Origin: Avibacterium volantium
GTDB taxonomy: Bacteria > Pseudomonadota > Gammaproteobacteria > Enterobacterales > Pasteurellaceae
DNA length: 64,000 nt
Reading direction: 5' to 3'
Assembly (NCBI RefSeq): GCF_900635775.1
Contig: NZ_LR134167.1
Coordinates: forward strand, 591,001 to 655,000
Part shown: positions 1-64,000 of the stretch, piece after piece
Layout of the letters: the number at the start of each line of letters is the position of its first letter
How positions within the stretch are numbered: the first letter of the stretch is position 1
Position numbers and translations under genes: made by a program
The notes under the pieces: generated by a model
What the model was told of the DNA's origin: nothing
Seen by the model: only the letters and a program-made list of their open reading frames with translations
Database searches by the model: none

Positions 1-226
1 GGAAGAACTGCGTGAAGTGGTGCGTCAAGTGCCGTTAGATCGCCTGCTGGTGGAAACCGACAGCCCTTATCTTGCGCCTGTGCCTTATCGCGGCAAACAA
101 AATCAACCAGCTTATACCCGCGAAGTATGCGATTATGTGGCAACCTTAAAAGGGCTTTCTAGCGAGGAATTTGCCCAAATCACCACACAAAATTTTGAGC
201 GTTTGTTCAAAATTCAGGTACAATAA
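1..226 (+). CDS. TatD-family metal-dependent DNase (YcfH-like), C-terminal part
   Basis: Only the last ~74 residues are present; the reading frame is open from the window edge (second base) to the TAA at 224-226. The visible part contains [10 protein letters not shown], which holds a conserved aspartate of the TatD metal site, followed by the family motif around RGKQNQPAY and a closing NFERLF helix. TatD/YcfH proteins are TIM-barrel metal-dependent hydrolases with DNase activity. The exact paralogue (YcfH, TatD or YjjV) cannot be settled from the tail, but the NQPAYTREV stretch looks most like YcfH. Confidence 0.85.
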
Positions 227-265
227 AGCATCACTAAAGAATTACTTTAGCAGGAGGAAGACACA

Positions 266-793
266 ATGCGCCGCTTTTTTAAATATTTTTTTATTTTGAT
301 CATCTTTTTATTCCACGGTTTTTTGTTTGCCCTAGTGAACTACGTTACCCCACATTATGACGTAACGCGCGTTACTGGGGTGGAAGTAAAACGTGTGGAC
401 AAAGATGGCCCAATCACGAAATCAAATCCAGCAGACGGCCCAACTCGTGATGTGTATTACATTTATACACAAAAACCGAATGAAGATAAGGTAATGGTGT
501 ATCGCAATGAAGATACACGCTGGGGCTTTCCGTTCTATTTCAAATTTGGTTCGGCAGATTTACAAGCCAAAGCGCAAAGTTTTGCGGTGGAACATAAATT
601 GGTGCAAGTGAAATATTATGGTTGGCGTTTGGTGTTATTTGATGAGTTCCGTAATGCCACATCAATCAAAGAAGTGACCTTAGATGAAGGTGCATCTTAC
701 CCGATTTTGTCTTATGTGTTTTACTTCTTCTTGTTGATTACGCTGTTTTTCTCAATCCAATTCGTGCGCGGGTGGTTTGATAGCGAACGATAA
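266..793 (+). CDS. DUF1523-type membrane-anchored protein, unknown function
   Basis: The 175-residue protein has a hydrophobic N-terminal segment (about residues 5-28) and a second one near the C-terminus (about 145-168). Between them lies a periplasm- or cytoplasm-facing domain of about 115 residues (VTRVTGVEVKRVDKDGP, then a YYIYTQKP segment). This layout matches the DUF1523 family as I recall it; no biochemical role is known to me. The start is supported by a strong AGGAGG at 252-257, eight bases before the ATG. It lies 40 bp after the TatD-type gene and 65 bp before the PaeA-like gene on the same strand, so co-transcription is possible. Confidence 0.7.
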   Translation: MRRFFKYFFILIIFLFHGFLFALVNYVTPHYDVTRVTGVEVKRVDKDGPITKSNPADGPTRDVYYIYTQKPNEDKVMVYRNEDTRWGFPFYFKFGSADLQAKAQSFAVEHKLVQVKYYGWRLVLFDEFRNATSIKEVTLDEGASYPILSYVFYFFLLITLFFSIQFVRGWFDSER

Positions 794-858
794 GCATCAA
801 AATAAGGTGAAAGTGGTGTATCTTGTGATGCACCATTTTTTGTCTAAGGATAATAAAA

Positions 859-2148
859 ATGGGATTATTTGAAGCAATATTAAGTTTGGCTGCCTTAATT
901 GGCATAAGTGCGGTGATTTCTTCCGCAGAAATTTCCCTCGCAGGGGCAAGAAAGTTGAAGCTACAAAGTCTTGAAAATGAAGGTGATGAGCGAGCAAGAT
1001 TAGTGCTACAACTGCAAGCGCAACCGGGGCGATTTATCACCGTGGTGCAAATTGGCTTGAATATGGTGGCAATTTTAGGTGGGGTGATTGGCGAAAGTGC
1101 CATTAGTCCTGTACTGGAAAAATTACTTGCCCAATATAGCCACGCAGAATGGTTGCAAAGTGCCGCGTCTTGGTTGTCTTTTGCCATTGTAACCATTGCG
1201 TTTATTTTACTGGCGGATCTGATTCCTAAACGCCTTGCAATGACCAATCCAGAAGCCGTCGCATTGCGCACCGTACGCATTATGCTATTCTGCATTTTCT
1301 TATTTAAGCCTATCGTGTGGCTGTTTGACGCTATTGCCAACGGTGTATTTCGCTTATTTCGCATTTCTACCGTGCGAGAAGATAACCTGACCCCTGAAGA
1401 TATTGTGGCGCTGATGGACGCAGGAGCTGAGGCGGGCGTGCTAAAAGCGCAAGAACATTATTTGATCGAAAATATTTTCGATATGCAAGAACGCACGGTG
1501 ACTTCCACAATGACCACGCGTGAAAATATCGTTTTTTTAGACCGCACTTTTGATCGCGAAAAAGTGATAGCAACCATTAAATCTAACCCTCATTCTAAAT
1601 TGCTGATTTGTGATAATGGACTAGATAAAATTTTAGGCTACATTGAGTCGCACAGCTTGCTCACCTTGTATTTGCAAGAACAGCAGGTTTCTCTCACAGA
1701 TCAGCGTATTCTGCGTAAGCCCTTGTTTATCCCTGATACTTTATCCCTATTTGAAGTGCTGGAATTGTTTAAATCTGCGGGCGAAGATTTTGCCGTAATC
1801 GTCAATGAATATGCCTTAGTGGTGGGTATTGTTACCTTAAATGATGTGATGAGCATCGTAATGGGCGAATTGGTGTCGAGTGAAGAAGAGCAAATCGTCC
1901 GCCGTGACGAAAGTTCGTGGCTGATTGACGGCGCAACCCCTTTGGAAGATGTAATGCGAGCCTTAGAAATCGAAACCTTCCCTGATGCGGAAAACTACGA
2001 AACCATCGGCGGATTTATGATGTATATGCTACGCAAAATCCCGAAAAAAACCGATTTTGTGCTATACGACAAATATAAATTTGAAATTATCGACACCGAG
2101 AATTTTAAAATTGACCAACTGATGGTGTCTTTAAGAAAGGATATATAG
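859..2148 (+). CDS. DUF21/CBS-domain membrane protein (YtfL/PaeA-like)
   Basis: The 429-residue protein has an N-terminal DUF21 (CNNM) membrane domain of about 190 residues. It begins with a hydrophobic segment followed by SSAEISLAGARKLKLQ and contains LLADLIPKRLAM. A CBS pair follows (about 210-335, with REDNLTPEDIVALMDAGAEAG just before it and VGIVTLNDVMSIVMG inside it), then a CorC/HlyC-type C-terminal domain (about 345-425). E. coli YtfL (PaeA) of this layout exports cadaverine and putrescine; older annotations say 'hemolysin', which is misleading. Substrate here is inferred. An AAGGA lies upstream of the ATG. Two uptake signals (906-914 and 1541-1549) lie inside the gene. Confidence 0.85.
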   Translation: MGLFEAILSLAALIGISAVISSAEISLAGARKLKLQSLENEGDERARLVLQLQAQPGRFITVVQIGLNMVAILGGVIGESAISPVLEKLLAQYSHAEWLQSAASWLSFAIVTIAFILLADLIPKRLAMTNPEAVALRTVRIMLFCIFLFKPIVWLFDAIANGVFRLFRISTVREDNLTPEDIVALMDAGAEAGVLKAQEHYLIENIFDMQERTVTSTMTTRENIVFLDRTFDREKVIATIKSNPHSKLLICDNGLDKILGYIESHSLLTLYLQEQQVSLTDQRILRKPLFIPDTLSLFEVLELFKSAGEDFAVIVNEYALVVGIVTLNDVMSIVMGELVSSEEEQIVRRDESSWLIDGATPLEDVMRALEIETFPDAENYETIGGFMMYMLRKIPKKTDFVLYDKYKFEIIDTENFKIDQLMVSLRKDI

Positions 2149-2232
2149 GATTAAGGTGAGATAAGGCAGTGAGCTGAAAAGAACGTGATCGGTAGGCTGC
2201 CTGTGTTTGCTCAATCCATATTTTTACTCAAC

Positions 2233-2262
2233 AAAAAAACCCTACTTGCGTAGGGTTTTTTG
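2233..2262. terminator. Bidirectional terminator between the PaeA-like gene and rpmE
   Basis: The hairpin CCCTA-cttgcg-TAGGG is flanked by an A-run on the left and a T-run on the right. It can therefore end transcripts from both convergent genes. Confidence 0.8.
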
Positions 2263-2274
2263 TCATCAACAATC

Positions 2275-2487
2275 TTATTTTGTGCTTGGAATGCTGAAGC
2301 GTTTGTTGAAGCGTTCAACACGACCACCAGTATCAACAACACGTTGTTTACCAGTGTAGAATGGGTGGCAGTTGCTGCACACATCTAAGTTCAAAGCTTT
2401 ACCTAAAGTTGAACGCGTTTTGATTACATTACCGCAAGAACAAGTTGCCGTAATTTCTTTATATTCTGGGTGAATACCTTGTTGCAT
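2275..2487 (-). CDS. rpmE: 50S ribosomal protein bL31 (zinc-binding type)
   Basis: The product is 70 residues, the normal length for bL31. Cys16, Cys18, Cys37 and Cys40 (CSC...CSNC) form the zinc site of the C+ type of L31, the version replaced by YkgM-type L31 under zinc starvation. The body matches E. coli L31 closely ([14 protein letters not shown] at the end). I place the start at the ATG at 2487, giving [10 protein letters not shown]. An upstream TTG would add four residues, but the AGG ribosome binding site lies inside that extension. The gene stands alone on the minus strand with its own promoter and a leader of roughly 110 nt. Confidence 0.97.
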
Positions 2488-2597
2488 AGAAAACCTCAAT
2501 TTGAAGCCACTCCGCTCTCTAAAACTGAATTTAGCACCGAGTGTGGTTAATATTACGCTTATAACACATCGCCATAAGCAGGATCTTTCATTTAAGC
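2488..2597 (-). promoter_or_regulatory. rpmE mRNA leader, possible L31 autoregulatory element
   Basis: The leader between the predicted start point and the rpmE ATG holds a short hairpin, CTAAA-ttcagt-TTTAG, within a longer imperfectly paired region. bL31 is known to repress its own rpmE mRNA in E. coli through the leader, so this is a reasonable candidate for the same control. Structure and function are inferred. Confidence 0.35.
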
Positions 2598-2603
2598 CCG
2601 CAG

Positions 2604-2631
2604 ATTATACCGAAAAAAAAGGAATATTCAA
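2604..2631 (-). promoter_or_regulatory. rpmE promoter (-35 TTGAAT, -10 TATAAT, 16-bp spacer)
   Basis: On the minus strand TTGAAT (2631-2626) and a perfect TATAAT (2609-2604) are 16 bp apart. Transcription would start near 2597, leaving an rpmE leader of about 110 nt. The promoter lies back to back with priA. Confidence 0.7.
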
Positions 2632-2687
2632 GGGGCGAGATTATTCCGCTATAATAAGGGCAATTTTTGTTTGTTAAGGCTCGCATA

Positions 2688-4874
2688 ATGAAACTTGTTC
2701 GAGTGGCGCTGGCTGTGCCGTTGTTCCAATTTTTTGATTATCTTCTGCCCGAAGGTTTAAACCCTGTGGTGGGCGGGCGCGTGGTTGTGCCATTTGGAAC
2801 ACAAAAACGAGTGGGGATCGTGGTGGATTTTCCTACGGAAAGTGAGATTGAACTACAACAGCTCAAAGGGATCTTGGGCGTGCTAGATGAGCAAAATTTA
2901 TTTAACGAACCTGTGTGGCAGCTCATTCACTGGGCAGCGAATTATTATCAAGCGCCCTTGGGAGAAGCCTTATTCCAAGCCTTGCCAGTGAAATTGCGGC
3001 AGGGCGAAAGTGCGGTGCAAAATTCGCAAGTTTTTTTCCATATTACAGAATTAGGCGAGCAAGCCTTGCGTGAGAATTTGCTGAAACGCGCGAAGAAACA
3101 GCAAGAAGCCTTGCAATTATTGGCCGCACAGCCTGTGGAAAAAGGGCAGAATTCCTTTGCCGCGAGCATTTGGCAGAACCTGAAAGAAAAAGGCTATGTG
3201 GTAGAAAAAGAACAGCTAGCGGAAATTCGCCCTTGGCAAGATATTGAACAGCCGATTGTAAATGAGCAAAATAAACATCGCTTAAATAAAGAACAGGCGT
3301 TGGCGCTAGGGCAAATTTTATTTCATCAAGGCTTTGCTGCGTGGTTGATTGACGGCGTAACGGGTTCGGGCAAAACGGAAATCTATTTACAAAGCATTGA
3401 AGAAACCTTGAAAAAAGGGCGACAAGTGTTGGTGCTTGTGCCTGAGATTGGCTTAACCCCGCAAACCGTGCAACGCTTTAAAGCACGTTTTAATGTGGAA
3501 ATTGATGTGCTACATTCTAATTTGAACGATACGCAACGCTTGCAGGCTTGGCAACGAGCAAAATCGGGACAAAGTGCGGTGGTTATTGGCACGAGATCGG
3601 CACTGTTTACCCAATTTGCCGATCTTGGTTTGATCGTGATTGATGAAGAACACGACAGTTCTTTCAAGCAGCAAGAGGGTTGGCGTTATCACGCGCGGGA
3701 TCTCGCCGTGGTGTATGCCAAACAGTTGGATATTCCCATTTTATTAGGATCGGCAACGCCAAGCCTTGAGAGCTTGAATAACGTGAAATTGGGCAAATAC
3801 CAGCACATTATTTTGCAAAAAAGAGCAGGAAATAGCACCGCACTTCAACAGTTTGTCATCGACCTGAAACATCAGCGTATGCAAAATGGCTTGTCAGATG
3901 CCCTTGCCAACAAAATGCAGGAACATTTACAGCAAGGCAATCAAGTGTTGCTATTTTTAAACCGCCGTGGTTTTGCGCCTGTGTTGTTTTGCCACGAATG
4001 CGGTTGGATTGCCGAATGTCAGCATTGCGAAAAGCCTTATACTTATCATCAACATCAACGCGTGTTGCGCTGCCATCATTGTAACTCACAAAAGCTCATT
4101 CCAATGCAATGTGGGCATTGTGGTTCAACCCATTTGATGACCACGGGACTTGGCACCGAACAGCTGGAAGAAACCCTAAAACAACGCTTCCCTGATTATG
4201 TGGTAACGCGTATTGACCGCGATAGTACCGCGCGCAAAGGCAAGCTAGAACAGCATTTGCAAGATATTCAGCAAGGCAAAAGCCAGATCTTAATCGGCAC
4301 GCAAATGCTCGCAAAAGGCCATCATTTTCCTAATGTGACCTTAGTGGGCTTAATGAATGTGGATAATGCCTTGTTTTCTTTGGATTTTCGTGCAGAAGAA
4401 CGGCTTGCTCAGCTTTATGTGCAAGTGTCAGGGCGCGCGGGGCGCGGTGAAAAACACGGGCAAGTGGTGCTGCAAACGCACTATCCCGATCACCCCTTAT
4501 TACGCACTTTGTTAAAAGATGGCTACGGTGAATTTGCTCAGCAAGCCTTGCATTTACGCCAACAAATGGGGCTGCCGCCTTATAGCGCACAGGCCTTATT
4601 TCGCGCGCAGAGCCGACATAGCGAAGAAGCCGAGCAGTTTTTACAACATATTGCCGAACAGCTACAACAACAAAATGTTACAGGCTTGCAAATTTACGGC
4701 CCATTGCCAGCCCCATTTAGCAAAAAAGCAGGGTTTTACCGTTGGCAGTTATTGCTACAACATTCTTCCAAAGCAAAACTACAGCAAGTGTTAAGCCAAT
4801 TTAAACCGCATATTCCGCAAAAGGCTCACCAAGTGCGGTGGATTTTAGATGTGGATCCGTTAGATTTAAGTTAA
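2688..4874 (+). CDS. priA: Primosomal replication restart helicase PriA
   Basis: PriA reloads the replisome at stalled or D-loop forks. The protein is about 728 residues (E. coli 732). The N-terminal DNA-binding domain begins VRVALAVPLFQFFDYLLPEG. The helicase core has Walker A (GVTGSGKTE) and a DEEH box (VIDEEHDSS). Between the helicase motifs is the paired zinc-binding region with eight cysteines (CHECGWIAECQHC ... CHHCNS ... CGHCGSTH). The C-terminus ends WILDVDPLDLS, matching the E. coli WVLDVDPIEG. I prefer the ATG at 2688 over an in-frame TTG 21 bp upstream. The gene carries several uptake signals and is followed by ftsN, a conserved neighbourhood. Confidence 0.97.
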   Translation: MKLVRVALAVPLFQFFDYLLPEGLNPVVGGRVVVPFGTQKRVGIVVDFPTESEIELQQLKGILGVLDEQNLFNEPVWQLIHWAANYYQAPLGEALFQALPVKLRQGESAVQNSQVFFHITELGEQALRENLLKRAKKQQEALQLLAAQPVEKGQNSFAASIWQNLKEKGYVVEKEQLAEIRPWQDIEQPIVNEQNKHRLNKEQALALGQILFHQGFAAWLIDGVTGSGKTEIYLQSIEETLKKGRQVLVLVPEIGLTPQTVQRFKARFNVEIDVLHSNLNDTQRLQAWQRAKSGQSAVVIGTRSALFTQFADLGLIVIDEEHDSSFKQQEGWRYHARDLAVVYAKQLDIPILLGSATPSLESLNNVKLGKYQHIILQKRAGNSTALQQFVIDLKHQRMQNGLSDALANKMQEHLQQGNQVLLFLNRRGFAPVLFCHECGWIAECQHCEKPYTYHQHQRVLRCHHCNSQKLIPMQCGHCGSTHLMTTGLGTEQLEETLKQRFPDYVVTRIDRDSTARKGKLEQHLQDIQQGKSQILIGTQMLAKGHHFPNVTLVGLMNVDNALFSLDFRAEERLAQLYVQVSGRAGRGEKHGQVVLQTHYPDHPLLRTLLKDGYGEFAQQALHLRQQMGLPPYSAQALFRAQSRHSEEAEQFLQHIAEQLQQQNVTGLQIYGPLPAPFSKKAGFYRWQLLLQHSSKAKLQQVLSQFKPHIPQKAHQVRWILDVDPLDLS

Positions 4875-5016
4875 AACTTGCTAGCCATTACCCCTATTTT
4901 TCAGTAGAATTGCGGTTATTTTTTATTATGGTTGGGGATAATTGTTAAATTTCCCACTGATTGAGTAAATTTATCCTAAATTTTGACCGCACTTTTAATG
5001 GAAACAAGGTGTTATT

Positions 5017-5823
5017 GTGGCTAAACGTGATTATGTTTCTCGCCGATCTGGCGCAACAAATAAGAAAGCAAAGAAAGTAAATAAATCAGTAGTTTTAACG
5101 ATTGTGGCATTAGTGATCGCACTATTTGCGGGTGGATTATATTTTCTTAAGCAAAAATCTAACGAAATTGCCCCTGTTGTGCCTACGCCAGAGAAAAAAG
5201 CGCCAAAAAGCGTCTTGCCAACGCCCCCTGAAGAAGTGTGGAGCTATATTAAAGCCTTGGAAACGCGCACTGTGCCTGTGGACGATAATCCAAAATCTTT
5301 GGAAAAAAATATGCGTTTAACAGAAGAGCAGAAAAAAGTGCTAATCGAAATGGAAAAAGAGCAAAAGGCTGCCGAAGCCGCGCGCTTAAAACAGGCTGAA
5401 GAACGCAAGAAAGCCGAAGAACAGGCAGCCAGAGAAGCCGCAAGAAAACCAGAGCCAGCCAAAGCTAGCGTGGTGGAAAGCAAGCCTATGGTGGTAGAAA
5501 CAAAACCTGTCGTGAAAGTAAAAGAAGAAAGTAAAAAAGCGGAAACGGTGAAAAAAGAAGAAGCGCCGAAGAAAGTGGAAACTGCAGTCGCAAAAAATAC
5601 CAACGGAGAGAAAAAATATGGCTTGCAATGTGGCGCATTTAAAAATCGTCATCAAGCAGAAAATATTCAAGCCAAACTTGTGTTAGCTGGGTTTAATGCG
5701 CGTGTAAATAGCAGTGCAGATTGGAATCGTGTGGTAATCGGTCCGGTGGGGGATCGCACAACAACGCAAAAGACGCTTGAAAAGGCGAAGTCAATCACCA
5801 CTTGTGTGTTGATTGGAATGTAA
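5017..5823 (+). CDS. ftsN: Cell division protein FtsN (SPOR domain)
   Basis: FtsN is the late divisome protein that triggers septal peptidoglycan synthesis. The 268-residue product starts with GTG and MAKRDYVSRRSG, the short cytoplasmic segment that contacts FtsA in E. coli. One membrane segment follows (about 25-44), then a periplasmic linker rich in Lys/Glu/Ala (about 105-195). A SPOR domain (about 197-268) contains two cysteines (YGLQCGAF and TTCVLIGM) positioned like the disulfide of E. coli FtsN. An AAGG ribosome site lies a few bases before the GTG, and a USS (ACCGCACTT) lies in the leader. It follows priA by 142 bp. Confidence 0.93.
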   Translation: MAKRDYVSRRSGATNKKAKKVNKSVVLTIVALVIALFAGGLYFLKQKSNEIAPVVPTPEKKAPKSVLPTPPEEVWSYIKALETRTVPVDDNPKSLEKNMRLTEEQKKVLIEMEKEQKAAEAARLKQAEERKKAEEQAAREAARKPEPAKASVVESKPMVVETKPVVKVKEESKKAETVKKEEAPKKVETAVAKNTNGEKKYGLQCGAFKNRHQAENIQAKLVLAGFNARVNSSADWNRVVIGPVGDRTTTQKTLEKAKSITTCVLIGM

Positions 5824-5846
5824 AATTTGAAATACTAAATCTCATC

Positions 5847-5874
5847 AGCCACCTTTCAAAAGGTGGCTTTTTTT
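5847..5874 (+). terminator. Terminator after ftsN
   Basis: The stem AGCCACCTT-tcaa-AAGGTGGCT is followed by seven T residues. It separates ftsN from the efflux operon. Confidence 0.9.
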
Positions 5875-5921
5875 CGCTTATTTTTTGATTTATTTATTGC
5901 GTTAAAATAAAAAATCATTAA

Positions 5922-5939
5922 AATGAACGAACGTTCATT
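5922..5939. promoter_or_regulatory. Palindromic operator for the adjacent TetR-family regulator
   Basis: AATGAACG-AA-CGTTCATT is a perfect 8-bp inverted repeat with a 2-bp centre, 58 bp upstream of the regulator's start codon. Operators of this TGAACG...CGTTCA shape are common for TetR/AcrR-family repressors. Autoregulation of the regulator-pump operon is inferred. Confidence 0.7.
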
Positions 5940-5997
5940 CAGTCCATTCTTTTTACTGTTTGTACTTTTTTCTCTCAATTTTTTTAAGGTTATTTTA

Positions 5998-6564
5998 ATG
6001 CGTCAATCTGAAAATGAGATGACCGAGCAAATCTTTTTGGCCACAGAACGGCTGATGGCAGCAGGTGGATTGCACAATTTGTCGATGCACAAAATTGCCA
6101 AAGAAGCCAATATTTCTGCGGGAACAATTTATATTTACTTCAAAAGTAAAGAAGAATTGCTAAAGGAATTTGCTCGCAGGGTGTTCACCCTTTTTTCTAA
6201 GGAATTAGAAAAAAATTACGATGAAAACCAACCGCACTTTGAACAATATCGTCAAATGTGGTGGAACATTTGGCATCATTTACAAAACAATCCAATGATT
6301 GTGGTGAATATAAGCCAATATCAGTCCTTACCTGATTTTTATGAAATCTGTACGGAGCTGGAAACAGAAAGCCTTTGGTATGCCTTTTGTGAAAAGGCAA
6401 AGAAAGCTGGGGTGCTATGCGATTTATCGCATAAGATTTTGTTTTCATTAGGTTTAGAAAGTGCGATTAATCTGGCCTTAGATCAAGCCTTTTTCAAAAC
6501 TGAAATGAAAGACGGTATGTTAGAAGAAGTGATCGCAAGAACTTGGCGCTCAATTCAAAAATAG
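5998..6564 (+). CDS. TetR/AcrR-family transcriptional repressor of the efflux operon
   Basis: The protein has 188 residues from the ATG at 5998. This start has an AAGG at the right distance; an in-frame ATG at 5923 lies inside the palindrome and would add a hydrophobic non-family stretch. The N-terminal helix-turn-helix is plain (LHNLSMHKIAKEANISAGTI, then YIYFKSKEELLKEF). The rest is the alpha-helical ligand-binding and dimer domain. It is the first gene of a three-gene unit with a membrane fusion protein (31 bp downstream) and an RND pump, the arrangement seen for HI_0893-0895 in H. influenzae. It probably represses its own operon through the palindrome upstream. Confidence 0.88.
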   Translation: MRQSENEMTEQIFLATERLMAAGGLHNLSMHKIAKEANISAGTIYIYFKSKEELLKEFARRVFTLFSKELEKNYDENQPHFEQYRQMWWNIWHHLQNNPMIVVNISQYQSLPDFYEICTELETESLWYAFCEKAKKAGVLCDLSHKILFSLGLESAINLALDQAFFKTEMKDGMLEEVIARTWRSIQK

Positions 6565-6594
6565 TTTAGTGATTTTGTTTTATGGAGTTTTTTT

Positions 6595-7821
6595 ATGAGT
6601 CTTAATACTCAACCCGTTCAACCTAAAACACAAAAGCGTTCGCACGTTTTTTGGGTGAAGTTGATCCTCATCGTGGCGGCATTAATTTTTATTGCAATGA
6701 TTGCGGCAAATATCTTTAAAGGAAAAATGATTGGTCAATATTTGGCAAGTATGCCAGAAACCGCCAACCCAGTTACCGCAATGAAAGTAGAAGCGAGAGA
6801 ATGGACGCCAGTGATTGAAACCACAGGCTTAGTTCGTCCAAATCAAGGGGCGATGCTAAGTGCGCAAACCGCAGGCACAGTTGCCAACGTGTTGGTGCAA
6901 TCAGGCCAAGCCGTGAAAAAAGGCGATGTGTTAGTACAGTTAGACAGCTCAGTGGAACAGGCAAATTTATCGGCTTCGCAAGCGCAGCTTTCTTCGGTGA
7001 AACAAACCTATCAACGTTATCTCAATCTTTATAAAACTAAAAGCGTGTCGCAGCAGGAATTGGATAATGCCAAAGCCAGTTACGATGCCTTAGTGGCCAA
7101 TATTGATGCGTTAAAAGCTACTATTGAACGCCGCCAAATTGTTGCGCCTTTTGATGGCGTAGCGGGGATTGTGAAAGTGAACGTAGGACAATACGTTACT
7201 TTAGGCAGCCCAATTGTACGCGTGGAAGATCGTAGCCAAATGAAAGTGGATTTCTCCGTGGCACAAAATTCCTTAGAGCAATTACACTTAGATCAAAAAG
7301 TTACCGCAACGGCTGATGCCCTTTTAGGGGAAACCTTTGGGGCAAAAATCACCGCGATTGAGCCAGCAATTAACGGTTCAACAGGTTTAATTGATGTGCA
7401 AGCGACCTTTGATCAGCCTGAGGGCGAAAAATTATTGTCAGGAATGTTCACCCGTTTACGCATTGCCTTGCCAACAGAGCGCAACCAAGTTGTCGTGCCA
7501 CAAGTGGCGGTGAGCTACAATATGTACGGAGAAATCGCCTACGTTTTAACCGCACTTTCTGATGAAGATAAACAGAAGCTATTAGATAACGATAAATTCC
7601 CGCACAAAGATGATATTGATAAAGTCTATCGTGCCAAACAAATCACTGTATTCACCAAAGATCGCCAAGGTATTTATGCCCAATTAAAAGGCGATGATGT
7701 GAAAGTGGGTGATTTAATCATCACAGGCGGTCAGCAACGCATCGGTAACGGCAGCTTAGTGTTTGTTACTGATAAAGCAGGCGTGGGAACAAGCGAACCT
7801 GTGAAGAAAACCAATCTTTAA
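6595..7821 (+). CDS. RND efflux periplasmic adaptor (membrane fusion protein, AcrA-like)
   Basis: The 408-residue protein has one N-terminal membrane anchor (about 20-43) and no lipobox, so it is anchored by a helix rather than lipid. The order is typical: a split lipoyl domain (GAMLSAQTAGTVANVLVQSGQAVKKGDVLVQLDSS, rejoining at RRQIVAPFDGVAGIV), a coiled-coil hairpin (about 120-175), then beta-barrel and membrane-proximal domains. It bridges the inner-membrane pump encoded next to an outer-membrane channel. No outer-membrane factor gene is present here, so a TolC-type channel must come from elsewhere. A GGAG precedes the ATG and the pump gene follows after 14 bp. Confidence 0.92.
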   Translation: MSLNTQPVQPKTQKRSHVFWVKLILIVAALIFIAMIAANIFKGKMIGQYLASMPETANPVTAMKVEAREWTPVIETTGLVRPNQGAMLSAQTAGTVANVLVQSGQAVKKGDVLVQLDSSVEQANLSASQAQLSSVKQTYQRYLNLYKTKSVSQQELDNAKASYDALVANIDALKATIERRQIVAPFDGVAGIVKVNVGQYVTLGSPIVRVEDRSQMKVDFSVAQNSLEQLHLDQKVTATADALLGETFGAKITAIEPAINGSTGLIDVQATFDQPEGEKLLSGMFTRLRIALPTERNQVVVPQVAVSYNMYGEIAYVLTALSDEDKQKLLDNDKFPHKDDIDKVYRAKQITVFTKDRQGIYAQLKGDDVKVGDLIITGGQQRIGNGSLVFVTDKAGVGTSEPVKKTNL

Positions 7822-7835
7822 TTAGGAAATAGCGA

Positions 7836-10800
7836 ATGAAATTTACAGATATATTTATTCGTCGCCCCATTTTAGCGGTTTCGATTAGCTTGCTGATTGT
7901 GATTTTAGGTCTGCAAGCCATTTCGAAATTGACGGTGCGTGAATATCCTAAAATGACCACCACGGTAATTAATGTTACCACCACTTACCCCGGGGCAGAT
8001 GCCAATCTGATCCAAGCCTTTATTACGTCAAAATTAGAAGAAGCTGTGGCGCAGGCAGATAATATTGATTATATGTCCTCTGAAAGCCGTCCAAATGTGT
8101 CTTCGATTACGGTAAAAATGAAACTGAACACCGATCCAAACGCTGCACTGGCTGATGTGTTAGCGAAAGTGAACTCGGTACGTTCTGCTTTACCAAGTGG
8201 TATTGATGATCCTGCGATTACGTCTTCCACTGGGGGATCGGGGATTATGTACATCAGTTTCCGTTCTAACAAATTAGATGCAAGCCAAGTTACCGACTAT
8301 ATTGAACGTGTGGTAAAACCGCAGTTCTTTACCGTAGAAGGGGTGGCAAAAGTGTCAATTTTCGGGGCATCACAATATGCAATGCGTATTTGGTTAGATC
8401 CGCAAAAAATGGCATCGCAAAATCTTTCTGCGCCAGAAGTGATGGCGGCGTTATCAGCAAATAACGTGCAAACCGCCGCGGGGAATGATAACGGTTATTT
8501 CACGGTATATAAAAACAAAGTGGAAACCACCACGAAAACCGTAGAGCAGTTGCAAAATCTGATCGTGTATTCAAAAGGCGATAACCTCGTGCGTTTGCGT
8601 GATATTGCCGATGTGGAATTAAACAAAGAAAGCGATGACAGTCGTGCGGTGGCTAATGGTTCAGATTCTGTGGTGTTAGCCATTGATCCTGCCTCAACGG
8701 CAAACCCATTAACGGTGGCAGAAAATATTCGTCCATTATATGAAAGTATTAAACGTAATTTACCTGATAGTATTGAAACGGATATTCTTTACGACCGCAC
8801 TATTGCAATTAACAGCTCCATTGACGAAGTGGTAAAAACCATTTTAGAAGCAACCATTATCGTATTGGTGGTGATCACGTTATTTATCGGTTCATTCCGT
8901 GCTATTTTGATCCCCGTTATTACCATTCCGATTTCCTTGATCGGGGTAATAATGATGCTGCAAGCCTTTGATTTCTCCATCAACTTGATGACCTTGCTGG
9001 CTTTAATTCTGGCTATCGGCTTGGTGGTGGACGATGCCATTGTGGTGCTAGAAAATGTGGATCGCCATATTAAACTGGGTGAAACCCCGTTCCGTGCAGC
9101 GATCATCGGTACAAGAGAAATTGCAACGCCAGTTATTTCAATGACTATCGCCTTGATTGCAGTATATTCCCCAATGGCATTAATGAGTGGGATTACCGGT
9201 TCATTGTTTAAAGAATTCGCCCTCACTCTTGCAGGTGCGGTATTTATTTCAGGGATTGTGGCATTAACCCTTTCGCCAATGATGAGTAGTAAATTACTCA
9301 AACCGCATACCGAGCCCTCAAAACTTGAGCAACGTATTGAAAATACCTTAGGAAAATTGACCCGCACTTATGAATATGTGCTTGGTATCGTGATGAATAG
9401 CCGTAAATTCGTGCTAGCCTTTGCCGTAGTGATTTTTGCCACCTTGCCGATGTTGTTTAATTCCCTTTCCAGTGAATTAACCCCTGCGGAAGATAAAGGT
9501 GCATTCCTTGCCTTGGGTACAGCGCCGGCAAATGTCAATGTGGATTATGTACAAGGGGCAATGAAAGGCTATGAAGAGATCTTAAAAAATACTGATGAAG
9601 TTGCCTTTTCTATGGTTATTTCGGGTGCGCCAGCCTCTAACCAATCACTTAACGTAGTTACCTTGAAAGATTGGAAAGAGCGTAGCCGAAAACAAAGTGA
9701 AGTATTAGCTGAGCTAAACAAAAAAGCGCAAGCGATTCCAGAAATTTCAGTGAGTGGCTTTGCCTTCCCAGAAATTGAAACTGGGGAACAAGGCCCGCCA
9801 GTGAGCTTTGTGATTAGCACGGCGAAAGATTACAAAGAGTTGGCTGAAGTGGCAGGCGCTTTCCTTGATAAAATGAAAAACTCTGGACAGTTTGTGTACA
9901 CGACTTTAGCGTTGAAGTTTGATACTGCGCAAATGAAAGTAACCATTGATAAAGAGAAAGCGGGAACTTACGGCATATCAATGCAACAAATTAGCCAGAC
10001 GTTAGGTAGCTATCTTTCTGCCGCAACCATCACTCGTGTGGACATTGATGGCCGTGCGTATAAAGTGATCTCGCAAGTAAAACGTAAAGATCGCCTTGCG
10101 CCAGAAAGTATGGATAACTACTTCGTGAAAGCAAGCAATGGTGAATCTGTGCCGTTAAGCAGTTTCTTAACTGTAACCCTTGAATCACAACCAAGTTCAT
10201 TACCGCGCTTTAGCCAGTTAAATTCGGCGATTATCGGCGCTGTGCCGTCACCAACCACCAGTATTGGTGATGTGGTGAAATGGTTACAAGACACCGCGAA
10301 TCAGGATTTACCACAAGGCTATAACTACGACTTCAAAGGCGAAGCCCGTCAGTTAGTACAAGAAGGAAATGCTTTAGCGGTAACCTTTGCCCTTGCGGTG
10401 ATTATCATTTTCTTAGTGTTAGCGATTCAATTTGAATCTATCCGCGATCCATTAGTGATTATGATTTCCGTACCGCTTGCGGTGAGTGGGGCATTATTCG
10501 CCTTGAATTTATTCAGCTTGCTTGGCGTGGCAGGGGCAACCTTGAACATTTATTCGCAAGTGGGATTAATTACCCTTGTGGGCTTAATCACCAAGCACGG
10601 TATCTTAATGTGTGAAGTAGCAAAAGAAGAGCAGCTTTATCACCACAAAAACCGCCGTGAAGCGATTATGGCCGCCGCCACAGTCCGTTTACGTCCAATT
10701 TTGATGACCACAGCCGCAATGATCGCAGGTTTAATCCCATTGCTCTACGCCACAGGCGCAGGTGCGGTTTCTCGCTTTAGTATTGGTATTGTGATCGTTG

Positions 10801-10934
10801 CAGGGCTAGCAATCGGTACGCTATTTACCTTGTTCATCTTGCCAGTTATTTATACTTACATCGCAAGCGAACACAAACCATTGCCAGAGTTTGATGAAAA
10901 TCAGCCCGCATTAGAAAATAATGCACAGCATTAA
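7836..10934 (+). CDS. RND multidrug efflux pump, inner-membrane subunit (AcrB/HAE1-like)
   Basis: The protein has 1032 residues, normal for hydrophobe/amphiphile RND pumps. It starts MKFTDIFIRRPILAVSISLL, typical of the first transmembrane helix. The proton-relay aspartate pair is present in TM4 (GLVVDDAIVVLENVDRH, near residue 400), and a lysine in TM10 fits the relay partner (LVGLITKHGILM). Two large periplasmic loops follow TM1 and TM7, the porter and docking regions. It should expel hydrophobic or cationic drugs, dyes or bile salts; the exact spectrum is not readable. It closes the operon with the TetR regulator and adaptor. Confidence 0.93.
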   Translation: MKFTDIFIRRPILAVSISLLIVILGLQAISKLTVREYPKMTTTVINVTTTYPGADANLIQAFITSKLEEAVAQADNIDYMSSESRPNVSSITVKMKLNTDPNAALADVLAKVNSVRSALPSGIDDPAITSSTGGSGIMYISFRSNKLDASQVTDYIERVVKPQFFTVEGVAKVSIFGASQYAMRIWLDPQKMASQNLSAPEVMAALSANNVQTAAGNDNGYFTVYKNKVETTTKTVEQLQNLIVYSKGDNLVRLRDIADVELNKESDDSRAVANGSDSVVLAIDPASTANPLTVAENIRPLYESIKRNLPDSIETDILYDRTIAINSSIDEVVKTILEATIIVLVVITLFIGSFRAILIPVITIPISLIGVIMMLQAFDFSINLMTLLALILAIGLVVDDAIVVLENVDRHIKLGETPFRAAIIGTREIATPVISMTIALIAVYSPMALMSGITGSLFKEFALTLAGAVFISGIVALTLSPMMSSKLLKPHTEPSKLEQRIENTLGKLTRTYEYVLGIVMNSRKFVLAFAVVIFATLPMLFNSLSSELTPAEDKGAFLALGTAPANVNVDYVQGAMKGYEEILKNTDEVAFSMVISGAPASNQSLNVVTLKDWKERSRKQSEVLAELNKKAQAIPEISVSGFAFPEIETGEQGPPVSFVISTAKDYKELAEVAGAFLDKMKNSGQFVYTTLALKFDTAQMKVTIDKEKAGTYGISMQQISQTLGSYLSAATITRVDIDGRAYKVISQVKRKDRLAPESMDNYFVKASNGESVPLSSFLTVTLESQPSSLPRFSQLNSAIIGAVPSPTTSIGDVVKWLQDTANQDLPQGYNYDFKGEARQLVQEGNALAVTFALAVIIIFLVLAIQFESIRDPLVIMISVPLAVSGALFALNLFSLLGVAGATLNIYSQVGLITLVGLITKHGILMCEVAKEEQLYHHKNRREAIMAAATVRLRPILMTTAAMIAGLIPLLYATGAGAVSRFSIGIVIVAGLAIGTLFTLFILPVIYTYIASEHKPLPEFDENQPALENNAQH

Positions 10935-10950
10935 TTAAGCATTAAAAATT

Positions 10951-10976
10951 AAAAGCTACCTTCGGGTAGCTTTTTT
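10951..10976 (+). terminator. Terminator after the RND pump gene
   Basis: AAAAGCTACC-TTCG-GGTAGCTTTT forms a stem capped by a UUCG tetraloop and ends in a T-run. Confidence 0.92.
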
Positions 10977-10995
10977 ATTGGCATAATACAATAGC

Positions 10996-11053
10996 AAGTG
11001 CGGTGAGATTTTGTGAAATATTTATAAAAATCCGAGAAAAAACCACCGCACTT
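10996..11053. repeat. Inverted pair of uptake signal sequences
   Basis: AAGTGCGGT at 10996-11004 and its complement ACCGCACTT at 11045-11053 lie between the pump gene and pyrG. They can pair across a loop of about 40 nt. Such USS dyads often serve as terminators in Haemophilus-type genomes; here a normal terminator already precedes it. Confidence 0.85.
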
Positions 11054-11079
11054 TAAAAATAAAAAATCTGCCCCAATGA

Positions 11080-12798
<1,719 letters not shown>

Positions 12799-12805
12799 AA
12801 AGTAG

Positions 12806-14215
<1,410 letters not shown>

Positions 14216-14234
14216 TTTATTGCGTGATTCGCTT

Positions 14235-14261
14235 AAGCCACCGAGTTTTCGGTGGCTTTTT
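14235..14261 (+). terminator. Terminator after eno
   Basis: AAGCCACCGA-gttt-TCGGTGGCTT is a 10-bp stem followed by a T-run. Confidence 0.92.
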
Positions 14262-14284
14262 ACTATCTAAAAATAGGAGATACA

Positions 14285-14698
14285 ATGCTTTATTCTGTCC
14301 TTGATGAAAAACTAAAAATTGGTGAAAAATACCGTTGTGGCGCACATTCACCACAGCACGAACATTTACTGGTGATTTTTGAAGATGATGGCGAAACAGG
14401 CTATTTTTATGCCCTTGATCTTCACCAAAAAGCACAGCCTGTTGTGGATAGTCTTTTTGTGTATGCGGTGAGTGATATTGATAAAAATTCTTTAGCTGAG
14501 CCGCGAGATCTACAAATTTGTTGGTCAGAAAATGGTTACCAAGCCTTTTTACTGATTAATGGTTACCCGCACGCCGTGTTCGATTTTCACCAATTTGTGG
14601 GCTACAACCACAGCAAATATCCTGAGCCAAACTTTGAAAGTATGTGGGTGCACAAAGAAACCACACAAGAGCTTGTTAATCGATGGCTGATGAGATAG
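14285..14698 (+). CDS. Small cytoplasmic protein, probably DUF2251 family
   Basis: The 137-residue product starts at ATG 14285 behind an AGGAG site; a longer frame begins inside the eno terminator and is unlikely. The sequence has no signal peptide or membrane segment and alternates beta-strand-like stretches (HEHLLVIFEDDGETGYFYALDL, then QAFLLINGYPHAVFDF). It ends in a charged WVHKETTQELVNRWL helix. I recall DUF2251 proteins of this kind in Pasteurellaceae; function unknown. It lies between eno and the lipoprotein gene and shares their strand, but the terminator separates it from eno. Confidence 0.6.
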   Translation: MLYSVLDEKLKIGEKYRCGAHSPQHEHLLVIFEDDGETGYFYALDLHQKAQPVVDSLFVYAVSDIDKNSLAEPRDLQICWSENGYQAFLLINGYPHAVFDFHQFVGYNHSKYPEPNFESMWVHKETTQELVNRWLMR

Positions 14699-14824
14699 GT
14701 TTGGGTATATTAATTGCGTTCAAACTCAATTAAAACCACAGATTGCACAGCTATTTTGGTCATTTCTATTTTATTTTTTACTTTCTATTCCCTATAATGC
14801 GCGAAATTTTTTACCTCATTGATT

Positions 14825-15046
14825 ATGAAAAAAATAGCGATAATTTCCACCGCACTTTTATTATTAAGCGGTTGCGGCACGGTGGTGAAATTGGTTGATC
14901 CTACCGAACCTTATGAAAGTTATGCTGGCACGAAATACGATTGGGAAATGACCCAAAAGTGGGGGCTGCCAATTTTAGATTTGCCGTTATCTTTTTTATT
15001 AGACACCGCATTATTGCCCTATGCGTGGGCGGAAGAATCGAAATGA
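14825..15046 (+). CDS. Small lipoprotein, YceK/YidQ-like
   Basis: The 73-residue protein begins [17 protein letters not shown], a classic lipoprotein signal with the lipidated cysteine at position 17. The mature part ([25 protein letters not shown] ... [21 protein letters not shown]) matches the YceK/YidQ (DUF1375) style: a short domain ending in an [11 protein letters not shown] motif. Its role in the envelope is unknown. A USS (ACCGCACTT) is embedded in the signal peptide codons (T-A-L-L). Its TGA overlaps the rep ATG by four bases (ATGA), so the two are translationally coupled. Confidence 0.8.
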
Positions 15047-17055
15047 AATTAAACGCACAGCAACAACAAGCCGTTCATTATGTGTCTGGGCCTTGCTTGG
15101 TTTTGGCGGGCGCAGGCTCTGGCAAAACTCGGGTGATCATTAATAAAATTGCCCATTTGATCGCAAATTGTGGTTATTCCGCCAAGCATATTGCAGCGGT
15201 AACCTTTACCAATAAAGCCGCACGCGAAATGAAAGAGCGGGTGGCACATTCCATCGGTAAAGATCAAAGCCGCGGCTTGACGATCTCCACTTTTCATACC
15301 CTTGGTTTCGACATTGTAAAGCGCGAACACAAGCATTTAGGGCTAAAATCGGCTATTACGTTGTTTGATGATTCCGATCAAATGGCGTTATTGAAAGAAT
15401 TGACTAAGGATTTGTTACAAGAAGATAAAGATCTGCTGAAAGCCTTGATGACACGGATTTCGCGTTGGAAAAATGATCTTATTTTGCCTGCGCAAGCCCT
15501 TGCCACCGCACGAGATCCGCAAGAGCAGACCTTTGCGCAATGCTATCAGCGTTATGCCACGCAGTTGCGCGCTTATAATGCCCTAGATTTTGATGATTTA
15601 ATTATGCAGCCAACCTTGTTGTTACGCGCAAATGCAGAAGTGCGGTCAAAATGGCAGGCAAAAATTCGCTATTTGCTGGTGGACGAATATCAAGATACCA
15701 ACACCAGTCAATATGAATTAATCAAATTGTTGGTGGGCGAAGCCGCACGATTTACCGTGGTGGGAGATGACGATCAGTCTATCTATTCTTGGCGTGGGGC
15801 AAAACCACAAAATATGGCCCGCCTGAAAAATGATTTTCCGCAACTAGAAGTGATCAAACTTGAGCAGAATTACCGTTCCACAGGACGCATTTTGCATTGC
15901 GCCAATATTTTGATTGCCAATAACGATCACGTTTTTGACAAAAAATTATTTTCCACCTTAGGCGAAGGGGAAAAATTGCAGGTAATCGAAGCAAAAAATG
16001 AAGAACACGAAGCCGAGCGCGTGGTGGGTGAACTTATCGCCCATCGCTTTATGCGTAAAACCAAATACCGCGATTATGCCATTTTGTATCGTGGCAACCA
16101 CCAATCGCGTTTGTTTGAAAAAGTGCTAATGCAAAACCGTATTCCTTATAAAATTTCGGGCGGCACGTCTTTTTTCTCAAGGGCAGAAATTAAAGATATG
16201 ATGGCGTATCTGCGCGTGTTGGTGAATCAAGATGATGATGCCGCGCTGTTACGCATCATTAATACACCAAAGCGAGAAATCGGCACGGCAACTCTTGAAA
16301 AATTGGGATCATTGGCATCGGAAAAACATATTAGTTTATTTGAAGCGATTTTTGATTTTGAGTTAATTCAACGCGTTACCCCAAAAGCCTATAACGCCTT
16401 ACAGCATTTTGCACGCTGGATTGTAGAACTCAATGATGAAATTTTGCGTGCTGAGCCTGAAGACGCTATTCGCCGAATGTTAAGCCAGTTACATTACGAA
16501 GAATATCTTTACGAAACCGCGACTTCACCAAGAATGGCGGAAGTGCAAAGTAAAAATGTGGCGACCTTATTCCAATGGGTGGCAGAAATGCTCAAAGGCG
16601 ATGAGTTTAATGAGGCAATGACGCTCAACCAAGTAGTCGCGCGCTTAACTTTGCGTGATATGTTAGAACGTGGTGAAGAAGATGATGAAAGCGATCAAGT
16701 GCAATTGATGACCTTGCACGCGTCAAAAGGGCTGGAATTTCCCCACGTTTTCTTAGTGGGAATGGAAGAAAATATCCTGCCACATCAAACCAGTATTGAT
16801 GAAGACAATGTGGAGGAAGAGCGCCGTTTAGCCTATGTCGGCATTACGCGTGCGCAACAAACATTGACCTTTTCCCTGTGTAAAGAGCGGCGACAATTTG
16901 GCGAAATTTTTAAACCAACGCCAAGCCGCTTTTTAGAGGAATTACCGCCAGATGATGTGCAATGGGAAAAAGACAAACCTGCAATGACCGCAGAAGAAAA
17001 GCAAAACCAAACAAAGAAAAATCTTGCTAATTTACGAGCGATTTTGAAAGGCTAG
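15043..17055 (+). CDS. rep: ATP-dependent DNA helicase Rep
   Basis: Rep is a UvrD-type superfamily-1 3'-5' helicase that clears proteins ahead of the replication fork. The 670-residue protein (E. coli 673) starts [20 protein letters not shown] and has Walker A GAGSGKT at 23-29. Motif II/III is seen as [10 protein letters not shown] and [14 protein letters not shown], motif IV as QNYRST, motif V as [13 protein letters not shown] and motif VI as [13 protein letters not shown] use the ATG overlapping the lipoprotein stop; an upstream frame opening at 14941 runs through that gene and is spurious. The short basic tail resembles the Rep C-terminus that binds DnaB. Confidence 0.95.
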
Positions 17056-17117
17056 TTGATATTTATTCTTCGTTGTAGATAAATCATTCAAACAAACGAT
17101 TATTTTCAAAAAATCGT

Positions 17118-17146
17118 TTGACTTATGTGAGGGCAATCCGTATTAT
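17118..17146 (+). promoter_or_regulatory. Strong tRNA operon promoter (TTGACT, 17 bp, TATTAT)
   Basis: TTGACT at 17118-17123 and TATTAT at 17141-17146 are 17 bp apart and about 20 bp ahead of tRNA-Ser. A hairpin (AAACGATT...AATCGTTT) just upstream probably ends rep transcription. Confidence 0.75.
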
Positions 17147-17166
17147 ACCGCCCACAAACCGATTGC

Positions 17167-17256
17167 GGTGAGATGGCCGAGAGGCTGAAGGCGCACCCCT
17201 GCTAAGGGTGTATAGGGGAAACTCTATCGAGGGTTCGAATCCCTCTCTCACCGCCA
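17167..17256 (+). tRNA. tRNA-Ser(GCT)
   Basis: The 90-nt type-II tRNA has acceptor arms GGTGAGA/TCTCACC, a long variable arm, and anticodon loop CTGCTAA in the stem CACCC/GGGTG, giving GCT. The CCA end is encoded. It reads AGC/AGU serine codons. Confidence 0.95.
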
Positions 17257-17266
17257 TTTACTCAGG

Positions 17267-17343
17267 GCACCCGTAGCTCAGCTGGATAGAGTACTCGGCT
17301 ACGAACCGAGCGGTCAGAGGTTCGAATCCTCTCGGGTGCGCCA
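17267..17343 (+). tRNA. tRNA-Arg(ACG), copy 1
   Basis: The 77-nt cloverleaf has acceptor GCACCCG/CGGGTGC, anticodon loop CTACGAA between CTCGG and CCGAG (ACG, the inosine-modified reader of CGU/CGC/CGA), and an encoded CCA. The T-stem is AGAGG/CCTCT. Confidence 0.96.
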
Positions 17344-17405
17344 TTTTGTTGAACTCTACAACAAAATTAAAATGATTAAATGATTGGTAAGTAATATTCA
17401 AATAC

Positions 17406-17482
17406 GCACCCGTAGCTCAGCTGGATAGAGTACTCGGCTACGAACCGAGCGGTCAAAGGTTCGAATCCTTTCGGGTGCGCCA
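17406..17482 (+). tRNA. tRNA-Arg(ACG), copy 2 with compensated T-stem
   Basis: It is identical to copy 1 except that the T-stem is AAAGG/CCTTT instead of AGAGG/CCTCT. That is a G-C to A-U change made on both sides, so the fold is kept. CCA is encoded. Confidence 0.96.
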
Positions 17483-17561
17483 TTCTACTTTAATTCCTTT
17501 TATATTTTTTCACTCTTACTTCAAACAATTCTATTACTTTTGTTTATTTTCTATTGTTTTT

Positions 17562-17939
17562 TTAATCTAGAATCTGTGGCTGACTTAATGATAGAGCATA
17601 AATATTCGCCATAAAATGCGTTTGTTCACTATCAGGAATAGCAAGGGGAATAAGCTGCATTAGCTCGATATGACGCTGAAAAACTTGCGGAAAAACCACC
17701 GCACTTTGCATTTCAGCCAAAATTTCTTGGGCTAAAGGGTGGGCGGCATAACCGCGTTTAATTCGCCCTAACGCCATTGCAAAATGATTAAACAGCATAA
17801 AAACTTGCGGGCTTTCCACATCAGCGTGCCACTGTGTGTGCAAATGATCTCGGATATGCAACATCCATTGCACGATTTCTTCATCGATCAATTTTCGTTG
17901 TAATAAAAACGTTAATTGTTGCTGCAGCCTCATTGCCAT
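17562..17939 (-). CDS. Small helical protein, possibly a stand-alone PRD domain
   Basis: The 125-residue soluble protein is mostly helical: FLLQRKLIDEEIVQWMLHIRDHLHTQW, then FMLFNHFAMALGRIKRG, then FQRHIELMQLIPLAIPDSEQTHFMANIYALSL. The spacing of conserved-looking histidines and the closing 'IPDSEQTHFMANIYAL' recall a single PTS regulation domain (PRD), as in E. coli YhfY, without any DNA- or RNA-binding part. If so, its histidines could be phosphorylated by HPr or EII proteins; this is inference. It is divergent from yqaB, stands alone, and no partner gene is adjacent. Family assignment is tentative. Confidence 0.5.
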   Translation of the reverse strand: MAMRLQQQLTFLLQRKLIDEEIVQWMLHIRDHLHTQWHADVESPQVFMLFNHFAMALGRIKRGYAAHPLAQEILAEMQSAVVFPQVFQRHIELMQLIPLAIPDSEQTHFMANIYALSLSQPQILD

Positions 17940-18089
17940 CTCGACATCATTTTCAGGTTAGAAAGTGCGGTGATTTTTTGCGATAAATTTTATTTAAGCC
18001 TAACTTTACCGAAATCTCATCAAATAAAACAGTGCAGGGATCACAAATTTGTAGCAAAATACACAAAATTTTAAAAAAGGTAGTAATGA

Positions 18090-18689
18090 ATGACGGATTT
18101 GGAGTTTTTTGCCGATTATGACGGCTTAATTTTTGATATGGACGGCACGGTAATCGACACAATGCCAAGCCATAAAAAAGCGTGGGATAAAGTGGGCGAA
18201 ACCTTAGGTTACCCTTTAAATGGTGAGATGATTTACCAACTGGGTGGCGCACCAGTGAAAGTGATTGCTGAACAAATGATGAAAAAAGCCGCAATGCCAA
18301 TGGAGTTGTTTGATGAAGTGATCCAGCTAAAACGCCAATATGGAATTGAATTAATTATGCAACACTCCACCTTGTTGCCAGCGGCGCAGGTGGTAAAGAA
18401 ATTTGCTGGACAAAAACCTTTGGCGCTGGGAACAGGCTCGCACCGCAATGTGACCAATTTATTGCTCGATAAATTTGATTTGCACGCTTATTTTGATGCC
18501 GTGGTTACCGCAGAAGATGTGGCAAAGCACAAGCCAGAACCTGATACATTTTTGCGTTGCGCGGAATTAATCAAGGTGAATCCACAACGTTGCGTGGTGT
18601 TTGAAGATGCCGATCTTGGCGTGCAAGCAGGGCTTGCTGCTGGAATGGACGTCTTTGATGTCCGTATCAATCAACTGATTAAACAATAA
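18090..18689 (+). CDS. yqaB: HAD-family sugar-phosphate phosphatase (YqaB-like)
   Basis: The 199-residue protein has the HAD motif I nucleophile DMDGTVIDT, motif II GTGSHRN, the lysine of motif III (AKHKPEPDTF) and motif IV VFEDADLGVQAG, with a small helical cap. It aligns along its length with E. coli YqaB, which dephosphorylates fructose-1-phosphate and related sugar phosphates. An AAAGG lies before the ATG at 18090. The next gene starts 3 bases after its stop and yqaA follows that one, so the three form an operon. An acetyltransferase gene has come to lie between the usual yqaB-yqaA pair. Confidence 0.88.
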   Translation: MTDLEFFADYDGLIFDMDGTVIDTMPSHKKAWDKVGETLGYPLNGEMIYQLGGAPVKVIAEQMMKKAAMPMELFDEVIQLKRQYGIELIMQHSTLLPAAQVVKKFAGQKPLALGTGSHRNVTNLLLDKFDLHAYFDAVVTAEDVAKHKPEPDTFLRCAELIKVNPQRCVVFEDADLGVQAGLAAGMDVFDVRINQLIKQ

Positions 18690-18691
18690 TT

Positions 18692-19300
18692 ATGTTATCA
18701 AATAAGCAGAAAATGCTCGCAGGGCTGGCGCATAAACCTAATGATCCAGAATTAGCACAACTTCGCATTGAAAATAAAAAGCGCCTTTTTCAATACAATA
18801 CGCAAATTTGCCCTTCTGAAACAGAAAAAAGAGCGGTGCTAATTCAGCAAATTTTAGGCAAATGCAAAAATGAACCCCATATTAACGCGCCGTTTTTTTG
18901 CGATTACGGCTGTTTTATTGAAGTGGGCGAAAACTTTTTTGCCAACTATAACTGCACAATATTGGATAACGGTGGCATCACCATTGGCGATAATGTGATG
19001 CTTGCGCCAAATGTGAGCCTCTATACCGTAGGCCACCCCCTTGATGCGGAATTACGCAGCCAAGATTGGGAACAAGCGCTGCCGATTACCATTGGCAATA
19101 ATGTGTGGATTGGGGGAAATGCCATTATCTTAGGTGGCGTAACCATTGGCGACAACGTGGTGATTGGTGCAGGTGCAGTGGTGAGCAAAGATATTCCTGC
19201 CAATAGCCTTGTGGTGGGTAATCCTGCCAAAGTGCTTCGTCAAATTACCGAGCAAGATAGGCTAAATTATATTAACAAATATATGGCAGACTATGCTTGA
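18692..19300 (+). CDS. Maltose/galactoside O-acetyltransferase family (Maa/NodL-like)
   Basis: The 202-residue protein has the N-terminal helical Maa domain (about 6-60, starting with KQKMLAGLAHKPNDPELAQLR). A left-handed beta-helix of hexapeptide repeats follows (INAPFFCDYGCFIEVGENFF to ITIGNNVWIGGNAIILGGVTIGDNVVIGAG). The catalytic-site histidine is in SLYTVGHPLDAE. These enzymes move an acetyl group from acetyl-CoA to free sugars; the substrate here is unknown. It overlaps the next gene (yqaA) by eight bases and is three bases from yqaB, so it is translated as part of that operon. Confidence 0.88.
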   Translation: MLSNKQKMLAGLAHKPNDPELAQLRIENKKRLFQYNTQICPSETEKRAVLIQQILGKCKNEPHINAPFFCDYGCFIEVGENFFANYNCTILDNGGITIGDNVMLAPNVSLYTVGHPLDAELRSQDWEQALPITIGNNVWIGGNAIILGGVTIGDNVVIGAGAVVSKDIPANSLVVGNPAKVLRQITEQDRLNYINKYMADYA

Positions 19301-19745
19301 TTGGCTGACCGATGGGCTATTGGGATCAAATAGCCTGTGGATAATGTTTAGCAGCGCCTTTCTTAGCGCCACCGTATTACCCGGCAATTCGGAAATTATT
19401 TTCCTTTTTCTCACCGCACCTTTTATTGGCGCGGTTTTCTCTATTGATCTTTTTGAATTGCTTGTTGCTGCCGTACTTGGTAATACATTAGGTGGAATGA
19501 CCACTTATATGATTGGACGTTGGTTTCCCAAATTAGAACAAAAAAATCTGCAACACAGCTGGGCATTGAACAACATTCAGCGCTATGGCATTTGGACATT
19601 ATTATTAAGCTGGCTGCCCATTGTGGGCGATGCCTTTTGCGCAATGGCAGGCTGGTTGCGTTTTAACTGGTTGAAATCATTATTATTAATAATGATTGGA
19701 AAATTGTTTCGTTATACGTTGTTATTATTAATTAGCCAAATTTAA
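19293..19745 (+). CDS. yqaA: YqaA-type membrane protein (DedA/VTT superfamily)
   Basis: The 150-residue inner-membrane protein has about four hydrophobic segments. The sequence FLSATVLPGNSEIIFLFL followed by a glycine-rich AAVLGNTLGGMTTYMIGRWF is the VTT/SNARE-associated signature. Later SWLPIVGDAFCAMAGWLRFNW fits the family's second re-entrant motif. DedA-superfamily members act in lipid carrier flipping; no specific role is shown for YqaA. Its start lies inside the acetyltransferase gene. No rho-independent terminator for this strand follows, because the hairpin downstream has its T-run on the other strand. Confidence 0.87.
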   Translation: MLDWLTDGLLGSNSLWIMFSSAFLSATVLPGNSEIIFLFLTAPFIGAVFSIDLFELLVAAVLGNTLGGMTTYMIGRWFPKLEQKNLQHSWALNNIQRYGIWTLLLSWLPIVGDAFCAMAGWLRFNWLKSLLLIMIGKLFRYTLLLLISQI

Positions 19746-19747
19746 AT

Positions 19748-19826
19748 AAAAAAATGCCACCTCGAAAGGTGGCGAATAACCTAAGGAACCAATTTTTATT
19801 AAACAACTGCAAGTTGCTATTTGTTG
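19748..19826 (-). ncRNA. Putative small RNA, copy 1 (paralogue of the MicA-like RNA)
   Basis: On the minus strand a segment beginning near ATAGCAACTTGCAG ends in a perfect terminator, GCCACCT-TTCG-AGGTGGC, followed by A and seven T. It shares with copy 2 the blocks ATAGCA(A/G)CTTGCAGTTGTTT, AATAAA, TTCCTTA and GTTATT. A weak -10 (TATAGC, 19838-19833) lies upstream, but I see no convincing -35 and no sigma-E motif. No reading frame of note is present. The RNA would be about 79 nt with an A/U-rich middle suited to Hfq. Existence as a transcript is inferred. Confidence 0.6.
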
Positions 19827-19888
19827 TGGAACGCTATACTAACATAACTTTAAGAAAATTTACAAAGAATTACAAAAAATAAATCAGG

Positions 19889-19917
19889 TTGTTCGCTTTT
19901 TGCACTTTGCTTATACT
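19889..19917 (+). promoter_or_regulatory. Candidate luxS promoter (TTGTTC, 17 bp, TATACT)
   Basis: TTGTTC (19889-19894) and TATACT (19912-19917) are 17 bp apart on the plus strand. A transcript from here would have a leader of about 200 nt and would run fully antisense across the sigma-E-type small RNA before reaching luxS. Confidence 0.5.
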
Positions 19918-19958
19918 AGATCGGTGTCAAACAAGATGTTTTAGCCGATCAAGGAAAG

Positions 19959-20030
19959 AAAAAGCCACTCATAAAGAGTGGCAAAAATAACTTAAGGAAT
20001 CAAATTTATTAAAACAACTGCAAGCTGCTA
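19959..20030 (-). ncRNA. Putative sigma-E-dependent small RNA, MicA-like, divergent from luxS
   Basis: A candidate RNA of about 72 nt runs from near 20030 to the T-run at 19963-19959 and ends in GCCACTC-tttat-GAGTGGC plus five T. E. coli MicA is also 72 nt, is also divergent from luxS, is also driven by sigma-E, and its terminator stem is also built on GCCACTC/GAGTGGC. The 5' region contains AGCAGCTTGCAG, followed by an A/U-rich stretch and TTCCTTA, which is complementary to a Shine-Dalgarno TAAGGAA. The primary sequence of the 5' seed differs from E. coli MicA, so orthology is by position and layout only. Confidence 0.68.
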
Positions 20031-20035
20031 TACTG

Positions 20036-20063
20036 TCAGACCGAATAATAACAGAAAAGTTCA
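20036..20063 (-). promoter_or_regulatory. Sigma-E-type promoter for the MicA-like small RNA
   Basis: Reading the minus strand, TGAACTT (20063-20057) is followed after 16 bp by TCTGA (20040-20036). The sigma-E consensus is GGAACTT, 15-17 bp, TCTGA, so only one -35 base differs. Confidence 0.72.
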
Positions 20064-20120
20064 CGATAAGTTGAATTTTTTTTACAAAAATTTACATTTT
20101 ATTCAGGAAAAGGAAAAATT

Positions 20121-20627
20121 ATGCCATTACTCGATAGCTTTAAAGTGGATCACACCAAAATGAATGCGCCAGCAGTGCGTGTCGCCAAAACAATGCGTAC
20201 CCCAAAAGGCGATGATATTACGATTTTCGATTTGCGTTTTTGTATCCCAAACAAAGAAATTCTGCCACCAAAGGGCATTCACACCTTGGAACACCTTTTC
20301 GCTGGTTTTATGCGCGATCACTTAAACAGCGAAAATGTAGAAATTATTGATATTTCGCCGATGGGTTGCCGCACTGGATTTTATATGTCCCTCATTGGCA
20401 CACCAAACGAACAGCAAGTGGCGCAAGCGTGGCTCGCCTCAATGAAAGATATTTTACAGGTGAAAGATCAAAAAGAGATTCCAGAATTAAACGAATATCA
20501 ATGCGGTACTTACACCGAACATTCCTTGCCCGAAGCCCATCAAATCGCGCAACACATTCTTGAACGTGGCGTAGGCGTAAACAAAAATGAAGATTTGCTA
20601 CTCGATGAAAGTTTGTTAGCACAGTAA
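20121..20627 (+). CDS. luxS: S-ribosylhomocysteine lyase, autoinducer-2 synthesis
   Basis: LuxS splits S-ribosylhomocysteine into homocysteine and DPD, the precursor of autoinducer-2. It recycles methyl-cycle waste and provides a quorum signal. The 168-residue product has the metal ligands His54 and His58 ([11 protein letters not shown]) and a third ligand cysteine in [10 protein letters not shown]. The catalytic cysteine is in [20 protein letters not shown] ribosome site precedes the ATG. Its upstream region carries the two small-RNA-like elements on the opposite strand. purT follows after 26 bp. Confidence 0.97.
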
Positions 20628-20653
20628 ATTCTCACTGATAGAAGGAAAACACA

Positions 20654-21835
20654 ATGACAACATTAGGGACTGCACTGACACCAAAAGCCACCAAAGTGAT
20701 GATGTTAGGTTCTGGTGAGCTGGGTAAAGAAGTGGTAATTGAATTGCAACGCTTAGGTGTGGAAGTGATTGCGGTGGATCGTTATGAAAATGCGCCAGCG
20801 CAGCAAGTGGCGCACCGTGCTTATACCATTTCAATGCTTGATGGCGAGGCGTTGAAATCCTTGGTTGAAAAAGAACAGCCTGATTATATCGTGCCAGAAG
20901 TAGAGGCGATTGCCACAGAAACTTTGGTGGAATTAGAGCAAGCGGGCTTTAATGTTGTTCCTACGGCGAAAGCCACACGCTTAACAATGAATCGCGAAGG
21001 TATTCGCCGTTTGGCGGCAGAAGAATTAGGGCTGCCTACTTCGCCTTATCAATTTGTGGATAATTTTGCAGATTTTCAAAGTGCGGTGGAAAAAATTGGC
21101 GTTCCTTGTGTGGTGAAGCCGATTATGTCTTCTTCAGGACACGGACAAAGTATCGTGAAATCGTTTGATCAGCTACAAGCCGCTTGGGATTATGCCCAAC
21201 AAGGTGGGCGCGCGGGAGCTGGGCGTGTGATTGTGGAGGGTTTTGTTAAATTTGATTATGAAATCACCTTGCTTACGGTTCGCCATATTGGTGGCACTTC
21301 ATTCCTTGCGCCGATTGGTCATCGTCAAGAAAATGGCGATTATCGTGAATCTTGGCAGCCACAAGCAATGTCAGCGGAGGCATTAGCCAAAGCGCAGCAA
21401 ATTGCGGAGAAAATTACTACCGCACTTGGCGGACGTGGGATTTTTGGCGTGGAAATGTTTGTAGCCGGGGACGATGTGATTTTCAATGAAGTTTCACCGC
21501 GTCCGCACGATACAGGAATGGTTACCCTTATCTCGCAAGAGCTGTCTGAGTTTGCCTTGCACGCCCGTGCGATTTTAGGTTTGCCGATTGCGCAAATTAA
21601 TCTTATTAGCCCAGCAGCATCTAAAGCCATTGTGGTGGAAGGACATTCCAACCAAGTACAATTTGCGGGTTTAGAAAACGTGTTGGCTGAACCCAATACG
21701 GATATTCGTTTATTTGGTAAGGGAGAAGTGCAAGGCCATCGCCGAATGGGGGTAGTGCTAGCTCGCGATGAAAGTGTAGAAAAAGCCTTGCAAAAAGTGC
21801 AACGCGCTTACAACGAACTAGACATTATTTTATAA
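20654..21835 (+). CDS. purT: Formate-dependent phosphoribosylglycinamide formyltransferase
   Basis: PurT formylates GAR using formate and ATP in purine synthesis, an alternative to folate-dependent PurN. The 393-residue protein (E. coli 392) has the N-terminal fold with [24 protein letters not shown] and an ATP-grasp domain (about 115-310, [16 protein letters not shown]). A C-terminal [15 protein letters not shown] segment supplies Mg-binding residues. It follows luxS on the same strand. I saw no PurR-like palindrome in the 26-bp gap. Confidence 0.96.
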
Positions 21836-21840
21836 CGAGT

Positions 21841-21862
21841 AGGCGAACAAGGTTCGCCTTTC
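21841..21862 (+). terminator. Terminator after purT
   Basis: AGGCGAAC-aag-GTTCGCCT is followed by TTCTT. The T-run is short, so strength is moderate. Confidence 0.7.
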
Positions 21863-21973
21863 TTACTAATTTAAGAATAAGTGCGCTGGAAAATGCGTGT
21901 GAATTTTAGAGCATGCAGAATTGTTCCGAAGCAGAAATGAAGCAATGGCAAAAAATGCGTAAACAATTAACGC

Positions 21974-22303
21974 CTATGCAACCCGAAATCCCACCGTTGC
22001 CACATAGCCTAAAATGCCGTAAAAAATCACCGCACTTAGGATAAGCAAGGCTTTGCCTTGTTGGGCATTGCGTTGATGAATGAGGTAAAGTATTCTTGCA
22101 CTAATGCCTAAAATAAAAGGATAAACCCAGAAAAAAATCGACATCAACATAGTTTGCAAATCAGTTAAACTGGGGTTTTTCAGTAAATTTGGCGAGATAA
22201 GTAGCGCCAGGGGCCAAAGCAAAATAGGCAGGCAAAAAATAGCGAGCGCCCAAATGAAAGGGCTAAAGCCAGTGGGCATTTTTTGTTTGTTCATATCAAT
22301 CAT
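21974..22303 (-). CDS. Small three-helix membrane protein, unknown function
   Basis: The 109-residue protein (or 106 from Met4) has hydrophobic segments at about 14-36 (FIWALAIFCLPILLWPLALLI), 50-70 and 84-105. A short basic loop containing HQRNAQQGKALL lies between the second and third. It resembles small Pasteurellaceae membrane proteins (DUF5389 is my best guess), but I cannot confirm the family. It is divergent from glpG with 34 bp between start codons. A USS (ACCGCACTT) lies near its 3' end. No ribosome site stands out before either start. Confidence 0.6.
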   Translation of the reverse strand: MIDMNKQKMPTGFSPFIWALAIFCLPILLWPLALLISPNLLKNPSLTDLQTMLMSIFFWVYPFILGISARILYLIHQRNAQQGKALLILSAVIFYGILGYVATVGFRVA

Positions 22304-22337
22304 TTATTCAATTTTTCAGGAGAAGGGAATATAACAA

Positions 22338-23201
22338 ATGAAGCGTCTATTTGGTAGTGAAATCAGTAATTTTGCTTTTTACTTTCGTGATTATATTGCA
22401 CAGAAATATCAAGTCCCGCTTGAAGTGAGAGAGGAACAAACAAAATATGGCATTATGCTTGCGGTGTATGTGGCAGAAGATTGCCCATTATTAAACCAAA
22501 TAGAGCAAGAGCGCGATGAATTTCTGCGCCGTCCTTTTGATGCGATGTACCAACAAGCCAGCTGGGAAACGGGCAAAATTGAACAAGCTGATGAAAATAA
22601 AGTGCGGTGGAAATTTCCTCGGTTTTCCCAGTGGAAACAACAAAAATTTACTGTTTTTTTAACCGCACTTTGTCTGATTATTTATCTTTTTCAGCTACTT
22701 GGTTTTAACCAAGACATTTTGCTAGCCACCCATTATCCAGAGAGCTATGCGGAACAATCCGAACTTTGGCGCTATTTCACGCATAGTCTTGTTCACCTTT
22801 CCCCTTGGCATATCACCTTCAATTTGGTGTGGTGGTGGATTTTTGCTGGGAAAATTGAACAGAAATTTGGCACAGCAACGCTGGTGCTGTTGTATCTGCT
22901 TTCTGCGTTTATTAGTGGTTTTGCGCAAAATATGGCATCAGGGCCTGCATTTTTCGGCTTATCTGGCGTGGTGTATGCGGTGCTAGGCTATGTTCTGGTA
23001 TTGGATAAATTTAGTCGTCAGCACCCCTTTCATTTACCGCAAGGCTTTTTTACAATGCTCCTTGTTGGTATCGCCTTTGGTTTTGTTAGCCCCTTGATTG
23101 GCGTTTCTATGGGGAACACCGCGCACATCACGGGCTTATTAACGGGCGCTGTATTAGCCAGGGTAAAAATCTTGTTTGCCAAGCCACAAAAAACAATTTA
23201 A
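22338..23201 (+). CDS. glpG: Rhomboid intramembrane serine protease GlpG
   Basis: The 287-residue protein has an N-terminal cytoplasmic domain (about 1-95) and a six-helix rhomboid core. Catalytic serine is in FFGLSGVVYAVLGY and catalytic histidine in MGNTAHITGLLTG. The L1-loop motif WRYFTHSLVHLSPWHITFNLVWWW is also typical. GlpG cleaves membrane proteins inside the bilayer and has been linked to membrane protein quality control. Two uptake signals of opposite orientation (near 22601 and 22662) lie in the linker before the core. glpR follows after 27 bp, the standard glpGR pair. Confidence 0.95.
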   Translation: MKRLFGSEISNFAFYFRDYIAQKYQVPLEVREEQTKYGIMLAVYVAEDCPLLNQIEQERDEFLRRPFDAMYQQASWETGKIEQADENKVRWKFPRFSQWKQQKFTVFLTALCLIIYLFQLLGFNQDILLATHYPESYAEQSELWRYFTHSLVHLSPWHITFNLVWWWIFAGKIEQKFGTATLVLLYLLSAFISGFAQNMASGPAFFGLSGVVYAVLGYVLVLDKFSRQHPFHLPQGFFTMLLVGIAFGFVSPLIGVSMGNTAHITGLLTGAVLARVKILFAKPQKTI

Positions 23202-23228
23202 AAATAAACACAACATCAGGAAGAAGCA

Positions 23229-23987
23229 ATGAAACAATCCCTTCGTCATAAAAAGATCATTTCGCTGGTGAAACAAAATGGTTATTTAAGCACGGAAGAT
23301 TTAGTTAGCCTGCTTGGGGTTAGCCCACAGACCATTCGCCGCGATTTGAATGAACTGGCAGAAAATAATTTAATCAGCCGTCATCACGGTGGCGCGGCCT
23401 CCCCTTCCACATCAGAAAATTCTGATTATGTGGAACGTAAGCACTTCTTTTCAACAGAAAAAAGACGCATTGCCGAAGAAGTGGCGAAAATTATTCCCAA
23501 TGGTTCATCGTTATTTATGGATATCGGCACAACCCCTGAGGCGGTGGCAAATGCCTTGTTAAATCACAAAAATTTACGCATTGTGACCAACAACCTGAAC
23601 GCTGCTTACATTCTGATGCAAAATAAAAGTTTTGACATCACAATGGCGGGCGGATCGCTGCGCCAAGACGGTGGCATTATCGGTGAAGCCACCGTGGCAT
23701 TTATCAAACAATTTCGCTTAGATTTTGGTATTCTCGGCATTAGCGCCATTGATAGTGATGGCACATTGCTGGATTATGATTATCACGAAGTGCAGGTAAA
23801 ACGTGCGATTATGGAAAGCTCGCGTAGCACTATTTTAGCAACGGATCATTCCAAGTTTAACCGCCGCGCAATGGTATGTTTGGGATCACTCACCGAGCTG
23901 AGCCATTTGTTTACCGATACCCCACCGTCAGAGAGCATTATTCAGCTGTTAGAAGCAAGTAATACGCTAGTGCATATTTGTGAATAA
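23229..23987 (+). CDS. glpR: DeoR-family glycerol-3-phosphate regulon repressor
   Basis: The 252-residue protein has the DeoR helix-turn-helix at its N-terminus (YLSTEDLVSLLGVSPQTIRRDLNEL). The sugar-phosphate sensing domain follows (MDIGTTPEAVANALL, IVTNNLNAAYIL, GGSLRQDGGIIGEAT, ATDHSKFNRRAMVCLG). E. coli GlpR represses glp genes and is released by glycerol-3-phosphate. The location next to glpG and facing glpABC, with GlpR-like dyads between glpA and glpT, supports the same role. A bidirectional terminator closes the gene. Confidence 0.94.
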   Translation: MKQSLRHKKIISLVKQNGYLSTEDLVSLLGVSPQTIRRDLNELAENNLISRHHGGAASPSTSENSDYVERKHFFSTEKRRIAEEVAKIIPNGSSLFMDIGTTPEAVANALLNHKNLRIVTNNLNAAYILMQNKSFDITMAGGSLRQDGGIIGEATVAFIKQFRLDFGILGISAIDSDGTLLDYDYHEVQVKRAIMESSRSTILATDHSKFNRRAMVCLGSLTELSHLFTDTPPSESIIQLLEASNTLVHICE

Positions 23988-24015
23988 AAAATTGGGCAAT
24001 TAGCCCAATTTTTTT
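23986..24015. terminator. Bidirectional terminator between glpR and glpC
   Basis: AAAAATTGGGC-aatta-GCCCAATTTTT has an A-run on one side and a T-run on the other. It serves the two convergent genes. Confidence 0.9.
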
Positions 24016-24031
24016 ATAACTGGCGTGAAGA

Positions 24032-25300
24032 TTAAATCGCCTTCGCCAACAACGTGATTGGGTGCAGGCAGGTTAGGCTGGTGGACATATCAATTTGCCA
24101 TTTACAGGTTTCGCACTCTGAAATCACAAAATCGAATTTCCCTTCTTCAATATGCTCAAATAGGGTTTTACCAATGGCTTGGGAAACTTCATAGTTTTCT
24201 GCTTTAAAGCCGTAAGTGCCAGCAATACCACAACATTGGCTTGGTAGCATTACCACCTCTAAATCAGGAATCAGTTTCAGTAACGCAAGCGTATAAGGCG
24301 CCCAACCTGCTTTATCCACGTGGCAAGCGGTGTGATATGCCACTTTCAACGGCATTGATTTAAACTGCGGTGCGTTTTTACGTTGAAATAATTGATACAA
24401 ATACTTCGTTACAATATTAATGTGTGGACGTACTTTTGCGTTATCCATTCCCAAAATATGATGATATTCATCACGCAAATTCATCGTACAGCTAGATGAA
24501 GTGCCAACTACATCAAGCTCTTGATTAATAATGGTATTTTCTAGCTGAGCAAGGTTAAATTCGGCAAGTTGTCTAGCACGTTTTGGAAAGCCATTTACGC
24601 TCAGTGGCAGTCCACAGCATTTTTCTTTTTCCAATAACAGCACGCCAATATCTAAGGCATTGAAAACCTTGATTAAATCCTTACCGAGTTGTGGATTATT
24701 ATAGTTCACGTAACAGCCGTGATAGTATGCCACCTTGTCTTTGTAATAACGCTGACGCTCAAGGGCATTATTTTTATACCATTGACGGAATGAGCCAAAA
24801 GAATATTTCGGCAAACTGCGGTGTTGGCTAACTTTTAAGGTTTTTTCCAGTAAGAATTTCGTGGCTTTTAAGCCTGTAATGGTATTCACCACAGGGGCAA
24901 AAGGGGTGTTGAGTTTGCCCATTATGTCGGTGTTACTTAGCACCGCATCGCGTAATTTATGAATGAGCGATTTTTTCTGTTCTTTCAAATGGTTATTTCT
25001 CGCCCGCACGATTAAATCGCCAATTTTCACATCAGAAGGGCAAGCCACTTCACAGCGTTTGCAGTTGGTACAATATTTCAGTGCTTCATCATAGAATGCG
25101 GCACTTTTTAGGCGAAAACGTTCCCCATCTGGACCAGCTTGCTTCGGACCAGGGTAGAGCGGGTTTTGCTTCGACACGGGGCAAACCGCCGTGCAAGCCG
25201 TACATTTTATGCAGCTCTCAAAACTGTTATCCATATATTGATGTGTGGGTGGCAAGGCGGCATTTTGTTTCGCATTTTCGATTAATTGTTGAATGTTCAT
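24032..25300 (-). CDS. glpC: Anaerobic glycerol-3-phosphate dehydrogenase subunit C
   Basis: GlpC is the membrane-associated iron-sulfur subunit that hands electrons from GlpAB to menaquinone. The 422-residue product has two 4Fe-4S clusters near its N-terminus (CIKCTACTAVCP at about 31-42 and CTNCKRCEVACPSD at about 76-89). It also has two CCG-type cysteine-rich domains (YHGCYVNYNNP ... KEKCCGLPL and YHTACHVDKAG ... SQCCGIAGTYG). Its ATG shares one base with the glpB stop codon (TAATG), so the two are translationally coupled. Confidence 0.95.
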   Translation of the reverse strand: MNIQQLIENAKQNAALPPTHQYMDNSFESCIKCTACTAVCPVSKQNPLYPGPKQAGPDGERFRLKSAAFYDEALKYCTNCKRCEVACPSDVKIGDLIVRARNNHLKEQKKSLIHKLRDAVLSNTDIMGKLNTPFAPVVNTITGLKATKFLLEKTLKVSQHRSLPKYSFGSFRQWYKNNALERQRYYKDKVAYYHGCYVNYNNPQLGKDLIKVFNALDIGVLLLEKEKCCGLPLSVNGFPKRARQLAEFNLAQLENTIINQELDVVGTSSSCTMNLRDEYHHILGMDNAKVRPHINIVTKYLYQLFQRKNAPQFKSMPLKVAYHTACHVDKAGWAPYTLALLKLIPDLEVVMLPSQCCGIAGTYGFKAENYEVSQAIGKTLFEHIEEGKFDFVISECETCKWQIDMSTSLTCLHPITLLAKAI

Positions 25301-26592
25301 TATTTGCCCCCTGCAAGAATCTGTTCTGCCACGGTGAGCGCGGTAACCACCGCCACGCCCGAGCTACAACCGAGTTCTAAATTATTGTAACCGCCAATCA
25401 CTGAGCCAATAGCGTATAAATTCGCTAAAATCTCACCGCACTTTTGCACTTGGCATTTTTCGTTAATTTTCACCCCCGCACTTTGATAAGGTTGCGGAGC
25501 GGAAAAGCGATCTCTTGTCCAAGAAAGGCGGTTGCCATTATCAAAATCGCCGTTGCCGATAATATCGAGATCAAAAATAGGCTCAAGAACCCGTTCAAAT
25601 TCCGCCACAATCCCCGAGCTAAAATAATGCCCCGAAGCCAGCACAAAATGCTCAGCATAAAGTGCATCATCTTGATGTAATTGCGTGTAAAGGGCTTTCA
25701 CTTGGTGATCCTCAATATCCGCCCGCAACGCTTTGTCGCCATTGAGCATTACACCGCCCAACTTTTCAAAATGATCTCGCAGGGCTTTTCGCTGACGCAT
25801 TCCCAGTAAAGAAGGCGGTAGTGTTGGTAGTTCAAATAAATTTAGCCCTGTCGCCTGTTTGAGGCTGTTGAAGAAATGATTGTCGCTCATTCCAAAACAG
25901 GCGGGTAAAAACACCGCACTTGCGTTTCCTGCGGCTTGTTGGATTTCTCGCACTAACTCGCCGAACGCCAGTTTATGCTCCAGTACTTGGGAAATATTGA
26001 CGCTACGAAATTCCCGTGCGTTGTTGCGAAGTTGGTCTAATTGCGGAATGTGCAAATAGCCAATACTCACATCACAATGGGCAAATTGCGGATTTTGTTT
26101 TAAGTTATCCGCTAATAATTGTGGTTGGAAATCGTGGTAACCCTCAATGCCTAGCACTACAATGCGTTTATGGGGAAATTCAGCTTGTGATAATGGCAAG
26201 GTTGGCACGCTGTTTGCCGAAAGCCAAGTTCGACGTAAACCGCCCAAAGGAGTAACACGGAGATGATTTTCTTTATGTGAGCCAAGCAGATCCAAATTGA
26301 GCGATTGGGCTAATTGTTCAAAGTGTTCTGCTTTAGCAAGCACCTGATCTTTTCCCAATAAGGTATAGGGGTGATGTGGCACTTGCTCAGCAAAGTGCGG
26401 GTAAAAATCTGCAAAATTTTCCACCGCACTTCCATCTGGAAGCTGGCTGAGTAAATCTAACGAGCCAGAGGAAAAATCCATCGCCGCTTGTCCGTTGTTT
26501 ACGATGGCACAATGTTTACCTTGTTGTTGCAAGGCGATACCGCAGGTTAGCCCTGCCAATCCGCCACCGATAATAATCACATCAAATTTCAT
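25300..26592 (-). CDS. glpB: Anaerobic glycerol-3-phosphate dehydrogenase subunit B
   Basis: The flavoprotein subunit is about 430 residues and begins [25 protein letters not shown], an FAD-binding Rossmann motif. A C-terminal [24 protein letters not shown] segment closes the flavin site. I start at ATG 26592, where the family sequence begins; an in-frame start 48 bp upstream lies inside glpA and adds unrelated residues. The start overlaps the end of glpA by 11 bases. It works with GlpA and GlpC in anaerobic oxidation of glycerol-3-phosphate. Confidence 0.94.
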
Positions 26593-28273
26593 TGCTGTCT
26601 GTCCCCTGTGTGGCTTGTTCATCAAGTGGTTTAACATCATTCAAACCGAGTAAACTGTAATAAATCCAGCTGGTAAATTCTGCTTCGCGCACCGCTTCTC
26701 CCCACGCAATAGGCTGAATTCCCCGCCAACGTTCTTCCATAAAAGAAGCCAGTTGAGTGGTAGATTGGCGTGGTGTGGCAACATTAAAACGCGCCATTAA
26801 GCCTGCAGCACGACAGGCGCAAAGTTCCGCTTGGCAGGTTCCCATTCCTACACGGGTGCGGCGGCGTAAATCCACCAAGTTATTCACTTTGAGTTCATCA
26901 ACGGCATAACGAATTTCCCCTGCACTCACCGCTTCACATTCACAAACCAAGGAACGATCTAAGCGTTCTTGATCGAGCAATTTGGTGGCTCGCTGGCCGT
27001 GGCGATATACCGCAGAAATTTTAATTGGTGTTGGCAGTGAAATAATTTGTTTGTAGGTTTCTTCTTGTGTTGCGCCTGAACCCGGTAAAGGTTGGCTAGC
27101 AGTGGTACAAGTGGCAGATTTATTGAGTTTTTTGCACACCAAATCCGTTGCCCATTCTGCCATTAAACGATAGGTCATTAATTTCCCACCTGTGATGGTA
27201 ACAAAACCCTCCAACCCATCACGTTCTGCGTGATCGAGCAACACAATGCCACGGCTCACGTTGCGTCCTGAAGGATCGTCATCAGTGGCAACCAGTGGGC
27301 GCACGCCAGCATAAGCACGCAGCACACGGGTATGGCGTAGGGAAGGGGCGAGTTTTTCCCCTTCACGGAACAAAATATCCACTTCTTCAGGTGTTACCAC
27401 CATATTATCAATTTGATCATAAGGAATACGGCTTGAGGTCGTACCGATCACGCAAATGGTATCCCCCGGCACGAGAATATCAGCATCGGCAGGCTTACGG
27501 CAGCGGTTAATCACTAGATTATTAATGCGGTGGCCCATAATTAACAGCGCCCCTTTGGCTGGGAACATTCGGATTTTCAGATCGGCAGATTCGGCAATGC
27601 CTTGTCCCCAGATCCCACCTGCATTCACCACAACAGGGGCAAAAAATAAGCGTTCTACTTTATTTTTATGATCGTAAACTTTCGTCCCAATCACGCGATC
27701 ACCCTCGCGGATTAGCCCTTTTACTTCGCAATAGGTGAAAATTTTTGCGCCACGCTCGCTGGCATCAAGCATATTGGCGGAAGTGAGGCGGAAAGGATCG
27801 ATTGAGCCATCAGGCACCACCACCGCGCCCACTAAATTCGGATTGACCGAAGGCTCTAAGCGTCTGGCTAAATCAGGCTCAATCGCCACCGCTTCAATGC
27901 CAGCATTATCGCAAGCGGTAAGAAAGGTTTTTTGATAGGCCGAATCATCTTCAGGCAGCGTGATAAATAGCCCTTTGGTGTCTTCAATACAATGGCGAGC
28001 AATGTTTTTCAGGATCAAATTTTCTTGAATACATTCGCGTGCGGATTCTTCATCATTCACCGCATAACGCGCGCCACTGTGCAACAGCCCGTGGTTACGC
28101 CCTGTTGCTCCTGTGGCAATATCACGGCGTTCCAACAACACACAATTAATGCCACGCAACGCACAATCGCGTGCAATCCCCGCACCCGTTGCGCCGCCGC
28201 CAATGATGATCACGTCCGTATTGATAGGCGAAAAGTCCTGTGCATTTTGATAAAAGTGCGGTGATTTTTTCAT
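26582..28273 (-). CDS. glpA: Anaerobic glycerol-3-phosphate dehydrogenase subunit A
   Basis: GlpA oxidises glycerol-3-phosphate to dihydroxyacetone phosphate during fumarate- or nitrate-linked growth. The 563-residue product has an N-terminal FAD motif ([19 protein letters not shown]), the family signature [16 protein letters not shown], and a C-terminal BFD-like 2Fe-2S domain with cysteines in [13 protein letters not shown] and [18 protein letters not shown] lies before the ATG. A likely promoter with -10 TATGAT (28331-28326) has a GlpR-like dyad in its spacer, and two CRP sites lie further upstream, shared with glpT. A USS overlaps the first codons. Confidence 0.95.
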
Positions 28274-28328
28274 CGCTTTTCCCCCACATTAAATTTGTAA
28301 ATAAAAAGATAAGATTAACAGCTCTATC

Positions 28329-28347
28329 ATACGATAAATGTTCGTTT
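28329..28347. promoter_or_regulatory. GlpR-like operator in the glpA promoter
   Basis: ACGATAAATGTTCGT is an imperfect dyad (ACGA...TCGT) with the ATGTTCG half-site known for GlpR in E. coli. It sits between a -35-like TTTTCT and the -10 TATGAT of the glpA promoter on the minus strand. Confidence 0.6.
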
Positions 28348-28381
28348 TAGAAAATAAAATGAGCGAATTTGTATTAAATTA

Positions 28382-28397
28382 TGTGAGGTAGATCACT
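28382..28397. promoter_or_regulatory. CRP site 1 in the glpA-glpT intergenic region
   Basis: TGTGA-ggtaga-TCACT matches the TGTGA-N6-TCACA consensus at nine of ten core bases. It lies about 70 bp upstream of the predicted glpA start point. Confidence 0.8.
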
Positions 28398-28432
28398 ATT
28401 TATCCGTCATTGAAAAGTTTTTGTTATTTTTT

Positions 28433-28448
28433 TGTGATAAACATCACA
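28433..28448. promoter_or_regulatory. CRP site 2 in the glpA-glpT intergenic region
   Basis: TGTGA-taaaca-TCACA is a perfect core match. Its centre is about 61 bp upstream of the start point predicted from the glpT -10, the classic class-I activator position. Confidence 0.88.
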
Positions 28449-28487
28449 TCTTAAACTTTATCTGCTTTTCGTTTTTTATTTTCTCGC

Positions 28488-28520
28488 TATGATATGTTGG
28501 AAATGTTCGTAAAAGAACGT
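28488..28520 (+). promoter_or_regulatory. glpT -10 element and GlpR-like operator
   Basis: TATGAT at 28488-28493 is the likely -10. Just downstream, ATGTTCGT at 28503-28510 begins a dyad whose arms GTTC and GAAC flank GTAAAA. The ATGTTCGT octamer also occurs in the glpA operator at 28338-28345. A repressor here would cover the transcription start. Confidence 0.6.
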
Positions 28521-28557
28521 CTTTCATCTATAAAAAATAACAACTTGGAGAATTTCT

Positions 28558-30003
28558 ATGTTTGGACCGTTTAAACCAGCTCCCCATATTGCGGAGCTGC
28601 CAAAAGAAAAGATAGATTCCACTTATAGACGCTTGCGTTGGCAAGTGTTTGCAGGGATCTTCTTTGGTTATGCGGCATATTATTTTGTGCGCGCAAATTT
28701 TGATTTAGCACAGAAAGGGTTAATTGAAGCAGGGCTTTATAACAAAGCTGAACTGGGTATTATCGGGACTGGTGCAGGTTTAGCCTATGGCTTATCAAAA
28801 TTCTTTATGGCGAGTATTTCTGACCGCTCAAATCCGAAAGTTTTCTTGCCTTGTGGTTTGTTGCTTTCAGGTTTATGTATGACCCTAATGGGCTTAATGC
28901 CTTGGGCGACATCAGGCATTTTAGTGATGTTTGTGATGATTTTCCTTAATGGTTGGTTCCAAGGTATGGGGTGGCCACCGTGCGGACGTACAATGGTACA
29001 CTGGTGGTCAAAAAATGAACGCGGAACAATCGTGTCTATCTGGAATACCGCACACAATCTCGGGGGAATGGTGCCGGGCGCAATGGTGTTATTAGCCAGT
29101 GCGATTTATTTCAGTGAACACGGCGTGCAAGCCACCGCAAAAGATGTATGGCAACAAGCGCTTTACTATCCAGGTATTGCGGCAATGCTTGCGGCGATCC
29201 CTGTATTCTTTGTAATGAAAGATACACCACAATCTTGCGGTTTACCTGCTATTGAAAAATGGCGTAATGATTACCCAGATGACTATAACGAAAAAACCTA
29301 CGAAAACGATCTCACAGCAAAAGAAATTTTCGTTACTTATGTCTTAAAAAACAAATTGTTATGGTACATTGCCATTGCTAACGTGTTTGTTTATCTCATT
29401 CGTTATGGCGTATTAAAATGGTCGCCAGTGTATTTGGGTGAAGTAAAACACTTCAATATCAAAGGTACGGCGTGGGCATACACCATTTATGAATTAGCGG
29501 CGATTCCGGGAACGCTTATCTGTGGTTGGGTATCGGATCACCTATTTAAAGGTAAACGTGGTTTAACCGGTTTTATCTTTATGATCTTAACTACCATTGC
29601 GGTAGTGGCATTATGGTTAAACCCAGCAACACCAGAATCTGAACTTGCACAATATGCAGGCAAAGCGTGGTATGAAAACCCATATCAATTAACTGACTTT
29701 ATCTTAATGACCACTATCGGTTTCTTAATTTATGGTCCAGTAATGTTAATTGGTTTACACGCCCTTGAACTTGCACCGAAAAAAGCCGCAGGTACAGCAG
29801 CAGGGTTCACTGGCCTATTTGGTTATCTCGGTGGTACTGTTTCTGCTTCAGCCGTTGTGGGTTGGGCTGCGGAATACTACGGCTGGGACGGCGGTTTCTA
29901 TGTAATGATCACCGGCGGTATCTTGGCAGTATTGTTACTCTTAATCGTAACTATTCAAGAAGCAAAACATAAAGCCACATTAGGCGATCACTACGGTAAA
30001 TAG
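28558..30003 (+). CDS. glpT: Glycerol-3-phosphate:phosphate antiporter
   Basis: GlpT imports glycerol-3-phosphate in exchange for phosphate across the inner membrane. The 481-residue protein is a 12-helix MFS member of the organophosphate antiporter group. It shows the N-terminal [22 protein letters not shown] with a substrate arginine, [21 protein letters not shown] in loop 2-3, and [20 protein letters not shown]. Length is slightly above the E. coli protein (452). It is divergent from glpABC and is followed by a hairpin and then glpQ. CRP and GlpR-like sites upstream indicate catabolite and substrate control. Confidence 0.95.
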
Positions 30004-30015
30004 TGAATAATCAGA

Positions 30016-30046
30016 AAGGAAGCGCAGCAATGCTCTTCCTTTTTTA
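30016..30046 (+). terminator. Partial terminator between glpT and glpQ
   Basis: AAGGAAG pairs with CTTCCTT across a 12-nt loop and is followed by TTTTTT. Because glpQ follows on the same strand, it may reduce rather than stop read-through. Confidence 0.7.
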
Positions 30047-30096
30047 TTGATAAAAATTCGGTGAAAAATCACCGCACTTTAATAAAAGGAGTTTTT

Positions 30097-31194
30097 ATGA
30101 CATTCAAATTAAAAAAATTAGCCCAAGTTGTTGCCTTATCCACCTTGGCATTTACTTGTGTGCAATCGGCAAATGCAATGCCGACAATGAACAATAATGA
30201 AAAACTTGTTATCGCTCACCGCGGAGCAAGTGGCTATTTGCCTGAGCATACACTAGAAAGTAAAGCCCTTGCCTTTGGACAAAAAGCGGATTATTTAGAA
30301 CAAGATTTAGCGATGACGAAAGACGATCATTTAATCGTGATCCACGATCATTTTTTAGACGGGCTGACTGACGTGGCGAAAAAATTCCCTGATCGTAAAC
30401 GCGCAGATGGGCGTTATTATGTGGTGGATTTTACGCTTGCGGAAATTCAATCGCTTAATATGACCGAAAATTTCAAAGTGGTAGAGGGTAAACAGGTACA
30501 GGTTTACCCTGATCGCTTCCCAATGTGGAAATCCCATTTCAAAATTCACACCTTTGAAGATGAAATCGAATTTATCCAAGGACTAGAAAAATCCACAGGC
30601 AAAAAAATCGGCATTTACCCTGAAATCAAAGCCCCTTGGCTACATCATAAAGAAGGGAAAGATATTGCCAAAGCGACCTTGGAAGTGCTGAAAAAATATG
30701 GTTATACGCAAAAATCTGATCGCGTTTATTTGCAAACCTTTGATTTTAATGAGCTTAAACGCATCAAAACGGAGCTAATGCCGAGTCTAGGAATGGATCT
30801 TAAATTAGTCCAGCTTATCGCCTACACCGATTGGCACGAAACGGAAGAAAAAAATCCGCAGGGTGAATGGGTAAACTATGATTATGACTGGATGTTCAAA
30901 GATGGCGCAATGGCAGAAGTAGCAAAATATGCAGACGGCGTAGGCCCGGGTTGGTATATGTTGATTGATGAAAACAATTCGACTAAAGACAAAGTGGTTT
31001 ACACCCCACTTGTGCAAGAATTGAAAAAATACAATATGGAACTACACCCTTACACCGTACGAAAAGATGCCTTACCTGCATTTTTTACTAACGTAAACCA
31101 AATGTACGATGCTTTGTTAAACCAAGCTGGCGCAACAGGTATTTTCACCGATTTCCCGGATACCGCGGTGGAGTTTTTGGGGAAAGGGAAGTAA
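30097..31194 (+). CDS. glpQ: Glycerophosphodiester phosphodiesterase, secreted form without lipobox
   Basis: GlpQ cuts glycerophosphodiesters to glycerol-3-phosphate, which GlpT imports. The 365-residue protein starts at ATG 30097 behind AGGAG. Catalytic motifs are visible: IAHRGASGYLPEHT (His41), YLEQDLAMTKDDHLIVIHDHFLDG, and PEIKAP. It is very similar to H. influenzae protein D/Hpd, but the N-terminus (MTFKLKKLAQVVALSTLAFT, then CVQSANA) is an ordinary Sec signal. Cleavage is predicted after ANA at residue 27, and the LAGC lipobox of protein D is missing. It is therefore probably periplasmic rather than a surface lipoprotein. Confidence 0.94.
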   Translation: MTFKLKKLAQVVALSTLAFTCVQSANAMPTMNNNEKLVIAHRGASGYLPEHTLESKALAFGQKADYLEQDLAMTKDDHLIVIHDHFLDGLTDVAKKFPDRKRADGRYYVVDFTLAEIQSLNMTENFKVVEGKQVQVYPDRFPMWKSHFKIHTFEDEIEFIQGLEKSTGKKIGIYPEIKAPWLHHKEGKDIAKATLEVLKKYGYTQKSDRVYLQTFDFNELKRIKTELMPSLGMDLKLVQLIAYTDWHETEEKNPQGEWVNYDYDWMFKDGAMAEVAKYADGVGPGWYMLIDENNSTKDKVVYTPLVQELKKYNMELHPYTVRKDALPAFFTNVNQMYDALLNQAGATGIFTDFPDTAVEFLGKGK

Positions 31195-31222
31195 GTTTGA
31201 ACCACTTATGTGAACGTTAAAT

Positions 31223-31256
31223 AAAAAATCGGAAAGGTAACTTTCCGATTTTTTTT
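31223..31256. terminator. Bidirectional terminator between glpQ and ftsY
   Basis: AAAAAATCGGAAAG-gtaa-CTTTCCGATTTTTT has runs suited to both strands, and the flanking genes are convergent. Confidence 0.93.
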
Positions 31257-31258
31257 AG

Positions 31259-32893
31259 TTAATGATGTTCTGTTTCAGTATTAAACAACGCCTCAATAAA
31301 TTCTTCTGCTTGGAATGGACGCAGATCTTCAATTTTTTCGCCGATACCAATATAACGAATCGGTAATTTGAATTGATCGGCGATGGCGAAAATCACCCCG
31401 CCTTTGGCTGTGCCGTCTAATTTAGTTAAGCTAATTCCTGTTAAACCTACTGCTTCGTTGAATAATTTGGCTTGGCTAATAGCGTTTTGCCCTGTGCCAG
31501 CATCAAGGGTAAGCATAATTTCGTGCGGCGCGGTTTCATCGTATTTTTTCATTACGCGAACGATTTTTTTCAGCTCGTCCATTAAATTATTTTTATTTTG
31601 CAAACGCCCTGCGGTATCAGCAATCAAAATATCAATATTGCGCGCAGCCGCCGATTGCATTGCATCATAGATCACCGAAGCGGAATCTGCTCCCGTGCTT
31701 TGTGCCACCACAGGAATATTATTACGCTCTCCCCACACTTGAAGCTGCTCCACCGCAGCAGCACGAAAAGTATCGCCTGCCGCCAACATCACGGATTTGC
31801 CTTGCATTTGGAATTGGCGTGCAAGTTTACCAATGGTCGTGGTTTTCCCTACACCATTGACGCCCACCATTAAAATCACATAAGGCTTTTTGCTGGTATC
31901 AATTTCTAAAGGCTGCGCCACAGGCTTGATAATCTCTGCGAGTTCTAATTTTAATTGTTGATACAGTAAATCCGCATCTTTTAGCTGCTTGCGGCTGGCG
32001 TGCTGCGTTAAATTATTGATAATTTTAGTGGTTGTTGGCATACCAATATCAGCGATGAGCAACTGTTCTTCTAATTCTTCAAACAGATCATCATCAATTT
32101 TTTTGCCTGAAAATAGCCCGAAGAAGCCCGAACCGATATTTTGTTTGGTACGAATTAAGCCTTTCACCAAACGGCTAAAAAAGCCCCCTTCGCTTGGTTT
32201 TTCTTGCGTTGAAATTTCTGGATTTTCCACCGCTCTTGGTTCTTGCGGAAGTTCTGTTTGATCGGCGATTTCTGTTTCTTGCGCTAAAACATCAGGATTT
32301 TCTACCGCACTTTGCTCTTGCGGAAGTTCTGTTTGCTCAGCGATCTCTGTTTCTTGCGCTAAAACGTCAAGATTTTCCACCGCACTTGGTTTTTGCGGAA
32401 GCTCTGCTTGCTCGGTAATTTCTGTTTCTTGCGCTAAAATGTCAGGATTTTCTACCGCTCTTGGTTCTTGCGGAAGTTCGGCTTGCTCTGCGATTTCTGT
32501 TTCTTGCGCTAAAACATCAGAATTTTGCACCACACTTGGTTCTTGCGGAAGCTCTGTTTGCTCTACGATTTCTGTTTCTTGTACTAAAACTTCAGAAGTT
32601 TCCACCGCACTTGGTTCTTGCGGAAGTTCTGTTGGCTCTGTAATTTCAGTTTCTTGCGCTAAAACGTCAGAATTTTCCACCGCACTTGGTTCTTGCGAAA
32701 GTTCTGTTTGCTCTACGGTTTCTGTTTCTTCCACCAAAACTTCTGGATTTTCCACCGCACTTTGTTCTTGCGCAAGCTCCGTTTGCTCTACGGTTTCTGT
32801 TTCTTGCACTTCCGCTTGGTTCGATGTTTCTTCTTTCTTTTTTCCTAATCCAAACCAAGACCAAAAACCACCTTTTTTATTTTTTTCTGCCAT
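31259..32893 (-). CDS. ftsY: Signal recognition particle receptor FtsY with repeat-expanded acidic domain
   Basis: FtsY is the SRP receptor GTPase that delivers ribosomes making membrane proteins to the translocon. The 544-residue protein starts with the amphipathic, membrane-binding KKGGFWSWFGLGKKKEE. An acidic A domain follows, built of eight 25-residue repeats (about residues 32-231; pattern ETEIxEQTELPQEPSAVEN plus a short variable end). The conserved NG domain is about 235-544, with helical N domain, G1 GVNGVGKTTTIGKL, DTFRAAAVEQL, DTAGRLQ and TKLDGTAKGG. The repeats enlarge the A domain only; catalytic parts are complete. Uptake signals sit in five repeats. Confidence 0.97.
   Translation of the reverse strand: MAEKNKKGGFWSWFGLGKKKEETSNQAEVQETETVEQTELAQEQSAVENPEVLVEETETVEQTELSQEPSAVENSDVLAQETEITEPTELPQEPSAVETSEVLVQETEIVEQTELPQEPSVVQNSDVLAQETEIAEQAELPQEPRAVENPDILAQETEITEQAELPQKPSAVENLDVLAQETEIAEQTELPQEQSAVENPDVLAQETEIADQTELPQEPRAVENPEISTQEKPSEGGFFSRLVKGLIRTKQNIGSGFFGLFSGKKIDDDLFEELEEQLLIADIGMPTTTKIINNLTQHASRKQLKDADLLYQQLKLELAEIIKPVAQPLEIDTSKKPYVILMVGVNGVGKTTTIGKLARQFQMQGKSVMLAAGDTFRAAAVEQLQVWGERNNIPVVAQSTGADSASVIYDAMQSAAARNIDILIADTAGRLQNKNNLMDELKKIVRVMKKYDETAPHEIMLTLDAGTGQNAISQAKLFNEAVGLTGISLTKLDGTAKGGVIFAIADQFKLPIRYIGIGEKIEDLRPFQAEEFIEALFNTETEHH
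32205..32804. repeat. Eight 75-bp tandem repeats in ftsY, most carrying a USS
   Basis: Boundaries are approximate. The core of each unit codes SAVEN or a variant and contains ACCGCACTT on the plus strand. Exact copies start at 32304, 32379, 32604, 32679 and 32754; one- or few-base variants start at 32229, 32454 and 32529. All cores are spaced exactly 75 bp, so the reading frame is preserved. Confidence 0.92.
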
Positions 32894-33051
32894 AAATTAC
32901 TCGCTATTATGAAAAAATTACTGATTTTCTGAATTTTATACTAAACTATGCTACCTAATTTTATTCTGTTACCGAATGCAAAAGTCGGCTGAAAATGGGC
33001 ATTAAGTTCAGCGAAAAGTTTGCATAGTTTATCATAATTTGGCGAATCCCT

Positions 33052-33663
33052 ATGAAAAAAAATCCTGCGACACGCAAGCAACATACTAATCTGGCAAAAG
33101 GTGAAGTCCGTATTATTGCAGGGCTTTGGCGTGGGCGGAAATTGCCTGTGCTGAATGCGGAAGGCTTGCGTCCAACAGGTGATCGGGTGAAAGAAACGCT
33201 ATTTAACTGGTTGATGCCTTATATTGTGGACGCGACTTGCTTAGATTGTTTTGCTGGCAGCGGTTCATTGGGGTTAGAAGCCCTTTCACGCCAAGCCAAG
33301 CAAGTGACCTTTTTGGAACTCAATAAACAGGTGGCAAAGCAACTCACGCAAAATCTACAACAGCTAAAATGTACGCCGCAACAAGGGCGTGTGATTAACC
33401 AAGATAGCTTGCATTATTTACAGCAACCAGAGCCAAAACCCGTGTTTGACTTGGTGTTTCTCGATCCACCTTTTCATTTTGATCTCGCACAACAAGCCGT
33501 TGATTTGCTGATTAAATTTAATTGGCTTAAGCCCAATGCACTAATTTATGTGGAAACGGAAAAAAACAAAACCCTAAGCCTGCCAGATAATTGGCAAATA
33601 TTAAAAGAAAAAACCACTGGGCAAGTGAGTTATCGGTTGTATCAATATTTGCTGGGCGAATAA
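33052..33663 (+). CDS. rsmD: 16S rRNA (guanine(966)-N2)-methyltransferase
   Basis: RsmD methylates G966 of 16S rRNA using SAM. The 203-residue product has the N-terminal RIIAGLWRGRKLPV and RPTGDRVKETLFNWL segments, the SAM-binding CLDCFAGSGSLGLEAL, and the catalytic motif FLDPPF (about residue 138). It is divergent from ftsY, its usual neighbour in gammaproteobacteria, with about 158 bp between the start codons. Eight bases separate its end from the convergent dprA. Confidence 0.95.
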   Translation: MKKNPATRKQHTNLAKGEVRIIAGLWRGRKLPVLNAEGLRPTGDRVKETLFNWLMPYIVDATCLDCFAGSGSLGLEALSRQAKQVTFLELNKQVAKQLTQNLQQLKCTPQQGRVINQDSLHYLQQPEPKPVFDLVFLDPPFHFDLAQQAVDLLIKFNWLKPNALIYVETEKNKTLSLPDNWQILKEKTTGQVSYRLYQYLLGE

Positions 33664-33670
33664 TACTTCT

Positions 33671-34801
33671 TTAACTCCTTCGATATAAGCCATTTTCGCT
33701 CACCACCAAACCTTGCAATTCCAAACTTAATAATTGTGTAAGTAGTGCATCAATGGGCAAAGATAAGCGGGCGGAAAGCTCATCAAGGCTGATGGCAATG
33801 TGGCTAAGTTGGGCGTAAAGTTCGGGGTGGCTTGGCGGTTCAGCTTGTTGTGGGGTAACGCTTTTTGTTTGACTGTTAGTTTGATTAAATGGGAGAGCTT
33901 GCTGTTTTGGCTGTGCATAAAATGATGCGGAATAGCCATAATTCGGCAGATTATCCACAATATCCTGCACGTTTTCCACCAGTGTTGCCCCTTGTTTAAT
34001 CAATTTATGGCAGCCTTCGCTGAAGCCATTTTGGATATTACCGGGAAGCGCAAAGATTTCTCGGTTTTGCTCAAGGGCGTAGCGTGCGGTGATCAATGAG
34101 CCACTTCGTTCTGTGGCTTCGATGATCAATGTACCAAGAGAAAGCCCGCTGATAATACGATTGCGACGTGGAAAATTTTCTGCCACGGGCGGTTGGTTGG
34201 GCAAAAATTCAGAAATCAATGCCCCGTTATTTTCAATAATTTGTTGAGCTAAGCCACGGTGTTTAGCAGGATAAACCGCATTCAGTCCACTGCCTAATAC
34301 GGCAATAGTCTGCCCTTTTTGTGTTACCACTGCTTGATGACAAAAACCGTCAATACCTAGCGCCAAGCCACTGGTAATGACAAAACCTGCCTGATTTAAT
34401 TCTTGAGCGAAAAACTTCGCCCAATATTCCCCATAATTAGAGCAATAACGACTGCCCACAATAGCAATTTGTGGCTGAGAAAGTGCGGTTAAATTTCCTT
34501 GTAAAAATAACAGCGGCGGCGCTGACGGAATTTGTTTTAACAAATAAGGATAATCTTGTTCAGTAAAATTAAGCAAAAAATTGCCCGCACTTTGCGCCCA
34601 ATCTAACGCCGGCTCGATAAATTTACGCTCAGGATTAAACCAGCGCTGAATTTGGCTCTCAGTCCACCCCATTTGTTTGAAAGCAATCTTGTCATAGTCT
34701 AAAAGCTGTTCAGGGCTAATTTCAGCCAGCATTTTTTGAATCGTATTCGCGCCAAGTTTTGGCACTTGTAATAAGCGGAGTAAGATCTCGTTTTTTAGCA
34801 T
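33671..34801 (-). CDS. dprA: DNA processing protein DprA (natural transformation)
   Basis: DprA protects incoming single-stranded DNA and loads RecA during transformation. The 376-residue protein has an N-terminal helix-hairpin-helix-like region ([16 protein letters not shown]). The Rossmann core shows [58 protein letters not shown] and [18 protein letters not shown]-terminal winged-helix-like domain (about 315-374) completes it. I start at ATG 34801; an in-frame TTG 21 bp upstream is weaker. A CRP-S site lies about 85 bp upstream of the start codon, so the gene is very likely part of the Sxy/CRP competence regulon. Confidence 0.96.
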
Positions 34802-34875
34802 TGATATTTTAGAAATTGGCAAAATAGAGGAGTAGCTTAAAAGAAAGGGAAGAAGGAAAGTAAACTTTGTTTGCG

Positions 34876-34897
34876 TTTTGCGACAGTGATCGAGAAT
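34876..34897. promoter_or_regulatory. CRP-S (Sxy-dependent) site upstream of dprA
   Basis: TTTTGCGA-cagtga-TCGAGAAT matches the CRP-S consensus TTTTGCGATC...GATCGCAAAA perfectly in its left half and partly in its right half. The TGCGA core (rather than TGTGA) is the mark of competence sites in H. influenzae. Confidence 0.75.
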
Positions 34898-34960
34898 TTA
34901 ATTCATATTTGGGGAATTAGAAAAGTAATAACGCCCTGGGTTGAGGGCGTTATTTCAGCA

Positions 34961-35311
34961 TTATTGTTTAGCCTGATGTTTTTCCAACCACTGTTGCATA
35001 AATTGGATTTCGCTTTGTTGTGCGTTGATGATATTTTCTGCTAGCTGACGTAATTCAGGATCTTTGCCATATTTCAATTCTATCTCGGCCATTTTCACTG
35101 CACCTTCGTGATGTGGCAGCATACTGGCCGCGAACGCGACATCAGCATCTTGATATTGCATTCCTTTTTCCATATCCGCGTGCATTGCAGACATACTTGC
35201 CATTAATTCACTTTGCATTGCATTAGGTTGATGTGCAGTGTGATGATGTGGCATTTCAGCCATCGCAGTGCTAGAAACTAAACCGATTAAAATCAATAGT
35301 GCTTTTTTCAT
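34961..35311 (-). CDS. DUF305 periplasmic protein, likely copper-binding
   Basis: The 116-residue protein has a Sec signal (MKKALLILIGLVSSTAMA, cut near residue 18) followed by a His/Met-rich start (EMPHHHTAHQPNAM). The DUF305 core carries SMLPHHEGAVKMAEIELKYG, the family's conserved His-His/Met motif. DUF305 proteins belong to the ferritin-like group and several bind copper in the periplasm. Its promoter is a MerR/CueR-type copper promoter, which supports copper handling. AAGGTAC serves as ribosome site. It is a single-gene unit; no MerR-type regulator is encoded nearby. Confidence 0.88.
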   Translation of the reverse strand: MKKALLILIGLVSSTAMAEMPHHHTAHQPNAMQSELMASMSAMHADMEKGMQYQDADVAFAASMLPHHEGAVKMAEIELKYGKDPELRQLAENIINAQQSEIQFMQQWLEKHQAKQ

Positions 35312-35349
35312 TGTGAGTACCTTATTTTTGTATGATTAAATGAGCCAAA

Positions 35350-35380
35350 ATAATAAACCTTACCCTTAGGGTAAGGTCAA
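35350..35380 (-). promoter_or_regulatory. MerR/CueR-type promoter with palindromic operator for the DUF305 gene
   Basis: On the minus strand, -35 TTGACC (35380-35375) and -10 TATTAT (35355-35350) are separated by 19 bp, the over-long spacer typical of MerR-family promoters. A perfect palindrome, ACCTTACCC-3 nt-GGGTAAGGT (35357-35377), overlaps the spacer and the end of the -35. ACCTTNCC...GGNAAGGT resembles CueR/HmrR copper operators. Confidence 0.85.
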
Positions 35381-35464
35381 GAAAAAAAGCAAAACTTCTT
35401 CTTATACATTTCTTTGATAAATTTATAGTTATCTTATTGATATATAAGTGAAAATAATAAGGCC

Positions 35465-35493
35465 TGTCAATCCTCGATATTTTATGCTATAAT
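35465..35493 (+). promoter_or_regulatory. Promoter of the BCCT transporter gene (TGTCAA, 17 bp, TGCTATAAT)
   Basis: -35 TGTCAA at 35465-35470 and a perfect TATAAT at 35488-35493 with an extended TG are 17 bp apart. The transcript would start near 35500, leaving a leader of about 255 nt before the GTG at 35755. Confidence 0.75.
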
Positions 35494-35527
35494 CTATCCG
35501 TTTTTGAGAATTTCATATCAAGAAAGT

Positions 35528-35593
35528 ATGATTTTTTCGTCTTTTTGTACTGTGATGTACAACTCAATGCGTTGCATAAACGTTTATTGCTAA
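35528..35593 (+). other. Possible leader ORF 1 (21 codons) upstream of the BCCT gene
   Basis: ATG at 35528 opens a frame for MIFSSFCTVMYNS and eight more residues, ending in TAA. Its ribosome site (AAGAAAG) is modest. It lies wholly within the long leader. No family is recognised; translation is unproven. Confidence 0.3.
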
Positions 35594-35603
35594 GAAAGGT
35601 GTA

Positions 35604-35672
35604 ATGAACGTCTTTTTTAGCTCAAATTTGAAGCAATTTCATTCATCAATTTGTTTTGTATTCTTTATTTAA
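35604..35672 (+). other. Possible leader ORF 2 (22 codons) upstream of the BCCT gene
   Basis: AAAGG followed four bases later by ATG opens a frame for MNVFFSSNLKQFHSS and seven more mostly hydrophobic residues. The ribosome site is better than that of leader ORF 1. It ends 82 bp before the transporter start. It could act as a leader peptide, or be chance in AT-rich DNA. Confidence 0.35.
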
Positions 35673-35754
35673 GCGAGCTATTTAGCGGCTATTTCAATTT
35701 ATTTGTTGAGATTGATATGTGCACAAAACATTAACTTAAAGGAGAATCATTGTT

Positions 35755-37782
35755 GTGTCTTTTTCTGCTTTTATTCATAAAAGATCATCGTTTAACCCCT
35801 TTGTTATAGGGGCAACTTTATTACTGGTTATTTTGTTGCTCGTTGCAACGTTAATTTTGCCAGAAAAAACCACCGCACTTTTAAACTGGGCGAAAGCGGG
35901 CGTGTTTGCGAATTTTAGCTGGTTTTATATTTTAGCCTTTTCCGTTTTTCTTTGTTTCTTATTCGTGTTGTCGGTCAGTAGTTTGGGCAATATCAAACTG
36001 GGGAGCAATGAAGAAGAACCTGAATTTTCTTTCCTTTCTTGGCTAGCGATGTTATTTGCCGCTGGAATGGGGGTTGGGTTGATGTTCTTTGGAGTGGCTG
36101 AACCGCTCACCCATTATTTTTCCACCATCACCACAGGATCTGCTGAACATAAACAACAAGAAGCCTTATTGCATACCTTTTTCCACTGGGGAATTCACGC
36201 TTGGGCAGTGTATGGCGTGATCGCCTTAGCGCTCGCCTATTTTGGTTTCCGTTATAAATTGCCGCTGGCGTTGCGTTCTTGCTTTTATCCTTTATTGAAA
36301 GATCGTATTAACGGCAAGATCGGCGATGTGATTGATATTATGGCGTTAGTCGCCACCCTATTCGGGATTATCACCACCCTCGGATTTGGTGCGGCACAGC
36401 TCGGTGCAGGGCTAACTCAGCTTGGCGTGGTGGCTGAAAATAGTTTCGGCTTGCAAACGGTGATTATCGTTGTGGTGATGTCCATTGCGGTATTTTCCGC
36501 CATTTCAGGGGTGGGCAAAGGGGTGAAATTACTCAGCGAAATCAATCTAGGCTTAGCCCTCGCTTTAATGTTGTTTATTTTAATCGCAGGCCCAACCCTG
36601 TATTTGCTCACCACATTTAGCGATAACATTGGCATTTATTTGAGCAATTTAGTACGCCTAAGTTTTAAAACCTATGCGTACGAAACAGAAAACACTGCGT
36701 GGTTCACTGGTTGGACAGTGCTTTATTGGGCGTGGTGGTGTTCGTGGGCGCCATTTGTGGGCTTGTTTATCGCGCGTATTTCCCGCGGACGCACCATTCG
36801 CGAATTTATTTTCGGCGTGCTAGCCGTGCCAAGTTTATTCTGCGTCTTGTGGTTCACCGTGTTTGGCAACAGTGCGATTTGGTTAGAGCTAAACGTGGCA
36901 GAGGGGGCATTACACGCGTTCACCTCCGCACCAGAAAAATTATTGTTTAAATTCTTAGATTATTTACCGTTCTCTGCACTTACAGGCACCTTAGCCTTAG
37001 TGATTATTTCCCTATTTTTCATTACTTCGGCAGATTCAGGCATTTATGTGCTGAATAATATGGCATCACGGGATAAAAGCCTTTCCGCACCGCGTTGGCA
37101 AGCCATAATGTGGGGCGCGGTGATGATGGTATTAGCTATTGTGTTAATGCGTGAAGGTGGACTAGGCACACTACAAACAATGACCTTATTGGTGGCACTA
37201 CCGTTTGCAATGTTGATGTTAATAATGTGTGTGAGCTTATGGAAAGGCTTGAATGCGGATCAAAAATACTTCGCCGCCAAAGTCACCCCAACCAGCTTGT
37301 TATGGACAGGGGAAAAATGGAAAGATCGCTTAGGACAAATGCTCAACCAAACGCAGGAAAAGGATATTGTGAAATTCTTAAAACGCACCGCCTTGCCTGC
37401 AATGCGTGAGCTACGCCAAGAGTTAGTGGAAGTTTACAGCCTGAATGTGGACGTTGTGCCATCGCTTGAGGCAGAAGAGCCAAGCGTGGAACTGATCATC
37501 AAAAAAGAATCAATGCGTGATTTTATGTATGGAGTGAAATCCGTAAGCCACGAAATTGCCTCACAGTTGGTTGATGATGAAAACCTCCCGCATATTCAGC
37601 ATTCCGTCACTTACCAGCCGATGACTTACTTCGCTGACGGTCGTACGGGCTATGATGTGCAATATATGACACGTAACGAACTCATCGCCGATATTTTGCG
37701 TCAATATGAACGCTATCTCAGCTTGCTAGAAGACGTGGGGCAAGAGCTAATGTCGCACGAGCAAACGGAGCTGGCGGAATAA
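35755..37782 (+). CDS. BCCT-family betaine/carnitine/choline transporter (BetT-like)
   Basis: The 675-residue protein has about 12 membrane helices and the BCCT signature WAWWCSWAPFVGLFIARISRGRTIREF (about 325-350), whose tryptophans form the quaternary-amine box. The N-terminal FAAGMGVGLMFFGVAEP is also typical. A long C-terminal cytoplasmic tail (about 500-675) as in E. coli BetT probably tunes activity to osmotic stress. It starts with GTG behind AAAGGAG. No choline dehydrogenase genes are nearby, so it may serve choline uptake for other uses such as cell-surface phosphorylcholine; that is speculation. H. influenzae has a close relative annotated betT. Confidence 0.88.
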   Translation: MSFSAFIHKRSSFNPFVIGATLLLVILLLVATLILPEKTTALLNWAKAGVFANFSWFYILAFSVFLCFLFVLSVSSLGNIKLGSNEEEPEFSFLSWLAMLFAAGMGVGLMFFGVAEPLTHYFSTITTGSAEHKQQEALLHTFFHWGIHAWAVYGVIALALAYFGFRYKLPLALRSCFYPLLKDRINGKIGDVIDIMALVATLFGIITTLGFGAAQLGAGLTQLGVVAENSFGLQTVIIVVVMSIAVFSAISGVGKGVKLLSEINLGLALALMLFILIAGPTLYLLTTFSDNIGIYLSNLVRLSFKTYAYETENTAWFTGWTVLYWAWWCSWAPFVGLFIARISRGRTIREFIFGVLAVPSLFCVLWFTVFGNSAIWLELNVAEGALHAFTSAPEKLLFKFLDYLPFSALTGTLALVIISLFFITSADSGIYVLNNMASRDKSLSAPRWQAIMWGAVMMVLAIVLMREGGLGTLQTMTLLVALPFAMLMLIMCVSLWKGLNADQKYFAAKVTPTSLLWTGEKWKDRLGQMLNQTQEKDIVKFLKRTALPAMRELRQELVEVYSLNVDVVPSLEAEEPSVELIIKKESMRDFMYGVKSVSHEIASQLVDDENLPHIQHSVTYQPMTYFADGRTGYDVQYMTRNELIADILRQYERYLSLLEDVGQELMSHEQTELAE

Positions 37783-37806
37783 TTTAAGCGATAGCAACGA
37801 ATAAAA

Positions 37807-37853
37807 ACAAAGTGCGGTCAAAAAAATGATAGAATTTTGCACCGCACTTTTTT
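37807..37853. terminator. USS-dyad terminator after the BCCT gene
   Basis: AAGTGCGGT (37809-37817) and ACCGCACTT (37841-37849) form the arms of a stem across a loop of 23 nt. The right arm is followed by a T-run. Confidence 0.8.
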
Positions 37854-37893
37854 ACGCGAGCTTTTCTCGCTTTTGATGTTTATGGAGAACTTT

Positions 37894-39678
37894 ATGGATA
37901 CCGCATTTATTTTATCTGCCATTGTTGGCTTGGGTATTGTGGCACAATGGCTGGCTTGGTATTTAAAACAGCCCTCAATTTTATTTTTATTGCTGATCGG
38001 CATTGTAGTCGGCCCCGTGTTGAATTTATTCAACCCTGATGCTATTTTGGGCGATTTGCTCTTTCCTTTTATTTCCCTTGGCGTTGCTGTCATTCTCTTT
38101 GAGGGAGCGTTAACCCTCGAATTTGACGAAATAAAACAACACGGCAAAGTGGTGCAACTTTTGGTGTCGCTCGGAATGCTGATTACCGTCAGCGTGATTT
38201 CTGTTGCCACTTATTTTCTCTTTGAGGTGGATTGGCGCATCGCCTTGCTGTTCGGCACATTGGTGTGCGTAACTGGGCCAACGGTGATTGTGCCATTGTT
38301 GCGTAGCGTTCGCCCAAATAGCAACATCGCCAATATTCTCAAATGGGAAGGCATTATCATTGACCCAATCGGTGCGATCGCTGTGGTGTTGGTGTATGAA
38401 TACATTATTTCTGGCGGTGAAGCCAGTGAAATCGGCACCTTTGCCAAAATCATTGCCGTAGCAGGCGTGATTGGAATGGCTGGTGCGTGGTTGCTGGCTA
38501 ATCTGATTAAACGCCATATGATCCCTGAATATTTGCGCAACGTGTTCGTGCTTGCTTACATTTTGCTGTTATTCACTGCGTCAAACCATTTCGCCCACGA
38601 ATCAGGGCTATTAACGGTTACCGTGCTGGGCGTGGCATTGGCAAACTGGAAAGGCTTTCCAAAAGATCATATTTTAGAATTTAAAGAATCCCTGACCGTT
38701 TTGCTGATTTCCACCCTGTTTATCATTTTAGCTGCGCGGGTGAATTTAGAACATCTGACAAGCGTGGGAATGGCAGGCATTTTGCTGTTATTCGTAGCAA
38801 TGTTTATCGCTCGTCCGCTTGCCATTTGGTTTTCGTCTATTGGCTCAAGTTTAACTTTAAATGAAAAGTTGATGATTAGCTGGATTGGCCCGCGCGGGAT
38901 TGTCGCCGCAGCTATTTCTTCTCTCTTCGCGATTAAATTGCAAGACACCCAAATTCAAGGCGTGGAATTGCTTGTGCCGTTAGTGTTCACGATTATTATT
39001 GGTACGGTGCTAATTCAAGGCTTAGGGGCAAAAACCATTGCAAAATTGTTGAATGTGCAAGAATCGGTGTACAAAGGCGTGTTGATTATTGGTTCAAATC
39101 CTGTGGCGCTAGCCATTGCGAAATCCTTAAAAGATCAAAATGTGGACGTATTGGTCGCAAGCCGCCATTATAACGAAGTAGCAAAAGCCAGAATGTTGGG
39201 GCTGCGTACTTACTACGGTAACCCAGTTTCTACCCACGCCGATGGGCATTTGGATCTTATCGGGTTGGGCAATATGTTCGCCATTAGTACGGACAAAGAA
39301 CTCAATACCTTGTCGGAAATTCATTATCGCCACGAATTTGATAAAGAAAACATTTACCGCATTCGTTTCAGCGATGATAACAATCCAACGGAACGTTATG
39401 ATATTCAAGACAACTACCGTTCCAACTGGCTTTTCGGCAAAAATGTAACCTACGCAAAATTAGCCAGTATGCTGGCGAAAAATGCGCGTGTTAAGGTAAC
39501 CAATCTTACTGATAGCTACACTTATCAAGATTACAAAACCACCAACAAACAATTTGTGCCGTTATATACCATTGATGATAAAGGCTTTATTTCTATTATC
39601 AATGATGAACAAACGATCCCAACTAACTGCCGTATTGTAGCGTTAGTAGCGGAAGAAGAAACGGCGAAAAGCGCATAA
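37894..39678 (+). CDS. CPA1-type cation:proton antiporter with TrkA-N domain
   Basis: The 594-residue protein starts at ATG 37894 behind GGAGAAC; the longer frame opening at 37837 runs through the USS terminator. Residues about 1-385 form the 12-13-helix exchanger with VCVTGPTVIVPLLRSVRP and WEGIIIDPIGAIAVV, where the aspartate is the probable ion-binding residue. A RCK/TrkA-N nucleotide-binding domain (about 395-520) begins GVLIIGSNPVALAIAKSL. Such proteins exchange Na+ or K+ for H+ and are gated by a nucleotide ligand. Ion choice cannot be read from the sequence. Confidence 0.87.
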   Translation: MDTAFILSAIVGLGIVAQWLAWYLKQPSILFLLLIGIVVGPVLNLFNPDAILGDLLFPFISLGVAVILFEGALTLEFDEIKQHGKVVQLLVSLGMLITVSVISVATYFLFEVDWRIALLFGTLVCVTGPTVIVPLLRSVRPNSNIANILKWEGIIIDPIGAIAVVLVYEYIISGGEASEIGTFAKIIAVAGVIGMAGAWLLANLIKRHMIPEYLRNVFVLAYILLLFTASNHFAHESGLLTVTVLGVALANWKGFPKDHILEFKESLTVLLISTLFIILAARVNLEHLTSVGMAGILLLFVAMFIARPLAIWFSSIGSSLTLNEKLMISWIGPRGIVAAAISSLFAIKLQDTQIQGVELLVPLVFTIIIGTVLIQGLGAKTIAKLLNVQESVYKGVLIIGSNPVALAIAKSLKDQNVDVLVASRHYNEVAKARMLGLRTYYGNPVSTHADGHLDLIGLGNMFAISTDKELNTLSEIHYRHEFDKENIYRIRFSDDNNPTERYDIQDNYRSNWLFGKNVTYAKLASMLAKNARVKVTNLTDSYTYQDYKTTNKQFVPLYTIDDKGFISIINDEQTIPTNCRIVALVAEEETAKSA

Positions 39679-39682
39679 AAAT

Positions 39683-39725
39683 AAGTGCGGTGGAAAAAAT
39701 GGAAATTTTTCACCGCACTTTGTTT
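39683..39725. terminator. USS-dyad terminator between the antiporter gene and polA
   Basis: AAGTGCGGTG at 39683 pairs with CACCGCACTT ending at 39720, with further A-T pairing inside, and a T-rich stretch follows. The flanking genes are convergent, so it likely serves both. Confidence 0.85.
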
Positions 39726-39752
39726 TTCTAATTGCACGCTTATCAACGCGAA

Positions 39753-42617
39753 TTAATGGGCTTCGTCCCAGTTTTCCCCAACGCCCACATCTACAATCAG
39801 CGGCACTACAAGCTCGGCGGCATTTTGCATTAGAGATTGAATTTGCGAGCGGTAGTGATCTACGCGGTCGGTTTTCACTTCAAACACCAATTCATCGTGG
39901 ACTTGCATAATCATTGCGATATTCGGATCTTGCGCAATGGCGCTGTCAATGGCGATCATCGCACGCTTAATAATATCCGCCGCCGTGCCTTGCATTGGGG
40001 CGTTGATCGCCACACGCTCTGCGCCTTTTCTGCGCATTGCGTTGCTCGATTGAATCTCAGGCAGATACAAACGGCGTCCGAACAAGGTTTCCACATAGCC
40101 TTGCTGTTTGGCTTTTTCGCGAATATCAGTCATAAAGGTTTGCACACCGGGATAGCGTTGGAAATACAAATCCATATATTTTTGCGCATCGCCACGAGGA
40201 ATGCCAAGCTGACGAGAAAGCCCAAACGCGCTCATTCCATAAATGAGTCCAAAGTTAATGGCTTTTGCACTGCGACGTTGTTCGCTGGTAACCTCATCAA
40301 GTGGCACGCCAAAAATCTCTGCAGCGGTGGAACGGTGAATATCCTTGCCTTGTTGGAATGCACTAATCAAGCCTTGATCTTGCGATAAATGCGCCATTAT
40401 GCGCAGTTCGATTTGAGAATAATCCGCCGCGATGATTTTATACCCTTCGCGCGCAATAAAGGCTTGGCGAATGCGGCGTCCTTCTTCATTACGAATAGGG
40501 ATATTCTGCAAGTTTGGATCGCTGGAAGAAAGCCGCCCCGTTACCGTTACCGCTTGATGATAAGAGGTGTGAATCCGCCCTGTGCGTGGATTGATCATCA
40601 GCGGAAGTTTGTCCGTATAAGTGGATTTTAATTTCGCTAAACCACGGTGTTCAATGAGCAATTTCGGCACAATATGCCCTTGTTGCGCCAACTCTTCCAA
40701 CACTTCTTCATTGGTGGAAGGCGCGCCTTTTGGGGTTTTGGCGATAATCGGTAAACCAAGCTTTTCAAACAGGATTTCTTGTAATTGTTTGGTGGACGCA
40801 AGGTTGAAATTTTCCCCTGCCGCCTGATGCACTTGGCTTTCAAGTGAGGTCAATTTTTCGCTAATTTCTTGCGATTGTGCGAGTAAGGTTTGGCTGTCCA
40901 CCAACACGCCGTTGCGTTCAATGCGTGATAACACGCCCACCAACGGCATTTCGATGTCATCAAATAACTTGACCAAACTTTCCGTTTGCGCCAATTCTGG
41001 CCATAGGGTTTGGTGTAATTTCATTGTGATGTCCGCATCTTCCGCGGCATATTCACTGGCTTGTTCGATAGCAATTTTATCAAAAGTGAGCTGTTTTTTG
41101 CCCTTGCCAGCAATGGCTTCAAATTCAATGGTTTGATGGTCCAAATGGCGTTTGGCAAGCTCGTCCATATTGTGTCGCCCTGTGCTGTTTAGCACATAGG
41201 ATTCCAACATGGTGTCGAAACGCACGCCTTGTAGCGCAATGCCGTGATTGGCGAATACGGTGAGATCGTATTTGATATTTTGTCCCACTTTTTCAATCTG
41301 CGGATTTTCCAATAAAGGCTTGAGCGCCGCTAAACATTGCTGTTTGTCTAACTGGCTCGGCACACGTTCAAAATAGGTTTCGGTTGCGTCTGCGCTGCCG
41401 AATAAATCCCCTTGTGATTGGCTTTCACGCGCCACTTCGTGCAAATGATCAAGGGGGATATAGCAGGCTTCGCCATTTTCTAAAGCAAAAGAAATGCCTA
41501 CCAAGTTCGCTTGCATTACATCTAAATTATCGGTTTCCGTATCCACTGCAATGAGTTTAACGTGCTGAATTTTATTCAGCCATTCATCGAGCTTGGCTTG
41601 GCTATCCACGGTTTCATACAAAGTGCGGTCGATTTTTACCGAATTTTTCACCGCACTTTTTGTCACCGTTTCATTTTGTGCTGTCGGCGTGGCAAATTTG
41701 GCGCTTTGTAAATCCCCTTTGGTCAAACCGCTTTCGCCGTCCATCACTTCATTTAGCCAACGCTTAAACTCATAGCGCGCGAAATATTCCACTAATTCAT
41801 CACGCTGATTTTGCCCAAGCGTGAGTTCTTCTGGCTTCACCGCTAACGGCACATCAGTTTTGATGGTCGCAAGAATGTAAGACAAATCTGCATCAGCTTT
41901 GGCGGCAAGCAATTTTTCGCCTAATTTTTTCGCGCCGCGAATAGGCAGCTCCGCCACTTTTTCCAAATTGGCATAAATCTCTGCCATACTGCCAATGCCT
42001 TGCAAAAGCCCAAGTGCGGTTTTTTCGCCCACGCCAGCCACACCGGGGATATTGTCCGCGCTGTCGCCCATTAAGGCTAAATAATCAATAATTAACTCAG
42101 GCGGAATGCCATATTTTTCAATCACGCCCTCGCGATCCAGCAGGCTGTTATTCATTGTGTTGATAAGCATAATGTTATCGTCCACCAACTGCGCCATATC
42201 CTTATCGCCCGTGCTAATCAACACTTTTTGGCCTGCCTGAGAAGCCTGCACCGCAAGCGTGCCGATAACATCGTCCGCTTCCACCCCTTCAATGGATAAA
42301 AGCGGAATACCAAGGGCTTTGATAATGGCGTGCAAGGGCTGAATTTGCTTGCGCAAATCATCAGGCATCGGCGGACGGTGCGATTTATATTGCTCAAATA
42401 ATTCATCACGGAAAGTTTTCCCTTTGGCATCAAACACCACCGCAATATGGCTCGGCTGCACCTGCGCAATCAAACTTTTCAGCATATTCAACACGCCATA
42501 CATCGCCCCCGTTGGCTCGCCAAGGGAATTGGTGAGCGGTGGAAACGCGTGGAACGCACGATACAAATAAGACGATCCGTCCACTAACACAAGCGGATTT
42601 TCTTCAATTTTAGCCAT
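39753..42617 (-). CDS. polA: DNA polymerase I
   Basis: The 954-residue protein has all three domains. The 5'-nuclease (about 1-290) shows [34 protein letters not shown] and [17 protein letters not shown]. The 3'-5' exonuclease-like domain (about 345-540) starts near [11 protein letters not shown]. The polymerase has DYSQIELR, the O-helix [21 protein letters not shown] and VHDELVFEV. It is about 25 residues longer than E. coli Pol I; part of this is a linker (about 295-330) whose codons carry an opposed pair of uptake signals near 41625 and 41651. It ends beside a USS-dyad terminator. No Spot 42-like RNA follows it, unlike in E. coli. Confidence 0.97.
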
Positions 42618-42775
42618 AAGATTCTCGATAACTGTGATGAAAAATGAGAGATATTATAGCGGAAAGTGCGGTGGGATTTTGAAAAATTTTGCAAGAATAA
42701 GCTGACAATGCACAACGCGCCCCATTATAATCGCCCGAATTAATTGATTGAACGCTGAAAAGTGAAGCACAAACT

Positions 42776-43214
42776 ATGAATATCATCACCGTAACAGACC
42801 GCGAAACCTTGCCTTTAGACCACTTGCTTAATCTCTGGCAAGCCAGCGTGGAAGCCACTCATCACTTCTTATCCAAAGAAGAAATCGCCGCCATTCGCCC
42901 TTATGTGCCAGAAGCCCTCAAAGGCGTGGAGCATTTAATTACTGGTGGAAAAAGACAGTGAAATCGTGGGCTTTATGGGCATCAACGGCACAAAATTAGA
43001 AATGCTCTTCATCGCCCCAGAACAGCGCGGCAAAGGCATCGGCAAAACCTTATTACAGCACGGCATTGCGGAATTGGGTGTGAATAGCCTAACTGTCAAT
43101 GAACAAAACCCACAAGCAGTGGGCTTTTACCAGCACATGGGCTTTCAGACGGTGGAACGCCACGAGTTGGACGAACAGGGCAATCCGTATCCGATTTTAA
43201 TTATGAAAAAATAA
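42776..43214 (+). pseudogene. yjaB: Frameshifted GNAT acetyltransferase (YjaB-like)
   Basis: Two overlapping frames together make a full GNAT protein of about 145 residues. The first (42776-42961) reads MNIITVTDRETLPLDHLLNLWQ, continues to SVEATHHFLSKEE, and then runs off into GGKRQ. The second frame continues with VEKDSEIVGFMGINGTKLEMLF, the acetyl-CoA loop IAPEQRGKGIGKTLL, and NEQNPQAVGFYQHMGF. Joined, they align with E. coli YjaB end to end (VDATHDFLS; NVNEQNEQAVGFYKKVGF). One extra base near 42951, in ACTGGTGGAAAAA, explains the break. It could be a true pseudogene, a phase-variable site or a sequencing error. Confidence 0.85.
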
Positions 43215-43247
43215 CACTTGAATTTGGGTTTGAGAGATTAAGCGACA

Positions 43248-44195
43248 ATGCAAGGAAAAATCCAACGCGCACAAGGTTGTTTATTAGGGCAGCTGGCAGG
43301 TGATGCACTGGGGAGTTTGGTAGAGTTTTTATCGCCAGAAATGATTCGCAAGAAATACCCCAATGGTGTTCGTAAATTAGAAGATGGCGGCACTTGGGAT
43401 ACCATTGCAGGTCAACCGACAGATGATTCTGAAATGGCTTTATTGCTAGCGCGCTACTTAGTGAAAACAGGTACTTATAATGCGAAAGAGATGCAAAATG
43501 CTTATCTGTTTTGGCTTAATTCGCAGCCATTTGATTGTGGAATGACCATTGCTTCTGCGCTGTTAGGGAGAAAAAATCCAAATAGTCAAGCCAATGGTGC
43601 TTTGATGCGCATTAGTCCTTTAGGGATTTTTGGGGCAAATTATCCACTGGCAACCGTGGCAAATTGGGCAATACAAGATGCTCAACTGACTCATTCTAAC
43701 CCTGTTTGCTTACAAGCAAATGCACTAATGGCTATGGCTATCGCCGAAGCGGTTAATCAAAATATTGATGCTAAAACTCTGTTTGTTAAAATCAAACACT
43801 GGGCGCAGACATTGACAGTCGATGATTTATTACTTCAAGCTATTGAAGAATCAGAGATCGCCCCGCCAAAAGATTACATTACTCAACAGGGTTGGGTGAT
43901 CATTGCCTTTCACAATATGCTATGGCAGTTGCAACACGCGGAAAGTCTTGAAAGCGGTGTGATTGATACCGTAATGCGTGGTGGGGATACGGATACCAAC
44001 GCCGCCATTTGTGGCGCACTATTGGGAGCCGTTTATGGCATTAAAGCCATTCCTGAACAATGGCTAACAGCGATTTTAAATTGTCGCCCTTCTATAGATC
44101 TTCCTTCTATAAAACGACCACGCCCTAAATGTTTTTGGCCAGCTGATGCGCTAGAATTAGCTGAGCAACTTGTTAACCCGAGTTCAAAAAATTGA
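43248..44195 (+). CDS. ADP-ribosylglycohydrolase family protein
   Basis: The 315-residue protein is an all-helical ADP-ribosylglycohydrolase (DraG/ARH group). Metal ligands are visible in GQPTDDSEMAL (Thr58, Asp59, Asp60) and MRGGDTDTNAAICGALLGA (Asp247, Asp249). The N-terminal GCLLGQLAGDALGSLVEF is also typical. Such enzymes remove ADP-ribose from protein or nucleic acid side chains or split small ADP-ribosyl compounds. No dinitrogenase system, toxin ADP-ribosyltransferase or macrodomain gene is in the window, so the target is unknown. It lies 33 bp after the frameshifted acetyltransferase, with a weak ribosome site. Confidence 0.88.
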   Translation: MQGKIQRAQGCLLGQLAGDALGSLVEFLSPEMIRKKYPNGVRKLEDGGTWDTIAGQPTDDSEMALLLARYLVKTGTYNAKEMQNAYLFWLNSQPFDCGMTIASALLGRKNPNSQANGALMRISPLGIFGANYPLATVANWAIQDAQLTHSNPVCLQANALMAMAIAEAVNQNIDAKTLFVKIKHWAQTLTVDDLLLQAIEESEIAPPKDYITQQGWVIIAFHNMLWQLQHAESLESGVIDTVMRGGDTDTNAAICGALLGAVYGIKAIPEQWLTAILNCRPSIDLPSIKRPRPKCFWPADALELAEQLVNPSSKN

Positions 44196-44241
44196 GAAAT
44201 GGTACTCGATAACTAGCTAAAATCTCCATTTTTAAATAATT

Positions 44242-44284
44242 AATTAGGGAGAGTTTGGGTTGGTGCCTAGTGCAACCCCTAATT
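44242..44284. other. Stacked hairpin between convergent genes
   Basis: AATTAG pairs with CTAATT on the outside and GGGTTG with CAACCC on the inside. AT-rich DNA flanks both sides. It may act as a weak terminator for the ADP-ribosylglycohydrolase gene and mtlR; there is no clean T-run. Confidence 0.4.
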
Positions 44285-44321
44285 TAAAAATAAATAAGTG
44301 CGGTGTTTTTTTGTCAAGTTT

Positions 44322-44831
44322 TTACAATGGGCTTTCCACCTGCAACCGTTCGTAAATCTCATTGATGGTGAGCATTAAACAAGAGCGTACCAATTTTTCT
44401 TTGCGTTGCATTTTAATTTGGTAGCTAAGAGAATCGGGATCTTCTTTGTCTTCGGGAAAGTTCAGCAGAGTTTTGTCTTGCTGCAAATGTAAACCTTGCA
44501 TAAATTCAATCACTATCGGATCAAAAAAGCGGTATTCTTTTTCATCATTATTGAGCTTTTCTTTGAATTTGATGAAGGCATTAAGATCTTCAAAAACGTG
44601 GTGATCGATCACACCAAGCCCCAATAACACTTTCAGGCGAATGGCGAGATCAAAAAGTGGGCCTGACGTCATAAATAACGAGTCCACCACGGATTTCACC
44701 GCAAAATCCGTTTTGCGGAAAACACGATTGATAAGGCTGTCCACAGCGTCATCAAATAATGCGACACTGGCGGTAATAAAGCCACGAATAGACGTGGCTT
44801 CACTGAGTTTTTCGTAAATAGGATCGTCCAA
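44322..44831 (-). CDS. mtlR: Mannitol operon repressor MtlR
   Basis: The 169-residue helical protein matches the enterobacterial MtlR family: TSIRGFITASVALFDDAVDSLINRVFRKTDFAVKSVVDSL, then SGPLFDLAIRLKVLLGLGVI, and the C-terminal KEKLVRSCLMLTINEIYERL. E. coli MtlR represses mtlAD but contains no classical DNA-binding motif and acts indirectly. It is the last gene of mtlA-mtlD-mtlR, 45 bp after mtlD. Confidence 0.92.
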   Translation of the reverse strand: MDDPIYEKLSEATSIRGFITASVALFDDAVDSLINRVFRKTDFAVKSVVDSLFMTSGPLFDLAIRLKVLLGLGVIDHHVFEDLNAFIKFKEKLNNDEKEYRFFDPIVIEFMQGLHLQQDKTLLNFPEDKEDPDSLSYQIKMQRKEKLVRSCLMLTINEIYERLQVESPL

Positions 44832-44876
44832 TGATGCCTTCCTAAATAGGGTGAATAAAGATACTGCTGTTCACTT

Positions 44877-46031
44877 TTACGCTGCAAGTTGTTGATAGGC
44901 TTGAGCTATTTGCTCAATCACTGTCTTATCTTGCAATTCTGTATATTTTTCTAGCGTATTAATCACACCATTTTGCGTTAAGGATTGCGCTAGCTCTTGT
45001 GCCTGTGGATCATTTTCATTGCGATAGCACAGCGCGGTTGCCACAGCTTGTTCTAAATGTTGATGCGGCAGTTGATATTCTAGCGTTCCGCGTAATGGTT
45101 TGATTAGGCGATCATTATAACTGAGTTTACGCAAAGGCTCACGTCCTACACGATCCACATCATCGACTAAATAAGGATTAGCAAATCGAGCCAAGATTTT
45201 TTCAATATAAGCGGCGTGTGCTTGTGGATCAAATCCGTAACGTTTAATCAGAACTGCGCCACTTTCTTCCATTACCGCTTTAACAAAAGCACGCACTTGC
45301 GGATCTTCAATGCTTTCTTTGACAAATTGGTAGCCTTTTAATTTGCCGTAATATGCCGTTACCGCGTGGCCCGTATTTAGCGTAAACAATTTACGTTCTA
45401 CAAACGCCATTAGATTATCCGTTTGTTCCATTCCCGCAATTTTGGGGATTGGCCCTTTGAACTGGGTTTTATCCACAATCCATTCGCTAAATTCTTCCAC
45501 CGTAACCAACAGCGGATCTTGCGGATCAAGTTGCACTGGCGGCACAATGCGATCCACCGCACTATCCACAAAGCCAACCAATGCGTCCACTTGTTGCTGC
45601 TGTTTTTCATCTAAATATTGAAAAACCTGCTCTTTCAAGAAACTCGTACCACGCACCATATTTTCGCACGCAATAATGTTGAGTGGTTGTTTATTCCCAG
45701 CTTCAAGACGAGCCACCAAGCCTTTGGCAATGGTGCTAGCAATAATTTTTAGTACATTTGGCCCAACGGCAGTGGTGACTAAATCCACTTGCTGAAATAA
45801 GTCAATCAGAGCATTTTCATCTTTTGAATTAACGCCAGTTACATTAGATACTTGCTCAATTCGATTAACTTTTTCGCCCACCACTTTTACGTTGTAGCTT
45901 TTCTGTTCTTGCAATAATCGAATAACGTCATCATTCACATCGGCAAAAATCACTTCAATACCACTGTCTGCGAGCAATTTTCCGATGAAACCTCGTCCGA
46001 TATTTCCTGCCCCAAAATGTAATGCTTTCAT
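44877..46031 (-). CDS. mtlD: Mannitol-1-phosphate 5-dehydrogenase
   Basis: MtlD oxidises mannitol-1-phosphate to fructose-6-phosphate with NAD+. The 384-residue protein (E. coli 382) starts [24 protein letters not shown] at ATG 46031, an NAD-binding Rossmann motif, behind GGAG. The catalytic lysine region of this polyol dehydrogenase family is seen in [17 protein letters not shown]. An earlier in-frame start at 46097 would add residues lying in the mtlA-mtlD gap. It sits between mtlA and mtlR, and a USS (near 46092) lies in the gap before it. Confidence 0.96.
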
Positions 46032-46098
46032 TTTTTTCTCCAATAACATCAATAATGAGAAATGGCATCGCAAAAACGATGCCATTTTTGACCGCACT

Positions 46099-47970
46099 TT
46101 AAGATTTAAGTAAGGCTAACACATCTTCCACATTATTTGTGGTGGTCAGTGTTGCAATCGCTTCTTCGCTGTCTAAGGCGTTAGTGATAGCAGTTAGCAC
46201 TTGAATATGTTCATTATTGCGCGCGGCGATACCAATCACTAATTTGGCTACGCCGTCTTCTTCCTCAGTAAAGCGTACGCCTTCAGGATATTGACATACT
46301 ACAATACCTGTTTTCAATACGGCATCTTTTGCATCAATCGTACCGTGTGGCACGGCTAAGCCTTCGCCTAAGTAAGTGGAAACTAATTCTTCGCGTTCAA
46401 ACATTGCGTCCACATAACTTGGCAACACGAAACCTGCTTTCACTAATTGTTCGCCAGCAAAACGAATGGCATCTTGTTTATTTTCCGCTTTTAATCCTAA
46501 GAAAATTTGATCCGCACTAAGGTTGAAGGTTGCACCGTCCATTTCTGCCACTTCTACGCTGTCTGCCGATTTTGCGGCTGCTTCTGTGAAATGTGCTTTT
46601 AATTCATTCACCAAATTATCATAGAATTTATTATCTAAGAAATTGGTTAAAGAAAGATGCATTGCATTTGGCACTTGTTTTTGTGCGCGTAAGGTTAAGT
46701 CTTGGTGCGTAATCACTAATCTTGCATTATCTGGTAAGTCATTGATTGCACAGTTCGCCACATCAATTGGCAAGCCTGCATCTTTCACTTTTTTGCGCAG
46801 CATACTTGCACCCATTGCGCTTGATCCCATTCCAGCATCGCAAGATACAAAGATTTTTTGTAAGCCTTTGTAATCGGTTACTGGTTTTGCCACATCGCCT
46901 TTCATTGCTTTTGATGCAGCTTGAGCTTCTTCTAATTTATCTGAAGTATCTTCTTTTTGAATTTTTAAGAAGAATGCAGCGATAACAAAAGAAACAACGG
47001 TCGCTAATGCCACTGAACAAAGCACGCCAAAGATAGATTGTGAAGGTGTCATTGCTAATACCGCAATAATTGAACCCGGTGAAGCTGGCGCAATAAGCCC
47101 TGCATTAAATAATACCAAGGTAAATACGCCAGTCATTCCCCCTGCAATAACCGCGATTAATAAACGTGGATTCATTAATACATAAGGGAAATAAATTTCG
47201 TGAATCCCACCGAAGAAGTGGATCACAGCCGCCCCACCTGCGGTTTGTTTCGCTGAACCTTTACCAAATAAAATATAGGCTAATAATACCCCTAAACCTG
47301 GGCCTGGGTTTGCTTCAATCAAGAAGAAAATAGATTGACCAAGTTCTTGTGATTGTTGAATACCTAGCGGAGAGAAAATGCCGTGGTTAATCGCATTATT
47401 TAAGAAAAGGATTTTCGCAGGTTCAACAAAAATAGAAGTGAGTGGCAACAAATGTGCTTGTACTAATACATCTACCCCTGCCGCCAAGGTTGTGGAAAGC
47501 ACTTTCACCGCAGGGCCTACCACTAAGAAGAATAAAATAGCAAGCAACATTCCGATAATACCTGATGAAAAGTTATTCACCAGCATTTCAAAACCGCTCT
47601 TGATTTTACCATCAGCCCAACGGTCGAAGTGTTTAATTGCCCAACCACCTGTTGGTCCTGCAATCATTGCACCAAGGAACATTGGAATATCTGTCCCAAT
47701 GATTACCCCTGCTGTTGTGATCGCACCTACAACCGCACCACGATCGCCACCGACTAATTTCCCCCCTGTATAACCAATTAATAATGGCAATAAATAGGTG
47801 ATCATCGGGCCAACAAGTTTACCTAAGGTTTCATTTGGAAACCAACCTGTTGGAATAAAAAGTGCGGTGATAAATCCCCAAGCAATGAATGCCCCAATAT
47901 TTGGCATCACCATATTTGACAAAAAGCGTCCAAAACTTTGGACTTTCAGTTTTGCATTTGCTGATAACAT
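46099..47970 (-). CDS. mtlA: PTS mannitol transporter, EIICBA
   Basis: The 623-residue protein imports mannitol and phosphorylates it. Order of domains: membrane IIC (about 1-340, starting [24 protein letters not shown]); IIB (about 375-465) with the phospho-cysteine in [14 protein letters not shown]; and IIA (about 480-623) with the phospho-histidine in [14 protein letters not shown] start at ATG 47970 ([11 protein letters not shown]) behind GAGG, not at the upstream frame from 48024. Upstream lie three perfect CRP sites. mtlD follows after about 67 bp. H. influenzae lacks this operon; several other Pasteurellaceae have it. Confidence 0.96.
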
Positions 47971-48065
47971 AATTAACCTCATTAATTGTGAAGTGAGTTG
48001 TGTCCATTTAATGAACGAAAGCATAGCAAAGGCAAAATCAAAGCCAAAATTTTTAAGTTTAAAAA

Positions 48066-48165
48066 TGTGAACTAGATCACAAGATATTTTTGGGTATACA
48101 AAAGTAAAATGTGATGAAGATCACATAATTTTATTGAGGTGGAATTTTATGTGATCTATATCACA
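48066..48165. promoter_or_regulatory. Three CRP sites upstream of mtlA
   Basis: TGTGA-actaga-TCACA (48066-48081), TGTGA-tgaaga-TCACA (48110-48125) and TGTGA-tctata-TCACA (48150-48165) are each perfect core matches. Their centres are 44 and 40 bp apart. E. coli mtlA likewise has several CRP sites. The rest of the gap to the ssb terminator shows no gene. Confidence 0.9.
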
Positions 48166-48261
48166 TAAATTTATTGTAGAAAGTGTAGAGAAGGATTTAT
48201 TTCATCAATGTTATATTGAGAAATAAAATAGGTAAAAAGGGATATTGAGATTTTACAAAGA

Positions 48262-48296
48262 AAAACAAAAACTGCTTGGTGCTCACCAAGCAGTTT
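48262..48296 (-). terminator. Terminator after ssb
   Basis: On the minus strand AAACTGCTTGGTG-agc-ACCAAGCAGTTT forms a long stem followed by TTGTTTTT. Confidence 0.85.
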
Positions 48297-48304
48297 GGAG
48301 TGAA

Positions 48305-48841
48305 TTAGAAAGGAATATCATCATCTAATGGCACGTCATCAATCACTGGCTGTGGCGCAGGTGTTGCTTGTGGTGCGGCTCTTTGTGCTTGATATGCGGG
48401 CTGTGTAGGTTGAGCATATTGATTGCCCCCTTGTTGAGCTGCATAGCCACCACCTTGTTGGGCATATCCCCCGCCTTGCGGTGCATAGCCGCCTTGAGTA
48501 CGTTCTGCGCGGCTGTCTAACATTTGTAGCACATCGCCTTGGATTTCCGTGGTGTAGCGATCTTGGCCATTTTGATCTTGCCATTTGCGCGTTCTTAAAC
48601 GCCCTTCAACATAAACTTTTGAACCTTTGCGCAAATATTCACCCACAATTTCAGCTTGACGGCGATAGAACACAATGCGATGCCATTCGGTGATTTCACG
48701 GCGTTCACCGGTGTTTTTATCCATCCAGCTTTCACTGGTTGCTACGCTAATGTTCGCCACAGCTTCGCCATTTGGCATTGTGCGAATTTCAGGATCGTTT
48801 CCTAGGTTTCCTACGATAATAACTTTGTTTACTCCAGCCAT
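48305..48841 (-). CDS. ssb: Single-stranded DNA-binding protein
   Basis: SSB coats single-stranded DNA in replication, repair and transformation. The 178-residue protein has the OB-fold (about 1-110, [23 protein letters not shown] to QMLDS). A flexible Gly/Gln linker with short repeats of the type [18 protein letters not shown] follows. The conserved acidic tip DDDIPF recruits partner proteins. It is divergent from uvrA. The shared region carries a LexA box and a CRP-S site, so both SOS and competence control are likely. Confidence 0.97.
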
Positions 48842-48930
48842 AAATTCCTCTGTCTGATGTTAATTACGATAAAATTTTCGCTATTTTGCCCTAAAAAAAG
48901 AGAAAAAGCTATTAGTTCCAGACAAATAAA

Positions 48931-48946
48931 CTGGATATTTGCACAG
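48931..48946. promoter_or_regulatory. LexA (SOS) box between ssb and uvrA
   Basis: CTG-N10-CAG with an A/T-rich centre (GATATTTGCA) fits the LexA consensus. E. coli also has a LexA box in this same ssb-uvrA region. Confidence 0.75.
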
Positions 48947-48956
48947 TTATTTCAGA

Positions 48957-48978
48957 TTATGCGATAATGATCGCAAAA
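48957..48978. promoter_or_regulatory. CRP-S competence site between ssb and uvrA
   Basis: TTATGCGATA-atga-TCGCAAAA matches the 22-bp CRP-S consensus at nearly every informative position, including both GCGA/TCGC cores. ssb is a member of the H. influenzae Sxy/CRP competence regulon. The centre lies about 127 bp from the ssb ATG and 44 bp from the uvrA ATG. Confidence 0.85.
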
Positions 48979-49011
48979 TTATCTTAAATTGCTTGAACAG
49001 ACGAAACGATT

Positions 49012-51840
49012 ATGGAAAAAATAGAAGTGCGTGGGGCGAGAACCCATAATTTAAAAAATATTAATCTGACGATTCCGCGTGATAAATTGATTGTGATTAC
49101 AGGGCTTTCTGGCTCGGGGAAATCTTCACTGGCCTTTGATACCCTTTATGCCGAAGGGCAACGCCGTTATGTGGAATCCCTTTCTGCGTATGCGCGCCAG
49201 TTTTTATCGTTAATGGAAAAGCCAGATGTGGATCATATTGAAGGGCTATCCCCTGCGATTTCCATTGAACAAAAATCCACCTCGCACAATCCACGTTCTA
49301 CGGTGGGTACGATCACGGAAATTCACGACTATTTGCGTTTGCTATTTGCTCGTGTGGGCGAACCGCGCTGCCCAAATCATCATATTCCGTTAGCGGCGCA
49401 AACCATTAGTCAGATGGTGGATAAGGTGCTGGCATTGCCGGAAGAAAGCCGAATGATGCTGCTCGCCCCTGTGGTGAAAGATCGCAAAGGGGAACATATT
49501 AAAATTTTAGAACATATTGCCGCGCAAGGTTATATCCGCGCTAGAATTGATGGGGAAATTTGCGATCTTTCTGATCCACCAAAATTAGAATTACAGAAAA
49601 AGCACACCATTGAAGTGGTGGTGGATCGCTTTAAAGTTCGTCCAGATTTAGCAACCCGCTTAGCGGAATCCTTTGAAACAGCGTTAGAACTTTCTGGCGG
49701 CACGGCAGTGGTGGCGAATATGGACGATCCGAAAGCGGAAGAACTGCTGTTTTCCGCGAATTTTGCTTGTCCGCATTGTGGTTATTCCGTGCCTGAACTC
49801 GAGCCGCGTTTATTTTCCTTTAATAATCCTGCGGGGGCTTGCCCGACTTGTGATGGCTTGGGGGTTCAGCAATATTTTGATGAAAAACGCGTGGTGCAAA
49901 ATCCAAGCATTTCCTTAGCAGGTGGGGCGATTAAAGGTTGGGATCGACGTAATTTCTATTATTACCAAATGCTGACTTCCCTCGCCAAACACTATGGCTT
50001 TGATGTGGAAAGCCCGTTTGAAGATTTACCAAAAAAAATTCAGCACATTATTTTGCACGGTTCAGGCAAAGAAGAAATTGAATTCCAATATATGAACGAC
50101 CGTGGCGATGTGGTGCTACGCCGCCATAGTTTTGAAGGCATTCTCAATAATATGGCACGCCGTTATAAAGAAACAGAATCAATGTCTGTGCGTGAAGAAT
50201 TGGCGAAAAATATCAGTACGCGTCCTTGTAAGGATTGCGGTGGCTCGCGTTTACGCCCTGAAGCGCGTAATGTTTTTATTGGCGAAACAAATCTGCCTGA
50301 GGTTTCCGAAAAGAGCATTGGTGAAGCCTTTAATTTTGTGGATAGCCTTACCCTAAGCGGACAGCGCGCGCAAATTGCCGATAAAATTCTCAAAGAAATC
50401 AAAGAGCGCTTGCAATTTTTGGTTAATGTGGGGCTGAATTATCTTTCTCTTTCTCGTTCTGCCGAAACCCTTTCTGGTGGTGAAGCGCAACGTATTCGTC
50501 TAGCTAGCCAAATTGGTGCTGGCTTGGTTGGCGTGATGTATGTGCTTGATGAGCCTTCCATTGGCTTGCACCAACGAGATAATGAGCGCTTACTTAACAC
50601 CTTGATTCACTTAAGAAATTTAGGTAACACAGTGATTGTGGTGGAACACGATGAAGATGCTATTTTGAGCGCAGATCACATCATTGATATTGGCCCTGGT
50701 GCTGGTGTGCACGGTGGTAGCGTGGTAGCGCAAGGTACAGCACAAGAAATTATGCAAAATCCAAACTCACTGACGGGGAAATTCTTATCAGGCAAAGAAA
50801 AAATAGAAATTCCAAAAAAACGCACCGCACTTGATAAAGAAAGAATCTTAAAACTCAAAGGCGCTTCGGGCAATAATCTGAAAAATGTCAATTTAGAAAT
50901 CCCTGTGGGCTTGTTTACTTGTGTAACAGGCGTATCGGGGTCGGGTAAATCTACGCTGATTAACGATACCCTATTCCCACTGGCGCAAAGTGCTTTAAAC
51001 CGTGCGGAAAATGCGCAAGCCGCACCGCATAAATCTATTCAAGGATTAGAATTTTTTGACAAAGTGATCGATATTGATCAAAGCCCAATTGGACGTACAC
51101 CGCGTTCCAATCCTGCCACTTACACGGGCTTATTCACACCAATTCGCGAATTATTCGCAGGCGTGCCAGAATCCCGTGCGCGAGGCTACAATCCCGGTCG
51201 ATTTAGCTTTAACGTGCGAGGCGGACGCTGTGAAGCCTGCCAAGGAGATGGGGTAATCAAAGTGGAGATGCACTTTTTACCTGATGTTTATGTCCCTTGT
51301 GATCAATGCAAAGGAAAACGTTACAATCGCGAAACCTTAGAAATTCGTTACAAAGGCAAAACGATTAACCAAGTGTTGGATATGACGGTGGAAGAAGCGC
51401 GAGAATTTTTCGATGCCATTCCGCAAATTGCGCGCAAATTGCAAACCTTGATGGACGTGGGACTATCCTACATTCGCCTAGGGCAATCTTCCACCACCCT
51501 ATCTGGCGGTGAAGCGCAACGGGTGAAATTGGCGACCGAGTTATCAAAACGCGATACGGGAAAAACCTTGTATATTCTTGATGAACCCACAACTGGCTTA
51601 CATTTTGCGGATATTAAACAGCTCCTTGAAGTGCTACATCGCTTGCGTGATCAGGGCAACACCATTGTGGTGATTGAGCATAATTTAGATGTGATTAAAA
51701 CCGCAGACTGGATTGTGGATCTTGGCCCTGAAGGGGGAAGTGGCGGTGGTGAAATTATTGCTACAGGAATGCCAGAGCAAGTGGCGAAAGTGAAAGGCTC
51801 GCACACAGCACGGTTTTTAAAACAAATTCTTGCAAAGTAA
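49012..51840 (+). CDS. uvrA: Excinuclease ABC subunit A
   Basis: UvrA is the damage sensor of nucleotide excision repair. The 942-residue protein (E. coli 940) contains two ABC ATPase modules. Walker A motifs are [12 protein letters not shown] (about 31) and [13 protein letters not shown] (about 640). Two LSGGEAQR signatures are present. Zinc modules appear in [17 protein letters not shown] and [23 protein letters not shown]. The UvrB-binding region (about 130-200) is present. It is divergent from ssb and shares its LexA box. A hairpin follows 100 bp downstream. Confidence 0.97.
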
Positions 51841-51909
51841 AAAGAACAAAATAAAAGTGCGGTAATTTTTTCAGCAGATTTGATAAAAAATTTCTGTTAT
51901 CAATGCTGA

Positions 51910-53034
<1,125 letters not shown>

Positions 53035-53047
53035 TTTGCAATGTTAT

Positions 53048-53092
53048 AAAAGTGCGGTCAAAAAATGCTAAAAATTTGACCGCACTTCTTTC
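53048..53092. terminator. USS dyad between mreB and mreC
   Basis: AAGTGCGGT (53050-53058) and ACCGCACTT (53079-53087), extended by TCAAA/TTTGA, form a strong stem inside the mre operon. The T-run after it is broken (CTTTCT), so it probably lowers mreCD expression relative to mreB rather than ending it. This is inference. Confidence 0.7.
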
Positions 53093-53104
53093 TGAGCCAT
53101 ATTA

Positions 53105-54151
53105 ATGAAACCGATCTTTGGAAAAGCTCCCTACCTTGGCATTCGTTTAATTTTTGCCGTGATTGCTTCTATTGTGCTGATTTTATTTGATGGGCAAACC
53201 AACACAATGATAAAAGCACGTAGCATAATGGAAACAGCAATTGGTGGCGTTTATTATCTTGCCAACACCCCTAGAACCGTATTAGACGGTGTGTCTTACA
53301 ATCTTGTTGATACCAACAAATTACAAATCGAAAACAAAGTCCTAAGAGAACAACTGCGCGAAAAAAATGCCGACTTACTGTTATTGGATCAACTAAAAGT
53401 AGAAAACCAACGCTTACGTTTATTGCTAAATTCGCCATTGCGTACAGATGAATACAAAAAAATCGCTGAGGTTTTAACCGCAGAAACTGATGTTTATCGC
53501 CAGCAAGTGGTCATTAACCAAGGGGAAAATGACGGTGCTTATGTGGGGCAGCCGGTTATCGATGAAAAAGGTGTAGTTGGGCAGATTATTTCTGTAGGAA
53601 GCAACACCAGTCGCGTGCTGTTACTAACGGACGTTACCCATTCCATTCCTGTGCAAGTATTGCGTAATGATGTGCGTGTGATCGCCAGTGGTACAGGGCA
53701 CAGTGATGAACTCACCCTAGACAATGTGCCACGCTCAGTGGATATTGTGAAAGGGGATTTACTGGTTACATCTGGGCTAGGTGGACGTTTCCTTGAAGGC
53801 TACCCTGTCGCCATTGTGGAAAATGTATCGCGTGATGGAAAGAATTATTTCGCTACTATCACAGCGAAACCACTCGCATCGATTGAGCGTTTACGTTATG
53901 TCTTACTTTTATGGCCAACCAATGAAGATATGCGTAAAGTAAATTCTAGTACGCCAGAAGATGTGCGCAAAGCCGTTCGTCAGCGTCTTGAAACTCAGAA
54001 AAAGCAAGAAATTGTGCAACCGTCTATGACAGCGGAAGAGCCAGAAGAAAAACCATCAACTCCAACTTTAGAGGAGATTCATACGGAACAAATGGAAATG
54101 CCTTCTGAACCTGTTGATCCTGAATTGCAACATTATCGAGAGGAAGATTAA
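53105..54151 (+). CDS. mreC: Rod shape-determining protein MreC
   Basis: The 348-residue bitopic protein has one N-terminal membrane helix (about 13-30). A coiled coil follows (about 70-105, NKLQIENKVLREQLREKNADLLLLDQLK), then two beta-barrel domains (about 110-275) containing GENDGAYVGQPVIDEKGVVGQI and LLLTDVTHSIPVQ. The C-terminal tail (about 290-348) is acidic and Glu/Pro-rich. It links MreB to the periplasmic wall-synthesis enzymes. Its TAA overlaps the mreD ATG (TAATG). Confidence 0.96.
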   Translation: MKPIFGKAPYLGIRLIFAVIASIVLILFDGQTNTMIKARSIMETAIGGVYYLANTPRTVLDGVSYNLVDTNKLQIENKVLREQLREKNADLLLLDQLKVENQRLRLLLNSPLRTDEYKKIAEVLTAETDVYRQQVVINQGENDGAYVGQPVIDEKGVVGQIISVGSNTSRVLLLTDVTHSIPVQVLRNDVRVIASGTGHSDELTLDNVPRSVDIVKGDLLVTSGLGGRFLEGYPVAIVENVSRDGKNYFATITAKPLASIERLRYVLLLWPTNEDMRKVNSSTPEDVRKAVRQRLETQKKQEIVQPSMTAEEPEEKPSTPTLEEIHTEQMEMPSEPVDPELQHYREED

Positions 54152-54639
54152 TGCGAGGTCGTGCTGTTTTACAATTATTGTTTATTGTATCCACCTTTTT
54201 AATTGCAATGGTGTTAGAAATTGCACCTTGGCCAACTAGCCTGCATAATTTCAAGCCTGCGTGGTTATTGTTGGTCTTAACTTATTGGATCTTAGCAATG
54301 CCTTCAAAAATTAGTGTCGGTACAGCATTTCTTATGGGAATTGCTTGGGATCTTGTACTCGGTTCAACCTTGGGAATCCACGCGTTAGTGCTTTCTATTT
54401 TTGCTTATTTGCTTGCAGTGAATAGTGTATTAATCCGGAATTTATCTTTATGGATGCAAGGAATATTTGTTATTCTCGCTGTTTTTGGTGTAAGAATAGG
54501 AATTTTTATCGTTGAGCTATTCTTGCATAGTGCAGTCTTTAATTGGCAAGAGATTTTTGGCGCAATTACCACTGGCGTATTATGGCCTTGGATATTCTTG
54601 TTATTGAGAAAAGTAGCAAAGCAATTCCATATTGGATAA
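54151..54639 (+). CDS. mreD: Rod shape-determining protein MreD
   Basis: The 162-residue inner-membrane protein has about five or six helices: LLFIVSTFLIAMVLEI, PAWLLLVLTYWILAMP, GTAFLMGIAWDLVLGSTLG, LVLSIFAYLLAVN and later ones. The motif GIAWDLVLGSTLGIHAL is diagnostic for MreD. It is translationally coupled to mreC and completes the elongasome scaffold genes. A terminator follows. Confidence 0.95.
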   Translation: MRGRAVLQLLFIVSTFLIAMVLEIAPWPTSLHNFKPAWLLLVLTYWILAMPSKISVGTAFLMGIAWDLVLGSTLGIHALVLSIFAYLLAVNSVLIRNLSLWMQGIFVILAVFGVRIGIFIVELFLHSAVFNWQEIFGAITTGVLWPWIFLLLRKVAKQFHIG

Positions 54640-54667
54640 TACTGCTAATGAATTAGAAATAATTTAG

Positions 54668-54720
54668 ATCTCTTTTAATTGGATAAACTTAATTAGTAAA
54701 TTAAATTGAAAGAGATTTTT
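54668..54720 (+). terminator. Terminator after mreD
   Basis: ATCTCTTTTAATT pairs with AATTGAAAGAGAT (one G-T pair) across a 23-nt loop, followed by TTTT. Confidence 0.7.
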
Positions 54721-54791
54721 ATTGTTGAATAAGAAATATAACAAAAACCAGTAAAGTTTTCAGATGTAATAGAATTATAAAAGAAAAAGAG

Positions 54792-54867
54792 TGGTGGGCG
54801 ATACCGGTCTCGAACCAGTGACCCCCTCCTTGTAAGGGAGGTGCTCTCCCAACTGAGCTAATCGCCC
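54792..54867 (-). tRNA. tRNA-Val(TAC), copy 3 of the array
   Basis: The 76-nt cloverleaf on the minus strand has acceptor GGGCGAT/ATCGCCC and anticodon loop CTTACAA between CCTCC and GGAGG (TAC). CCA is encoded. Confidence 0.96.
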
Positions 54868-54935
54868 GACAGAATGCTATTTCTAGCTATCGGATTTAAC
54901 TTTGTGAAAAGTTAAACTGGGAACTTAAACTAGCG

Positions 54936-55011
54936 TGGTGGGCGATACCGGTCTCGAACCAGTGACCCCCTCCTTGTAAGGGAGGTGCTCTCCCAACTGA
55001 GCTAATCGCCC
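54936..55011 (-). tRNA. tRNA-Val(TAC), copy 2 of the array
   Basis: Sequence is identical to the other two copies, with an encoded CCA. The spacers between copies differ, so the array arose by old duplication rather than recent unit copying. Confidence 0.96.
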
Positions 55012-55050
55012 ACGTTAGTTTAAGCGTTACAACACAAGTCCTTAAAAAAG

Positions 55051-55126
55051 TGGTGGGCGATACCGGTCTCGAACCAGTGACCCCCTCCTTGTAAGGGAGG
55101 TGCTCTCCCAACTGAGCTAATCGCCC
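55051..55126 (-). tRNA. tRNA-Val(TAC), copy 1 of the array
   Basis: This copy is the first transcribed of the three and is identical to them, with encoded CCA. The array is divergent from gltX; in E. coli the gltX region also carries a valU-type tRNA-Val cluster, so the neighbourhood is ancient. Confidence 0.96.
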
Positions 55127-55302
55127 TTGTGTCGTGGGTTGGCATTATAAGTGTTCTCAAAACACAGTCAATAAGTTTTTGCATATTTTTGTTTAAGTGT
55201 TGCAAAAATAAACATAAACTTGCTTTTTTTATCGTGAATTAGATGAACTCATAGTACAATACCGCCGATTTAATTTTACTGTAAACAAAGGTTATAAATA
55301 AA

Positions 55303-56745
55303 ATGAAAGCAGAACCGCTATTTAATTTAGATCCGTCCGTGAAAGTTCGTACTCGCTTTGCGCCTAGCCCAACAGGCTATCTGCACGTTGGCGGTGCTAG
55401 AACCGCACTATATTCTTGGCTATTTGCAAAACATAACCAAGGTGAATTTGTATTACGCATTGAAGATACTGATTTAGAACGTTCTACGCCAGAAGCCACG
55501 CAAGCTATTTTAGAAGGAATGGAATGGCTTAACTTAGCTTGGGATCACGGCCCTTATTACCAAACGAAGCGCTTTGATCGTTACAATCAAGTGATTGATC
55601 AAATGCTTGAACAGGGCTTGGCTTATCGTTGTTATTGTTCAAAAGAGCGTTTAGAAAATTTACGCAATGAGCAAGAAAAAAATAAAGAAAAACCACGTTA
55701 TGATGGCTATTGCTTACATCACGCGCCTGAGAATCCAGATGCTCCTCACGTTGTACGTTTCAAAAACCCACAAGAAGGTTCGGTAGTATTTGATGATGCC
55801 GTGCGTGGACGCATTGAGATCAGCAACAGTGAGCTTGATGATTTAATTATTCGCCGTACTGATGGCTCACCAACATATAACTTCTGCGTAGTGATTGACG
55901 ACTGGGATATGGGCATTACACACGTTGTACGCGGCGAAGACCATATTAACAATACCCCACGTCAAATTAATATTTTGAAAGCGTTAAATGCGCCAATTCC
56001 GACATATGCGCACGTTTCAATGATCCTAGGTGATGACGGACAGAAATTGTCTAAACGCCACGGTGCAGTGAGCGTAATGCAATATCGCGATGATGGCTTT
56101 CTCCCTGAAGCCTTGCTTAACTATTTAGTACGCTTAGGTTGGGGGCACGGCGATCAAGAGATTTTCTCCGTAGAAGAAATGATCAAGCTATTTGAATTAA
56201 CTCAGGTAAGCAAATCTGCCAGCGCATTTAACACAGAAAAATTGTTATGGTTAAACCATCATTATATTCGCGAATTACCACCTGAATATGTGGCTAAACA
56301 CCTTGCTTGGCATTATCAACATCAAGGCATTGATACCAGCAATGGGCCCGCATTAAGTGAGATTGTTGTAATACTCGGTGAGCGTTGTAAAACTTTAAAA
56401 GAAATGGCGACTGCAAGCCGTTACTTCTTTGAAGATTTTGATCATTTTGACGAAAGTGCGGTGAAAAAACACTTTAAATCTGGGGCGGCTGAAGCACTTG
56501 AAAAAGTCAAAGAAAAATTGACCGCACTTTCTCAATGGACGGCTGAGCCAATTCACCAAGCCATTGAACAAACAGCGGAAGAACTCGGCGTAGGAATGGG
56601 CAAAGTGGGAATGCCATTGCGTGTTGCGGTAACTGGTGCAGGGCAATCTCCATCTATGGACGTTACCCTAGTTGGCATCGGGCGCAATCGCTCCCTCGCC
56701 CGCATTCAAAAAGCCATTGATTTCATCAAGGCAAAAAACGCCTAA
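55303..56745 (+). CDS. gltX: Glutamyl-tRNA synthetase
   Basis: GltX charges tRNA-Glu. The 480-residue class-I synthetase has the HIGH-like motif [17 protein letters not shown] and the KMSKS-like motif KLSKRHGAV (about 250). The glutamate/tRNA-acceptor region is [13 protein letters not shown], and a helical anticodon-binding C-terminus follows (about 330-480). No frame problems are seen. An opposed USS pair (near 56455 and 56520) lies in its 3' part. It stands between the tRNA-Val array and tRNA-Ala. Confidence 0.97.
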
Positions 56746-56839
56746 TATAAAGCGCTTAATATTTAAGCTAGCGAATGAATGCAGTGAATTTAATATTGAC
56801 AGCGTTCATTCTGCTAATTATTATAAACGACATATTTAC

Positions 56840-56915
<76 letters not shown>

Positions 56916-56921
56916 GATTTT

Positions 56922-56958
56922 AAAGCCTTGAAAGAAATTTCAAGGCTTTTACTTTTTA
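56922..56958 (+). terminator. Terminator after tRNA-Ala
   Basis: AAAGCCTTGAAA-gaaa-TTTCAAGGCTTT is a 12-bp stem followed by TACTTTTT. It may also act on the convergent fbpC transcript through its A-run. Confidence 0.88.
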
Positions 56959-56989
56959 TAGCCTATATAATATTCTAATCTTCAACACA

Positions 56990-58015
56990 TTATTTTTCAG
57001 CAAAGATTACTCCACTTTCTTTCTCATATAATACTTGAACCCTCGCACCTAGGGGCAAAGATTGTTGGCTTGTAATGATGAGTTCTAAGCCAGCCATTTC
57101 CACTTGATATTTATAATAAGCACCTAGAAAACGTTGTTGGCGAATAATGCCGTTGGCTTGTGTTGGGGTATCTGCCACGCGTAATTGTAGCTGTTCGGGG
57201 CGGATTGCGAGATAACTCGGTGCTTGTTGCGATTGATGCGTGGAACACAAATGCACGCCAAGTAGCGATTGGCAACGCTGATCATCAATAGGGTGGCAAG
57301 GCAGATAATTCATTTCCCCCAAAAAATTGGCGACAAAAGGGCTGTTTGGCTGTTGGTAAACCGTGCTTGGCGCGCCGATTTGGCAGATTTTTCCTTGGTT
57401 CATTACCGCTAATTTATCCGCAAAGAGAAAGGCTTCTTCTTTGCTATGGGTAACGAAAATGGCGGGAATATGCTGTTGTTTTAGAATATGGCGAATTTCT
57501 TCGATCATTTGATGACGAACTTGGCTGTCAATGTTAGAAAAAGGCTCATCAAGCAATAATAATTTGGGCTGACAAGCTAGCGCGCGGGCAATGGCAACGC
57601 GCTGTTGTTGCCCGCCCGAAAGCTCGTGGGGATAGCGTTTTTCTAACCCTTGCAAATGCACAAGTGCGGTCATTTTTTGTAAGGTTTTTGCTTGCTCGCT
57701 TTTATTTATTTGATGCAAACCAAATAGAATATTTTCTGCCACGGTTAAATGGGGGAAAAGGGCATAATCTTGAAAGATCAGCCCTATTTCTCGCTCATTC
57801 GCCTCAAGATGTTGAATTTCTTTGTCTTGCAGACGAATATTACCTGCACTTAGCGGAATTAATCCTGCAACGGCTTTGAGCAAGGTGGTTTTTCCGCAGC
57901 CACTTGCACCGAGCAAACACACAATATCATCATTTTCTATGGATAAATTAAGATCTTGCAAAATGGGCTGATTGTTATAGCAGCAGGTTAAATGGGTAAT
58001 ATCTAAGGTATTCAT
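56990..58015 (-). CDS. fbpC: Ferric iron ABC transporter ATP-binding protein
   Basis: The 341-residue ATPase powers iron import with FbpA and FbpB. It has Walker A GASGCGKTTLLKAVAG (about 35-50), signature LSGGQQQRVAIARALA, and Walker B LLLLDEPFSNID. A C-terminal TOBE-like domain (about 240-341) follows. It starts two bases after the fbpB stop. The FbpC/AfuC/CysA-like subfamily is plain from the length and TOBE domain; the iron role comes from the neighbouring FbpA. Confidence 0.9.
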   Translation of the reverse strand: MNTLDITHLTCCYNNQPILQDLNLSIENDDIVCLLGASGCGKTTLLKAVAGLIPLSAGNIRLQDKEIQHLEANEREIGLIFQDYALFPHLTVAENILFGLHQINKSEQAKTLQKMTALVHLQGLEKRYPHELSGGQQQRVAIARALACQPKLLLLDEPFSNIDSQVRHQMIEEIRHILKQQHIPAIFVTHSKEEAFLFADKLAVMNQGKICQIGAPSTVYQQPNSPFVANFLGEMNYLPCHPIDDQRCQSLLGVHLCSTHQSQQAPSYLAIRPEQLQLRVADTPTQANGIIRQQRFLGAYYKYQVEMAGLELIITSQQSLPLGARVQVLYEKESGVIFAEK

Positions 58016-58017
58016 TA

Positions 58018-59679
58018 TTAAGCTTTTTTCCCTGATTGCAGTAAAGAACGAGTTAAAATCAACACGGGAATAATCCCCACTAAAATAAGCACCAAAGCAG
58101 GCAAGGCGGCGCGTTCAAGCTGTTCATCTGAAGTAAAGGTGAAAACGTGGGTGGCGAGCGTATCAAAATTAAACGGACGCAACAATAAAGACGCATTGAG
58201 TTCTTTCATACTTTCAATAAAAACTAGCAATAATGCGGTGAAAATGCCTTTGCGCATTAAGGGTAAGTGGATTTTGCGCCAAATTCCCCAAGATTTATAG
58301 CCTAACATTCTGCCTGCCATATCTAAAGACGGCGGAATTTGACTCAAGCTGGTTTCTAAGCTGCCCAATGCCATCGCCGAAAAGCGGATCACATAAGCGG
58401 ACACAAGGGCGAAAATGGAGCCAGAAAACACCAAGCCAAGCATTGGCAAATCAAGCCATTTTAACAAGCGGTTAAGTTGATGATCGGCAAAGGTAAAAGG
58501 AATTAACAAGCCGATTGCCAGAACTGTTCCGGGAATGGCGTAACCTAGCGCAGAAAAACGCACGGCTATTTTAGCCAAAGGCGTTGGGCGTAACCTTGCC
58601 CAAAAGTGCATTAATAACGCTAAGCATACGCAGATGATCATTGCTAGCCCAGAAACCAGCAAGCTGTTTTGGCTATATTGCCAGAAATCCGCTGTCCACG
58701 CTTGTTCAAAATAGATAATTGACCAATAACTTAGCTGAAAGAGCGGGATAAAAAATGCAAGAATAATTAACAGGGTGCTGAATAACAATAATCCCCAGCC
58801 TAGTCCATTGAGCCGTTGGGTTTGCGCAGGGCGCTGTCCTGAACGTTGATAATAGCGTTGTTGGCGGCGTGCATAACGCTCAATGCTAATAAATAGCACT
58901 AACAATCCGAGCATAAACAGAGAAATCTGTGCCGCGGCTTGCAAATCGCCAAAGCCAAGCCAAGTGTCGTAAATCGCCGTAGTGAGTGAAGGAATGGCAA
59001 AAAACGCCACCGTACCAAAATCGCCCAAGGTTTCCATTGCCACCAAGGCGCAACCCACCGCAATAGCTGGTCGGATAAGGGCAAAGGTAATTTTGTAAAA
59101 CACACGCCAGCGGCTTGCGCCCAATAGTTTTGCGCTTTGCTGTAAATTGTCGCCTTGCTCCATCAACGCCATTCTGACTAATAAGAAAATATAAGGATAC
59201 AACGACAACGCCAAAATAAAGCAAGCGCCGCCTAGGCTACGAATGGAAGGAAACCAATAATCTTGCTTACTTTGCCAATCAAACCAAGTGCGCAAACTTT
59301 GTTGCACGATGCCGGGATAGTCTAAAAAATCCGTGTAAAGATAGGCAGATAAATACGCAGGAATGGCAAGGGGCAGGCAAAGTAACCATTGCAACAGCGT
59401 TTTGCCAACAAAATGATAACGCGACACCAAAAATGCGCAGGGCAAGGCAAAGCATAAACTGAGCGCAGTTGTGCCGAATACTAAGCTTAGAGAATTGAAT
59501 AAATAGTCGGTAAACACCGTTTGCCATAAATGTTGCAAACTGTGCAATGAGCCTTCAAACGCCGAAAACAACAAGGCGATAATCGGCAGCAAGAAGAACC
59601 CCAATACCGCCAATAATGCGATAAGTGCGGTGCTTTTTGCGAAAAAATTTTTATGTTTTGCGGAATTATCCATAATCAA
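58018..59679 (-). CDS. fbpB: Ferric iron ABC transporter permease (fused)
   Basis: The 553-residue protein has about 12 helices in two homologous permease halves. Each has an EAA-type loop: EQGDNLQQSAKLLGASRWRVFYKI (about 175-200) and LSQIPPSLDMAGRMLGYKSWGIW (about 445-467). Such fused permeases serve FbpA-type Fe(3+) importers. It follows fbpA by 51 bp and precedes fbpC by 2 bp, so the three genes form one unit. A USS is embedded near its 5' end. Confidence 0.9.
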   Translation of the reverse strand: MIMDNSAKHKNFFAKSTALIALLAVLGFFLLPIIALLFSAFEGSLHSLQHLWQTVFTDYLFNSLSLVFGTTALSLCFALPCAFLVSRYHFVGKTLLQWLLCLPLAIPAYLSAYLYTDFLDYPGIVQQSLRTWFDWQSKQDYWFPSIRSLGGACFILALSLYPYIFLLVRMALMEQGDNLQQSAKLLGASRWRVFYKITFALIRPAIAVGCALVAMETLGDFGTVAFFAIPSLTTAIYDTWLGFGDLQAAAQISLFMLGLLVLFISIERYARRQQRYYQRSGQRPAQTQRLNGLGWGLLLFSTLLIILAFFIPLFQLSYWSIIYFEQAWTADFWQYSQNSLLVSGLAMIICVCLALLMHFWARLRPTPLAKIAVRFSALGYAIPGTVLAIGLLIPFTFADHQLNRLLKWLDLPMLGLVFSGSIFALVSAYVIRFSAMALGSLETSLSQIPPSLDMAGRMLGYKSWGIWRKIHLPLMRKGIFTALLLVFIESMKELNASLLLRPFNFDTLATHVFTFTSDEQLERAALPALVLILVGIIPVLILTRSLLQSGKKA

Positions 59680-59730
59680 AATAAAACTAGCCTATCCCTG
59701 ATGGGTATAGGCTAGCATAGATTGGATCTA

Positions 59731-60741
59731 TTACAGATCAAATTTTACTTCATCGATTAATTTCAACGCATTTTCATAGTTTTCTGCGATTTTTTCTAAT
59801 GGCAGATTATCTTGTTTAAATTCACCCCAAGATTGCACCAATTTAGATTTTTGTACAGACGGTTTTACTGGATATTCGTGGTTCAATTCGGCATAAAGAT
59901 GCTGTGCTTTGTCGCCACTTAAAAATTCCACCAATTTCACCGCGTTGTCTTTATTTGGTGCATATTTTGCTACTACCACACCGCTGATATTCATATGCGT
60001 TCCCACGGTTTCTTGGTTTGGATAGTTGATATAAGCCGCTTCCGCCCAGTTTTTTTGTTTTTCATCTTCCAGCATTTTGCCATAATAATAGCTATTGCCT
60101 AATGAATAATCGCACACGCCTTCTTTAATCGCTTTCACTTGATCACGGTCGCCGCCCTGTGGTTTTTGTGCCAAGTTCGCTTTTAATCCTGTTAAGAAAT
60201 CTTTAGCTTTTTCTACGCCATCGTGAGCAATCATTGAAGCAATTAATGAAACATTGTAAGAATGTTTGCCTGAACGCACACAAACTTTGCCTTTTAATTC
60301 AGGTTTGGCTAAATCGTAGTAAGTGAAGCTTGCTGGCAATTTACCCACGCGATCTTTCGATGAATACACCACTCGCGCGCGGCTGGTTAGCGCAAACCAT
60401 TTGCCTTGGCTATCACGGAATTTTGCAGGAATATTACTTTCTAATACAGAAGATTGGATCGATTGAGCCAAACCTGCATTAACAATTTCCATCACACGGC
60501 TAATGTCCACGGTTAATAGTACATCAGCCGGGCTAAGCTCACCTTCACGTTTTACCCGCTCAACTAAGCCTTTATCGGCAAAAATAAAATTCACTTTCAC
60601 GCCCGTTTCTTGCTCAAATTGTTTCAAGATAGGTTCGATCAAATAAGGTTGGCGATAAGAATAGACATTCACTTCGTTGGCGGCGAAAGCAGGCGCTGCA
60701 AATGTGGTTAATAAGGCCAAAGCAGATAATGTTTTTTTCAT
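59731..60741 (-). CDS. fbpA: Periplasmic ferric iron-binding protein
   Basis: FbpA ('bacterial transferrin') carries Fe(3+) across the periplasm. From ATG 60741 the 336-residue precursor has a Sec signal MKKTLSALALLTTFAAPAFA cut before ANEVNVYSYRQPYLIEP. The iron-ligand tyrosines are in SLGNSYYYGKMLEDE (about 215). An earlier in-frame ATG at 60798 lies before the ribosome site and would spoil the signal peptide. It heads fbpABC and is divergent from groES. A Fur-like box lies about 200 bp upstream, consistent with iron repression. Confidence 0.93.
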   Translation of the reverse strand: MKKTLSALALLTTFAAPAFAANEVNVYSYRQPYLIEPILKQFEQETGVKVNFIFADKGLVERVKREGELSPADVLLTVDISRVMEIVNAGLAQSIQSSVLESNIPAKFRDSQGKWFALTSRARVVYSSKDRVGKLPASFTYYDLAKPELKGKVCVRSGKHSYNVSLIASMIAHDGVEKAKDFLTGLKANLAQKPQGGDRDQVKAIKEGVCDYSLGNSYYYGKMLEDEKQKNWAEAAYINYPNQETVGTHMNISGVVVAKYAPNKDNAVKLVEFLSGDKAQHLYAELNHEYPVKPSVQKSKLVQSWGEFKQDNLPLEKIAENYENALKLIDEVKFDL

Positions 60742-60935
60742 TGCACGTTCTCCGTGGTTAAAGTTGAGTGATTGGTTAAAATCTCTGCGTTTTTGCACCG
60801 CACTTTGCGTAGAAAATAGAATTTCTCCTTTTGAATTCAGTGAAAAACGCCTGTTAAATTTAGCTGAAACTTTTTAGCCAAGCTTTGTTTTAGCTAGCAT
60901 TGACTTTACCGAAAAAAATGCAGTAAGTAAATAAA

Positions 60936-60954
60936 AATTATTCTCATCTTTATC
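60936..60954. promoter_or_regulatory. Fur-like box upstream of fbpA
   Basis: Read on the minus strand, GATAAAGATGAGAATAATT matches the 19-bp Fur consensus at 13 positions. A possible promoter (TTTACT, 17 bp, TAAAGT) lies just downstream toward fbpA. The remaining part of the 342-bp gap toward fbpA shows no gene. Confidence 0.6.
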
Positions 60955-61008
60955 TCAAAAGTGCAGGGCTTTTTTTACCTGTTTTTGCAAAAAATTTTTT
61001 GTTATTCT

Positions 61009-61036
61009 CTTGAAAGGAAAAAATCCTGCCCCATAT
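61009..61036 (+). promoter_or_regulatory. Sigma-32 heat-shock promoter of groESL
   Basis: CTTGAAA (61009-61015), a 13-bp spacer and CCCCATAT (61029-61036) match the sigma-32 consensus (CTTGAAA, 11-16 bp, CCCCATnT) in every listed base. It lies about 50 bp before the groES ATG. Confidence 0.95.
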
Positions 61037-61083
61037 TGAAGATACTTTTTTGTTTAAAACCTCAACTTAAGAAGGAAATTACA

Positions 61084-61374
61084 ATGAATATTCGTCCATT
61101 ACACGATCGTGTGATCATCAAACGTGAAGAAGTGGAAACCCTTTCTGCTGGCGGAATTGTTTTAACTGGTTCTGCGGCGACTAAATCAACCCGTGCAAAA
61201 GTGCTTGCCGTGGGTAAAGGGCGCATTTTAGAAAATGGCACTGTGTTGCCTTTAGATGTAAAAGTTGGCGACACCATTATCTTCAATGATGGCTATGGCG
61301 TGAAAGCGGAAAAAATTGATGGCGAAGAAGTGTTAATCATTTCTGAAAGCGATATTTTAGCTATCGTAGAATAA
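61084..61374 (+). CDS. groES: Co-chaperonin GroES
   Basis: GroES is the seven-fold lid of the GroEL folding chamber. The 96-residue protein begins [19 protein letters not shown] and has the mobile loop [15 protein letters not shown] that docks onto GroEL. It ends [15 protein letters not shown]. The start at ATG 61084 follows AAGAAGGA. Expression is driven by the sigma-32 promoter. groEL follows after 78 bp, with a USS dyad in the gap. Confidence 0.98.
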
Positions 61375-61390
61375 TCCCAAATCAATCATC

Positions 61391-61422
61391 AAAAAGTGCG
61401 GTTATTTTTCACCGCACTTTTA
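61391..61422. other. USS dyad between groES and groEL
   Basis: AAAAGTGCGGT and ACCGCACTTTT (signals at 61394-61402 and 61411-61419) form an 11-bp stem with an 8-nt loop. It has the shape of an intrinsic terminator within the operon but has only four T at its end, so partial attenuation or mRNA protection are the likely roles. Confidence 0.75.
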
Positions 61423-61449
61423 GCAAAATTAATTATTAAGAAGGAATAA

Positions 61450-63096
<1,647 letters not shown>

Positions 63097-63166
63097 TTCG
63101 TCCCGAAGCCTCATTTTTAAAGTGCGGTGGAAATTTTTCTGATTTTTAGATTTCTATTGCACAAAT

Positions 63167-63196
63167 CCCCGTAGTTTTAGCTGCGGGGAGTTTTTT
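63167..63196 (+). terminator. Terminator after groEL
   Basis: CCCCGTAG-ttttag-CTGCGGGG (one G-T pair) is followed by AG and six T. Confidence 0.88.
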
Positions 63197-63359
63197 ATCA
63201 TTGGAATAATACGTTAGGGAAAAATCATCAGCATAAAAGAAGAACAAGTTAGAAAATGAGTTACGATTGCTTGTTTTGTCAAAAAGTGCGGATATGTTTT
63301 TAGAAACATAAATATAAAATAAGAATAAATGAAAGTTTGTTAAGCAGAAATGATTATAA

Positions 63360-63436
63360 TGGCACGCCCTATTGGATTCGAACCAATGACCTACGGCTTA
63401 GAAGGCCGTTGCTCTATCCAGCTGAGCTAAGGGCGC
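63360..63436 (-). tRNA. tRNA-Arg(TCT)
   Basis: The 77-nt cloverleaf on the minus strand has anticodon loop CTTCTAA between ACGGC and GCCGT (TCT), acceptor GCGCCCT/AGGGCGT with a G-T first pair, and an encoded CCA. Confidence 0.95.
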
Positions 63437-63466
63437 ATTTCAAATGGATATAGATAAAAAAAGAAG

Positions 63467-63543
63467 TGGTCGGCGAGATAGGATTTGAACCTACGACCCA
63501 CTGGTCCCAAACCAGTTGCGCTACCAAGCTGCGCTACTCGCCG
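63467..63543 (-). tRNA. tRNA-Pro(TGG)
   Basis: The 77-nt cloverleaf on the minus strand has acceptor CGGCGAG/CTCGCCG and anticodon loop TTTGGGA between ACTGG and CCAGT (TGG). CCA is encoded. It lies 30 bp upstream of tRNA-Arg on the same strand, so the two are likely co-transcribed. Confidence 0.96.
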
Positions 63544-63662
63544 ACAGATGTGTAGCATTATAAGTAGCTTTCATTATCAGTCAATGAATTTTTTCTATTT
63601 TTTATTTAATCGCTCAAAATTATCTCAATTAGGCTTACATTGGAATGTTTTTTTTGAGAAAA

Positions 63663-63678
63663 TAGCAAACGTTTACTT
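63663..63678. promoter_or_regulatory. PurR-like operator upstream of folD
   Basis: TAGCAAACGTTTACTT matches the PurR consensus core GCAAACGTTT exactly, with partial flanks. It lies 30 bp before the folD ATG. Purine control of one-carbon genes is known in enteric bacteria; control of folD here is inference. Confidence 0.55.
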
Positions 63679-63707
63679 TCTCAGTATTTCATTTTAAGGA
63701 AAACGTA

Positions 63708-64000
63708 ATGACGGCACAAATCATCTCTGGCACAGCTCTCTCTAAAGAAATCAAATCAGAAATTGCTGAAAAAATTCAACAATATACTCAACAAGGCAAG
63801 CGTGCACCGGGGTTAGCGGTGATTTTAGTCGGGGCCGATCCTGCCTCGCAAGTTTATGTTGCCAGCAAACGCAAAAGCTGCGAAGAAATCGGAATGTTTT
63901 CTAAGTCTTATGATTTACCTGAAAGTACAACCGAGCAAGAATTGCTTGCTCTGATTGATGAGCTAAATGCAGATCCACTAATTGATGGTATTTTAGTTCA
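63708..64000 (+). CDS. folD: Bifunctional methylenetetrahydrofolate dehydrogenase/cyclohydrolase, N-terminal part
   Basis: FolD interconverts 5,10-methylene- and 10-formyl-tetrahydrofolate with NADP+. The first ~97 residues are visible and run off the window. They read [22 protein letters not shown], then [31 protein letters not shown], which contains the catalytic Tyr-Lys pair (YVASKRK), and [18 protein letters not shown] precedes the ATG. A PurR-like palindrome lies upstream. No break is seen in the part present. Confidence 0.95.

Follow-up and report, generated by a model that had tools for sequence, protein, structure and literature searches.

The luxS locus of Avibacterium volantium carries two tandem, homologous small RNA (sRNA) genes of the Rfam family JA04 (RF02732), which are probably divided between two envelope-stress systems. 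Judged by their promoters, the copy next to luxS (copy 1) would belong to sigma-E and the distal copy (copy 2) to Cpx, and the sequences by which the two RNAs would pair with mRNAs have partly diverged. The window, i.e. the whole stretch of 64,000 nt that was analyzed, has these features at the locus:

20121-20627, plus strand: luxS, 168 aa, divergent from both sRNA genes
20081-20095, minus strand: perfect GTAAA-N5-GTAAA (CpxR-box-like sequence motif), 5' of the sigma-E promoter of copy 1
20057-20062, minus strand: copy 1, sigma-E-type -35, GAACTT (motif scan; kept in relatives)
20036-20040, minus strand: copy 1, sigma-E-type -10, TCTGA (motif scan)
19957-20029, minus strand: copy 1 (luxS-proximal) sRNA gene, JA04 family, about 73 nt (72.9 bits with JA04, below the gathering score of 81; 77.0 bits with our own model R1; fold z -3.6)
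20014-20028, minus strand: copy 1, 5' hairpin with UUGCAGUU, the predicted pairing to the ompA start
19986-20004, minus strand: copy 1, conserved middle (TTTGATTCCTTAAGTTATT), by comparison diverged from the common family sequence
19964-19982, minus strand: copy 1, terminator stem-loop (terminator search)
19859-19873, minus strand: copy 2, CpxR-type box GTAATTCTTTGTAAA with one mismatch; second register GTAAATTTTCTTAAA at 19849-19863 (motif)
19836-19844, minus strand: copy 2, extended -10, TGTTAGTAT (motif)
19749-19817, minus strand: copy 2 (distal) sRNA gene, conserved part (85.2 bits with JA04, above the gathering score; 85.8 bits with R1)
19803-19817, minus strand: copy 2, 5' hairpin (predicted fold)
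19775-19793, minus strand: copy 2, conserved middle (ATTGGTTCCTTAGGTTATT), by comparison the common family sequence
19756-19773, minus strand: copy 2, terminator stem-loop (terminator search)

Two JA04 genes beside luxS

Both units are encoded on the minus strand and are flanked by luxS on one side and by a 150-aa open frame (19293-19745, plus strand) on the other. They share a 46-nt block at 85% identity with a spacing of 211 nt, and each ends in a perfect-stem terminator (19982-19964 and 19773-19756; two such stems compared with a mean of 0.4 in shuffles). The original prediction of two homologous minus-strand units with intrinsic terminators, divergent from luxS, was thus borne out, and its length of about 72 nt for the proximal RNA agrees with the computed length of about 73 nt (20029-19957), a sequence for which none of 200 shuffles folded as well. 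A U-rich stretch before the terminator and a 3' U-tail are present in the sRNA sequences. The transcript of copy 2 probably starts some 10-15 nt 5' of the conserved part, as judged from the -10. LuxS of the window is 100% identical to that of Avibacterium endocarditidis.

With the Rfam covariance model copy 2 is a member of JA04 (85.2 bits, cut-off 81); copy 1 stays 8 bits below the cut-off at 72.9 bits (E 2e-11). The RNA family is therefore already described, as an iron-regulated sRNA of Aggregatibacter; the part of the original prediction by which one copy has lost the sigma-E motif is supported. JA04 was the family matched at all 20 divergent relatives scanned, with 25 of the 26 matches under the cut-off. 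Our own covariance model, R1 (alignment A1), was built from 26 copies at luxS loci. It matched in 94 of 140 Pasteurellaceae genomes and in 25 of 43 genera. A scan of 93 sources, which cover part of the 94 genomes and include some genomes from two collections, gave 114 hits, 90 of them distinct by the 45 nt upstream plus the RNA. luxS is divergent and upstream in 87 of the 90. The exceptions are L178, L210 and L198, the latter two being weak matches (35.3 and 33.7 bits). Among the named loci scanned, the JA04 block was absent at luxS in Histophilus somni, Haemophilus sputorum, Actinobacillus ureae and A. indolicus.

In the model the RNA consists of a 5' hairpin and the terminator, and this structure holds in 96.5% of pair cells versus 82.5% in shuffles, with 110 two-sided pair changes versus 28; these figures lean towards the model because the alignment was fitted to it, and the covariation is mostly in the terminator. 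The terminator stems vary between relatives with compensatory changes, and the GCCACTC/GAGTGGC stem which had been taken as a likeness to MicA is not conserved; this likeness was discarded as evidence.

Several minor observations came from these scans. The 14-mer TTCCTTAGGTTATT was rejected as a wider module; 88 of the 96 places listed were JA04 loci themselves. At L210:954-1038 (genome G117), GTTCCTTAGGTTATT and a terminator come after a 5' part that looks unrelated, without luxS and without a sigma-E promoter; possibly this is a mosaic sRNA with nothing but its 3' half in common with JA04. Second 14-mer hits were also seen in G122 and G123. A record titled Pseudomonas stutzeri NCTC11607 (L011) has a Pasteurellaceae-type luxS/JA04 locus, and its label is probably wrong.

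The promoters of the two copies

Copy 1 is preceded by GAACTT (20062-20057), a 16-nt spacer and TCTGA (20040-20036), 7 nt upstream of where the conserved part of the unit begins. This is the near-perfect sigma-E promoter of the original prediction. The pattern GAACTT-N16-TCNNA occurs three times in 928,000 strand-bases of the genome (the window and 20 stretches of 20 kb each), and the promoter of copy 1 is one of the three. A sigma-E-type promoter was present in 77 of 92 distinct JA04 upstream regions. The genome encodes rpoE (303.7 bits, cut-off 236), itself preceded by GAACTT-N16-TCTAA which starts 86 nt before the rpoE match. The combination by which we assigned genes to a sigma-E regulon, GAACTT-N16/17-TCNNA with rpoE in the genome, was found for copy 1 only. 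Elsewhere, at L274:13188, the gene for a large membrane protein, which looks like the sulfatase/phosphoethanolamine-transferase type, has a sigma-E-type motif starting 58 nt upstream of its start codon.

Upstream regions of copy 2 lack a sigma-E promoter, as had been claimed. What had been missed is its replacement on copy 2 by a CpxR-type box and an extended -10, as read from the sequence. Thirteen sigma-E-less JA04 copies beside luxS were found, in 13 genomes of five genera. Each of these copies has GTAAA-N5-GTAAA in the 90 nt preceding it, eight perfectly and five, the window's copy 2 included, with one mismatch; 12 of the 13 have TGnTAnnnT as an extended -10. Per 90 nt of the genome sample 0.0005 perfect boxes are expected, and 0.008 with up to one mismatch; dinucleotide shuffles match the observed box with a probability of 0 to 0.03 each. 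As relatives of one another, the 13 genomes do not represent independent events; the case rests on conservation across genera. Where the -10 is clear (12 copies), the distance from it to the start of the best box upstream is 19, 29-31 or 39-40 nt, hence the boxes lie on about one face of the helix. The literature describes GTAAA(N)4-8GTAAA as the CpxR consensus, with binding of CpxR~P to Yersinia GTAAA(N)5GTAAA sites (PMC3158067), and binding of A. pleuropneumoniae CpxR-P to a related TTTAC-N7-TTTAT site (PMC7255013). The genome encodes CpxR (346.4 bits, cut-off 341) and CpxA (593.5 bits, cut-off 486). Copy 2 therefore has what we used as the sequence mark of a Cpx regulon member, i.e. GTAAA-N5-GTAAA in the promoter with CpxRA in the genome.

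Is CpxR the cognate regulator? With a lesser, still appreciable probability copy 2 is under another regulator of direct repeats with 10-nt spacing, or the GTAAA repeats are an AT-rich element of the UP type. A Pfam search of the genome retrieved, apart from CpxR, only two OmpR-type regulators, ArcA (465.7 bits, cut-off 334) and a QseB-like protein (313.5 bits, under the cut-off of 345). The repeats of copy 2 do lie in very AT-rich DNA, and at L187 a similar repeat near luxS persists where no sigma-E sRNA copy was seen. Yet GTAAA with N5 spacing agrees with the published CpxR consensus, whereas the ArcA motif is based on GTTAA with an 11-nt period and differs from the repeats of copy 2. Further, the repeats are kept at zero to one mismatch in 13 of 13 copies, compared with the shuffle probabilities above. 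CpxR remains our preferred regulator of copy 2.

Genome-wide, GTAAA-N5-GTAAA is not enriched (18 sites versus 25 for the reversed control pattern). No box with up to one mismatch was found in the 540 nt upstream of cpxR; another open frame is located there, and the cpxR promoter may be further away. Some of the 18 perfect boxes precede envelope genes, suggestively lptC and a DUF882 gene beside a YkuD/Scaffold L,D-transpeptidase. In the same genome, L229:1471-1700 has three GTAAA half-sites between genes for a YkuD/Scaffold-domain L,D-transpeptidase and a DUF882 peptidase. In E. coli, ldtD is Cpx-regulated.

The box is not confined to sigma-E-less copies. It precedes 9 of 77 sigma-E copies perfectly, and 13 of 77 with up to one mismatch. 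The perfect ones are all in the genera g1 (all seven Avibacterium), g3 (one) and g9 (one), with none in other genera; in all seven Avibacterium sigma-E copies examined the box is at -66/-67. In the window the box (20081-20095) is also close to luxS, 26-40 nt ahead of its start codon. Copy 1 may receive a second input through it, or it may serve luxS, and luxS itself could be Cpx-controlled. Because a CpxR-type box precedes both copies in three of five genera, a strict split of one alarm per copy is blurred.

Probable kinship with MicA, the iron label and predicted targets

The original prediction compared the locus to E. coli MicA. In position this was confirmed: the layout is the same as in Enterobacterales, where the MicA model (RF00078) exceeded its cut-off at 13 of 13 luxS loci, in every case with the match oriented divergently from luxS. 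Identity with the MicA family was rejected. The Rfam comparison which had been proposed as a check turned out positive for JA04 at copy 2 and negative for MicA, with 23.1 bits at copy 1 (cut-off 41) and no match over the cut-off in any of the 140 Pasteurellaceae genomes; the E. coli control was positive. Sub-cut-off MicA matches were seen in 55 of the 140, eight of them at the JA04 locus (G000, G010, G011, G012, G024, G025, G027, G032). The five best (26.5-30.8 bits) are away from it, with no luxS in the stretch fetched and no sigma-E motif in the preceding 60 nt; they look like chance matches.

JA04 resembles MicA in its orientation divergent from luxS, a sigma-E-type promoter, a length of about 70 nt and a 3' terminator. 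It differs in the middle sequence and in failing the MicA covariance model. Further, JA04 has a 5' hairpin whereas the 5' end of MicA is free, and the Avibacterium version is duplicated with a rewired promoter. ompA is the main target of MicA and only a predicted one for JA04. We compared the 5' sequences of both RNAs anchored at the promoter. Register 0 had the highest likeness of 21 registers (0.419; next 0.391 at +2), with a column-permutation mean of 0.279 (P 0.0012). Since position, promoter type, length and register-0 likeness agree, the JA04 and MicA loci probably share descent, the RNA having diverged beyond the Rfam model. JA04 would thus probably be the positional counterpart of MicA. 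The luxS position, ompA role and sigma-E control of MicA are documented in PMC2956633 and PMC1804206.

JA04 of Aggregatibacter actinomycetemcomitans is the same RNA family at the same locus beside luxS. It has been described as regulated by iron and Fur, whereas here a sigma-E promoter is found family-wide; in addition Avibacterium, unlike Aggregatibacter as described, has a second copy with a Cpx-type promoter. That JA04 is mainly iron-responsive and Fur-controlled, the sigma-E-like motif being secondary, we regard as improbable. It would be in line with the reported Fur regulation of JA01-JA04 in Aggregatibacter (Amarasinghe 2012, as cited in PMC4144887 and in Rfam 13), and most Aggregatibacter loci read have a weaker promoter form, TCATA with a 17-nt spacer. 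Against it, the sigma-E motif is kept across the family, and the nontypeable H. influenzae orthologue is not Fur-regulated, has no Fur box nearby and is silent in mid-log growth according to PMC4144887. Silence in mid-log fits an RNA made by sigma-E only under stress. The main regulator is more likely sigma-E than Fur; in the best reading, JA04 is the sRNA that sigma-E controls at the luxS locus of Pasteurellaceae.

Two other sRNAs invite comparison. CpxQ is cut from the cpxP mRNA and, with other Cpx-linked sRNAs, forms an sRNA arm of Cpx in Enterobacterales; unlike CpxQ, the Cpx-type JA04 copy would be a paralogue of a sigma-E RNA with a promoter of its own. Rna01 of Actinobacillus pleuropneumoniae is, like JA04, a Pasteurellaceae sRNA with a sigma-E-like promoter sequence, GAACTT-16-TCTTA, and predicted outer-membrane targets; it differs in its locus, sbcB-eriC, and the published primers are without the JA04 block (PMC9577009). 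One Rna01 primer had no match in the five genomes searched. The same study (PMC9577009) reports the classic envelope-stress sRNAs as absent from the A. pleuropneumoniae genome.

ompA was chosen as candidate target before any ranking, from MicA and from the presence of ATGAAAAAAACTGCAATC at the ompA start. The duplex energies used for ranking take no account of accessibility, and the 5' pairing arm is inside the predicted hairpin. On this basis ompA ranked second of 401 starts for copy 1 (-25.3 kcal/mol), with a predicted two-part pairing over the ribosome site and first codons, and 13th of 401 for copy 2 (-22.0 kcal/mol). Single arms ranked ompA 32 and 30 for copy 1, and 60 and 126 for copy 2. 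Ranks as high as that of ompA were also reached by several unrelated genes. In 38 genomes both RNA and ompA were mapped (of 45 labelled JA04-bearing; Avibacterium background; G032 represented by its Cpx-type copy). There, the genome's own ompA was in the top 5% for its own sRNA in 31, with a median rank of 3.5. The seven misses were G035 (rank 23), G138 (21), G044 (100), G050 (357), G084 (97), G087 (181) and G097 (170); in five JA04-bearing genomes from five genera ompA thus ranked only 97 to 357 of 400. With a consensus JA04, 2 of 25 genomes that lack the RNA had ompA in the top 5% (median rank 32). Within the first 24 coding bases, ompA has the motif AACTGCAA in 39 of 45 JA04-bearing genomes (39 of 44 without G065) and in none of 25 JA04-lacking ones (71 loci, one without a start); these labels follow clades, the lacking genomes being other genera or species groups, and are not independent evidence. 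We consider ompA a leading predicted target, and not a universal one.

AACTGCAA occurs near any ATG at 32 sites versus 15 for the control; ompA is the one that was followed up. Ribosome sites of the TAAGGAA type are possible pairing partners of the conserved middle. A scan for this Shine-Dalgarno sequence gave 131 sites versus 69 for the control pattern, mostly taken as ordinary ribosome sites. Porin P2 was discarded as a target; for copy 1 it had rank 40 of 402, counted from 0, and for copy 2 rank 215.

Duplication, divergence and a model

Two R1 matches were present in 26 genomes. After G020 and G117 were left out, the second hits of which are distant and score about 35 bits, 24 pairs beside luxS remained; 22 were inspected, G100 and G139 being placed by match positions alone. 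Both copies have a sigma-E promoter in 10 of the 22, i.e. in seven genomes of g18 (including Haemophilus haemolyticus and H. aegyptius) and in G079, G121 (copies about 1.3 kb apart) and G138. RNAs of these pairs are 90-99% identical, except in G061 (85%). In the other 12, namely six Avibacterium, G010-G012, G033, G099 and G101, a proximal sigma-E copy is accompanied by a distal sigma-E-less one, at identities of 69-85%.

In the conserved middle, all seven Avibacterium sigma-E copies have GATTCCTTAA, whereas the six Cpx-type copies have retained GGTTCCTTAGG, which most of the JA04 family shares. The drift is in the sigma-E copy, hence in the middle the Cpx-type copy is the more conservative of the two. 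The two Avibacterium RNAs, with partly different middles, probably have partly different targets.

We regard it as unlikely that copy 2 is a duplicate in decay, driven by a chance promoter and without a separate function: a luxS-proximal Haemophilus copy (L087:1647-1717) does seem to decay, with a changed middle (GGTTACTTAAG) and an imperfect terminator behind a sigma-E promoter that is kept, and one of the seven Avibacterium genomes (G026, L183) has only the sigma-E copy, but in each of the 13 genomes copy 2 has preserved GGTTCCTTAGGTTATT together with a terminator-like hairpin and its T-run, it is copy 1 that drifted in Avibacterium, and G032 (L187) has retained only the sigma-E-less, Cpx-type copy.

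Our model extends from gene structures, family, distribution, promoter motifs and the presence of rpoE, cpxR and cpxA to transcription, factor binding, Hfq use, targets and physiology. Copy 1 would be transcribed by sigma-E RNA polymerase under envelope stress. Very probably its mode of action would be that of MicA: helped by a chaperone such as Hfq, the RNA would pair with the start regions of outer-membrane mRNAs and block their translation, ompA being the best-supported candidate. Copy 2 would have arisen by tandem duplication and then lost the sigma-E promoter. It would be read by the housekeeping polymerase from the extended -10 and activated by CpxR on the phased GTAAA-N5-GTAAA repeats. 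Two envelope alarms would thus feed one family of pairing RNAs. The fuller proposition, that a duplicated sRNA of the MicA type has been divided between a sigma-E copy and a CpxR copy with pairing sequences starting to diverge, is put forward tentatively.

If correct, this would be a worked example of a regulatory RNA that was duplicated and rewired, and JA04 would be the Pasteurellaceae descendant of the MicA locus and not an iron sRNA. As a sigma-E RNA, JA04 would provide much of the Pasteurellaceae (Haemophilus, Pasteurella, Aggregatibacter, Rodentibacter and Avibacterium) with a testable envelope-stress RNA and with ompA (P5) as candidate target. Natural controls exist in genomes with the sigma-E copy only, the Cpx-type copy only, both, or two sigma-E copies. 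To our knowledge, MicA-type RNAs are known mainly from Enterobacterales. The new part, deduced from sequence, would be a duplicated sRNA split between sigma-E and Cpx. Among the matches listed from titles and abstracts of the open-licence literature, none linked JA04 to sigma-E or MicA or described an sRNA pair split between sigma-E and Cpx. An iron RNA-seq study of Avibacterium reported 121 sRNAs, and its main text mentions neither JA04 nor luxS (PMC7970244); JA04, MicA and luxS are absent from the main texts of PMC10204968 and PMC4986893.

Elsewhere, the window contains nine tRNA genes and, at 2493-2543 on the minus strand, a ribosomal protein L31 leader (RF03157, 46.5 bits, cut-off 33.2).
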